From an uncultured beta proteobacterium (GTDB lineage: Bacteria; Pseudomonadota; Gammaproteobacteria; Burkholderiales; Burkholderiaceae_C), in assembly GCA_903861575.1 (NCBI GenBank), contig CAIOUR010000159.1, positions 1-42,201 of the forward strand: a DNA stretch of 42,201 nt. The letters run 5' to 3'. Made by a program: the position numbers and the translations under genes. Positions 1-42,201 of this stretch are shown piece by piece. Numbering within the stretch: position 1 is the first letter of the stretch; every line of letters begins with the position of its first letter. The notes under the pieces were generated by a model. That model worked only from the letters and a program-made list of their open reading frames with translations, searched no databases and had not been told where the DNA came from.

Positions 1-2
1 AA

Positions 3-420
<418 letters not shown>

Positions 421-453
421 ACGCAGCACCCACCCCGAGACCAGGAGAGCACC

Positions 454-1710
454 ATGAGCACGACCAGCACCATCGATATTTCCCAACTCCGAATCAACGG
501 CGAACGCCTGTGGGCCTCGCTCATGGAACTGGCGCAAATCGGCGCAACACCCAAAGGTGGTGTCTGCCGCCTCACCCTCACCGACCTGGACAAGCAAGGC
601 CGCGATCTGGTGACACGCTGGGCGCGTGAGGCGGGCATGACGGTCACCATCGACAAAATCGGTAACGGTTTCATGCGCCGCCCCGGCCGCAACAACAGCC
701 TGCCACCCATCATGACCGGCAGCCACATCGACACCCAGCCCACCGGGGGCAAGTTCGACGGCAACTACGGCGTGCTGGCCGGTATTGAAGTGGTGCGCAC
801 GCTCAACGATTTGGGCATCGAGACCGAAGCGCCGATTGAGGTCGCGTTCTGGACCAATGAAGAGGGCTCGCGCTTTGTACCGGTGATGATGGGCTCGGGG
901 GTGTTCGCCAAAGCCTTTACGCTGGAGCACGCCTATGCGGCCACCGACACCACCGGCGTCTCGGTGAAAGAAGAACTCGCGCGCATCGGCTACATCGGCG
1001 ACCAGGAACCCGGCGATCACCCCATCGGCGCGTACTTTGAGACGCATATCGAGCAAGGCCCGGTGTTAGAAGACAACGACGTCACCATCGGCGTGGTGCA
1101 AGGTGTGCTGGGTATCCGCTGGTTTGACTGCACCGTCACCGGCATGGAGGCGCATGCCGGCCCGACCCCCATGGCCCTGCGCCGCGACGCCATGCAAGTG
1201 GCTACGCACATCATGCAAGAGGTCGTCGCCTCGGCCCTGCGCCACCCGCCACACGGGCGCGGCACTGTGGGCATGGTGCAAGTGTTCCCCAACAGCCGCA
1301 ACGTGATTCCCGGCCGCGTCAAATTCAGCATCGACCTGCGTAACAGCACCGACGCGCTGGTCGACCAGATGGCCGAGGAAGTCAAAGCCTTTGCCGCGCG
1401 CAAAGCCACGGAGACCGGACTGGATGTACAAATTGAAATGGTCTCCAGCTACTCGGCCATTGGCTTCCATGCCGACTGTATTGACGCCGTGGCGCGTGCT
1501 GCCAAGAAGCTGGGCTACTCCAATATGCCCGTGGTCTCGGGCGCCGGACACGACGCGGTCTACATGGCCAAGCTGGCCTCCAGCGGCATGATCTTCATCC
1601 CCTGCAAGGACGGTATCAGCCACAACGAAATTGAAGACGCCACCCCCGAGCACATCACCGCCGGCTGCAACGTGCTGCTGCACGCGATGCTGGAGCGCGC
1701 AGGTACTTAA
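454..1710 (+). CDS. Zn-dependent N-carbamoyl amino acid / beta-ureidopropionate amidohydrolase (M20 family)
   Basis: Cytosolic metal-dependent amidase of the M20/M28 hydantoinase-carbamoylase family (HyuC/AllC/beta-ureidopropionase group), removing the carbamoyl group from N-carbamoyl amino acids to give amino acid, CO2 and NH3. The 418 residues are full length. Metal-site motifs are all present: GSHIDTQPTGGKFDGNYG (H91, D102), WTNEEGSRF (E136/E137), THIEQGP (H198) and SHNE (H391). HAGPTPMALRRDAM (~234) is the dimer/substrate-binding segment. The ATG at 454 has an AGGAGA ribosome site. It follows the hydantoinase and precedes an ABC importer, so reductive pyrimidine degradation (beta-ureidopropionase role) or hydantoin use are the likely pathways. 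Substrate and stereospecificity cannot be read from sequence. Confidence 0.88.
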   Translation: MSTTSTIDISQLRINGERLWASLMELAQIGATPKGGVCRLTLTDLDKQGRDLVTRWAREAGMTVTIDKIGNGFMRRPGRNNSLPPIMTGSHIDTQPTGGKFDGNYGVLAGIEVVRTLNDLGIETEAPIEVAFWTNEEGSRFVPVMMGSGVFAKAFTLEHAYAATDTTGVSVKEELARIGYIGDQEPGDHPIGAYFETHIEQGPVLEDNDVTIGVVQGVLGIRWFDCTVTGMEAHAGPTPMALRRDAMQVATHIMQEVVASALRHPPHGRGTVGMVQVFPNSRNVIPGRVKFSIDLRNSTDALVDQMAEEVKAFAARKATETGLDVQIEMVSSYSAIGFHADCIDAVARAAKKLGYSNMPVVSGAGHDAVYMAKLASSGMIFIPCKDGISHNEIEDATPEHITAGCNVLLHAMLERAGT

Positions 1711-1734
1711 AACAACAACGACGGATAGCCTTTC

Positions 1735-2535
1735 ATGAGCCAGGAACCCGCAAGCAAGCCCCATCATGTAGCCGTAGACGTCCGCAAAGCCTCGCTGATT
1801 TACAACCCCGACTCTGCCCCCGTACATGCATTGGCCGATATCGATTTAGCTATCGAACCGGGTGAATTTGTCTCGCTGATCGGCCCTTCAGGCTGTGGCA
1901 AAACCACACTGCTGCGCGTTATCGCCGATCTGGAACACATCACCAGCGGCAGCGTTCTGGTTAACGGCGTTTCGGCCCACGAAGCGCGTTTGGCGCGGGC
2001 CTACGGCTATGTATTTCAGGCCCCGGCGCTGTTTGCTTGGCGCACGGTGCTGGGCAACGTCAAACTGCCGCTGCAAATCCAAGGTAAGAGCGACGCCGAC
2101 TGTGATCGGATCGCCCGCGAGCACCTGGAGCGCGTGGGCCTCGCAGGATTTGAGAGCAAATTTCCCTGGCAGCTCTCCGGCGGCATGCAGCAGCGCGCGT
2201 CGATCGCGCGCGCGCTGTCTTTTGAGCCGCGCATTTTGATGATGGACGAGCCCTTCGGCGCACTCGATGAAATCACCCGCGACCGGCTCAACGAACAGCT
2301 GCAGCAGCTGTGGCAGCGCGAGCGGCGTACCGTGGTGTTTGTGACCCACTCCATTGCCGAGGCGGTGTATCTGTCCACCCGCATCGTGGTCATGTCGCCG
2401 CGCCCTGGACGCATCGTGCGGGTGATTAACTCGACGCTACCGGACCAAAGGCACCTGGGCTTGCGCGACAGCCCTGAATTTGTCGCCTTGGCGCACGAGG
2501 TGCGGGAAGCGCTTGCCGATGGCCACCACGACTAG
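1735..2535 (+). CDS. ABC transporter ATPase, nitrate/taurine/pyrimidine type
   Basis: ATP-binding subunit (266 aa) of an importer of the SsuB/TauB/ThiZ class. All nucleotide-binding elements are visible: Walker A GPSGCGKT (50-57), Q-loop FQAPALF (Q95), signature LSGGMQQR (~147-154), Walker B ILMMDEP (~167-173) and the switch His in FVTHS (H206). It lies 24 nt behind the amidohydrolase and overlaps the first permease by 17 nt, so it is part of one transcription unit. Together with two permeases and a THI5-like binding protein it should import a small N-heterocycle. Given the neighbours, a pyrimidine, hydantoin or ureido compound is the best guess (inference). Confidence 0.92.
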   Translation: MSQEPASKPHHVAVDVRKASLIYNPDSAPVHALADIDLAIEPGEFVSLIGPSGCGKTTLLRVIADLEHITSGSVLVNGVSAHEARLARAYGYVFQAPALFAWRTVLGNVKLPLQIQGKSDADCDRIAREHLERVGLAGFESKFPWQLSGGMQQRASIARALSFEPRILMMDEPFGALDEITRDRLNEQLQQLWQRERRTVVFVTHSIAEAVYLSTRIVVMSPRPGRIVRVINSTLPDQRHLGLRDSPEFVALAHEVREALADGHHD

Positions 2536-3427
2536 CCCATCGTCCGCCGGTTGGACGCAACGCCTGGGTAGCCAGGTGCTGCCGGTTCTGGTCATCCTGC
2601 TGGCAACCCTGGCGGGCTGGTATGCGTTGACGGTGTATTTGAACGCGCCGGGTGCCATTGAGCGCGTGCTTGAGCCCAAAGGCCCTTGGACCTGGCGCGA
2701 CCTGCTGGCAGCCACCATGGCGGTTCCGCGGCCGGTGCTACCGGCGCCGCACCAGGTTGCGATAGACCTTTACAGCAGCCTGGTGGACTGGCCCCTGGAC
2801 TCACCGCGCAACCTGCTGTTCCATGTGGCGGTTACCGGGCAATCCACGCTGGTGGGCTTTGCGATGGGCACCGCGCTGGGCTTGGTCTTATCGGTGTGCA
2901 TCGTGCATTCGCGCACCCTGGACCGGGCGCTGCTGCCCTGGATCGTGGCCTCGCAGTCGGTACCGGTTTTGGCGATCGCGCCAATCGTGCTGGTGATTTT
3001 GGGAACCATGGGATTTTCCGGGGTGGCACCCAAAGCGGTCATAGCCATGTATTTGTGCTTTTTCCCGGTAACGGTGGCCATGGTGCAAGGCCTGCGTTCG
3101 CCGCAGGTGATTGAGACCGAAATGCTGCACACCTACGCCGCAACCCGCTGGCAAGCCTTGTGGTTGTTGCGCCTTCCTGCCGCCTTGCCCTTTTTGTTTC
3201 CGGCGCTGCGCGTGGGGATCGCCGCAGGGCTTGTCGGCGCGATGGTCGCGGAGCTGCCGACGGGGGCCCAAGCCGGACTGGGCGCGCGCCTGCTCACCGG
3301 TTCGTATTACGGCCAAACGGTGCAGATCTGGTCGGCCCTGGTGATGTCGGCGCTTGTGGGTTTGACGCTCACCGCCGCGATGGCCGGAATTGAGACCTTG
3401 GTCTTGGGTAGGCGAAAACAAGTATGA
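2519..3427 (+). CDS. ABC transporter permease (SsuC/TauC type), first copy
   Basis: Inner-membrane permease of a BPD-type importer, 302 aa from the ATG at 2519. The track start at 2480 is rejected because it would add 13 residues lying wholly inside the ATPase gene; GGGAAGC precedes 2519 at a suitable distance. One N-terminal membrane helix (~30-45) is followed by a TM core, and the cytoplasmic coupling loop is seen as EMLHTYAATRWQALWLLRLPAA, the EAA-like motif that docks on the ATPase. The gene overlaps the ATPase (17 nt) and the next permease (ATGA). Its partner is the second permease, so the channel is probably a heterodimer. Confidence 0.9.
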   Translation: MATTTSPSSAGWTQRLGSQVLPVLVILLATLAGWYALTVYLNAPGAIERVLEPKGPWTWRDLLAATMAVPRPVLPAPHQVAIDLYSSLVDWPLDSPRNLLFHVAVTGQSTLVGFAMGTALGLVLSVCIVHSRTLDRALLPWIVASQSVPVLAIAPIVLVILGTMGFSGVAPKAVIAMYLCFFPVTVAMVQGLRSPQVIETEMLHTYAATRWQALWLLRLPAALPFLFPALRVGIAAGLVGAMVAELPTGAQAGLGARLLTGSYYGQTVQIWSALVMSALVGLTLTAAMAGIETLVLGRRKQV

Positions 3428-4392
3428 ACAGCGGCAAATCGAACCAACAGCACGCGCGATGGACCATCGTGCTGATTGCACTGGGGCTTGCTGCCGCATG
3501 GACCCTGCTTGACTCGCCCCTGGCTGATCCGCAAACGCCCAAAGCCGGGGCATTCTGGGCGGCAACCTTGGGCCTCGCAGGATTGGCCATCGCGGGCATC
3601 CGCCGACTGGCTGCCATAGACGGTACGGCCATTTACGCCAGCGCCACGGCGGCGCTGTTCGGCCTGTGGATTGTGTATTTCTGGCAACTGCTCACCGTCG
3701 CGCTTGAGGTACCTCGCGTGCTGCTGCCAGCGCCCACGCTGATTGGGGCGGCCTTGTCGGAGCACATGGGGACCCTGCAAACCGATTTCTTGCAGACCGT
3801 CGTCAAGGCCGTCGCTTTGGGCTGGCTACTGGGTTCGGGGTTGGGATTTGGTGTGGGCATTGCCATCGATCGCCTACCGTTTTTGCAACGTGGACTGCTG
3901 CCGCTGGCCTCGCTGACCAGCACGATTCCGCTGGTCGGCGTAGCGCCGATTGCCGTGATGTGGTTCGGATTTGACTGGCCGTCCAAAGCCGCCGTGGTGG
4001 TATTGATGACGTTTTTCCCGATGCTGGTCTCTACCTTGGCAGGGCTGCAAGCCAGCGACCGGCTGGAGCGTGAGCTGATGCACAGCTACGCCGCAGGCTA
4101 CAGGCGCACGCTGTGGTCGCTGCGCCTGCCTGCCGCTATGCCGTTTTTGTTTTCGGCGCTCAAAGTGAATGCCACACTGGCCTTGATCGGTGCCATCGTG
4201 GCCGAGTTTTTCGGCTCGCCCACTTCCGGGCTGGGTTTTCGTATTTCGACCGAGGCCACGCGCATGAACATGGGCCTGGTCTGGGCCGCCGTGGCGGTGG
4301 CTGCGGTGACCGGCTCGGTGGTCTATGCGACATTAGTCGCGCTGGAGCGGCGAGCTGCATTTTGGCATCCATCGATTCGCGGCAAGAGATAG
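3424..4392 (+). CDS. ABC transporter permease (SsuC/TauC type), second copy
   Basis: Second inner-membrane permease, 322 aa, starting in an ATGA overlap with the stop of the first, a sign of translational coupling. Two extra N-terminal hydrophobic stretches (about residues 15-30 and 42-60) precede the BPD core. The coupling loop appears as ELMHSYAAGYRRTLWSLRLPAA and is clearly paralogous to the loop of the first permease. The two copies share the pattern LPAPH/T near the start of the core, suggesting an old duplication. About 105 nt separate it from the binding-protein gene. Confidence 0.9.
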   Translation: MNSGKSNQQHARWTIVLIALGLAAAWTLLDSPLADPQTPKAGAFWAATLGLAGLAIAGIRRLAAIDGTAIYASATAALFGLWIVYFWQLLTVALEVPRVLLPAPTLIGAALSEHMGTLQTDFLQTVVKAVALGWLLGSGLGFGVGIAIDRLPFLQRGLLPLASLTSTIPLVGVAPIAVMWFGFDWPSKAAVVVLMTFFPMLVSTLAGLQASDRLERELMHSYAAGYRRTLWSLRLPAAMPFLFSALKVNATLALIGAIVAEFFGSPTSGLGFRISTEATRMNMGLVWAAVAVAAVTGSVVYATLVALERRAAFWHPSIRGKR

Positions 4393-4497
4393 GGGTTTGC
4401 CCTTAAACATGCCCGGTTTCCTGTTTTTGTTGTTCCCGTGGTTTGCCACTCAAGGTAAGCTGTTTTATCCCCTGCCTTTTTAACCCTAGGAGTTTTT

Positions 4498-5502
4498 ATG
4501 AAGATGCGTTCCAAATTGTCCAGCACCCTGCTGGCCGCATTGCTGGCCGTTGGTAGCGCCGCGTCCTTCGCCGCGGACAAAGTCACCATACAGCTGAAAT
4601 GGCTGCCGCAAGCCCAGTTTGCGGGCTACTACGTGGCGCAGGCCAAGGGCTACTACAAGGACGCCGGTCTCGATGTCACGATCAAACCGGGCGGCCCCGA
4701 CATTGCACCCACCCAAGTGATCGCCGGTAAGCAAGCCGATATCGTGGTGGACTGGATGCCGTCCGCCCTCGCAGCGCGCGAAGCCGGCGTTCCGCTGGTC
4801 AACGTCGCGCAGGTGTTCAACCAGTCCGGCCTGATGCTGACCTGCAAAAAGTCCAGCGGCGTCACCACCCCCAAAGACCTTAAGGGCAAAACCCTGGGCG
4901 TCTGGTACGGCGGTAACGAGTACCCATTCTTGAACTGGATGACCAAGCTCGGCTACAAAACCGACTCCGACATCAAGATCCTGAAGCAAGGCTTCAACGT
5001 CGATCCGCTGTTGCAAAACCAGGCCGCTTGTATCTCGACCATGATTTACAACGAGTACTGGCAAGTGGTAGACGCGGGCGTGAAGGAAAGCGATCTGGTC
5101 ACGTTCTTCTATGAAAAAGAAGGTGTGGCGTCTTTAGAAGACGGCCTGTATGTGCTGGAGTCCAATCTGAGCGATCCGGCATTTGTCGCGCGCATGGCCA
5201 AGTTCCTGAAGGCCAGCTTCAAGGGCTGGAATGACGCGGTGAAAAACCCCGCTGAAGCCGCCAAAATCGTCGTCGCCGGTGACACATCTGGCAGCGCCAA
5301 CGAAGCGGTTCAGAAACGCCAAATGGAAAATGTGGCCAAGCTGATCACCAACGCCGGCACTGGCAAGATCGGTTATCTGGAGCCCGCCGCTTTTGAGCGT
5401 ACCGTCAAAGTGCTGCTCTCCAGCGGCAGCTCACCCGTGATCAAGAAGGATCCGGGCAAAGCCGCGTATTCGCACGTCATCTGGGAAGCTTCGACCAAGT
5501 AA
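4498..5502 (+). CDS. ABC transporter substrate-binding protein, NMT1/THI5-like
   Basis: Periplasmic solute-binding protein, 334 aa, with a Sec signal peptide (basic start, hydrophobic core LLAALLAVGSAASFA, cut after ~25 residues). The mature part starts VTIQLKWLPQAQFAGYYVAQAKGYY, the hallmark of the NMT1/THI5-like family that binds pyrimidine-type or other small heterocyclic ligands. A strong AGGAG lies 5 nt before ATG 4498; an ATG two codons later is an alternative start. It closes the hydantoinase/amidohydrolase/ABC unit and tells us the importer is of the thiamine-precursor/pyrimidine class. The exact ligand is unknown. Confidence 0.92.
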   Translation: MKMRSKLSSTLLAALLAVGSAASFAADKVTIQLKWLPQAQFAGYYVAQAKGYYKDAGLDVTIKPGGPDIAPTQVIAGKQADIVVDWMPSALAAREAGVPLVNVAQVFNQSGLMLTCKKSSGVTTPKDLKGKTLGVWYGGNEYPFLNWMTKLGYKTDSDIKILKQGFNVDPLLQNQAACISTMIYNEYWQVVDAGVKESDLVTFFYEKEGVASLEDGLYVLESNLSDPAFVARMAKFLKASFKGWNDAVKNPAEAAKIVVAGDTSGSANEAVQKRQMENVAKLITNAGTGKIGYLEPAAFERTVKVLLSSGSSPVIKKDPGKAAYSHVIWEASTK

Positions 5503-5527
5503 AAAAAGGCGGGGCGAAAGCCCCGCC
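5501..5527 (-). terminator. Intrinsic terminator for the minus-strand secreted-protein gene (also ends the ABC operon)
   Basis: A perfect 8-bp stem GGCGGGGC (5508-5515) / GCCCCGCC (5520-5527) with a GAAA loop lies between two convergent genes. On the minus strand it is followed by seven T residues (plus-strand A7, 5501-5507), making a textbook terminator for the 5535-6047 gene. The A-tract overlaps the TAA stop of the binding-protein gene. On the plus strand no T-tract follows, so termination there would be weaker. Confidence 0.85.
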
Positions 5528-5534
5528 AGCTTGA

Positions 5535-6047
5535 CTACTTGGTTTTCGACAGGCTGCTGGCCGCTTTGCTTGCGGCAGCCGTGGCCATGGCAGATGCCAG
5601 CGCTGCAGCAGCCAAATCGTTGGTTGCCGGTGTTGCGGTCGATGCCTTGGATGCAGGGACCACCGCTTTCTCTGAAACGGAGGACACAACAGCCCTGGCT
5701 TTTTCCGCAACAGGAACGGCGCTAGCGGGAGCAGCAGGTGGTGCTGCGGGGTCCGCTTTGGCCTTTGCGTTGTAGTAAGTGTCGAAAACCTGTTGAATGG
5801 CCGGTGAATCGGCAGTTCCCAGCCACCCTGGACTGGCAGACTTCAGAAATGCAATGTCTTTTGCACTGCAAGCATCACCATGGGTTCGCAACCACTGTGT
5901 TGCAGCTGTAAGTCGCTCAGTCGGGTTGTGCACCGTCATGGTCAAACTGCGAAACTCCTCGACAACGCAGCCCGTATCGCCCGGCTTGGACAATGCAACG
6001 ATCGGAAACAGGGGAACCATCAAACCTAAACCTATCCACTTTTTCAT
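5535..6047 (-). CDS. Ala-rich secreted protein of unknown function
   Basis: 170-residue protein with an N-terminal signal (MKKWIGLGLMVPLFPIVALS). A small folded part (~20-95) has two cysteines, in DTGCVVEE and GDACSAKD, that could form a disulphide. The C-terminal half (~95-170) is low-complexity, rich in Ala, Ser, Val and Lys. No family was recognised. The folded part has the pattern PTERLTAATQWLRTHGDACS, which suggests a short helical domain. It is monocistronic, ends at a strong terminator, and its 5' side faces the tRNA-Asn gene. A periplasmic location is likely. Confidence 0.7.
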   Translation of the reverse strand: MKKWIGLGLMVPLFPIVALSKPGDTGCVVEEFRSLTMTVHNPTERLTAATQWLRTHGDACSAKDIAFLKSASPGWLGTADSPAIQQVFDTYYNAKAKADPAAPPAAPASAVPVAEKARAVVSSVSEKAVVPASKASTATPATNDLAAAALASAMATAAASKAASSLSKTK

Positions 6048-6182
6048 GCGCTTGGCCTGTAGTTAGCAACCTTCCGCGGTAAATACCATTCAGGTCGACA
6101 GAATGCGGAGCATTTTGCGCCTTTTGGTTACCCAAAATTTTGCCCAGTTCCGGGTAAGACCAGAATCCGCAATCCCAGACCT

Positions 6183-6191
6183 TGCTATACT
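6183..6191 (+). promoter_or_regulatory. Possible extended -10 element upstream of tRNA-Asn
   Basis: TGCTATACT matches an extended -10 (TGnTATAAT-like) about 80 nt before the tRNA. No convincing -35 box is seen at 17 nt. A second weak candidate is TTGAAA (6209-6214) followed 18 nt later by CATTTT. This is inference from motif only. Confidence 0.3.
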
Positions 6192-6271
6192 CCGAGGCTG
6201 AACATCGCTTGAAATTCGACCTGCAAGGGCGGCATTTTTCAGCACTATTTTTGTTCTGAAACCGATCACAT

Positions 6272-6347
6272 TCCTCAATAGCTCAGTCGGTAGAGCGCCG
6301 GACTGTTAATCCGTAGGTCCCTGGTTCGAGCCCAGGTTGAGGAGCCA
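6272..6347 (+). tRNA. tRNA-Asn (anticodon GUU)
   Basis: The 76-nt sequence folds as a standard cloverleaf: acceptor TCCTCAA/TTGAGGA, D-arm GCTC-AGTCGGTA-GAGC, anticodon arm CCGGA-CTGTTAA-TCCG(T), and T-arm CCTGG-TTCGAGC-CCAGG. Discriminator G and an encoded CCA end it. The anticodon in CTGTTAA is GTT, read as asparagine. A strong terminator follows directly, so it is transcribed alone. Confidence 0.97.
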
Positions 6348-6351
6348 AAAT

Positions 6352-6385
6352 AAAAAGCACTGAATTTTTCAGTGCTTTTTATTTT
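6352..6385 (+). terminator. Intrinsic terminator after tRNA-Asn
   Basis: A 13-bp perfect stem, AAAAAGCACTGAA (6352-6364) / TTCAGTGCTTTTT (6368-6380), with a 3-nt loop, is followed by ATTTT. It begins 5 nt after the CCA end of the tRNA. The A- and T-rich flanks make it usable in both directions. Confidence 0.9.
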
Positions 6386-6527
6386 AAGAATTGATATTGT
6401 CATGGTATGACCGGTTGTCACCACTTTACCCCCCCGGATAAGCCCTCAATTTCATGCCAATTGCACGGTCTAGGAGATCAAAAGGTCGCCCATGGCACGT
6501 CAGCGGGTTGGCGTCCTGTAGGACAAC

Positions 6528-7472
6528 TTGTCTGCCAAGAAGCCTCCCCGTTTGTCGACTGTTAGCATCGACTTCGCATTACTAAGGTCACCTTTGCTCG
6601 CACTTAACGGACAACCTCGCTCGATCCCCAGCAAAAGCGGCTCGCTGTGCGCCTATGTGAAGGGACAAGGGAAGCCTCTGATCTTGGTTCACAGCGTCAA
6701 CGCTGCAGCTAGTGCAGCCGAGGTTCGGCCGGTATTTGATTTGATGGGTAAGCACCGCACGGTTTACGCTATCGATTTGCCGGGTTACGGAGCATCAGAA
6801 CGCTCTGACCGCCTGTACACCCCTCGCCTGATGACAGATGCTATCCTGGATTTGGCAAGCTACATTCGCACCCAGCACGGAAACCAACCGGTTGATGCAA
6901 TGGCCGCATCCCTGTCATGTGAATTTCTGGCGCGCGCCGCATTCGAACAACCCGCCACCTTCAACACCCTCTCCTTGGTGAGCCCCACAGGGATGAGCGG
7001 TCTCAAGCTACGGCGAGCACCTGAAGGAAGCACCTACGGACAGAAATGGCTGTGGTCAACTTTGAAAGGTCCAGGATGGGGTCGACTGCTTTTCAAAGGT
7101 CTGACGCGACCGGGCGTGATTCGCTATTTTCTTAACAAGACCTGGGGCTCTCGCGCCATTGACGAGGCGATGCACGAGTATGCGGTATGGACCACGCGTC
7201 AGCCCGGGGCTGAGCACGCGCCTTTGTGTTTTTTATCAGCCCAGATGTTCAGCGCTGACATCACCACCATCTACGATGGACTTCGCCTGCCAGTCTGGAT
7301 GAGCCACGGGATACGCGGAGATTTTGTGGATTACAGGGGCAAGGAGCGATTCGTCCGCAAAGGCAACTGGCGCTTTACGGTGTTCGACTCGGGCGCCCTC
7401 CCCTACTTCGAACATCCGCAGGTGTTTGAACAAACCATGCTGGAATTCATGGATGCATACCCTCCAACTTGA
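6528..7472 (+). CDS. alpha/beta-fold hydrolase
   Basis: 314-residue alpha/beta hydrolase, likely a cytosolic esterase or lipase-like enzyme. The core starts with GQGKPLILVHSVNAAASAAE (oxyanion region, HSVN) and DLPGYGASERS. The nucleophile elbow is A-A-S-L-S, a departure from the usual G-x-S-x-G that still fits small-x-nucleophile-x-small. A likely acid is in HGIRGDF and the catalytic His in PYFEHPQVF near the end. The first possible start in this frame is TTG 6528, with AGGA 4 nt upstream. An ATG at 6492 in the same frame, with its own AAAGG site, is cut off by TAG at 6519, so the N-terminus may have been shortened. No cofactor or substrate can be named. Confidence 0.8.
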   Translation: MSAKKPPRLSTVSIDFALLRSPLLALNGQPRSIPSKSGSLCAYVKGQGKPLILVHSVNAAASAAEVRPVFDLMGKHRTVYAIDLPGYGASERSDRLYTPRLMTDAILDLASYIRTQHGNQPVDAMAASLSCEFLARAAFEQPATFNTLSLVSPTGMSGLKLRRAPEGSTYGQKWLWSTLKGPGWGRLLFKGLTRPGVIRYFLNKTWGSRAIDEAMHEYAVWTTRQPGAEHAPLCFLSAQMFSADITTIYDGLRLPVWMSHGIRGDFVDYRGKERFVRKGNWRFTVFDSGALPYFEHPQVFEQTMLEFMDAYPPT

Positions 7473-7651
7473 ACCTCTTGTGGGCCATGGCGATGCGCAT
7501 GCCGCCGGGGGCGAGAACCGGTGCATAGCGCCCATCCACCCCGTGTCACTCCCATCATCGCTGGGAATCGTTTTAGCTTCTCATAGTGCCAACCGCGTAA
7601 ACGTCCCCGGGTAATGTGCCGCGTTGTTGTCGGTTAACGCACCGATGGGGT

Positions 7652-9046
7652 CTACTTGGCTGTTTGAACAGTTGACTTTCTTTTGAGTCCGAAAGCAGCC
7701 AACAACATCACGAACATGCTCGACTCCATCGCGAGATAAGCGCGACTGAAGCCGGTCAGCCCACCGCCCTCAAAATCAGCAACCGCGCTGATGCAAGTCA
7801 CCGCCAGCAGCGTACCCACGGCGTTGAAAATATTGATGAGGCCTTGGGCTGAGCCGCGCAAGGCGGAGGGGGCTTCGTCAAGCGCAATGGATCGAAGCGC
7901 GCCGCTCACCACCACACCCAAGCCAATACCCACCAGTACAGACGCGACCACGAACGCCGCAAAGCCAGTCTGTGGTGCCGCACTTTGGAGGTATCCCAGC
8001 GTCAATAGCCCGAAACCGAATATCACCATCTGGCGGGCACCCAGCCGGCTCAGCAGCCGCCCCGCCACCATGGAGCCAACCATGGAGCACAGCACCAGCG
8101 GCAGCAGTGCCAGCCCTGCATGCTCCACGCTAACCCCATACGCCAGGGTAGCGATCGTGGTCAAAAACACAATGCCGCCCATAGAGAAACCCACGCCCAG
8201 CGTTAGTACATACACCAGCGCCAGCTGCCGGTTTTCAAAAAGCGTAAGGGGAATCAGCGCGTGGGCGTGTCGTTTCTCGATCGCTACCAAAGCGGCCAGT
8301 AACACGCCACTGGCAGCCAGAAACCAGGGCCACAGCAGTTTGCCCGTGGCCGAGTCCGGCAGGCGCGAAATACCCATGACCAAGCACAGGAGAAACAACA
8401 AAGTAAGGGCAATGCCCGCTGAGTCGACGGGTCCTGGCGCGGCGTCGCTAGGTTTGCCGGGTACGCTGCGGGCCCCCAAAACCAGCACGACCACCGCGAC
8501 AGGAATATTCACCAGAAACAGCCAGCGCCAGCCCACGGTTGCGGTGATTGCGGTCGCCAGCGGCGGCCCGAGCACAAAGGCCATACCGTGGGTGGCACCA
8601 ATCAGCCCCAGAACACGACCCCGTCGCTCGGCTGTGAAGACATCACCCACTACCGCACTGGCCACAGGCGCAATGCCGCCTGCCCCGACACCCTGTATTG
8701 CGCGGGCGAGGAGCAGCAGGTCAAAGTTGGGCGCTGCGGCGATGCAAAGCGAGCCGATGGCGAAAAGCGCAACGCTCACCAGATACACCGGGCGGCGGCC
8801 ATGGCGGTCGCTGAAGTACGCCATCAGCGCCGTGCTGCACATCGAGCTCAGGGCAAAGACAGTCGACAACAGCCCGGCAGTGCGGTTATCAATGCCAAAG
8901 GTCGCACGCAATGCAGGCAAGACAGGTCCGACGATGGCCGAGTCAAGCGCTGCCATGAATACGCCGACAAACAGAACCTGCACCAAGCGGCGCTGCGCTG
9001 CCTCGTCGGGATACCGCGTATTCGGAGCTTGGACCTGCTGGCTCAT
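7652..9046 (-). CDS. MFS multidrug-type transporter (DHA2-like)
   Basis: Inner-membrane proton-driven exporter, 464 aa with about 14 hydrophobic segments. The first helix begins VLFVGVFMAALDSAIVGPVLPAL, the conserved start of drug:H+ antiporters. The loop 2-3 motif is DRHGRRPV, and motif C appears as LGPPLATAI in helix 5. The substrate is unknown; dyes, antibiotics or metabolites are all possible. The ATG at 9046 has no clear ribosome site, and a TATAAG lies very close upstream, so the start could be leaderless. No neighbouring regulator is present. Plus-strand ORFs over this gene are shadows. Confidence 0.9.
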   Translation of the reverse strand: MSQQVQAPNTRYPDEAAQRRLVQVLFVGVFMAALDSAIVGPVLPALRATFGIDNRTAGLLSTVFALSSMCSTALMAYFSDRHGRRPVYLVSVALFAIGSLCIAAAPNFDLLLLARAIQGVGAGGIAPVASAVVGDVFTAERRGRVLGLIGATHGMAFVLGPPLATAITATVGWRWLFLVNIPVAVVVLVLGARSVPGKPSDAAPGPVDSAGIALTLLFLLCLVMGISRLPDSATGKLLWPWFLAASGVLLAALVAIEKRHAHALIPLTLFENRQLALVYVLTLGVGFSMGGIVFLTTIATLAYGVSVEHAGLALLPLVLCSMVGSMVAGRLLSRLGARQMVIFGFGLLTLGYLQSAAPQTGFAAFVVASVLVGIGLGVVVSGALRSIALDEAPSALRGSAQGLINIFNAVGTLLAVTCISAVADFEGGGLTGFSRAYLAMESSMFVMLLAAFGLKRKSTVQTAK

Positions 9047-9363
9047 CGGCTTATAGCATTGTGTTGGTTATCGCCGCGCCCTTCCAAAGATGACCCTCTA
9101 GGAGAACGGTCGGGTACGGGCTTCCCAAACCTTGGTTAGTCCAGGTCGACTTCATCTTTATCCATTTTTCGTTTCAACATCGGAATTGCCCTACCAGAAC
9201 GGCCTGTGCAATGTAAACCAAGGGGGTGCCGGGACAGGGTCATCCGAAGCTGATAAGCCCGATGTGAGAACCCGAGCCAGCGAAAAAATGTCGCTACGCG
9301 AGATCGGCAATTCCAGCTCCACATAAACTGAGTGATCAAACTCCCCTTTTAGCCGAGGTCGTC
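9047..9363. other. Intergenic region, no gene recognised
   Basis: About 317 bases between the MFS gene and the amidotransferase remnant. It must hold the MFS promoter on the minus strand. A 67-codon minus ORF (9136-9339) shows no domain, no ribosome site that I can see and an atypical composition rich in Arg and Trp. I do not call it a gene. Confidence 0.5.
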
Positions 9364-9577
9364 ATGTGTAGGTGGGTTGCTTGCGCTGGGCCAGAGATGT
9401 ATTCCGACGATCTCATGGGCACCGCACACACGCGCCAACCAAAATGGGTTACATCCGATTACCACCATTGCATCCGAACCATCGGATTCCGATTCCACAC
9501 ATTGGTTCCAAGTTGAAGAGCGCAATGGCGTTCATTGGACCGAAGGTGGACTGGAGCACTTCAAAATCACCCTCTGA
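9364..9577 (+). pseudogene. Remnant of a class II glutamine amidotransferase (YafJ/EgtC-like)
   Basis: ATG 9364 has a GAGGT ribosome site and encodes MCRWVACAGPEMYSDDLM. This matches the invariant MCRW start of YafJ/EgtC-type class II glutamine amidotransferases, in which Cys2 is the catalytic N-terminal nucleophile. About 25 codons later the frame loses any resemblance. In the +1 frame a segment TIASEPSDSDSTHWFQVEER appears, like the ASEPLDD-x-W tail near the C-terminus of the same family, and ends at TGA 9577. So both ends survive while the ~200 central residues are gone and the frame has slipped. The head match is good; the tail match is an inference from memory of the family. Confidence 0.55.
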
Positions 9578-9615
9578 TTCGTTCAAGATCATCAAACGCA
9601 ACTTGTCCAAGTGGC

Positions 9616-10830
9616 TCATACTGGCTGAACTGCTTTGCTGGCGGCAAGCAGTTGCGCAGCTGAATCCATACCGCGGGAGGCGCGCGGCCACCACTGTGAA
9701 AACGCGTCGCAGCGCCGTTCAACGACTGGAAACAGCGCAGGCGCAGCCTCACATGTCGCGAAGCCTGCGAGCCATGGGCTCAAATGGGGCTCGTCCACGC
9801 TGCTCACCGACCGCGCACCTCTCAGCGCAGTCGCCATAGCGGCAGCATCACCCTGCCAACGCAGCGTTACCATCTCTGCCATACGGCTAAGAACAAACGT
9901 CCACCGGCGCTCGCTCCAGGGCCAAACTTGGTGGAATTCGTTGAGCAAGACGCCCACAACCGCCGCGTCGGCGGGCAAATACGCGGGCAACTCCCCCAAA
10001 TTCCAAGGGTGCACCAACCAAACATCCCGGCCAGCAACAGCCAGACCATCGGGAGCCGTCCAACCAAATTTTGAGGGCGGTTCCTTCAAAACAGGCGGCT
10101 CAGTGCGTGGGGGCTCCGCATATGGCGCTTGGACCCCTTGGTGCTCACAAACCGTCGGATTTCGAGCAAGCTGGTCCAAGGCTTCGTAAGACTGGTCGAT
10201 GACACTGCCCTTGCTGTGCCATTCCGCGGGCGCGAACCGGGCGACGTTGTCCGCATTGAAAAGATAGGGTTTACGGCTGCCGGTACCGGCCACCCATTGC
10301 CAACTCAGGTGGTTGCTGGCGAGGTCACCGTCCAGCAAGTGGCCATAGAGCCAGTCCGCACCCACCCGCCAGTGCACCTTTCGCACATGTACGACATAGC
10401 TGGCCAGCCACATCCGGGCGTGGTTGTGCAGGTAGCCGGTGGCATACAAAGCACGAACCGCCATGTCGATGACCGGAACACCTGTTACGGCTCCCCGAAT
10501 GTCAGCAGGGAGTTGTTTCGCGTAAAACGCTTGCGGCAAGGGACCATCATGCAAGGACTCCAAAATTCCCGCACTGCGATGCTGCCAGACATGGCGAAAG
10601 TACGCCCGCCAGCCCAGTTCAAAGACCCACTTGTGCTGCACCCCCAGCGAATGCAGATCGTTCACCGCGGCGAGCACCTCAGGCGCGCTGATGAGACCAT
10701 GCGTGATGTATGGGGATAGTCGGCTTACGGATCCCTGCAACGCATTACGACTGCGCGCGTAGTCATGCGGGCGGACTGCCGCCGCACGCGCAAAAGCAGC
10801 TTCACGGGTAGGGGGAAATATGTCAGCCAT
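9616..10830 (-). CDS. Photolyase/cryptochrome-like flavoprotein with FAD domain first and a C-terminal alpha/beta extension
   Basis: 404 residues from ATG 10830, with AGGGA 7 nt upstream; the track's GTG at 10857 is less likely. Residues 1-~230 form the helical FAD-binding domain of DNA photolyases: RLSPYITHG (~38), TGVPVIDMAVRALYATGYLHNHARMWLASYVVH (split motif, ~116-148) and DGDLASNHLSWQW-VAGTG (~167-184). The Asn four residues before the WQW tryptophan, equivalent to the flavin-N5 Asn of E. coli PhrB, is kept (N173), but the usual NGG is HLS. The normal N-terminal antenna domain is missing. Instead residues ~250-404 (DVWLVHPWNLGE, AAVVGVLLNEFH) look like a Rossmann/antenna domain placed at the end. 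Light-driven repair or signalling is likely. It is divergent from the MerR operon and shares its control region. Confidence 0.85.
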   Translation of the reverse strand: MADIFPPTREAAFARAAAVRPHDYARSRNALQGSVSRLSPYITHGLISAPEVLAAVNDLHSLGVQHKWVFELGWRAYFRHVWQHRSAGILESLHDGPLPQAFYAKQLPADIRGAVTGVPVIDMAVRALYATGYLHNHARMWLASYVVHVRKVHWRVGADWLYGHLLDGDLASNHLSWQWVAGTGSRKPYLFNADNVARFAPAEWHSKGSVIDQSYEALDQLARNPTVCEHQGVQAPYAEPPRTEPPVLKEPPSKFGWTAPDGLAVAGRDVWLVHPWNLGELPAYLPADAAVVGVLLNEFHQVWPWSERRWTFVLSRMAEMVTLRWQGDAAAMATALRGARSVSSVDEPHLSPWLAGFATCEAAPALFPVVERRCDAFSQWWPRASRGMDSAAQLLAASKAVQPV

Positions 10831-11034
10831 GCTCACGTCCCTGCTGGGTATCCGCACACACAGGCCCGAATCCGGGCCATCCGCGCGGGCTGCCCATCAG
10901 CGTCAGCAGCCTCACCGGATGGCATGCAAAGGAAAATCTGAGCCACGAAAATGTCAACAAGAAGTTTCTCATAAATTATAATTTCGGTGGTTAATTAAAA
11001 AAATCCAGTAAAAAACTATGCAAATAGGTCAAAA
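10831..11034. promoter_or_regulatory. Divergent control region between photolyase and MerR operon
   Basis: A 204-bp AT-rich gap between divergent genes. It contains a perfect 12-bp palindrome AAATTATAATTT (10973-10984) that includes TATAAT, a plausible -10 for the MerR operon, ~50 nt before its start. On the minus strand, TTGACA (rc of 10952-10957) could be a -35 for the photolyase, though no good -10 is seen 17 nt away. A MerR protein encoded next door would be expected to bind here. This is motif-level inference. Confidence 0.45.
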
Positions 11035-12030
11035 GTGAACAGAAAAACGTCGGGATACACCAATTTACACAAGATTGGGGCCGTGTCCACCCGCAGTGGC
11101 GTACCGGCACCAACGCTACGTGTCTGGGAGGCGCGGCACGGCACATTTGAGCCCACAAAGACCATGGGAAAACATCGCTTGTATTCGGACGAAGATGTCC
11201 TGAAAGCCACTCTGCTAAAGCGACTGATTGGCCAGGGACACGCCATCGGCGAGATTGGCAAACTAGGCACGCAAGCTCTGAGCGCGCTGCTCTTCGAGGC
11301 CAAAGCTGTGGAATGCAAGCCGCCCCTGCCGGATAGCGAGAGCGACGCGGTGTCAGTTGTTGTCATCGGACTGGCCCTGGCAAGCCGGATAGAGGCCAAG
11401 CGTTTCACGCTGAATTTCCAGAGCAATCTAGTGAAAGTCACGGGCGTTTTCAGTGACCTCGCCCATGCTCTAGCAGCCAAATCAGACAATCCGCCACAGG
11501 TGCTGCTGGTAAAGCTCAATTCTTTGCACGTCACGACCCAGCTTGATCTGCATGAAGCAGCGACGCACTGCGCAGCGCGGCAGGTGATTGTGCTCTACAA
11601 CTTTGCGCCGGAGAACGTGGTCGAATCGCTCAAAAGTGCTGGCGTTCTGGTACGGCGGGAGCCTATTTCTGACTCTGACTTGTCCGAGCTGATTCGATCT
11701 GCGGGCTCCAGATCAGCCGGCGTAGACACCAGTTCCTTGGCCACGCCAGAACGCGTTAAGCCTCGCCGATACAGCGAAGAGACACTTGTGATCGTAAGCA
11801 CCATGCCTTCGACAGTTGCGTGCGAATGCCCTCGCCATGTCGCAGAGATCATTTCCCAACTGGCAAGTTTTGAGCAATACAGCAAAGACTGCTTGAGCAG
11901 GTCCAAGGAGGATGCCGACCTTCACGCCTATCTCCACTCGGTTGCAGGATCAGCCCGCGTCCTATTCGAGGGCGCATTGCAAATCATCGCTGATTACGAA
12001 GGAATCGAACTGCGGCGGGAGGGCTTGTAA
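11035..12030 (+). CDS. MerR-family regulator with unusual C-terminal sensor region
   Basis: 331-residue regulator. Residues ~8-80 are a MerR winged helix: HKIGAVSTRSGVPAPTLRVWEARHG and KHRLYSDEDVLKATLLKRL. Residues ~100-220 alternate strands and helices like a flavodoxin/B12-binding fold (VSVVVIGLALASRI, PQVLLVKLNSLH, RQVIVLYNF) but lack the DxHxxG cobalamin motif. The last ~90 residues are helical with C263-E-C265-P-R-H and a later ALQIIADYEG end. This differs from CarH/LitR although the gene context is the same. GTG 11035 is preceded by AGGT; a six-codon ATG ORF (11018) ends in the same GTGA. It leads a five-gene operon of light-linked genes and probably controls it and the divergent photolyase. 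Confidence 0.85.
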   Translation: MNRKTSGYTNLHKIGAVSTRSGVPAPTLRVWEARHGTFEPTKTMGKHRLYSDEDVLKATLLKRLIGQGHAIGEIGKLGTQALSALLFEAKAVECKPPLPDSESDAVSVVVIGLALASRIEAKRFTLNFQSNLVKVTGVFSDLAHALAAKSDNPPQVLLVKLNSLHVTTQLDLHEAATHCAARQVIVLYNFAPENVVESLKSAGVLVRREPISDSDLSELIRSAGSRSAGVDTSSLATPERVKPRRYSEETLVIVSTMPSTVACECPRHVAEIISQLASFEQYSKDCLSRSKEDADLHAYLHSVAGSARVLFEGALQIIADYEGIELRREGL

Positions 12031-12032
12031 CG

Positions 12033-12404
12033 ATGCGGACGCTGAACGTCTTAGGGTCCGCATTAGTGCCCTGCTCCTACGATCCCCTGACAGGATATTT
12101 CCGAGATGGTTGCTGCAAGACGGATACGCACGACACCGGCAGCCACGTGATCTGCGCCAAAGTAACCCAGGAATTTTTGGATTTCTCCGCCACGGTGGGA
12201 AACGACTTGAGTACGCCCCGACCGGAGTACCGATTCTCTGGACTGAGCGCCGGCGACCGCTGGTGCCTGTGCGCGCGCAGGTGGCAACAGGCATGCCAGG
12301 CTGGGGTTGCACCCCCAGTCATCTTAGAAAGTACCCATGCCAGGGCACTCGATTTTGTGACGCTTGAAGCGCTGCAGGCCTGCGCATTGACTAAACCCGT
12401 TTGA
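12033..12404 (+). CDS. DUF2237 protein
   Basis: 123-residue cytosolic protein that matches DUF2237 nearly from end to end: NVLGSALVPCSYDPLTGYFRDGCC, then NDLSTPRPEYRFSGL, GDRWCLCARRW and AGVAPPVILESTH. The five conserved cysteines (PCS, GCC, VIC, CLC) suggest metal binding or redox chemistry; no function is established that I know of. It begins 2 nt after the regulator's stop, with GGGAGGG inside the regulator's end as ribosome site, so it is co-translated. DUF2237 genes are commonly found near photolyase genes, which fits here. Confidence 0.88.
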   Translation: MRTLNVLGSALVPCSYDPLTGYFRDGCCKTDTHDTGSHVICAKVTQEFLDFSATVGNDLSTPRPEYRFSGLSAGDRWCLCARRWQQACQAGVAPPVILESTHARALDFVTLEALQACALTKPV

Positions 12405-12416
12405 CCGCGAATCCGG

Positions 12417-12608
12417 ATGAGCACACCCACTTCATTTAAAGGCAATAAGCGCGCGCTACCCAGCAAACCCTGCACAGCTTGTGGCCGCGACATGACGTGG
12501 CGCAAAGCGTGGGCAAAGAATTGGGAGCAGGTTTTATATTGCTCGCAGGCTTGCCGTAGCCGTAAGACTCGTCAACCCGCAACGCCCGTCAACCCGGTGG
12601 CACCATGA
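12417..12608 (+). CDS. DUF2256 small zinc-ribbon protein
   Basis: 63-residue protein with KPCTACGRDMTWRKAWAKNW and VLYCSQACR, the whole DUF2256 signature. Two cysteine pairs (C-x2-C and C-x3-C) should bind one zinc. The family is typically encoded beside photolyase/cryptochrome genes and is thought of as an accessory; its role is not known. It lies 12 nt after DUF2237, and its stop overlaps the next start as ATGA (12605-12608), so its expression is tied to DUF3429 and the FeS photolyase. Confidence 0.88.
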   Translation: MSTPTSFKGNKRALPSKPCTACGRDMTWRKAWAKNWEQVLYCSQACRSRKTRQPATPVNPVAP

Positions 12609-13042
12609 AAACGATACGACGTCCCTTGCCGCGATCTGCCCAGGTATTGGGCTACGCGGGGCTTATTCCGTTTGTTGTATTAGCAACGGTGGCGTACGCC
12701 ATGGACGCCCCGGAGCAAGGTCTAGCCTCATTCGCTATGCGTGCTTATGCCGCAACCATCATCAGTTTCCTGGGTGCCATCCATTGGGGTCTCGCCATGC
12801 GTCAATCACAGCCCAACAGGTGGTTACTCTGGTGGGGCATTACGCCAAGCTTAGTCGCATGGGTGTCTTTGCTGGTCATGCCATTGGCTGGGTCATTCAT
12901 CCTCGCCGCAACGCTATGGCTTTGCTATTCGGTTGACAGGCGGGTTTACCCACTGTTCGGGTTGCAAGCTTGGCTTCGCATGCGACTGGTGCTGACGGCG
13001 GTTGCCAGTGTGTCCTGCCTGGTTGTCAGCGGTATCCTTTAA
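12605..13042 (+). CDS. DUF3429 membrane protein
   Basis: 145-residue inner-membrane protein with four to five hydrophobic segments. DUF3429 features are clear: VLGYAGLIPFV near the start, YAATIISFLGAIHWGLAM (~50-67) and WWGITPSLVAWVSLLV (~77-92). The histidine and tryptophan in GAIHWG sit inside a helix and are family hallmarks. Function is unknown. It starts in an ATGA overlap with DUF2256, and the photolyase GTG follows one base after its stop, which makes it the membrane member of this light-linked operon. Confidence 0.88.
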   Translation: MKTIRRPLPRSAQVLGYAGLIPFVVLATVAYAMDAPEQGLASFAMRAYAATIISFLGAIHWGLAMRQSQPNRWLLWWGITPSLVAWVSLLVMPLAGSFILAATLWLCYSVDRRVYPLFGLQAWLRMRLVLTAVASVSCLVVSGIL

Positions 13043-13043
13043 C

Positions 13044-14606
13044 GTGAAAATCGCGTTACGACATCTGGTAATCGTGCTGGGTGACCAGCTCAACGAAGAT
13101 GCCACGGCGCTAGCCGATTTCGATACGGAACAAGATGCCGTCTGGATGGCAGAGGTGGCCGAAGAATCCACCCACGTACCATCGTCCAAGCAGCGAACCA
13201 CCGTATTTTTAAGCGCAATGCGACACTTTGCGGAACGCCTGCAGCGACGGGGCATACCGCTGCAATACACCAAGCTGGACGCACCCGATAACGCCGGCAC
13301 ACTGGCGGGCGAGTTGGAGAAATGCCTATTGGGTAACCGTCCGGACAGGTTGGTTATGACTGCGCCCGGTGATTGGCGGGTGCTGAACGTAATGCGCCAA
13401 ATGGCGGCAAAACACGGGGTTACGCTGGAAGTTCGCGATGACCACCACTTTTTTTGCACCGTCAGGGACTTCGCAGCGCACGCGAAGGGACGTAAGCAAT
13501 TGCGCATGGAGTTCTTCTACCGCGAGATGCGAAAGCGTACAGGCGTTCTCATGGACGGCACGGTGCCTGTCGGCGGGCAATGGAACTTTGATACCGACAA
13601 TCGGGCTAGTTTCGGAAAAAGCGGCCCGGGATCGGTCCCTGGACCCAGCCGCTTCCAGCCGGATGCGATCACCCTGGAAGTTATCGCTCTCGTGAACCGG
13701 CGCTTTCCTCACCACCCAGGATCGGTAGACCTGTTCGGGTGGCCTGTTGACCGGGAGCAGGCATTACAAGCATTGAATGATTTCATCCGAAATAGGCTGC
13801 CGCAATTTGGGATGTACCAGGATGCCATGTGGGATGGCGAAGCGTGGCTATTTCACTCCCATATTGCGAGCGCTTTGAACTTGAAACTGCTCAACCCACG
13901 GGAAGTGGTTGCAGCGGCCGAAAGCGCATACGCCAAGTGCGACGCGCCGCTTGCCGCCGTTGAAGGGTTTATCCGACAAATTCTGGGCTGGCGGGAATAT
14001 GTGCGTGGGATCTACTGGACGCGCATGCCAAGCTATGCGCACAGCAATGCACTGAATGCCCGACAACCCCTGCCGGCGTGGTATTGGACCGGTGACACAA
14101 ACATGTCTTGCATGCGCGACGCCATCCACCAAACGCTCACGCATGGCTACGCACATCACATACAACGCCTGATGGTCACGGGCCTGTATGCCTTACTGCT
14201 AGGGGTGGAGCCGCAGCAGGTTCACCAGTGGTATCTGTCCGTGTACGTGGATGCGGTCGAGTGGGTTGAGCTGCCCAACACAGTGGGGATGAGTCAATTC
14301 GCCGACGGTGGAATCATGGCCAGCAAGCCCTACGTTGCCAGCGGTAAATATATTGACCGCATGAGCAACTATTGCAAGACCTGCCCGTTCAACCCTGCGC
14401 AGGCTACCGGCCCCACAGCATGCCCCTTCACTGCGCTGTATTGGGATTTCCTGGATCGACATTCGGAATCTCTGGCAAAGAACCCCAGGATGTTGATGCA
14501 GCTCAAAAACCTCAATAGGCTCAGCATTTCCGAGCGCGCGGCGATCTCCGCGCAAGCCCAAACGTACCGCACACCTCTGATGGCCCTTGCGGACAACCAG
14601 TGGTGA
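13044..14606 (+). CDS. FeS-type bacterial photolyase/cryptochrome (PhrB/CryB, (6-4) photolyase class)
   Basis: 520 residues from GTG 13044 (KIALRHLVIVLGDQLN), one base after DUF3429; the TTG at 13002 in the track would sit inside DUF3429. The N-terminal ~170 residues are the DPRP alpha/beta domain (GDQLNEDATALADFD). The rest is the FAD domain, with the family signatures MSQFADGG, KPYVASGKYI and ACPFTALYWDFLDRH. Four cysteines at about 356, 444, 447 and 460 have the same spacing (88, 3, 13) as the [4Fe-4S] ligands of Agrobacterium PhrB and Rhodobacter CryB, so the cluster should be present. Known members repair (6-4) photoproducts or act as light sensors and bind a lumazine antenna. Last gene of the operon; convergent with the TPR gene 4 nt away. 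Confidence 0.93.
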   Translation: MKIALRHLVIVLGDQLNEDATALADFDTEQDAVWMAEVAEESTHVPSSKQRTTVFLSAMRHFAERLQRRGIPLQYTKLDAPDNAGTLAGELEKCLLGNRPDRLVMTAPGDWRVLNVMRQMAAKHGVTLEVRDDHHFFCTVRDFAAHAKGRKQLRMEFFYREMRKRTGVLMDGTVPVGGQWNFDTDNRASFGKSGPGSVPGPSRFQPDAITLEVIALVNRRFPHHPGSVDLFGWPVDREQALQALNDFIRNRLPQFGMYQDAMWDGEAWLFHSHIASALNLKLLNPREVVAAAESAYAKCDAPLAAVEGFIRQILGWREYVRGIYWTRMPSYAHSNALNARQPLPAWYWTGDTNMSCMRDAIHQTLTHGYAHHIQRLMVTGLYALLLGVEPQQVHQWYLSVYVDAVEWVELPNTVGMSQFADGGIMASKPYVASGKYIDRMSNYCKTCPFNPAQATGPTACPFTALYWDFLDRHSESLAKNPRMLMQLKNLNRLSISERAAISAQAQTYRTPLMALADNQW

Positions 14607-14610
14607 GTCA

Positions 14611-15075
14611 CTACTTAGACGCCGGTTGATTTTTTAATTTGTAAGCGTTGATTGCCTGCTTCAGATCACGGTACTCTTCGCAACTGATGAAACACAATTT
14701 GTCCAATCTCAGTAGCAACTGCTCGGCGCCGGGCAGATCGCTACGAAGCAATAACAACTGACCGTAGTATTCAAGCGCGCCCTTGTGTTTGGGGTCAATC
14801 CTGAGCGCCTCCTGGTAATACATTTCCGCTGCATCCAGATCTGCGGGTTCCTTTTTTCGGTTGGCGTAGCCCATGAGGTTGTTCCAGTCCGCCGAAGCAG
14901 ATTGGTTAGATGCTTGCAACACTGTTATTGCCTTATCAAAGTTCTTAGCGTTCACAGCCTTGCGGGCATCGGCCAACCACGCAGGTACTACCTCCTTGGG
15001 GATCGAATCTCCCGCGTGGACGCCTAGAAAACCAGTAAGCGAGAGACCTATCAGAGCGGCTTTTATCGAAAACAT
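14611..15075 (-). CDS. Exported TPR-repeat protein
   Basis: 154 residues from ATG 15075, with AGGGTGA as ribosome site; the 45 extra residues of the track ORF run into the HDAC gene and are rejected. A signal peptide (MFSIKAALIGLSLTGFLGVHA) is followed by a helical region with TPR-like repeats: DARKAVNAKNFDKAITVLQ, LMGYANRKKEPADLDAAEMYYQEAL, and ALEYYGQLLLLRSDLPGAE. Two cysteines in CFISCEEY near the end may form a disulphide. Likely a periplasmic scaffold of unknown partner. It follows the HDAC-like gene by 76 nt on the same strand. Confidence 0.8.
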   Translation of the reverse strand: MFSIKAALIGLSLTGFLGVHAGDSIPKEVVPAWLADARKAVNAKNFDKAITVLQASNQSASADWNNLMGYANRKKEPADLDAAEMYYQEALRIDPKHKGALEYYGQLLLLRSDLPGAEQLLLRLDKLCFISCEEYRDLKQAINAYKLKNQPASK

Positions 15076-15151
15076 GATGTCACCCTTTCCGTGAGTATGG
15101 GACCTGTAGCGCTGCTGATGGATTATTGGTGTTCGCGGTCTGCTCCGCCAC

Positions 15152-16078
15152 TCAAGGGTAAATATCCTTAAATTTTTGCTGATAAGCCAGCGCCAAGCGA
15201 AAAGTTTCAAGTTGTATTGCTACGGTTTCTTCAATACGTACACCGTAGCCACCGGCCATTAGGAGAACCAAGGGAATATGTCGTGCAAAGCACCATTGAA
15301 ACACGCGCTCATCACGCAGATGCATACCGCCGGGCGTAAGCTTGAGGCGCCCCAGACGATCGCCCTCGAATGGATCCGCGCCAGCCAGGAAAAACACCAA
15401 ATCAGGGGTACAACGCGCATCCAGATTCAGCAAAGCCATATCCAAGGCAGCCAGATAGTCCGCGTCGCCACATCCGTCCGGCAAACCCACATCGATATCG
15501 CCTGCTTCTTTGCGAAACGGAAAATTTTTTTCACCATGCAAGGACAGCGTGAATACGCTGCTGTCACCCTGAAAGATCCGTGCAGTCCCGTTCCCCTGAT
15601 GAACATCGAGGTCAATCACCGCAACCTGTAGCGACTTACCCTCACGCGCCTTGTGCGCTTGAAGTACGCGCGCGGCTACGGCTACGTCATTGAACACACA
15701 GAATCCACCGCCCTTGTCGGCGTAGGCATGGTGGGTACCACCGGCCAAACTGGCGCCGACACCCCTACGAAGCGCCGAACGCGCCGCAGCCACCGTGGCC
15801 CCGACCGAGTGGCGCGCACGCTCGGCCATCGCCACGCTCCACGGGAACCCTATCTCACGCATCACAGTCGTAGCCATGGTTCCGTTAGCAATAGCCTCGA
15901 CATACGCCGAGGTATGCACCAGTTTCAACTCAGCATCGCTAGCCCTAGGTGCCTGTAGCAGTTGCACAGCAGGAAGATGGCGCGCCACAGCGTCTCTCAG
16001 CATCGCATACTTCGCCATTGGGAATCGGTGCCCCTGCGGCAAGGGAAGCACGAACTGATCGCTATAAAAAGCCTGCAT
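15152..16078 (-). CDS. Histone-deacetylase-family (AcuC/APAH-like) deacetylase
   Basis: 308 residues from ATG 16078 (MQAFYSDQFVLPLP); the track start adds 12 unlikely residues. The arginase/deacetylase-fold signatures are complete: GGTHHAY with tandem His 116/117, DLDVHQGNG (zinc ligands D158 and H160), GADPFEGDRLG (third ligand D235) and GGYG at ~276. It is a cytosolic zinc amidohydrolase. Bacterial members deacetylate acetylated proteins, polyamines or small amides, and the substrate here cannot be told. Same strand as ahpF upstream and the TPR gene downstream. Two short inverted repeats fill the gap to ahpF. Confidence 0.9.
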   Translation of the reverse strand: MQAFYSDQFVLPLPQGHRFPMAKYAMLRDAVARHLPAVQLLQAPRASDAELKLVHTSAYVEAIANGTMATTVMREIGFPWSVAMAERARHSVGATVAAARSALRRGVGASLAGGTHHAYADKGGGFCVFNDVAVAARVLQAHKAREGKSLQVAVIDLDVHQGNGTARIFQGDSSVFTLSLHGEKNFPFRKEAGDIDVGLPDGCGDADYLAALDMALLNLDARCTPDLVFFLAGADPFEGDRLGRLKLTPGGMHLRDERVFQWCFARHIPLVLLMAGGYGVRIEETVAIQLETFRLALAYQQKFKDIYP

Positions 16079-16088
16079 ACCTAGGGGT

Positions 16089-16133
16089 CCGCCATCACGG
16101 CAATGGCGGTCCAAGTACCCCCACGGTGGGTAC
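16089..16133. repeat. Two adjacent inverted repeats between ahpF and the deacetylase gene
   Basis: CCGCCAT (16089-16095) pairs with ATGGCGG (16103-16109) over a 7-nt loop. GTACCC (16115-16120) pairs with GGGTAC (16128-16133). They lie in the 72-nt gap after ahpF on the minus strand. No T-tract follows, so they may attenuate or protect RNA ends rather than terminate. Confidence 0.45.
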
Positions 16134-16150
16134 CATGGCGCGCCACGCAG

Positions 16151-17746
16151 TCAGGCCATTTCCCGCTCTTGCACAACCGTGGAATTGGTGACAGGTGTAC
16201 GAATCAAGTAGTCGAAAGCACTGAGCGCCGCTTTCGCGCCCTCTCCGGCTGCAATCACTATCTGCTTGAAAGGGACTGTGGTCACGTCGCCCGCGGCAAA
16301 TACGCCCGCCACATTGGTCTGGCATTTGGCATCCACCACAATTTCTCCATACCTGCTCAGCTCAATGCTTCCTTTAAGAAACTCGGTGTTGGGAATAAGT
16401 CCAATTTGAACGAATACGCCTTCCAGCGCCACGTCCTGCAAAAGACCCGTGACTCGGTCTTTATAACGCAACCCATTCACCTTCTGTCCATCACCGGTGA
16501 TTTCGGTTGTCTGCGCGTTCACATGGACGCTCACGTTGGGCAAGCTTCTGAGCTTGCTTACCAGGACTGCATCGGCTTTGAGAGCGTCTGCGAATTCAAC
16601 CAAAGTCACGTGCTGCACCAGCCCGGCCAAATCGATAGCTGCCTCGACGCCGGAATTGCCACCCCCGATTACCGCCACACGCTTACCCTTAAACAGCGGG
16701 CCGTCGCAGTGCGGGCAATAAGCAACGCCTTTATTTTTGTAGAGCTCTTCGCCGGGAACGTTGACATTGCGCCAGCGTGCACCGGTAGACAGAACCACAC
16801 TGCGCGCACGCAAAACACCCCCGTTTTCCATGTGCACCTGCAAGAGGCCACCTGGCTCAGTTGCTGGAACAATTTTTTCCGCACGCTGCAGGTTCATGAT
16901 GTCGACCTCATAGTGCCGGACCTGACTTTCCAACGCAGCGGCAAACTTGGGACCATCCGTTTCCAAAACTGAAATGTAATTCTCGATGGCCATCGTATCG
17001 TTGGTTTGGCCACCAAAACGCTCTGCGGCCAGGCCGACACGAATGCCCTTTCTCGCCGCGTACACCGCAGCCGCCGCACCCGCGGGTCCGCCGCCGACAA
17101 TCAACATGTCGAATGGATCTTTCTCGCTCAACTTTTGGGCCTCGCGCCCCTCAGAACCCACATCGAGGCGCGCTAGCATTTCTTCCAGGCTCATGCGCCC
17201 AGCACCGAAAACCTGGTCGTTTAAATAGACCATAGGCACGGCCATCACTTGGCGCGCATCGACTTCCGCCTGGTTCAAACCGCCGTCTATGACGGTTGTA
17301 TCGATGAGCGGGTTGTAAATCGCCATCAAAGTCGCCGCCTGCACAACGTCGGGGCAGTTGTGGCAAGACAAGGACATGTACACCTCGAGCTTCAGCGTGG
17401 CGTCAAGCCCTTTGATCTGCTCAAGTACCTCTGGCTCCACTTTAGGCGGATGACCACCCGTCCAAAGCAAGGCCAAAACCAACGACGTAAATTCGTGACC
17501 CAAGGGAATAGCTGCGAAACGCACACCACGCGATTCCCCTGCCTTGGCAACCACAAATGATGGGCAGCGCAGATCCGAGCCCGACTCATCGACGCTGACT
17601 TTTTCGGACAGTTCAGCGATTTCTTGCAACAGTTCACGCAACTCCGCACTCTTATCGCTAGCGTCCAAGGTGGCAATCAAGCGTATAGGGGTCCGCAAGT
17701 TTTGCAAATAGGCTTGCAGTTGGGTTTTCATGGCGGCGTCAAGCAT
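16151..17746 (-). CDS. ahpF: Alkyl hydroperoxide reductase subunit F
   Basis: NADH-dependent flavoprotein that reduces AhpC. 531 residues from ATG 17746 ([15 protein letters not shown], ribosome site AGGAAA); the 38 extra track residues have no support. Order: N-terminal double-thioredoxin domain with LSCHNCPD (redox CxxC at ~128), FAD domain with [17 protein letters not shown], then the NADH/thioredoxin-reductase part with [12 protein letters not shown] (catalytic CxxC) and [15 protein letters not shown], ending [16 protein letters not shown]. Very close to enterobacterial AhpF throughout. Encoded 100 nt after ahpC on the same strand. Confidence 0.97.
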
Positions 17747-17846
17747 GTAATTTCCTATGAGTTCCAGTGATTCGGGTAGGGCCAGCTTGCCTTTTGGGCG
17801 CTGAAGGGGTGCGGCAGACGCACCCCATTTTCCGCATGTTCCCGCG

Positions 17847-18410
17847 TTAGATCTTGCCAACCAGATCCAGCGAAGGCGTCAGGGTCTTCGCGCCTTCATT
17901 CCACTTAGCCGGACAAACTTGTCCTGGGTTCTTGGCGACATATTGGGCAGCTTTGAGCTTGCGAACCGTTTCCTTCACATCGCGAGCAATGGCGTTGTCA
18001 TGCACTTCGGCAGTCTTGATGACGCACTCGGGGTTGATGATGAAGGTACCGCGCAAGGCCAGGCCTTCTTCCTCAATGTGCACACCAAAAGCGCGGGTCA
18101 ACTGGTGCGTGGGATCACCGACCAGGGGGAATTTGGCTTTACCGACCGCGGGCGAGGTTTCATGCCACACCTTGTGGGCGAAATGGGTGTCGGTGGTGAC
18201 GATGTAGACCTCGGCGCCGGCCTTCTGGAACTCAGCGTAGTTGTCAGCCGCGTCTTCCACCTCGGTTGGGCAATTGAAGGTGAATGCCGCTGGCATGAAA
18301 ATCAGAACGGACCACTGGCCTTTGAGTGTTTCGCTAGAAACTTCAACGAATTTGCCGTTATGAAACGCCTGGGCCTTGAAAGGCTGCACATGTGTGTTGA
18401 TGAGGGACAT
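17847..18410 (-). CDS. ahpC: Alkyl hydroperoxide reductase subunit C (2-Cys peroxiredoxin)
   Basis: 187-residue typical 2-Cys peroxiredoxin that reduces H2O2 and organic hydroperoxides. ATG 18410 with AGGAT at good spacing; the 19 residues before it in the track are not needed. The peroxidatic site is [11 protein letters not shown] (P-x3-T-x2-C, Cys ~47) and the resolving Cys is in [10 protein letters not shown] near 166. The end [10 protein letters not shown] is the normal AhpC C-terminus. It is first in an ahpC-ahpF pair. No oxyR is next to it, and I find no clear OxyR box. Confidence 0.97.
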
Positions 18411-18778
18411 AAGTAAATCCTTTGTTCGGTTGATGAAAGCTATTGAATGGGCAGACCCCATTGGCAAGCATCATAATCAACGCCAGGGTTAACCCCCATC
18501 ACTTAAACAAATGACGAACATTGAGGAAATCTAAAGCCGCCCCAGGTGCGGCGCTTTGTTGACTCGAGTGGCTCACCCACATTAAGCCCACTTTTTGTGT
18601 TGGCGATGCCGGTCAAAGACTCTGATGCCCAAGGGAGTCAACCAACAAGTCGGCATTTCATCTGCCCCTCGTTTTGGGGGAATTTGGCGCGGTAGCGCGT
18701 CATGTATCAGTACGAGAAAACCGTTTCATCCTAGCTTTGGCGCGTGGTTCGGGCGCCAACAGCGATGGCCTCATGCCA
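18411..18778. other. Intergenic region upstream of ahpC
   Basis: 368 bases without a recognisable gene between ahpC and mgtC (both minus strand). It should contain the ahpC promoter; TATGAT is seen on the minus strand upstream, close to a perfect palindrome GGGTTAACCC (18486-18495), but no good -35. A GCCGC...GCGGC hairpin lies near 18535-18555. The plus-strand ORF at 18595-18894 has no family resemblance and overlaps the end of mgtC, so I do not call it. Confidence 0.5.
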
Positions 18779-19264
18779 TCAGGGTCTGTCTTCCTCATTT
18801 TGGACCTGCGTGTTGTGACCAATCAGCCTGCTCATCATTCGTTCCATCCAAGTCCCTGCCATCAGCGCGAAACCGATGCCCACTAGCGCAATAGAGCCCA
18901 TCATGAAAAGCCCACGTCCGAACGCAACCCCAATTACCGTGGTAGCCCATATGCTGGCAGCAGTCGTCAAACCTTGGATTCGCTTTCCGCGGGCATTGTG
19001 AATGATGACCCCCGCACCTAAAAATCCGATCCCAGCCAAGACGCCTTGAACAACCCGGCTGGACGCCTCTAGCGCCACCAATGCCGAATTTTCAAAACCT
19101 GATCCCGGTAACACAACCATCACAGCCGCCGCCGAGCCAATGGCAACCAGTGCATGCGTCTTGACTCCCGCGGACTTGTGGTGAAGCCAACGGTTGAGGC
19201 CAAGGAGGATGCCCGCCAAGGCTGCACACGCAATGCGCAAAGAGATTTCCAATGGTTCGTTCAT
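18779..19264 (-). CDS. MgtC/SapB-family membrane protein
   Basis: 161 residues from ATG 19264 (MNEPLEISLRIACAALAG); the 45 residues before it in the track overlap the divergent gene's leader and look non-coding. Four to five membrane helices carry the family motifs GILLGLNRWLHHKSAGVKTHALV, GIGFLGAGVIIH and GLTTAASIWATTVIGVAFG. MgtC/SapB proteins are linked to Mg2+ limitation, acid tolerance or F-ATPase control in different bacteria. This short form lacks the C-terminal ACT-like domain of virulence MgtC, so a general housekeeping role is more likely. Confidence 0.9.
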   Translation of the reverse strand: MNEPLEISLRIACAALAGILLGLNRWLHHKSAGVKTHALVAIGSAAAVMVVLPGSGFENSALVALEASSRVVQGVLAGIGFLGAGVIIHNARGKRIQGLTTAASIWATTVIGVAFGRGLFMMGSIALVGIGFALMAGTWMERMMSRLIGHNTQVQNEEDRP

Positions 19265-19448
19265 ACGTCCATTCTGGCACGCGGCCGCGCAACTAGCGGC
19301 CTGGCGCACGGGCCTCTTGCCTCCAAGACGCTGTAACGCGACGGCATTTTCCGTGGGCCCCGACGACTGACACGATTTGTTCATATTCGAATCGTTCAAT
19401 TCGCCGGATGTATTTTTTCAGCCTTCAATCAGATTTGGTGGTGACCTG

Positions 19449-20936
19449 ATGGATCTGCAATCCTTGGTCGAAGTCGCTCAACAAACGGGGACGCTGCCAC
19501 ATTTTCCGACTCAGCACTTCATAGATGGTCACTGGTGCGCCAGCGCTGACGGCAGCGAGATGGACAGCTGGGATCCAGGCACTGGCAAGGTATTTTTACG
19601 CTTCTCGGCTGGTGGAGCTGCGGAGGTTGATGCAGCGGTAGATGCGGCACGGCGGGCATTGAATGGGCCTTGGTCGCGTCTGAAACCGCCGGATCGTGCG
19701 AGCTTGCTGCGCGCAGTCGCCCAGGGTCTGCGCACACACGCCCATCGACTGGCAGTTGCCGAGACACTGGATAGCGGCAAACGGCTTGTGGAATCGCTGG
19801 GCGATGTTCGTGGTGCGGCAGCATGCTTCGAGTACTACGCCGGAGCCTGCGACAAGTTTCATGGAGATGCGATTCCACTAGGCCCGGACTACCTCGCTTA
19901 CACCGTGCATGAACCTGTCGGAGTCACTGCGCACGTCATTCCGTGGAATTACCCCCTGTCTACCGCAGCCCGCGGAATTGCGCCGGCTCTGGCAGCGGGG
20001 TGTACCGTGGTAGCAAAGCCAGCTGAGCAGACGCCACTTACGGCGCTGCTATTGGCCGAGATCATTCATGCTGTGGAAATTCCGGCCGGTGTTGTGAATG
20101 TGGTCACCGGCACGGGCAGCTCGGCGGGCGCATCGCTGGTAGGCCATCCGGGTGTGGACCATGTGACGTTTACAGGATCTGTGGCCACTGGCGTCAACGT
20201 CATGCATAACGCAGCGGATCAAACGACGCGATTGCTATTGGAGCTAGGTGGCAAATCACCGCTAATGGTTCTGGCCGATGCCGATCTGGACCGTGCCGTT
20301 GCAGGGGTCATGGACGGTATTTTCGAAAACGCAGGTCAAATCTGCTCGGCTGCATCCCGGCTGGTGATTGACCGCCGCATCCATGCGGCATTCATCGACC
20401 GTCTGACAGAAAAAACACGCGCGCTCACTCTGGGGCACGGCTTGCGCAACGCCGGTATGGGGCCTGTAAATTCCGCGCCCCACCTGCAAAAAATCGCAGG
20501 TTTCTTGGAACGTGCCCGCAGCCGTGGTGCCCATATCCGATGCGGCGGACACAGCACGAGCGACCCACAGACCGGTCTGGGGTGGTTTTTCGAACCCACC
20601 ATCGTCGACGACTTGCGCGCGGATGACGAGCTGGTTCAAGAGGAAATTTTCGGTCCGGTTCTGGCGGTGCAGATCTTTGATGATCTGGAGCAGGGGCTGG
20701 ACCTCGCCAATGGCACCCGCTTCGGGCTGGTGGCGGGCATTTACACACGGGACTTCTCCAACGCGCACCGACTGGCGCAGCGCATTGACGCGGGACAGGT
20801 CTACATCAACGAGTACTTTGCGGGCGGGATTGCGCTGCCCTTTGGTGGCAACAAGCGCTCCGGCTTCGGCCGGGAAAAAGGCATGGAGGCGCTGCGCAGC
20901 TACTCCAAGCTCAAAGGCGTGGCCGCCCGTTTGTAA
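19449..20936 (+). CDS. NAD(P)-dependent aldehyde dehydrogenase (betaine/aminobutyraldehyde type)
   Basis: 495 residues from ATG 19449; the 24 extra residues in the track are unlikely. ALDH superfamily: PWNYPL (cofactor region), FTGSVATG, LELGGKSP with general base Glu ~265, GQICSAASR with catalytic Cys ~299, and PFGGNKRSGFGREKGMEAL at the end. The GQICSA context and C-terminus place it near betaine-aldehyde and 4-aminobutyraldehyde dehydrogenases. The next genes form a polyamine-type ABC transporter, so oxidation of an amino-aldehyde from polyamine breakdown is likely (inference). The PotF-like gene follows 57 nt later, suggesting one unit. Confidence 0.92.
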   Translation: MDLQSLVEVAQQTGTLPHFPTQHFIDGHWCASADGSEMDSWDPGTGKVFLRFSAGGAAEVDAAVDAARRALNGPWSRLKPPDRASLLRAVAQGLRTHAHRLAVAETLDSGKRLVESLGDVRGAAACFEYYAGACDKFHGDAIPLGPDYLAYTVHEPVGVTAHVIPWNYPLSTAARGIAPALAAGCTVVAKPAEQTPLTALLLAEIIHAVEIPAGVVNVVTGTGSSAGASLVGHPGVDHVTFTGSVATGVNVMHNAADQTTRLLLELGGKSPLMVLADADLDRAVAGVMDGIFENAGQICSAASRLVIDRRIHAAFIDRLTEKTRALTLGHGLRNAGMGPVNSAPHLQKIAGFLERARSRGAHIRCGGHSTSDPQTGLGWFFEPTIVDDLRADDELVQEEIFGPVLAVQIFDDLEQGLDLANGTRFGLVAGIYTRDFSNAHRLAQRIDAGQVYINEYFAGGIALPFGGNKRSGFGREKGMEALRSYSKLKGVAARL

Positions 20937-20993
20937 CGGGTGGCAGGCATTGCACGGTACAGCCGTTTTTCTTTTCATCAACTAGGAGTCTTT

Positions 20994-22058
20994 ATGAAAT
21001 TGCATCGCACCCTCATCGCCGCAACGCTGGCGCTGGGCCTGACTGGTCTGGTCATGGCACAGGAAAAAACCCTGCGTCTCTTGACCTGGGCTGACTACGC
21101 ACCCGCTGATGTGGTGACCCAGTTCGAAAAAGAGTCGGGCTACAAAGTCGAAGTGACCTTATCCAACAATGAAGAAATGATCTCGAAGCTGCGGGCTACC
21201 GGCGGCGCTGGCTTTGATCTGGCCCAACCCTCGCAGGATCGGATCACCGGCCCACAGCAGGAATTTGGTATTTACAAAGCGATGGATGTGTCCAAGCTCA
21301 AAGCCGACCTGTTCATCGGATCCATGCTCGACGCCACCAAAAAGAACACCACGCTGGACGGAAAAGTTTATGGCGTGCCGCATATCTGGGGTACCGAAGG
21401 CCTGGTCGTTAACACCAAGCTGACCAAAATGAATGACTACACCGACCTGTGCCGCGCCGACGTCAAGGGCAAGGTCTCCATGCGCTTGAAGCGCCCGACC
21501 CTGATCTCCTTCGCGTTTGCAGCTGGTAAAGATCCGTTTGCGCTATACAACAACCCTACCGCCTACACCGCGCTGATGGAAGACGTTGCCAAGACCTTGA
21601 CCGCTTGCAAAGGCAACGTGAAGTTCTACTGGGATAACAAAGACCAGTTGCTCAACGGCATGCGCGCCGGTGAAGTGGTTGGCGCGCTGATGTGGGATAC
21701 GGGCGGCTGGAAGCTCAACAGCGAAGACGCTGACATCAAGTTCATCGCACCCAAGTCCGGCGCAACCGGATGGATCGACACCTTTGCCATCCCCGCCAAA
21801 GGCCGCAATGACGAGGCTGCTTACGCCTGGATCAACTTCAACATGCGCCCTGAAATCGCTGCACGCGTAGCCAAATCGGCTGGTAACTTCACCGCGTCCA
21901 AAGGTGCTGACCAGCTGATGGAAGGTAAATTGAAGGCCCAGTTCGCCGAGAGCTTCAACGACGCAGCTTTGAAAAACATCAAGTGGTATCCGGCCGTTCC
22001 CGCTGGCCTGGAAGCCATCGAAGGCCGTATTCTGGACCGCATCAAGGCGGCTAACTGA
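20994..22058 (+). CDS. Polyamine-type ABC transporter substrate-binding protein (PotF/PotD-like)
   Basis: 354-residue periplasmic binding protein starting at ATG 20994, with AGGAG 5 nt upstream; the track start 54 nt earlier is rejected. Signal peptide MKLHRTLIAATLALGLTGLVMA. The mature part begins KTLRLLTWADYAPADVVTQFEKESG, the standard opening of spermidine/putrescine binding proteins, with VPHIWGTEGLVVN in the middle. Binding is probably to putrescine, spermidine or a related cation. Key aromatic and acidic residues cannot be checked without a model. First gene of a PotFABC-like set; followed by two strong stem-loops. Confidence 0.92.
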   Translation: MKLHRTLIAATLALGLTGLVMAQEKTLRLLTWADYAPADVVTQFEKESGYKVEVTLSNNEEMISKLRATGGAGFDLAQPSQDRITGPQQEFGIYKAMDVSKLKADLFIGSMLDATKKNTTLDGKVYGVPHIWGTEGLVVNTKLTKMNDYTDLCRADVKGKVSMRLKRPTLISFAFAAGKDPFALYNNPTAYTALMEDVAKTLTACKGNVKFYWDNKDQLLNGMRAGEVVGALMWDTGGWKLNSEDADIKFIAPKSGATGWIDTFAIPAKGRNDEAAYAWINFNMRPEIAARVAKSAGNFTASKGADQLMEGKLKAQFAESFNDAALKNIKWYPAVPAGLEAIEGRILDRIKAAN

Positions 22059-22076
22059 ACCGACTGACGTCCGAAC

Positions 22077-22123
22077 GGGCCAGCACAGTTGCTGGCCCCC
22101 ACGGGTCGCCTTGTGCGACCCGT
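22077..22123 (+). repeat. Two tandem perfect stem-loops between binding-protein and ATPase genes
   Basis: GGGCCAGCA (22077-22085) pairs with TGCTGGCCC (22090-22098) over a CAGT loop. ACGGGTCGC (22101-22109) pairs with GCGACCCGT (22115-22123) over CTTGT. Both stems are 9 bp without mismatch and are 2 nt apart. A short T-rich run (TATGCTTTCT) follows. This could be partial termination or a 3'-end RNA-stabilising element, giving more binding protein than ATPase. Confidence 0.75.
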
Positions 22124-22147
22124 TATGCTTTCTAAAGAGACAACATC

Positions 22148-23284
22148 ATGTCAACTTCCAGCACAGCCCAGACGCCGTCCCCGCAAGCTGATTTGCAGGT
22201 GTCGGGGGTCTCTAAACGCTTTGGCAATTTTGAAGCGGTCCGCGATTTGTCCTTCACCGTGGAGCGCGGCAGTTTCTTTTCGATACTGGGGCCCAGCGGC
22301 TGTGGAAAAACCACCTTGCTGCGCATGATTGCCGGATTCAATGCGCCGGACAGCGGCGACATCGTGATCGGCGGACGCTCCATGCACGGCGTCGGACCCA
22401 ACCGCAGACCGGTCAATATGGTCTTTCAGCACCTGGCCCTTTTCCCCATGATGAACGTGGGCGAGAACGTGGCCTACGGCCTCCAACAACGCGGTGTTGC
22501 CGCCAACGAGGTGAAGCGTCGGGTCGGCGAAATGCTGGATCGTGTGGGGCTCCCAGGATCCGAGAACAAAGGGGTCGAGCAACTGTCCGGCGGTCAGAGG
22601 CAGCGCGTGGCCATCGCCCGCAGCCTGGTGCTGGAGCCCACGCTCTTGCTGCTCGATGAGCCGCTGGGCGCGCTGGATCTCAAGCTGCGCGAGCACATGA
22701 AAATCGAGCTCAAGCAATTGCAGGCAGCGTTTGGAACGACCTTTGTGTACATCACCCACGACCAGTCTGAGGCGCTGGTGCTCTCTGACCGGGTGGCGGT
22801 CATGAACCATGGCGTATTCGAGCAAGTTGGCAGCCCGCAGGATTTGTATTACCAACCGCTCACCCCTTTCGTAGCGTCGTTTGTCGGGAATAGCAATCAA
22901 TTTTCCGGACACGTGGAATCCAGCGTTGGTGACTGCGCCACGGTTCGCACGCCGAGCGGCCTTGCATTGCAGGCACGCATGCATGTCCCCCTATCGTCTG
23001 GGGCACAGGCGCAATTGTTTGTGCGGCCGGAGGCAATGGTGTTACTGGATGGCAGCCAAGGCCTGCTGGCCAACGGCTGGGCCACCTACGAGGCGCAGGT
23101 GGAGAGCCTTCTGTTCGACGGTGCCAACTCTGCGGTTCTGGTTCGGGAGCCGCAAACGCGGACACCTTTGCGCATCGCCTTGCCGCAAACCGGCCAGTAC
23201 GCAGGGCTCCAGGTTGGACAGAGTTTGCGCTTTGGGTTTGACCCCCATCACGCAGTTTGTTTTGGGGCCTCCGATGCGCGCTGA
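22148..23284 (+). CDS. Polyamine-type ABC transporter ATPase (PotA-like)
   Basis: 378-residue ATPase. Walker A GPSGCGKT (48-55), Q-loop VFQHLALFP (Q94), signature LSGGQRQR (~146-153), Walker B LLLLDEP (~166-172) and switch His in YITHDQSEA (H204) are complete. From ~240 it has the C-terminal TOBE/OB regulatory domain of the PotA/MalK group. It energises the PotB/PotC-like permeases next to it. The ribosome site is weak (AAAGAG). Its end overlaps the next gene by 11 nt. Confidence 0.94.
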   Translation: MSTSSTAQTPSPQADLQVSGVSKRFGNFEAVRDLSFTVERGSFFSILGPSGCGKTTLLRMIAGFNAPDSGDIVIGGRSMHGVGPNRRPVNMVFQHLALFPMMNVGENVAYGLQQRGVAANEVKRRVGEMLDRVGLPGSENKGVEQLSGGQRQRVAIARSLVLEPTLLLLDEPLGALDLKLREHMKIELKQLQAAFGTTFVYITHDQSEALVLSDRVAVMNHGVFEQVGSPQDLYYQPLTPFVASFVGNSNQFSGHVESSVGDCATVRTPSGLALQARMHVPLSSGAQAQLFVRPEAMVLLDGSQGLLANGWATYEAQVESLLFDGANSAVLVREPQTRTPLRIALPQTGQYAGLQVGQSLRFGFDPHHAVCFGASDAR

Positions 23285-24161
23285 CGCAAGCGGCGGTGGC
23301 AGCCTTCTGATGCGCCTGGGCGTCTTGCTTTTGTTTGCGCCGGTCCTGCTATGGCTGCTGGGCCTGATCATCCTGCCGCATACCGAGCTGGCGTATTTGT
23401 CGCTGCGGGTGCGCTTGGCACCTCGCGTGTACGAGCCAAGTCTGGCGCAATACCGCATGTTCCTCGAAGAACCTTTGTATTTGCAGACCTTTTTGCGGAC
23501 TGCACTGATATCGATGGTGTCCACCGCGCTGACGCTGTTGGTGTGTTTCCCGGTTGCGTGGACGATTGCCAAAATTGCCCGTGATCGTGTGCGGTCACTG
23601 ATGTTTTTGCTATGCCTGATTCCGTTCTGGGTTAGCGAGACAGTGCGCGCGCTGGGTTGGACTATTCTGCTGCGCGAATCGGGAGTTTTGCCGGCCCTTC
23701 TGGTGTCACTGGGCATCACCGATAAGCCTGTTGAGCTGCTCTACCACGATGCGACGATTGTGCTGGGCCTGGTCTACACCTCGATGCTGTTTATGGTGGT
23801 GCCGCTGATCAGCGCCCTGGAGAGTCTGGATGACGCCCTGATCGAGGCCGCCTACGACCTTGGCGGCAACAGCTTCAACGTCCTGCGGCGCATCGTGATC
23901 CCCCATGCCGCGCCGGGTATCGTGGCGGGTTGCATTGTGGTGTTCATGCTTACCCTGGGAAATTACCTCACCCCGACTCTGCTCGGCGGCAAAAGCTCGC
24001 AATGGTTTACCGAGCAGATTTACTCGCAATTCATCACCCGATTCAATTGGGAGCAGGGTTCGGCCTTTGGCTTCCTCTTGTTGGGTCTTTCCACGCTGAT
24101 CGTGTACCTGGGCCTTCGCTTAAGCGGCCAGAAGTTCACCGATGTGATGGCGCGTACATAA
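23274..24161 (+). CDS. Polyamine-type ABC transporter permease (PotB-like)
   Basis: 295 residues from ATG 23274 (MRADASGGGSLLMRLGVLLL), overlapping the ATPase end. The track ORF starts at 22881, far inside the ATPase, and its first 131 residues are shadow sequence. Six or so membrane helices; the coupling loop is LIEAAYDLGGNSFNVLRRIVIPHAAPG, a clear EAA motif. The loop after the first helix (HTELAYLSLRVRL) and TPTLLGG near the end are PotB/PotH-like. Partner of the PotC-like permease 12 nt downstream. Confidence 0.93.
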   Translation: MRADASGGGSLLMRLGVLLLFAPVLLWLLGLIILPHTELAYLSLRVRLAPRVYEPSLAQYRMFLEEPLYLQTFLRTALISMVSTALTLLVCFPVAWTIAKIARDRVRSLMFLLCLIPFWVSETVRALGWTILLRESGVLPALLVSLGITDKPVELLYHDATIVLGLVYTSMLFMVVPLISALESLDDALIEAAYDLGGNSFNVLRRIVIPHAAPGIVAGCIVVFMLTLGNYLTPTLLGGKSSQWFTEQIYSQFITRFNWEQGSAFGFLLLGLSTLIVYLGLRLSGQKFTDVMART

Positions 24162-24173
24162 AGAGAGCGCACC

Positions 24174-25037
24174 ATGATTCCGTCTCTACCCCGTCCACTG
24201 TGGGCCCGCCTGGGAACCTGGGGCTATGCTGCACTGTTCTTCTGCCTGCTGTTTCTGCCTTTGGCAATCGTGGCCGTTTTCGCCTTCAATAACGCGCCCT
24301 ATCCAGCGCCGCCTTGGAAAGGCTTCACTCTGGATTGGTTCTGGAGCACCAACCCGCAGCGGGTAGGCTTGTTCGGCGACCGTCCGCTGCTGGGCAGTAT
24401 CTGGACCAGCACCAAAGTGGCCTTGTGGGTCACTAGCGCATCGCTGTGTGTAGGCACTGCCAATGCCTTTTTGATCGAGCGCATCCGCTTCCCCGGAAAG
24501 CAAGCCTTGTATTTGATGATGCTCGCGCCCCTGGTGATTCCGGGTGTGATTCTGGGCATCTCCATCCTGGCCTTTGCCAGCCATATAGCTAACCTGGCCG
24601 ATGATCTGTGGGGCATCGAGCTGGAATTTTTGCGGCCCGGCTTGGTGCTGGTGGCGCTGGGGCAATTCTCGTTTGTTGCTTCCATCACGACCTTGAGCGT
24701 GCTGGCGCGCTTAAAACGCTTTGACATCAGTTTGGAAGAGGCGGCCTACAACCTGGGGGCATCTGGCTTCACGGTGTTTCGTACGATCACCCTGCCCTAT
24801 CTGCGCCCGGCGTTGCTCGGGTCGGCGGCGATTGCCTTTCTCATGAGCTTTGAGAATTTCAACACCACATTGATGTTGGTGGGCTCAGATGCGCCCCTGA
24901 CCATCATGATGTACGGGCGTATGCGCGAGGGGGCCAGCCCGGTTTTGAACGCCGTCAGTTTGGTCTTAATGCTGATCACCGCCGCCATGGCGATTGTGAT
25001 GCTCGGACGCACGGCTAAGCGCCAGAACGAGCCATGA
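24174..25037 (+). CDS. Polyamine-type ABC transporter permease (PotC-like)
   Basis: 287-residue inner-membrane permease with six to seven helices. LPLAIVAVFAFNNAPYPAPPWKGFTLDWF is the usual PotC/PotI opening. EEAAYNLGASGFTVFRTITLPYLRPALL is the ATPase-docking EAA loop, and SFENFNTTLMLVG follows as in PotC. It completes binding protein, ATPase and two permeases. The next gene is on the other strand and no clear terminator was seen after the stop. Confidence 0.93.
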   Translation: MIPSLPRPLWARLGTWGYAALFFCLLFLPLAIVAVFAFNNAPYPAPPWKGFTLDWFWSTNPQRVGLFGDRPLLGSIWTSTKVALWVTSASLCVGTANAFLIERIRFPGKQALYLMMLAPLVIPGVILGISILAFASHIANLADDLWGIELEFLRPGLVLVALGQFSFVASITTLSVLARLKRFDISLEEAAYNLGASGFTVFRTITLPYLRPALLGSAAIAFLMSFENFNTTLMLVGSDAPLTIMMYGRMREGASPVLNAVSLVLMLITAAMAIVMLGRTAKRQNEP

Positions 25038-25081
25038 TTTTGAGCCTGGGCCTGCTTGATCTGTCGATGGAAGTTTTCGCT

Positions 25082-25924
25082 CTATAACCATTCGCGGCAA
25101 AACTCGAGGCTGTGGAGCCACAGCTTGTCAGCTTCCTCGTCATTCAGCGCCATGGCGGACGGGCGTGTTGATCGACAATTTGCGTAGTACAAAGATGTCT
25201 CGTGCTGCGGCGCATGCAGAACGCAATGCAAGGTCGTCATCGCGCCCTCCTCCGGCGTGAGCATGGACCGCAGACCTAGCAATGGCTTCGACCAGGCTGG
25301 CGCGTAGCGCCAAATTCCTGTCCTGACCACTCCCGGGTGCAGGCAGTAGGAGGACACATTGTCGTGCGCCAGTTTTTTCCCTACAACACGACTGAACCAT
25401 ATATTCGCCAGCTTTGAAGCCGCATAGTCTTGGATGCCAAACCACGACTCAGATGCCCGTCGAAGCTTGGACCATTTGATTCCGTCGTACGCAAAATGGT
25501 GCGCCCTGCTGGCTACCGTCACCACCCTGGATGGAGCGCTTTCACGCAACTTGGCGACTAGCAGCTGCGTCAGCAAAAAGTGTCCAAGATGATTCAAACC
25601 GAAAGCGAGTTCAAAGCCCTGTTTGGTCTGACCCCGTAGACCAGCAACGCCGGCGTTCAATACCAAAACATCCAAAGGAAGATTCAAAGATAAAAAGGCT
25701 TGCGCACAGTCCTTTACAGAGGCCAAGTCGGCCAAATTCAAGGGCAAAAAGTGCATGCTCGCATGCATCTGTAACCACGGTCGCTCGAACAACTCCCGTT
25801 CGCTGAACGTCAACGCACTTCTGCCCGCAACCACCACATGCCACCCCGCGTCTAACAGGTGCAGAGCTGTGACGCGCCCAATACCGGAACTTCCACCGGT
25901 AATCAAAGCAACTTTTCGACGCAT
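25082..25924 (-). CDS. Short-chain dehydrogenase/reductase (retinol-dehydrogenase-like)
   Basis: 280-residue Rossmann oxidoreductase. It has TGGSSGIG (cofactor loop, ~9-16), VAGRS, NLADLASVKD, LNAGVAG (~92), HLGHFLLTQLL, VTVASRAHH, and the catalytic YAASK (~169). This pattern is that of WWOX/retinol-dehydrogenase-like SDRs, often NADP-linked because of the Arg after the second strand (AGRS). It acts on a small alcohol or ketone; the substrate is unknown. Convergent with the PotC-like gene and not clearly in an operon. Confidence 0.88.
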   Translation of the reverse strand: MRRKVALITGGSSGIGRVTALHLLDAGWHVVVAGRSALTFSERELFERPWLQMHASMHFLPLNLADLASVKDCAQAFLSLNLPLDVLVLNAGVAGLRGQTKQGFELAFGLNHLGHFLLTQLLVAKLRESAPSRVVTVASRAHHFAYDGIKWSKLRRASESWFGIQDYAASKLANIWFSRVVGKKLAHDNVSSYCLHPGVVRTGIWRYAPAWSKPLLGLRSMLTPEEGAMTTLHCVLHAPQHETSLYYANCRSTRPSAMALNDEEADKLWLHSLEFCREWL

Positions 25925-25989
25925 AGACGCTTTCAGTGCGCATGCGGCCGTCGCCGCACGCCACCTATCGCAACACCCGCTTGCACAGG

Positions 25990-26268
25990 CTATTCGGCCT
26001 CAACATCATCCTCCTCAGCGTCCTCGTCCCGTAACGCAGCCTCCTCCGCATAGGACACCGCTTGAATTTGATGCCCGTATGCCAAATAAGCTTGGTACGC
26101 GGCGCCTTGGACGTCGTCAGCCTCATCGGCTTCAGCCGCCACGAGCTGGTGCCTTGCAGCGGCGGCAAAGTGATGCGCCGCCAACCGATGTAAATCGGCG
26201 GCTTGCATGTGGTACTCGTGCTCAACCGAGTGCCCATCTTCAGAAACCAAAACTTGCTCTTCAGGCAT
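25990..26268 (-). CDS. Small acidic His/Ala-rich helical protein
   Basis: 92 residues, starting at ATG 26268 with TGGAG upstream. A histidine- and alanine-rich helix (LHRLAAHHFAAAARHQLVAAE) is followed by a second such stretch (QAYLAYGHQIQAVSYAEEAA) and a very acidic end (RDEDAEEDDVEAE). The spacing of His and Ala in three/four-residue steps suggests a two-helix hairpin, as in small proteins with AAxHH repeats; metal binding is possible but unproven. The overlapping frame 25965-26237 is a shadow. No function can be given. Confidence 0.65.
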   Translation of the reverse strand: MPEEQVLVSEDGHSVEHEYHMQAADLHRLAAHHFAAAARHQLVAAEADEADDVQGAAYQAYLAYGHQIQAVSYAEEAALRDEDAEEDDVEAE

Positions 26269-26527
26269 ATGAATACTCCAGTGATGCCGGGTAAATCGGC
26301 AGGGTTAACGTGGCGAGACCAATGTGTGAGCCCAACGCCCTACAGCGACTTAGGCCCGCAACGAAGCCTAGATGCGGTGTGTGACAGTTGAATACGTCGG
26401 CACTTCAGACCAGCACCCATTGGCGTAACAGCGTCGGACTACCCTTGTCACGCGACACAACGTCCGCCCTGCTATCCTTTGCCGCTCAGCCACCTATTTT
26501 TTGTCCCATTTGCAAAGGTAAAAAACC

Positions 26528-27112
26528 ATGTCCGAGGAAGGATTTGAAGTTCACGCACCCCATGAACATGCTCTGGAACACGCCGGTGAGTCCGGCGATC
26601 ACGGAAAGGGATCGAGTAGCACCAACCAAATTGCCATGTTCACCGCCATCGTCGCAACGGTGGGCGCCCTCTTCGGCTACATGGGTGGAGCAACACAGGC
26701 CAACGCGGGACTCTACAAAAACAATGCCGCGATTAAAAAAACGGAAGCCGCCAACCAGTGGAACTATTACCAATCCAAAAGCACCAAACAAAATTTGTCA
26801 GAGCTTGCACTCGAAGTTGCACCCGGCAAGAAAGATTTTTACCTGAGTGAAGTTGAGCGCTACAAAACTGAAAAAGCGGACATCAAGAAGAAGGCGGACG
26901 CCTTGGAAGCCGAATCAGCAGACTGGGATCACCGCTCCGACGAAGAAATTCACCAACATCATCGCTGGGCGCAAGCGACCACGGTACTGCAGATATCGAT
27001 TGCATTGGCTGCGATCGCGCTGCTGACGCGCAAAGACTGGCTGAAGCGAGCCATGTATGCAGTGAGCAGCCTAGGTATCGTCATTGGCATTCTGGCCGCC
27101 CTGCACATCTAG
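26528..27112 (+). CDS. DUF4337 membrane protein
   Basis: 194 residues. A His/Glu-rich soluble start (HAPHEHALEHAGESGDHGKG) precedes one helix (~35-55, MFTAIVATVGALFGYMGG), and a coiled-coil-like charged middle (~60-145) with KKTEAANQWNYYQSKSTKQ is the DUF4337 core. Two C-terminal helices (~155-192) end it. ATG 26528 has AAAGG upstream. The family is common in proteobacteria and has no known role. The next gene on the other strand ends 7 nt away. Confidence 0.85.
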   Translation: MSEEGFEVHAPHEHALEHAGESGDHGKGSSSTNQIAMFTAIVATVGALFGYMGGATQANAGLYKNNAAIKKTEAANQWNYYQSKSTKQNLSELALEVAPGKKDFYLSEVERYKTEKADIKKKADALEAESADWDHRSDEEIHQHHRWAQATTVLQISIALAAIALLTRKDWLKRAMYAVSSLGIVIGILAALHI

Positions 27113-27119
27113 CGGCCCG

Positions 27120-27965
27120 TTATGCCTTAGGGAGCGTCGCAACGGCCAGCGCCACGGCCTCCTTAGCATCTGTGCAGATGCCATCAGCACCAAACGCGGT
27201 CGCTTCAAAATCGCGCAGGGTAAAAATAGGCCCCCCCAACAATACGGATACGCGTGGGTTGCGGGAACGCTGTCGGATTTGCGCAACCAACGCATCAAGG
27301 CCACTCAGCTGCTGATTGATGCTGACCGATAAGCCCACCGTATCAAACCATTCACTGGCCACCGCGTGCGCTAACTCATTTGCGCTGGGCGATATCTCGA
27401 CTACGACCTGCCAACCCCCTCGACGGAAAAATTCCGCAACGATCGTCGGGCCAAGTAAATGCTCAGAACCAGGCGCGGAAGCAATCATCGCGCGCTTGAC
27501 CTCGCCCTGAATACGTGGACCTTGTTCGTAGGCAAAGCCAATTGCATGCGTAATGGTATGGAGTTGCACCAATCCGTGTGTGACCTGCGTGAAATCTAAG
27601 GTGTCGTCCTCCCACCGGGCACCGAGAGCCCGCGCCGTCGGCGTGATGAGCTCTAAAAAAATATGCTCCGTATTGAGGCCATCACGGAGCAATCGGTCCA
27701 CAAAGGCCTGCGCCACCTGGGGTTCCTGACCGATACACAGCTCTAAAAAGGCTGCAATCTCCTGCGGCGTTGGCATGGAACGCGTAGACGGCACCAAACT
27801 CAAATGGCTTCTGTCCATCCGCTGCGCTTGCAAAAGTCGGGGAACAATTTCGGACTCGATGACGGCGAGGAGCGAGGCTTGGCAATCTGCCGGAGTGCCT
27901 TCGAAATTTTCGGGAAAATTTTCGTTCGATGCGGCGGACGCCTTCGAAAACATCGACATGGCCAT
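27120..27965 (-). CDS. Cobalamin-binding regulator, AerR/PpaA-like
   Basis: About 281 residues from ATG 27965 (MAMSMFSKAS); ATGs at 27959 and 27953 are equally possible and the track's longer start is doubtful. Residues ~60-160 are helical with LGARWEDDTLDFTQVTHGLVQLH, the segment before the B12 fold in AerR/PpaA proteins. ASAPGSEHLLGPTIVAEFFRRGGWQV (~175-200) matches the GxxHxLG cobalamin motif with a candidate axial His. VSVLLGGPIF and GADGICTDAKEAV close the Rossmann fold. AerR/PpaA proteins are light/B12-responsive antirepressors of photosynthesis genes. No partner repressor or photosynthesis gene is visible here, so the target is unknown. Confidence 0.8.
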   Translation of the reverse strand: MAMSMFSKASAASNENFPENFEGTPADCQASLLAVIESEIVPRLLQAQRMDRSHLSLVPSTRSMPTPQEIAAFLELCIGQEPQVAQAFVDRLLRDGLNTEHIFLELITPTARALGARWEDDTLDFTQVTHGLVQLHTITHAIGFAYEQGPRIQGEVKRAMIASAPGSEHLLGPTIVAEFFRRGGWQVVVEISPSANELAHAVASEWFDTVGLSVSINQQLSGLDALVAQIRQRSRNPRVSVLLGGPIFTLRDFEATAFGADGICTDAKEAVALAVATLPKA

Positions 27966-28178
27966 CCAGGTCAATTCGGCCAACGGTGCGGCCAGCCTCG
28001 TGATACCGGGAAATACCGCCGCCTTGATCATAGGAATGCCCATCATGGGATACACCAAAGGCAGGATAGCCCTCTGCTGCGCAATCTAACAAACTCCCTG
28101 CTTTATGGCAATTACTTGCGATCAGGGTATTCCCGCAGGCCCTGACTGTTTACCCGGCAAGTGCGATACGCTCTGCCG

Positions 28179-28607
28179 ATGAAGTATTGGCTCACTATCG
28201 CCCTACTGGCCTTTACCGGCAAGCTGTGGGCAGCCTGGGACGTATTGACCATCAGTGCGGACAAGCAGGTTGTTATCTACGCAGAAACCACAACCCTGCG
28301 GCGTGAAGGCGATTTCGTTTTTACCTGGGTGATTTACAACCGGAGCACTGCGGCGCCCGATGGCGCGATGTCGTCCAAGGCACTGAACCAATATGACTGC
28401 AACCAATACCAGGCGCGTGCTTGGGGGCAAAGCTTTTTTGATGCTCCCATGGCCAGCGGGAACCGCCTGCCCGGGCGCGGGCGCAATATCTGCGAAGCTG
28501 GTGACACGCTGGACACCCGGGTGGACACACGGTGCGAATCACCGTGGTTACCGGTGAAACGCGGTACGACGGGGGAAGACCTGTTGCGGGCGCTCTGCGT
28601 TTTTTGA
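28179..28607 (+). CDS. Secreted surface-adhesin-E-like protein
   Basis: 142 residues from ATG 28179; GTG 28161 is an alternative. Signal peptide MKYWLTIALLAFTGKLWAA. The mature chain begins WDVLTISADKQVVIYAETTTLRREGDFVFTW, followed by an ALNQYDCNQYQARAW segment, a pattern seen in surface-adhesin protein E-like domains of betaproteobacteria. Four cysteines (YDCNQ, NICEAG, TRCESP, ALCVF) suggest two disulphides. Periplasmic or surface location; no specific function. Confidence 0.75.
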   Translation: MKYWLTIALLAFTGKLWAAWDVLTISADKQVVIYAETTTLRREGDFVFTWVIYNRSTAAPDGAMSSKALNQYDCNQYQARAWGQSFFDAPMASGNRLPGRGRNICEAGDTLDTRVDTRCESPWLPVKRGTTGEDLLRALCVF

Positions 28608-28612
28608 AGATC

Positions 28613-29626
28613 TCAGCCAACGGCAAGCCTGCTCGCAAACGCCTTGGCTAATAACTCGAAGGAGCGGGCTTGAACGGTCGGATCATGGGCCCAGGTGCAG
28701 ACTACCAATTCGTCTAAGCCGTGGCGGGCTGCCAAGCCTTGCAGCTGATCTGCAACCTGCAACGCGGTTCCCGCCAGTGCTCCGGGGCGCATGGCATCGA
28801 TGGCTGAGAGGTCCTCGGTGGTCAAACCAGCCACGGCCATATCCGGGGGCAGCAAGGGCGTGATACGCCCCCGGTTGCGTTCTAGCCGCCAGCGCGCCCG
28901 GCTCTGAAACTGATACCAGGCCTCTTGCTCGGTATCAGCCGCCAACGCCGACACGCAAATCGTCGCCTGCGGCTCACGCAGTTGGGCACTGGGTTGGAAC
29001 TGACTGCGGTACATCTCCAAGGCCGACTCGACTCCCACCCCATCGCTGAAAAAATATGCGAACGCATAAGGCAGCCCCAGATGTGCAGCCAGTTGCGCCC
29101 CGTAGTTAGAGCTCCCCAGAACCCACAAGCTCGGCGTGGTCGCCCCGGTGGGTTGCGCTGCCACTCCGTGGCCCGGGTGGCCGGGCGGGAACCCCTGGTT
29201 GCTGACCCAGGCCTGCAGCTCTTGCACCTGCTGCGGGAAGCGCTCGGATGCGTACCGGTCCGGGTTGAGCAGCTGCGAAGTGCGGCCGTCACTGCCGGGC
29301 GCGCGGCCCAAACCCAGGTCAATGCGTCCAGGTGCCAGCGCGTCCAATACGCGAAACTGCTCGGCCACCTTGAAAGGCGCGTAGTGCGGCAGCATGACAC
29401 CCGCGCTACCGATGCGGATGCGCGTCGTGCGGGCGGCAATAGCGGCCAGTAGCACTTCGGGCGCGGTACCTGCGATGCTTGGGAGATTGTGGTGCTCGCT
29501 GACCCAAAATCGTTCGTAACCCCACTCTTCGCAGCGCTGGGCTAAGGTCAGCGTCTGACGGATAGCGGCGCCTTGCGGATGTCCGTATGACGCGACGGAC
29601 TGATCAAGCACCGAGAGTTTCACCAT
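28613..29626 (-). CDS. LLM-class (luciferase-like) flavin-dependent oxidoreductase
   Basis: 337 residues from ATG 29626 (MVKLSVLDQSVASYGH); the track's 84-residue extension runs through the divergent GST gene and is shadow. Bacterial luciferase-like TIM barrel: ERFWVSEHHNLPSIAGTAPEVLLAAIA, RIRIGSAGVMLPHYAPFKVAEQF, GRIDLGLGRAPGSDG. This is the YhbW/MsnO8 group of LLM oxidoreductases, which use FMN or F420-like flavin. The physiological substrate is unknown. Divergent from GST with an 81-nt shared upstream region. Confidence 0.92.
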   Translation of the reverse strand: MVKLSVLDQSVASYGHPQGAAIRQTLTLAQRCEEWGYERFWVSEHHNLPSIAGTAPEVLLAAIAARTTRIRIGSAGVMLPHYAPFKVAEQFRVLDALAPGRIDLGLGRAPGSDGRTSQLLNPDRYASERFPQQVQELQAWVSNQGFPPGHPGHGVAAQPTGATTPSLWVLGSSNYGAQLAAHLGLPYAFAYFFSDGVGVESALEMYRSQFQPSAQLREPQATICVSALAADTEQEAWYQFQSRARWRLERNRGRITPLLPPDMAVAGLTTEDLSAIDAMRPGALAGTALQVADQLQGLAARHGLDELVVCTWAHDPTVQARSFELLAKAFASRLAVG

Positions 29627-29707
29627 GGACTTATCATAGGCCGAACCTTCGATCAGCGCCTGGAAGAGTCCAGGCCTGCACCCAAGCACCTGCACGCGCC
29701 CAAATTC

Positions 29708-30355
29708 ATGATCACCCTGTACGGTTTTGCCGTTTCCAACTACTTCAATATCGTCAAGCAGGTGCTGCTGGAAAAGCAGATCGCGTTCAACGAAGAACGC
29801 GTGATGCCGCGCAGCACAGACGAGGCGGTGCTGAGCCTCTCGCCCCTGGGCAAAATTCCTTTTATCCGCACGCCGCATGGCGGCTTATGCGAGAGCGCAG
29901 TGATTCTGGATTACCTGGAGGCGCAATACCCCGAAAATCCGCTGCTGCCCGTCGATCCATTTGCCGCGGCCAAAGTGCGCGAGTTGTGTACCTTTATCAA
30001 CCTGCACCTCGAGTTGGTGGCGCGTGAGTTGTACGCCCAAGCGTTTTTTGGCGGCAGCGTGCCGCAGGCTACGAAAGAGTCCGTGCTCAAACTGCTGATG
30101 CGCAATATCGAAGCCTTCAAGCGCATCGCGCGCTTCGCACCCTATGTCGGGGGAGATGCCTTCACACTGGCTGATTGCGTGGCGTTCAGCAATCTGCCGC
30201 TGATTGGCATGGCGACGCGCGCTGTCTACGGGGAAGACCTGTTGCTGACCGCCGGGGTGGATTACAAGCCCTACCTCAAGCTGGTGGGTGAGCGTCCGAG
30301 CGCGCAAAAAGTGGTCGAGGACCGCAAAGCCGAGATCGCGCGCGCCAAGGCGTAA
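29708..30355 (+). CDS. Glutathione S-transferase
   Basis: 215 residues. N-terminal thioredoxin-like domain (~1-80): LYGFAVSNYFNIVKQVLLEK, PLGKIPFI with the cis-Pro, and GGLCESAVILDYLE, the glutathione gamma-Glu-binding ES motif. The C-terminal helical domain (~90-210) holds FTLADCVAFSNLPL. The first helix has SNYFN instead of a clear catalytic Ser/Cys, so the catalytic residue is not certain. Cytosolic detoxification or reductase role. A glutathione synthesis gene (gshA) lies 1 kb away on the other strand. Confidence 0.92.
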   Translation: MITLYGFAVSNYFNIVKQVLLEKQIAFNEERVMPRSTDEAVLSLSPLGKIPFIRTPHGGLCESAVILDYLEAQYPENPLLPVDPFAAAKVRELCTFINLHLELVARELYAQAFFGGSVPQATKESVLKLLMRNIEAFKRIARFAPYVGGDAFTLADCVAFSNLPLIGMATRAVYGEDLLLTAGVDYKPYLKLVGERPSAQKVVEDRKAEIARAKA

Positions 30356-30406
30356 ATCGGAGCAGGTCAGCAAGCCGCCTTGCGCCCGGAACGGCGCGAA
30401 CGCACA

Positions 30407-31381
30407 CTAATCCGAGGGCTCGCCCGCTTCAAGCACCCGAGGCGGGCGCGGGATCTTTTTGTGGCGGATCAGACGGCCCTGCGTGATCGCGTCTTTTTTG
30501 ATCTGGCGCTCTGCGTCAACCCGTCGCCCCTCAACCAGCCACGCCGCAAACTCAGCTGGTGTCTCCAGCGTCACCGGACCCAAGGCATGGGCGCGGAAGT
30601 CATGGATCGCAATCTCGGCAGCCTTTTGCAGGTTCACCCGTCCACCGGCTTGCAGCGCACCGCGGGCGCGGCCAACGCCATCCAATATCTGCTCGTCGCT
30701 CAGGGTCTGTGCATCCTGCAATTTGTACCGTGCAGCCAGGGCCTGCGGGTAATGCGCTCCCAGGTAGTCGACCAGCTCCAGCGCCACCTCTTGTTCGTCA
30801 AATGCGTTACGCCCTACCGCACCACTGGCTGCTAGCTTGTAGCCGCTTTGGGCCACGATGATCCGCGGCCACAGCATGCCCGGCGTGTCGTACAAATAAA
30901 AGTCATCGGCAATGGTGATGCGTTGCTCTATTTTGGTCACACCCGCCTCGTCGCCAGTCTTCGCTGCGCGCTTGCCTTTGAGGGTATTGATCAGCGTGGA
31001 CTTGCCCACGTTGGGAATGCCGCAAATCAGCACCCGCAGCGGCTTGGTCATTCCGCCGCGCAGGGGCGCGAGTTGGTGGCAGGCATCGACCAGCGCACGC
31101 GCCGGCGTGGTCATGCTGGCGTCCAGCGGAACGGCGCGGGTTCCGGGCAGCGCGTTGTAGTGCGCCAGCCACAGCGCGGTGCGCGCCGGGTCAGCCAGGT
31201 CTTGTTTGTTCAGGACTTTGAGCGTGGGCTTGTGGCCGGTGAGCTCGGCCAGCAGCGGGTTGGCGCTGGAGCCGGGCAAGCGGGCGTCCAGCATCTCGAC
31301 GACCACATCGATGTCTTTGATGCGCTCGCCAATGGCTTTGCGCGTCAAATGCATGTGGCCGGGAAACCATTGGATGGCCAT
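30407..31381 (-). CDS. Ribosome biogenesis GTPase YlqF/RbgA-like (circularly permuted)
   Basis: 324-residue cytosolic GTPase of the YlqF/RbgA family that works in late large-subunit assembly. The G motifs are in permuted order: G4 NKQD (58-61), then G1 GIPNVGKST (121-129), then G3 DTPG (165-168), as expected. MAIQWFPGHMHLTRKAI is the conserved start, and the C-terminal ~100 residues make the RNA-binding helical domain. It lies 30 nt downstream of gshA on the same strand. A ribosome site is not evident. Confidence 0.93.
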   Translation of the reverse strand: MAIQWFPGHMHLTRKAIGERIKDIDVVVEMLDARLPGSSANPLLAELTGHKPTLKVLNKQDLADPARTALWLAHYNALPGTRAVPLDASMTTPARALVDACHQLAPLRGGMTKPLRVLICGIPNVGKSTLINTLKGKRAAKTGDEAGVTKIEQRITIADDFYLYDTPGMLWPRIIVAQSGYKLAASGAVGRNAFDEQEVALELVDYLGAHYPQALAARYKLQDAQTLSDEQILDGVGRARGALQAGGRVNLQKAAEIAIHDFRAHALGPVTLETPAEFAAWLVEGRRVDAERQIKKDAITQGRLIRHKKIPRPPRVLEAGEPSD

Positions 31382-31411
31382 GGCAAGCGATCTAGGAGGT
31401 AGCGGGCCGCC

Positions 31412-32968
31412 TCAGGCGCGTCGCTGGACGCTGCGTGGGGTCAGACGCGCAGGGGACAGGTACTGCGCCAGGTATTGGTCAAACGGCAGGCTATCTGCCG
31501 CCTCCACTGCCGCTTGGTCATCGCGGGACTTCAGAGCCTGCGCCTGCATGGCCAACATTTGTATCTCCGTGAGCGGCCGGGCAGCAGCGCTGGCTTTTAA
31601 ACGCTGCGCCTGCGCCAGACCGAATCGCCCGAACGAGCCGCCGAAATCATTTTGCATGCTGGCGAGTACGCGCGCCGCAGGCAGCTTTTCCGGGTGGTGC
31701 AAGGCGTCGATCGCATGGTCCAGCGCAGCGCGGTGCAAGCCCGTGGCGTTCGAAAGCTTATAGCCGGCCACCGCATCGAGCCGCTCGGCAATGGGCCCCA
31801 TTTCTGACAGGATGCGGTCGGCCCATGCGACCAGCTCCACCTGCTGGCCCTGGCAAGCAATACGCAAGCCCGGCTCCCGCCCGCGCTCTGCGACCTGGCT
31901 TTGGTTGTGCATCAGTGCAGCAATTTCCTGGGGTGAATCCAACGGGCTCTCACTCAAAAGGCAGTGCAGCAAAAACACATCCAGAAAACGCATGGTTGAG
32001 GTGGCGATACCAATCGGCTCAAACGGATCCAGGTCCATCAGACGCACCTCCACATACTGCACGCCCCGTTCGCGCAACGCGTGCAACGGACGCTCGCCGG
32101 GATAGATGGTGCGTTTGGGGCGGATGGTGCCGTAGAACTCGTTCTCAATTTGCAGCAAGCTGGTACCCAGTTGGCGGTAGGTGCCGTCCGGCGCACGTAC
32201 GCCGATGGCCTCATAACTGGGATAGGGCACAGTCAGTGCAGCCTCTAGCGAGCGGCCATATCCTTCCAAGCTGTTGTAACTGACGGCCAGCGCGCTTTGG
32301 GCATCGCTTTGGTAGCCCAGGCCGCCCATGCGCAACGACGTGGCATACGGCAAATACAAAGTGTCGTAACCCAAGGGCTGCAGTGTGTGGACATTGCCGC
32401 GCGCAAAGCATGCGCACACCGCAGGAGACGCACCAAACAAAACCATGGGCAAAAAGGCATGCCGACGGAAATTTCGGATCAATCCAAAGTACTCGGCGTC
32501 CCCCACCTGAGGAATGGACCAGTTGTAATGCACCCCCGATATGGTTTGCATACGCCGGCCATAGCGGTGACCCAAGCCGCTACGGTAGACCGTTTTGCTG
32601 CGTCCGACGTTGGACGTGCCGTATTGACCCAGTGGGATTTCGTCATCTCCAGGTAGCCAGCATGGCATGCTGGAAGGCCACAGCAATTCATCGCCGATCG
32701 CATTGAGCGTAAAGGTTTGCACAGCGTCGAGTTCGGCCGCGCAGGCCTGCGCGCTGGAGTGGACGCCGGTGATGAGTTCTACCTGCGATTCACTGAAGTC
32801 GGTAGTGATGTGCGGGTGGGTCAGCGCTGAGCCCAGCACCTGCGGATGCCCGGTGCTTGCCAGGTGGCCATCCGCGCGGGTACGCAGGCTTTCTTTTTCT
32901 ACACCACGGCACATGCCCGCCAACCGGTCGTCGCGCCAACCGTTGATGGCCTGTTTCAAATCCTGCAT
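31412..32968 (-). CDS. gshA: Glutamate-cysteine ligase
   Basis: 518 residues, class 1 (gamma-proteobacterial) glutamate-cysteine ligase, first step of glutathione synthesis. Visible: GVEKESLRT near the start, TTDFSESQVELITG (glutamate/metal binding), the SGVHYNWSIP core, LGYQSDAQSALAVSYNSLEGY, ENEFYGTIRPKR, and YVEVRLMDLDPFEPIGI. Length agrees with E. coli GshA (518). It starts at ATG 32968 and is followed by the YlqF-like GTPase in the same direction. Confidence 0.97.
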   Translation of the reverse strand: MQDLKQAINGWRDDRLAGMCRGVEKESLRTRADGHLASTGHPQVLGSALTHPHITTDFSESQVELITGVHSSAQACAAELDAVQTFTLNAIGDELLWPSSMPCWLPGDDEIPLGQYGTSNVGRSKTVYRSGLGHRYGRRMQTISGVHYNWSIPQVGDAEYFGLIRNFRRHAFLPMVLFGASPAVCACFARGNVHTLQPLGYDTLYLPYATSLRMGGLGYQSDAQSALAVSYNSLEGYGRSLEAALTVPYPSYEAIGVRAPDGTYRQLGTSLLQIENEFYGTIRPKRTIYPGERPLHALRERGVQYVEVRLMDLDPFEPIGIATSTMRFLDVFLLHCLLSESPLDSPQEIAALMHNQSQVAERGREPGLRIACQGQQVELVAWADRILSEMGPIAERLDAVAGYKLSNATGLHRAALDHAIDALHHPEKLPAARVLASMQNDFGGSFGRFGLAQAQRLKASAAARPLTEIQMLAMQAQALKSRDDQAAVEAADSLPFDQYLAQYLSPARLTPRSVQRRA

Positions 32969-33074
32969 GCGTGCCGCCTCGTCAAAAAATAGCTTCTACT
33001 AGCCCCCTCGGGGCGGTGGGCGAAGGTAGCACATCACGGTGAAGAATGCCCAGCAGCGACAATTTGTCCCCCCA

Positions 33075-33947
33075 ATGAAGCAAGCGCTTATGCAACTGAA
33101 CTCCGAAATCCCAACCGATCCGCCGCGTGACGCGTCCACCGTCATGCTGCTGCGCGATACAGCAGACGGAGTCGAGGTATTTTTGGTGAAACGCCACAGC
33201 GCTTCCCGTGTGCTGGGGGGAGCCTACGTATTTCCGGGTGGCAAGCTCGACGCTGCTGACAGCGCGCTGCACCACAGCCACCTTAATTTGAGCCATCAGG
33301 CGCTGCACAGCAAGCTGGGTGAGCCTGAAACCCCAGTCGAAAAAGCCAGCGCCCTCTTTGTGGCGGCGCTGCGCGAAACCTTTGAAGAGGCCGGGGTGCT
33401 GTTGAGCGAAACGCCGCCGGCCCCAGACACGGCCGGCCGGATGCAGGACTTTCAGTCTCTGCTGGCCACGCAGGACTTGCGGCTGGACGTACAAAGGCTA
33501 TATCCCTGGGTGCGCTGGATAACTCCGCGACTGCCCTCGGTCACCAACCGGCGCTTTGACACACGGTTTTTTATGGCGGTTATGCCGTCGCATCAGACGG
33601 CGGCGCATGACAACGTGGAGGCCACGGCCAGCGCCTGGTTGCGTCCGCGCCAAGCGCTGGAGCAGTACTGGAGCCGGGCCATCGACATGGCACCACCCCA
33701 AATCATGAGCCTGGCACACCTGGCTCGCCACAAAACCGTGGCCAGCGTACTGGCTGATCTGGGCACGCGCACACCGGTGGCCATCCTGCCGGAATCACAC
33801 GACCAGGACGGGCAACGAGTCATCTGCTACCCCGGCGACCCGCGCCATAGCGTCTCAACCCGCGCCTTACCCGGCCCAACGCGCCTGATCTGGCGCGATC
33901 AACGCTTCGAACCCGAAGGTGGCCTGAGCGCCCTGTGGGAGGATTAA
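33075..33947 (+). CDS. NUDIX hydrolase (NUDT19-like, CoA/NADH diphosphatase type)
   Basis: About 290 residues. Start is uncertain: GTG 33039, ATG 33075 and ATG 33090 are all possible, and homologous-looking sequence begins near SEIPTDPPRDASTVML. The NUDIX box is split: GGAYVFPGGKLDAAD, an insert of ~35 residues, then ALRETFEEAGVLL (RExxEExG). This insert is usual for NUDT7/19-like proteins that cleave CoA or related diphosphates. Divergent from gshA. An inverted repeat follows the stop. Confidence 0.87.
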   Translation: MKQALMQLNSEIPTDPPRDASTVMLLRDTADGVEVFLVKRHSASRVLGGAYVFPGGKLDAADSALHHSHLNLSHQALHSKLGEPETPVEKASALFVAALRETFEEAGVLLSETPPAPDTAGRMQDFQSLLATQDLRLDVQRLYPWVRWITPRLPSVTNRRFDTRFFMAVMPSHQTAAHDNVEATASAWLRPRQALEQYWSRAIDMAPPQIMSLAHLARHKTVASVLADLGTRTPVAILPESHDQDGQRVICYPGDPRHSVSTRALPGPTRLIWRDQRFEPEGGLSALWED

Positions 33948-33968
33948 GGCAGAGCACTCCGCTCAGGG

Positions 33969-34007
33969 CTGTGACGGTGTAGATGTAACTTCAGGTAGCC
34001 GTCACAG
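33969..34007. repeat. Inverted repeat after the NUDIX gene
   Basis: CTGTGACGG (33969-33977) and CCGTCACAG (33999-34007) are perfect complements with 21 nt between. No T-tract follows on either strand. It lies between convergent genes (NUDIX and tctA) and may form a weak terminator or RNA end for one of them. Confidence 0.5.
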
Positions 34008-34113
34008 GGGCAGACCGTTAAAGCTGCAACTGGTGCTGGACTCCGACAAGACCTGAACAAATCACGCGTCTGGGCTATTTCAGACGGGCGTCTAGCGCGC
34101 GAAAACGATCCGG

Positions 34114-35622
34114 TCAGGCGGCAGACAAGGCTTGAGCGGCCTTTTGCTTGCGCAATCCCAGATAAAAGCTGATCAACTGCCAGATGATGAAAACAGCAAT
34201 CAGCGCCAACAAACTACCGCTGATGGGACGCGATACAAAGGTGTAAAAACTACCGCGGCTCAACAACAGCGCGCGCCGGAAATACTCTTCCAGCATGGGG
34301 CCCAGAATAAAGCCTAACATCAGCGGCGCCGCCTCTAAGCCAAATCGCATGAATATGTAGCCTATCGCCCCAAACGTGGCGGTAATATAAACATCGTCCA
34401 AGCTGTTGTTGATACTAAAGGTTCCAACGCAGCAAAAGAAAAGAATCGACGGAAATAATACGCTAAAGGGAATTTTGAAGACCGATAACCAATAACGTAC
34501 TAAGGGCACGTTCAAAATCACCAGAAAACAATTACCGATCCACATACTGGCAACCAGTCCCCAAAAAATATCAGGGTGCGTCGCAATCATATTGGGACCG
34601 GGCTGCACGCCCTTGACGATAAATGCCGCCATCATCAGCGCCATCACCGCATTTTCAGGAATACCAATACTCATAAGGGGAATGAAACTGGTTCGCGCAG
34701 CCGCCTCGTCTGCCGCCGCTTGACCTGCAACGCCTTCAATGGCTCCGTGCCCAATTTCGTCTTTGTACTTACTGAAACGTTTTTCCGCTGCATAGGCCGC
34801 AAATTGCGCAATCACAGGACCACCGCCAGGCAGAATACCCAGAAAAGATCCTATAACGCTTCCACGCAATGCGCTAGGCATGATGCGCTTGAATTCGGGC
34901 CACGTTGGCATCAACTTGATGGTGCCGGAAAACGGCGTACGCTCCTCGTGGCTATCGAGATTTTTAACAATCTCCGCGATACCAAAGCAGCCCAAAGCGA
35001 TACTAATGAGTCCAATGCCGTCCATTAAAAATGGCAGATTCATGGTGAAACGCATTTGCCCGCTATTCACATCTGTTCCGACAAGCCCCAGTAATACCCC
35101 AATCAAGGTCATAGCCAAGCCATTGAGCATACTGCCGGTTGTGACAAAACTGACGCAGAAAAATCCCAACAACATCAGCGCGCAATAATCAGCCGGTCCG
35201 AACATTAAACCAACTTCGCCGAGCAAGGGAGACAAAGTAGCCAACACCAGAATCGCAATCGTGCCACCAATGAAACTCGAAATACCGGCGGTGAACAAGG
35301 CAAGGCCCGTCTTGCCATTCAAATTCATTTGATAACCGTCAATACAGGCAACAATACTGCTGGCATGCGGTATTTTCATGGTGATTGCGCTAACACTATC
35401 TCCATACTGAGCGCCGTAATAGATACCCGCCAACATGATCAGCGAACCATCCGTCGGAATGGAATACGTCAGCGGCAATAACAGACTGATCGTCGACAGA
35501 GGTCCGAGTCCGGGTAACAGACCAATTAAAGTACCCACCACGCAGCCGATGGCGCAGTACATCAAATTGCTCATCGTCAGCGCATGGTCAAAACCAAACG
35601 CCAGATTGGTGAATAAATCCAT
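34114..35622 (-). CDS. tctA: Tripartite tricarboxylate transporter large permease TctA
   Basis: 502-residue membrane protein with about 12 helices. Both family signatures are present: GLLPGLGPLSTISLLLPLTY (~38-57) and GILPGGGPVIAQFAAYAAEKRF (~263-284), with FIPLMSIGIPENAVMALMMA between helices. TctA forms the Na+- or H+-coupled channel for tri- or dicarboxylates delivered by a TctC binding protein. It follows tctB by 4 nt on the same strand. GC content is visibly lower than in neighbours. The substrate depends on the missing TctC. Confidence 0.93.
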   Translation of the reverse strand: MDLFTNLAFGFDHALTMSNLMYCAIGCVVGTLIGLLPGLGPLSTISLLLPLTYSIPTDGSLIMLAGIYYGAQYGDSVSAITMKIPHASSIVACIDGYQMNLNGKTGLALFTAGISSFIGGTIAILVLATLSPLLGEVGLMFGPADYCALMLLGFFCVSFVTTGSMLNGLAMTLIGVLLGLVGTDVNSGQMRFTMNLPFLMDGIGLISIALGCFGIAEIVKNLDSHEERTPFSGTIKLMPTWPEFKRIMPSALRGSVIGSFLGILPGGGPVIAQFAAYAAEKRFSKYKDEIGHGAIEGVAGQAAADEAAARTSFIPLMSIGIPENAVMALMMAAFIVKGVQPGPNMIATHPDIFWGLVASMWIGNCFLVILNVPLVRYWLSVFKIPFSVLFPSILFFCCVGTFSINNSLDDVYITATFGAIGYIFMRFGLEAAPLMLGFILGPMLEEYFRRALLLSRGSFYTFVSRPISGSLLALIAVFIIWQLISFYLGLRKQKAAQALSAA

Positions 35623-35626
35623 GGTA

Positions 35627-36049
35627 TTAAATCAGGGGAAGGTTTAAATGAAGGCCATATTTGAAGGCCAAAGCAACGCCAACCAGCCCTGCTACGATTT
35701 TCAAACTGCGAATGAATGATTGGGACTGTCCCGCATACGAAGAACAAAATACCAAAAAGAATATTCCGAGAATCATATTGATATGCTCGGATATAAGGGC
35801 AAACCCCACTAAACTCAACAGAATCAGTGCGATATTCTTAAACTGATAATCGACAGGTTCTGGCGGAACAAACTGCGAGCGCACGATGGCGGCAATTCCG
35901 ATTAACAGTAGCATTCCGCTCATAACGAGCGGAAACAATGCTGGCCCGGCGCGGCTGAAATCACCGATCTTGTACGTCATGGACGTCAATCCAAACACCA
36001 GGGCAATCAGTGTCAGAAAGACGCCCCGCAACAAATTCATATTTTTCAT
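35627..36049 (-). CDS. tctB: Tripartite tricarboxylate transporter small subunit TctB
   Basis: 140 residues with four membrane helices: GVFLTLIALVFGLTSMTYKIG, PALFPLVMSGMLLLIGIAAIV, FKNIALILLSLVGFALIS and the last ~105-125. The pattern G(P)ALFPL after the first helix is typical of TctB. It is the small membrane partner of TctA. ATG 36049 or 36040 are both possible; AGGATA is somewhat far upstream. Usually tctC would precede it, but the gene upstream is unrelated. AT-rich leader of ~130 nt likely holds the promoter. Confidence 0.9.
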   Translation of the reverse strand: MKNMNLLRGVFLTLIALVFGLTSMTYKIGDFSRAGPALFPLVMSGMLLLIGIAAIVRSQFVPPEPVDYQFKNIALILLSLVGFALISEHINMILGIFFLVFCSSYAGQSQSFIRSLKIVAGLVGVALAFKYGLHLNLPLI

Positions 36050-36211
36050 GCGGGTGATAAATATCCTGCGTTGAAGCGACGAATACAGTAATTCATCGGT
36101 ATTTGATGCAAAGCCTGTAGACAGCGTCGCTTTATAAATTAAATAATAACTGCCTGAATCACATTATTCCACGACTGGCGTAACAGCGGATCAGGGTAAA
36201 CCCGCAAGGCT
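36050..36211. promoter_or_regulatory. AT-rich leader upstream of tctB
   Basis: 162 bp, markedly AT-rich around 36130-36165 (TATAAATTAAATAATAA on the plus strand), between tctB and the end of the spermidine-synthase-like gene, all on the minus strand. Several -10-like hexamers fit on the minus strand (TATTAT, TTATAA). The composition shift suggests that the tctBA cassette arrived with its own promoter. No box can be fixed with certainty. Confidence 0.4.
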
Positions 36212-36982
36212 TCAAATGCGCACTGCCGCCGGCGACAAGCCTCGCACCCACTTAGCCGCCGGCAGCCCCCACAAGCGCTGGATCACATCCGCCCGCTCCA
36301 TCATCAGCGCGCGCCCTGGGTTAACAGGGGTGCGCTGGGCCAGGACCACCGTATTGCCCTCACGTGTCGGCTTGAAGGCCCATAACGCGTCCGCCCCGAA
36401 CGCGACCGCCATCTTGGCCACGCTGTGATCAAAACTGGAGGACCGGCCGAAAAGGTTCACCGTCATGCAACCGTCGGACGCGAGCAGGTTACGGCAATCG
36501 GCGTAGAACTCCGGGCTGTCGAGTACGGGCGCGGCGGCTTCGTCGTCATACAAATCGACTTGCAAGGCGTCCACAGCGCCCTGCCAATGCGACTGGCGTA
36601 TTTCCTGCGAGGCGTCCGCCAGCACCACGCGCATACGGGCGTTGTCGGTGGGCAATTTGAACCAGCCCCGGCAGGCTTGCAGAACCTGCGGGTTGTGTTC
36701 GATGGCAATGGTCTGCATGCCAACCGCTTGGCTGCAGAATTTGGTGAGCGAGCCGGCACCCAAGCCCAGCTGCACAGCCTGGCGGCGGGGGATACCCGCA
36801 GGGTCCATGAATAACATCCACGCCATCATGCGCTGTATGTATTCGTGCACCAGCCGCAGCGGGTCGTCCAGGTACATCGAGCCTTGCACCCAGATGCTGC
36901 CCAAATGCAGGTGGCGGATACCGCCCTCTTCGGAGAAATTGACTTCGGGTAATTCGGTGTCCGGCAGGGTGGTTTTTCGCAT
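36212..36982 (-). CDS. Spermidine-synthase-like methyltransferase-fold protein
   Basis: 256 residues from ATG 36982 (MRKTTLPDTELPEVNFSEEGG); the 17 residues before it in the track overlap tatD. Rossmann fold with VQLGLGAGSLTKF (nucleotide loop), TIAIEHNPQVLQACRGWF (acidic residue after the second strand) and DALQVDLYDDEAAAPVLDSPEFY (aminopropyl site-like). It resembles the SpeE-like proteins common in Burkholderiales, but the polyamine-binding residues cannot be checked, so the real reaction is open. It follows tatD by 7 nt and is the last gene of a lolC-lolD-tatD-speE-like run. Confidence 0.82.
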   Translation of the reverse strand: MRKTTLPDTELPEVNFSEEGGIRHLHLGSIWVQGSMYLDDPLRLVHEYIQRMMAWMLFMDPAGIPRRQAVQLGLGAGSLTKFCSQAVGMQTIAIEHNPQVLQACRGWFKLPTDNARMRVVLADASQEIRQSHWQGAVDALQVDLYDDEAAAPVLDSPEFYADCRNLLASDGCMTVNLFGRSSSFDHSVAKMAVAFGADALWAFKPTREGNTVVLAQRTPVNPGRALMMERADVIQRLWGLPAAKWVRGLSPAAVRI

Positions 36983-36989
36983 GCGCCGC

Positions 36990-37826
36990 TTATACCAGCG
37001 CCAAGCGGGGCAATGCGGCGCACGCATTGGCATAGGTCGCGGCTTGTAGCTCCGCCAAGTCCAGGCCTCGCAAGCCGGCCAGCTCGGCAGCGATGCGCGG
37101 CAGCTCCGCCGGGCTGTTACGGCCCCGCGCCTGGCCGGCTACGCGCTGCGCCTCGTTGACATAGAGCCAATGCGGCGGAATGTCGGGCGAATCGGTCTCC
37201 AAGACCAGGGCATCTAAGGGGAGGTCGCGCGCCAGGCGGCGCAGCTGCAAGGCCCGCGCATAGGTGAGTGCGCCACCAAAGCCCAGCTTCAAGCCCAGAC
37301 CGACAAAAGCCAGAGCCTGCGCCTGGCTCCCGTTGAACGCGTGGGCAATCCCGCTCCAGCGCTGACCGCCCTGCCCCAGTGCCCGCAGGTATTTGAGCAA
37401 GCGGTCGGCGCTGCGCCGCACATGCAGGACCACGGGTAAGCCGTGGGCGCGGGCCAGCCGCAGCTGCGCGGCATAGAAAAACTCCTGCCGCTCCCGCATG
37501 GCGGGCTCGCACAGCGCGGGGACAAAAAAGTCCAGCCCGATTTCGCCGACGGCTACCAGCCGCGGGTCATCGCGGTGTTGGCTCAACTCGGCATCCAAAG
37601 CCGCCAAATCGGATTCCTGCGCTCGCGGCACAAACAGCGGGTGAATGCCCAGGCAATAGCTGTCGCCCTGCGCATGGGCCAGTTCGCGCACCGCAGACCA
37701 GTTGGCGCGCTCAACCGCTGGAATCACGCAGTGGCCTACGCCCGCTGCCCGTGCGGCCTTTCGCACCGCGCTGCGGTCTGGGTCAAATTCGGCAGCGTCC
37801 AGGTGGGCGTGGGTGTCAATCCACAT
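36990..37826 (-). CDS. TatD-family metal-dependent DNase
   Basis: 278 residues from ATG 37826 ([15 protein letters not shown]), overlapping the end of lolD by 11 nt; the track's 34-residue extension is inside lolD. TIM-barrel amidohydrolase fold with metal ligands in DTHAHLD, GEIGLDF (Glu), VVLHVRRS (His), IAHAFNGS (His) and [10 protein letters not shown] (Asp). TatD proteins are 3'-5' exonucleases or D-aminoacyl-tRNA deacylase-like hydrolases. FNGS instead of the usual FSGS is minor. Co-transcribed with lolCD. Confidence 0.92.
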
Positions 37827-38514
37827 CGCGCAAGACACCACCTTCCAAACGCATTTGGCGGCTGCACTTGGCGGCCAGCGTAGCGTCGTGGGTAACCAGC
37901 ACAAAGGCCGTACCCCGGTCGCGGGCAAGTTGCAGCATCAGGTCGAACACGCCGTCAGCCGTGCTGCGGTCGAGGTTGCCGGTGGGCTCATCGGCCAGCA
38001 CGCAGTCCGGGCGGGTCACCAGGGCGCGGGCAATCGCCACACGCTGGCGCTCACCGCCGGAGAGTTCGGCCGGCCGGTGCGCGGCGCGCTCACCCAATCC
38101 GACCTGGCGCAACATCTCCAAGGCAACCGCTTGGGCTTGTGCGGGCGGGTCACGGCGTATGGTCAGCGGCATGGCCACGTTATCCAGCGCGCTGAATTCG
38201 GGCAGCAGGTGGTGGAACTGGTAGACAAAACCCAGGTGCGCGTTGCGCAAGCGGCCCTGCGCCGCTGCATCCAAATCAGCGAGCGCCTGTCCGCACAAGG
38301 TCACGCGGCCGCTGGTGGGCGCGTCCAGCCCACCGAGCAGGTGCAACAAGGTGCTTTTGCCCGAACCCGATGCGCCGACGATGGCCACCGTCTCACCGCG
38401 CTGCACTTGCAAATCAATGCCGCGCAAGACGGTGACGTCCAAGCGCCCCTCGGCGAAGCGTTTGGTCAGACCTGTACAGGCGAGCAAGGGCCCCGTCATG
38501 GTCGACTCACTCAT
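37816..38514 (-). CDS. lolD: Lipoprotein-releasing system ATPase LolD
   Basis: 232 residues from ATG 38514 ([20 protein letters not shown]), overlapping the lolC stop as ATGAGTGA; ATG 38499 is an alternative. Walker [11 protein letters not shown]-loop [17 protein letters not shown] (the FHHLLPEF is a LolD hallmark), signature LSGGERQR, Walker [13 protein letters not shown], switch His in VTHD. It powers release of lipoproteins from the inner membrane to LolA. The track ORF start adds 21 residues inside lolC. Confidence 0.96.
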
Positions 38515-39775
38515 ACCGCAGCGCCTCGGCCGGGTTGACCTGCGAGGCGCGCCAGCTCGGATAAATGGTAGCCACAAACGACAGCACCAGACTGATCAGC
38601 GCAACCGGAACAATGTCGGCCGAACGGGGGTCGCTAGGCATGCGGCTGATCACATAAATGTCCTGCGGCAAAAAATGCGCTCCCAAAGCCTGCTCCAGCG
38701 CGGGGACGATGACGTCGATATTCAGCGCCACCCCTAGCCCCAGCACCAGACCGGCCACGGTGCCTATCACCCCCACCATGGCACCCTGCACCACAAAAAT
38801 CCCCATGATGCTGCCGGGGCTGGCGCCCAGGGTGCGCAGGATGGCGATATCGGCGCGCTTGTCGGTCACCGACATCACCAGCGTACTGACCAGGTTGAAA
38901 GCAGCCACCGCCACGATCAGCGTGAGAATGATGAACATCATGCGTTTTTCTACCTGCACGGCGGCAAACCAGGTGCGGTTTTGCTGGGTCCAGTCGCGCA
39001 CCAGCATGTCGCCGCTGAGTTCCTGGGCGAGTTGCCGCCCCACCAAGCGGGCTTGCTGCAAGTCCCGCAACTTCAGGCGCACGCCGGAGGGGCCTTCCAG
39101 GCGGAACATGCGCTGGGCGTCCTCGATGTGCATAAAGACCAGCGCCGAGTCGTATTCGTAGTGCCCCGACTCAAAGGTTCCAACCACCGTCATTTGCTTG
39201 AGGCGCGGCACCACACCCGCCGGGGTGACTTGCCCGCCGGGCGCGATCAGCGTGACCTGGTCGCCCGCCCGCACGCCCATGCTGCGCGCCAACTCCCCGC
39301 CCAAGACCACACCAAAGCCACCCGGCACCAACCGCGCCAGCACCGCCTGCTGCGCGCCACCGGCCATGTCGGTGACCTGTGGCTCCAACGCCGGATCGAT
39401 GCCGCGCACCAACGCGCCTTTCATGTCCTCGCCCCGTGCCAGCAGCGCTTGCATGCTGATGAAGGGCGCAGCGCCCACGACCTCGGGGTTGGTGCGCGCC
39501 TCGCGGATGGTTTGCGCGGGATCGGGCAAGGCCCCTGCGGGGCTGTAAATCTCGATATGGGACACGACGCTGAGCATGCGGTCGCGCACTTCTTTCTGGA
39601 AGCCGTTCATCACGCTGAGCACAATGATGAGAGCGGCCACCCCCAAGGCGATGCCCAGCATAGAGACGCCGGAGATGAAAGAAATAAAGCCGTTGCGCCG
39701 GGTAGACCGGCCGGCCCGGGTATAGCGCCAGCCTACGCGCAGCTCAAAGGGAAGTTGGGAGGGGAATATCGACAC
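38507..39775 (-). CDS. lolC: Lipoprotein-releasing system permease LolC/E
   Basis: 422 residues, starting at GTG 39775 ([21 protein letters not shown]); the track start adds 38 residues from the intergenic/divergent gene. One N-terminal helix ([33 protein letters not shown]), a long periplasmic domain (~50-265), then three C-terminal helices, ending with [17 protein letters not shown], the FtsX/LolC signature. Only one permease gene is beside lolD, so a homodimeric (LolF-like) permease is likely. Divergent from the recJ-linked protein gene. Confidence 0.95.
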
Positions 39776-39810
39776 GGGCTGGATTGTGGCACTGCGTGGA
39801 CAATGCCCCC

Positions 39811-40758
39811 ATGCACATTGTCTTGTCCCACGCCCTGCCCGACGGGCCGAACTGCAAGGCCTTGCTGGCGCGCCCTGAATTCCCGCCACTGCCTCATCTT
39901 CAGAAGCTGTTCACGGTGGTAGCGCGCAGCGAGGTGGCACACGCCCAAGCGTCGGACCTGACGCCGCTGCACGAACGCTTGGCCTATGCGCACCTCCACG
40001 CACAGGACGGGCTGATGCCGCTGGGTGCGCTGGCCGCACATGCCGCAGGCCTGGACGGATCGGCGGCCTGGGGCCTGCTCACCTTCTGCCATTTGCAAGC
40101 GCACAGCGACCATGTGGCCATGCGGGAGCCGGATGAACTGGATTTGGACGCGCTGGAGTCCGAAGCGCTGGCGGATGCCATGCGCCCCTATTTTTTGGAA
40201 GACGGACTCCGCTTGCACCCCTATCAGGCGGGGCAATGGCTGGTCTGCGGTGAACCGCTGCGCGATTTACCCACGGCGTCGCTGGATCGGGTGCGTGGCC
40301 AGGCGGTGGATGCCTGGATGCCGCAGGGCGAGCGCGCCCGCCTCCTGCGCCGTTTGCAGAATGAGATGCAAATGCTGCTGTACACCCACCCGGTCAACGA
40401 CAGCCGCGCCGAGCGCGGGCTGACCACGGTAAACGCCTTCTGGCTCAGCGGCACGGGCAGCCTGCCGCCGCATGTGCCCGGCAACCCCACGGTCACCTTG
40501 CTGCACACAGAGCTGCGCGACAGCGCCTTGCGCGATGATGCCTGGGCCTGGGCGCAGGCCTGGGCTGCGCTGAACGCAGACCATGCCGCGCAATGGCTAG
40601 TGCAGGCGCAAGACGACACCAGCTTCTGCCTCAGCCTGTGCGGCACCTTGCAAGCGCACAGCTACACCGCTCAAGCGGCGCGGACGCAAGGCTGGCTGGC
40701 CCGCGCGCGCCGGGGTTGGTCACACACCCCTTTTTCTCAACGGCTTATCGTTTCATGA
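39811..40758 (+). CDS. Conserved recJ-linked protein (sometimes labelled phosphoglycerate-mutase-like)
   Basis: 315 residues from ATG 39811 (MHIVLSHALPDGPNCKALL). I recognise the conserved core LQNEMQMLLYTHPVNDSRAERG-LTTVNAFWLSGTG (~190-223), found in a betaproteobacterial family that sits just upstream of recJ and is often annotated as phosphoglycerate mutase or regulatory protein without evidence. No alkaline-phosphatase-type metal motif is visible, so true mutase activity is doubtful. Its stop overlaps the recJ start as ATGA, so the two are co-translated. Confidence 0.82.
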   Translation: MHIVLSHALPDGPNCKALLARPEFPPLPHLQKLFTVVARSEVAHAQASDLTPLHERLAYAHLHAQDGLMPLGALAAHAAGLDGSAAWGLLTFCHLQAHSDHVAMREPDELDLDALESEALADAMRPYFLEDGLRLHPYQAGQWLVCGEPLRDLPTASLDRVRGQAVDAWMPQGERARLLRRLQNEMQMLLYTHPVNDSRAERGLTTVNAFWLSGTGSLPPHVPGNPTVTLLHTELRDSALRDDAWAWAQAWAALNADHAAQWLVQAQDDTSFCLSLCGTLQAHSYTAQAARTQGWLARARRGWSHTPFSQRLIVS

Positions 40759-42201
40759 AGATCATCCCCCGCGACATCCCGCCGCGCAGCGTCTATGCGT
40801 TGGAACAGGCCGGCGTGCACCCGCTGTTGGCGCGCCTGTACGCCGCTCGCGGCGTCACCGGCACCGAGGAACTCGACGACAGCCTGGCCAAACTGCTGCC
40901 ACCCGACGGCATGCTGGGTATCGCTGAGGCCGCAACCCTTCTGGCCGATGCGATAGCGCAGGACAAGCGCCTGTGCGTGGTCGCCGATTACGACTGCGAC
41001 GGCGCCACCGCCTGTGCGCTGTCCCTGCGTGGCCTGCGCCTGCTGGGCGCGCAACACGTGACCTACCTGGTGCCTGACCGCGTGGTGGACGGCTACGGCC
41101 TGACGGCGCCGATTGCCCAGCGCGTCAAAGACCAGGGTGCGGGACTGCTGATCACCGTGGACAACGGGATTGCCAGCGTGGACGGCGTGGCCCATGCCAA
41201 AGCGCTGGGTCTGCAGGTGCTGGTGACCGACCACCACCTGCCCGCCGCCCAGCGACCCGATGCAGACGTCATCGTCAACCCTAACCAGCATGGCTGCTCA
41301 TTTGCCAGCAAGGCGCTGGCGGGCGTGGGGGTGATGTTTTATGTGCTGCTGGCGCTGCGCTCCGAACTACGCCGGCGCGGCGTGTTCGACGCGGCCTCGC
41401 AACCCAAGCTGGACAGCCTGCTGCCGCTGGTGGCGCTGGGAACGGTAGCCGATGTGGTGCGCCTGGACGCCAACAACCGCCGCCTGGTCGCCCAGGGCTT
41501 GAAGCGCGTGCGCGCCGGGGCGATGCCCGCCGGCATGGCGGCCTTGTTCCGGGCTGCGGGGCGCACCGCCGCAGCGGCCACCAGTTTTGACTTCGGCTTC
41601 GCGCTGGGCCCGCGCATCAACGCCGCCGGACGCTTAAGCGACATGACGCTGGGCATCGAATGCCTGCTCACCGATGACGCTGGCCGCGCGGACGAGCTGG
41701 CGCGCGCCCTCGACGCGATCAACCGCGAACGCCGAGTCATTGAGGGCGATATGCGCGACACCGCGATGGAAGTGGCGGAATCGCTGTTTGACGACAGCGA
41801 CGAGCCGCCTCCGGCGATTTGCGTGTTCGACCCCGACTTCAACGAAGGCGTGGTCGGCATCGTGGCGGCCCGCATCAAGGACAAGTTCCACCGCCCCAGC
41901 TTTGTCTTCGCCGCCAGCGCCGCCCCGGGCAAAGAGCATGAGCTCAAGGGCTCAGGCCGGTCGATCCCCGGATTTCATTTGCGCGACGCGCTGGACCTGG
42001 TGGCCAAGCGCCACCCCGGCGTGCTGCTGCGCTTTGGCGGCCACGCCATGGCCGCAGGATGCACCGTGGACGAAGCGCATTTCGACACCTTCGAGCAGGC
42101 GCTGGCAAAAGTGGCCCACGAGTGGCTGGATGCCGCCACCCTGCAACGCCGCATCGCCACCGACGGACCGCTGGACCCGCAGTACCGGCGCGTCGACCTG
42201 G
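40755..42201 (+). CDS. recJ: Single-stranded-DNA-specific exonuclease RecJ (3' end beyond window)
   Basis: The frame is open from ATG 40755 to the window end (482 codons) and is missing from the ORF track because no stop is reached. DHH-family 5'-3' exonuclease of recombination and repair. Motifs: VADYDCDGATACAL (motif I, ~76-89), VDNGIAS, VTDHHLP (DHH at 159-161), VALGTVADVVRLDANNR, FALGPRINAAGRLSDM, then the DHHA1 domain with GVVGIVAARIKDKFHRP and RFGGHAMAAGCTV. About 85 C-terminal residues (OB part) lie outside. The start overlaps the preceding stop (ATGA). Confidence 0.97.
   Translation, partial: MKIIPRDIPPRSVYALEQAGVHPLLARLYAARGVTGTEELDDSLAKLLPPDGMLGIAEAATLLADAIAQDKRLCVVADYDCDGATACALSLRGLRLLGAQHVTYLVPDRVVDGYGLTAPIAQRVKDQGAGLLITVDNGIASVDGVAHAKALGLQVLVTDHHLPAAQRPDADVIVNPNQHGCSFASKALAGVGVMFYVLLALRSELRRRGVFDAASQPKLDSLLPLVALGTVADVVRLDANNRRLVAQGLKRVRAGAMPAGMAALFRAAGRTAAAATSFDFGFALGPRINAAGRLSDMTLGIECLLTDDAGRADELARALDAINRERRVIEGDMRDTAMEVAESLFDDSDEPPPAICVFDPDFNEGVVGIVAARIKDKFHRPSFVFAASAAPGKEHELKGSGRSIPGFHLRDALDLVAKRHPGVLLRFGGHAMAAGCTVDEAHFDTFEQALAKVAHEWLDAATLQRRIATDGPLDPQYRRVDL

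Follow-up and report, generated by a model that had tools for sequence, protein, structure and literature searches.

The gene at 11035–12030 (+) of the window, by which we mean the whole analysed stretch of 42,201 nucleotides from an uncultured beta proteobacterium, encodes a MerR-family regulator that is real and well conserved and that is best filed, as a candidate member, with the known B12-independent LitR proteins of the class III type. The gene begins with a GTG start codon, codes for 331 aa and is the first of a same-strand string extending from 11035 to 14606. In the mechanistic reading that we favour, and to which we assign a probability of roughly 60%, the product would be a B12-independent class III LitR-type repressor with photo-damage genes as its targets and a C-terminal Cys/His domain as its sensor. 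The analysis established the domain anatomy of the protein, the invariance of its Cys/His residues, the dispensability of its middle domain, the repair-gene context and, in relatives, direct repeats with the spacing known from CarH.

The MerR winged-helix DNA-binding domain spans residues 13–77 (11071–11265, +; PF13411, E 8.6e-12; 48 bits in the search of the genome itself) and is the only Pfam match in the 331-aa protein. The NCBIfam model for CarH was matched solely by residues 12–69, i.e. by the helix-turn-helix (HTH) part, with 34 bits versus a cut-off of 400. The absence of the B12 motif DxHxxG, on which the first-pass annotation had based its proposal, could be confirmed for the 331-aa protein and extended to 31 relatives. 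The Wx9EH motif of CarH is missing from the protein as well, since its only tryptophan is W31, which lies within the HTH. For an alignment of 30 family sequences, searched at E values up to 10, no B12-binding Pfam model appeared among the matches listed (25 of 32 families); the helical B12-binding_2 domain (PF02607) was found neither among these listed matches nor in the 331-aa protein. In the AlphaFold model the four-helix cap is likewise absent, helix 79–91 running straight into strand 106–111.

With a pLDDT of 60, the full-length AlphaFold model, for which three sequences were used, is weak; only the separate model of the C-terminal domain was relied on with confidence. The structural comparison with CarH, which had been suggested at the first pass, gave a divided result: in a Foldseek search with the full-length model CarH chains ranked first, via the HTH and the alpha/beta domain, but the whole-chain TM-scores reached only 0.22–0.25. 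The first pass had also described an alternating alpha/beta pattern after the winged helix, and the model indeed predicts strands and helices for residues 106–225, at modest confidence (block pLDDT about 49–76). AlphaFold, Foldseek and profile searches together delineate an alpha/beta, flavodoxin-like middle domain of residues about 105–225 (11347–11709, +). Compared on its own with known structures, this domain came closer to the Spo0A receiver (TMt 0.73) and the CpaE pseudo-receiver (0.68) than to the corrinoid protein 1y80 (0.47), and a profile search gave a weak pointer to receivers, so that the predicted domain looks receiver-like rather than cobalamin-binding. Cobalamin binding was rejected, given the missing motif, the missing Pfam match and a middle-domain structure that fits receivers better. 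A true CarH holding cobalamin through a diverged site would have the Foldseek ranking on its side; against the low TM-scores, the receiver-like middle region and the lack of DxHxxG, Wx9EH, four-helix cap and B12 Pfam match we regard it as highly improbable. The protein resembles CarH and the other class I LitR proteins (Thermus, Bacillus, Myxococcus) in its HTH and in the flavodoxin-like domain that follows it, and relatives of its gene resemble them in having 11-bp direct-repeat operators; it differs by having neither B12 motif nor four-helix cap, by an extra C-terminal Cys/His domain and by a gene neighbourhood in which no carotenoid genes were identified.

The middle domain is dispensable in some members of the family. 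Four short relatives of 191–218 aa (L040–L043) consist of the HTH and the C-terminal domain only, and their genes still adjoin DUF2256, cryB and photolyase-like genes. In the window protein this part may be a degenerate receiver or Rossmann-like module that would serve at most for oligomerisation. As a separate observation, the Burkholderia light cluster holds a detached relative of the middle domain (L037, 5015–5770, and L036, 5224–5769) for which there was no Pfam match.

The first-pass annotation had further described a helical C-terminal domain with a C-E-C-P-R-H motif. Modelled alone (three sequences), this region indeed yielded three helices with a pLDDT of 87 and a pTM of 0.79, and the numbering of C263, C265 and H268 proved right. 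The three-helix Cys/His domain, a candidate sensor delimited by the AlphaFold model, conservation and stand-alone homologues, comprises residues about 240–325 (11752–12009, +), and the motif occupies residues 263–268 (11821–11838, +). C263, C265, H268, C286, H297 and E312 are the same in every one of the 67 distinct MerR-linked domains, a conservation far above chance. Cys286 (11890–11892, +) and His297 (11923–11925, +), both overlooked at the first pass, are more strictly conserved than H268: together with C263, C265 and E312 they have invariant equivalents in all seven stand-alone homologues, and in a later class-wide sample the three cysteines and H297 were kept, and two members had Q at the position of H268. 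One sequence of the class-wide set (L138) gave an interrupted match, and another (L139) is a homologue without HTH that retains the middle domain and has lost all three C-terminal cysteines. The stand-alone domains combine Q268 with C314; a strict compensation between H268 and Cys314 as metal ligands was dropped, because the two MerR members with Q268 do not contain C314.

No PDB structure matched the C-terminal domain better than E 0.56, and a profile search against PDB sequences returned nothing convincing. In the AlphaFold monomer, helix 2 is formed by residues 266–286 and separates the CxCP motif, at one end, from C286 at the other; its length suggests a distance of about 30 Å between C263/C265 and C286, which implies either two sites or ligands that meet across a dimer. 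The domain had been regarded as an addition to a CarH; its presence is borne out, but the notion of an addition is not, as the domain occurs in the short forms and also alone. Because natural short forms do without the middle domain, the sensor probably resides in the Cys/His domain, the best candidate for this role. Sensing by a metal, an FeS cluster or redox thiols would be plausible.

Proteins consisting of the domain alone (about 105 aa; L074–L080, L115, L116, L140) carry CxCPxQ and the equivalents of C286, H297, E312 and E322, and several of their genes lie near lipocalin, desulfurase, BLUF or photolyase genes. Two of them are close to lipocalin genes, one of which (L116) is also near BLUF, photolyase and RudS-type genes; another (L075) adjoins a pyrimidine-dimer glycosylase/DUF1722 gene and a 2-thiouracil desulfurase gene. 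RudS genes are reported to be frequent in light-responsive operons (PMC11417400). The link between the stand-alone domain and light genes is not universal, since one copy (L114) lies between gat genes.

B12-independent relatives of LitR and CarH are already known, namely class II with a LOV partner and class III in Burkholderia (PMC9758184, PMC6739363), so that a B12-free regulator is not unprecedented. The same papers describe the class III LitR of Burkholderia multivorans as B12-independent, the absorbance of the recombinant protein as light-dependent, its chromophore as other than B12 and its sensing mechanism as novel. The window protein shares with class III the MerR HTH, the betaproteobacterial origin and, as far as its sequence predicts, B12 independence; its C-terminal region is devoid of a known domain and of a B12 motif or domain, and photolyase-type genes adjoin its gene. 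The likeness was drawn via B. anthina and B. arboris and not via the B. multivorans sequence, and the relatives in these two species are only about 33% identical to the window protein, with all Cys/His positions in common and the same CECPRH...C...H pattern in the Burkholderia domain. The Burkholderia anthina/arboris relative lies in a cluster of sigma factor, folE, cfa and photolyase genes; in B. anthina a sigma-70 factor, folE, cyclopropane-fatty-acid synthase (cfa), DUF3429 and photolyase genes are found alongside it. The window cluster, in contrast, holds DUF2237, DUF2256, DUF3429 and cryB genes and has no adjacent sigma factor or folE. For class III LitR, Sumi et al. in 2018 reportedly found that the genes surrounding litR, namely folE2, cfaB, litS and photolyase genes, are induced by light, and reportedly saw absorption in the UV-A.

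In the window the MerR gene is followed on the same strand by a DUF2237 gene (12033–12404, +; Pfam E 9.5e-54), which starts 2 bp past its stop codon and also occurs near the MerR gene in two relatives (L046, L047), by genes for a small DUF2256 protein (12444–12602, +; E 1.9e-18) and a DUF3429 protein (12605–13042, +; E 1.2e-30), and by a gene for a cryB-like deoxyribodipyrimidine photolyase-related protein (DPRP; 13002–14606, +; E 1.5e-77) that is a recurrent neighbour of this family of regulators. With respect to the gene spacing and the shared strand, the MerR gene likely heads an operon of photo-damage functions. On the other side lies a divergent gene for a photolyase-like protein with a FAD_binding_7 match near its N-terminus (9616–10857, −; Pfam E 1.2e-25), which is a conserved neighbour in L040–L043 and L049; its homologues show 52–62% identity beside the short-form MerR genes and 65% in L049. 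The FAD-binding match of this protein covers residues 77–209 only and the N-terminal photolyase domain is missing; a photolyase domain in rearranged form might make up its C-terminal half. At 27123–28058 (−), 15 kb from the MerR gene, the window also encodes a protein of 312 aa that contains a B12-binding domain and matches AppA_SCHIC and B12-binding_2 weakly; it resembles cobalamin regulators of the PpaA/AerR type and has no HTH match.

The regulator is not an orphan; it has relatives in many Burkholderiales and in about 20 further gammaproteobacterial families. Searches of 201 genomes of the window's family revealed full-length or short relatives in about 40; in the family that includes Burkholderia they were found in 39 of 200 genomes, and in a class-wide sample in 24 of 369 genomes from about 20 families. 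Named carriers are Burkholderia anthina, B. arboris, Caballeronia, Methylomagnum, an uncultured Burkholderiales bacterium and a Hahella MAG. Photolyase, cryB, DUF2256, folE or SDR genes lie near most of the 22 relatives whose surroundings were labelled; around four relatives (L039, L055, L057, L058) the stretch searched contained no light-related neighbour.

Possible operators were analysed by counting, in the upstream regions of 63 non-redundant family genes, exact 6-mer direct repeats at all spacings between 6 and 33 bp. A spacing of 11 bp stood out with 22 of the 63 genes, whereas 200 dinucleotide shuffles averaged 5.0 genes and never exceeded 12; no gene showed repeats at 10 bp, and some other spacings, 9 and 27 bp among them, showed a weaker excess. 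The half-sites of the 11-bp repeats contain TCA, often directly 3' of a TAAT element, and the short forms are included. CarH operators are 11-bp direct repeats (PMC8156234, PMC9304148). The divergent promoter region of the window itself (10858–11034) was scanned for the family-type 11-bp repeat and yielded no clear copy. The class II LitR proteins (PplR/PmlR) are B12-independent MerR repressors of photolyase and folE genes (PMC9758184), as the window protein would be, but differ by retaining a B12-binding_2 domain and by binding TGTACA-N12-TGTACA. The TGTACA operator was rejected for lack of enrichment upstream of the family, with one occurrence versus 4.3 expected.

A further difference from class II concerns its short LOV partner. 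In pattern searches the LOV motif was absent from the window's genome and from all 39 Burkholderiaceae carriers, and a LOV partner was consequently rejected. The first pass had considered a partner protein as the sensor, and this idea survives in part: BLUF is not needed family-wide, and the window's genome does carry one BLUF gene. According to such a mechanism the MerR protein would be blind, a BLUF flavoprotein would act as a light-dependent antirepressor that removes it from DNA, and the Cys/His domain would provide a docking surface or bind a metal for structural reasons. Precedents exist in BluF-BluR (PMC3509220) and in PmSB-LOV-PmlR2 (PMC9758184). In the window's family BLUF was found in 41 of 41 carriers of the MerR gene versus 33 of 37 non-carriers (Fisher p 0.046), a co-occurrence that says little because BLUF is near-ubiquitous in this family and may just be a member of the regulon. 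In five of the 41 carriers (G020, G082, G038, G119, G051) BLUF and the MerR gene are no more than about 5 kb apart, versus about 0.25 expected by a hand estimate that takes some two BLUF genes for a genome of 4 Mb; in G020 one strand carries MerR, folE and BLUF in that order. The window's MerR gene has no BLUF gene next to it; the sole BLUF gene of its genome adjoins folE on another, short contig (C186; L109, 172–1298), possibly a second locus of the same light regulon. The stand-alone domain gene L116, which is accompanied by photolyase and RudS genes, lies about 2 kb from a BLUF gene. However, 31 of the 39 Burkholderiaceae carriers are without BLUF, and BLUF is thus no family-wide requirement; it either belongs to the same regulon or acts as a partner in particular lineages. 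In E. coli the partner-driven BluR (BluR/MlrA), on which BluF acts as light-dependent antirepressor, is a MerR-like repressor of light-responsive genes, as the window protein would be, and BLUF is sometimes adjacent in the window's family; the C-terminal domain of BluR, however, is free of cysteine (PMC3509220), whereas the cysteines of the regulators described here are invariant. On balance we consider a BLUF antirepressor unlikely.

An alternative is a redox or metal-stress regulator with an indirect response to light, in which light-generated singlet oxygen or peroxide would oxidise the Cys/His site or strip it of its metal or cluster; it overlaps with the indirect branch of the favoured explanation. 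The invariant CxC, Cys and His residues, the lack of a known chromophore-binding domain and the peroxiredoxin and flavoprotein disulphide reductase genes at 16154–18467 of the window are consistent with this view, as is the photo-oxidative response of V. cholerae, which uses a MerR protein together with ChrR (PMC5241685). The recurrent neighbours, however, are mainly photorepair and pterin genes and not oxidant-defence genes, and the light-dependent absorbance described for the B. multivorans class III protein (PMC9758184) also argues against it, so that we hold a purely indirect response to be possible but doubtful.

Returning to the class III LitR-type repressor, we infer repression, light as the signal and a cofactor at the Cys/His set. 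In the dark the protein would occupy and block the promoters of the string that it heads and of further photo-damage genes, the targets being the cryB-like photolyase, DUF2237, DUF2256, DUF3429 and probably folE. Either light itself or a product arising directly from photo-oxidative stress would then change the C-terminal three-helix domain, which may hold a cofactor or reactive thiols via C263-x-C265, C286 and H297, with H268 as accessory residue. The repressor thus changed would lose its DNA-binding arrangement, and the repair genes would be expressed. Several observations speak against this reading: the distance between C263/C265 and C286 in the monomer model, the promoter of the window without a clear 11-bp repeat, the presence of BLUF in all 41 carriers of the window's family and its proximity to the MerR gene in five of them, the relatives that have no light-related neighbour, and the stand-alone copy between gat genes.

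The invariance of the Cys/His residues, the stand-alone domain, the short forms, the receiver-like appearance of the predicted middle domain, the 11-bp repeats and the dispensability of BLUF and LOV are new here. The chromophore search for class III LitR is thereby narrowed to a single domain of 85 residues and, within it, to four to five positions, and the stand-alone versions named above have a size suited to spectroscopy and structural studies. With a cofactor, the domain would be a new photosensor or photo-oxidative sensor; without one, the BLUF link gains weight. More speculative, and in our estimate rather improbable, is an autonomous light-sensing module that binds a photolabile metal, iron-sulphur or pterin cofactor. 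Should this be true, the family would possess a type of photoreceptor outside the flavin, tetrapyrrole, retinal, coumarate, carotenoid and B12 classes, used by many proteobacteria in fusion with a MerR HTH and also as a stand-alone protein encoded near light-damage genes.
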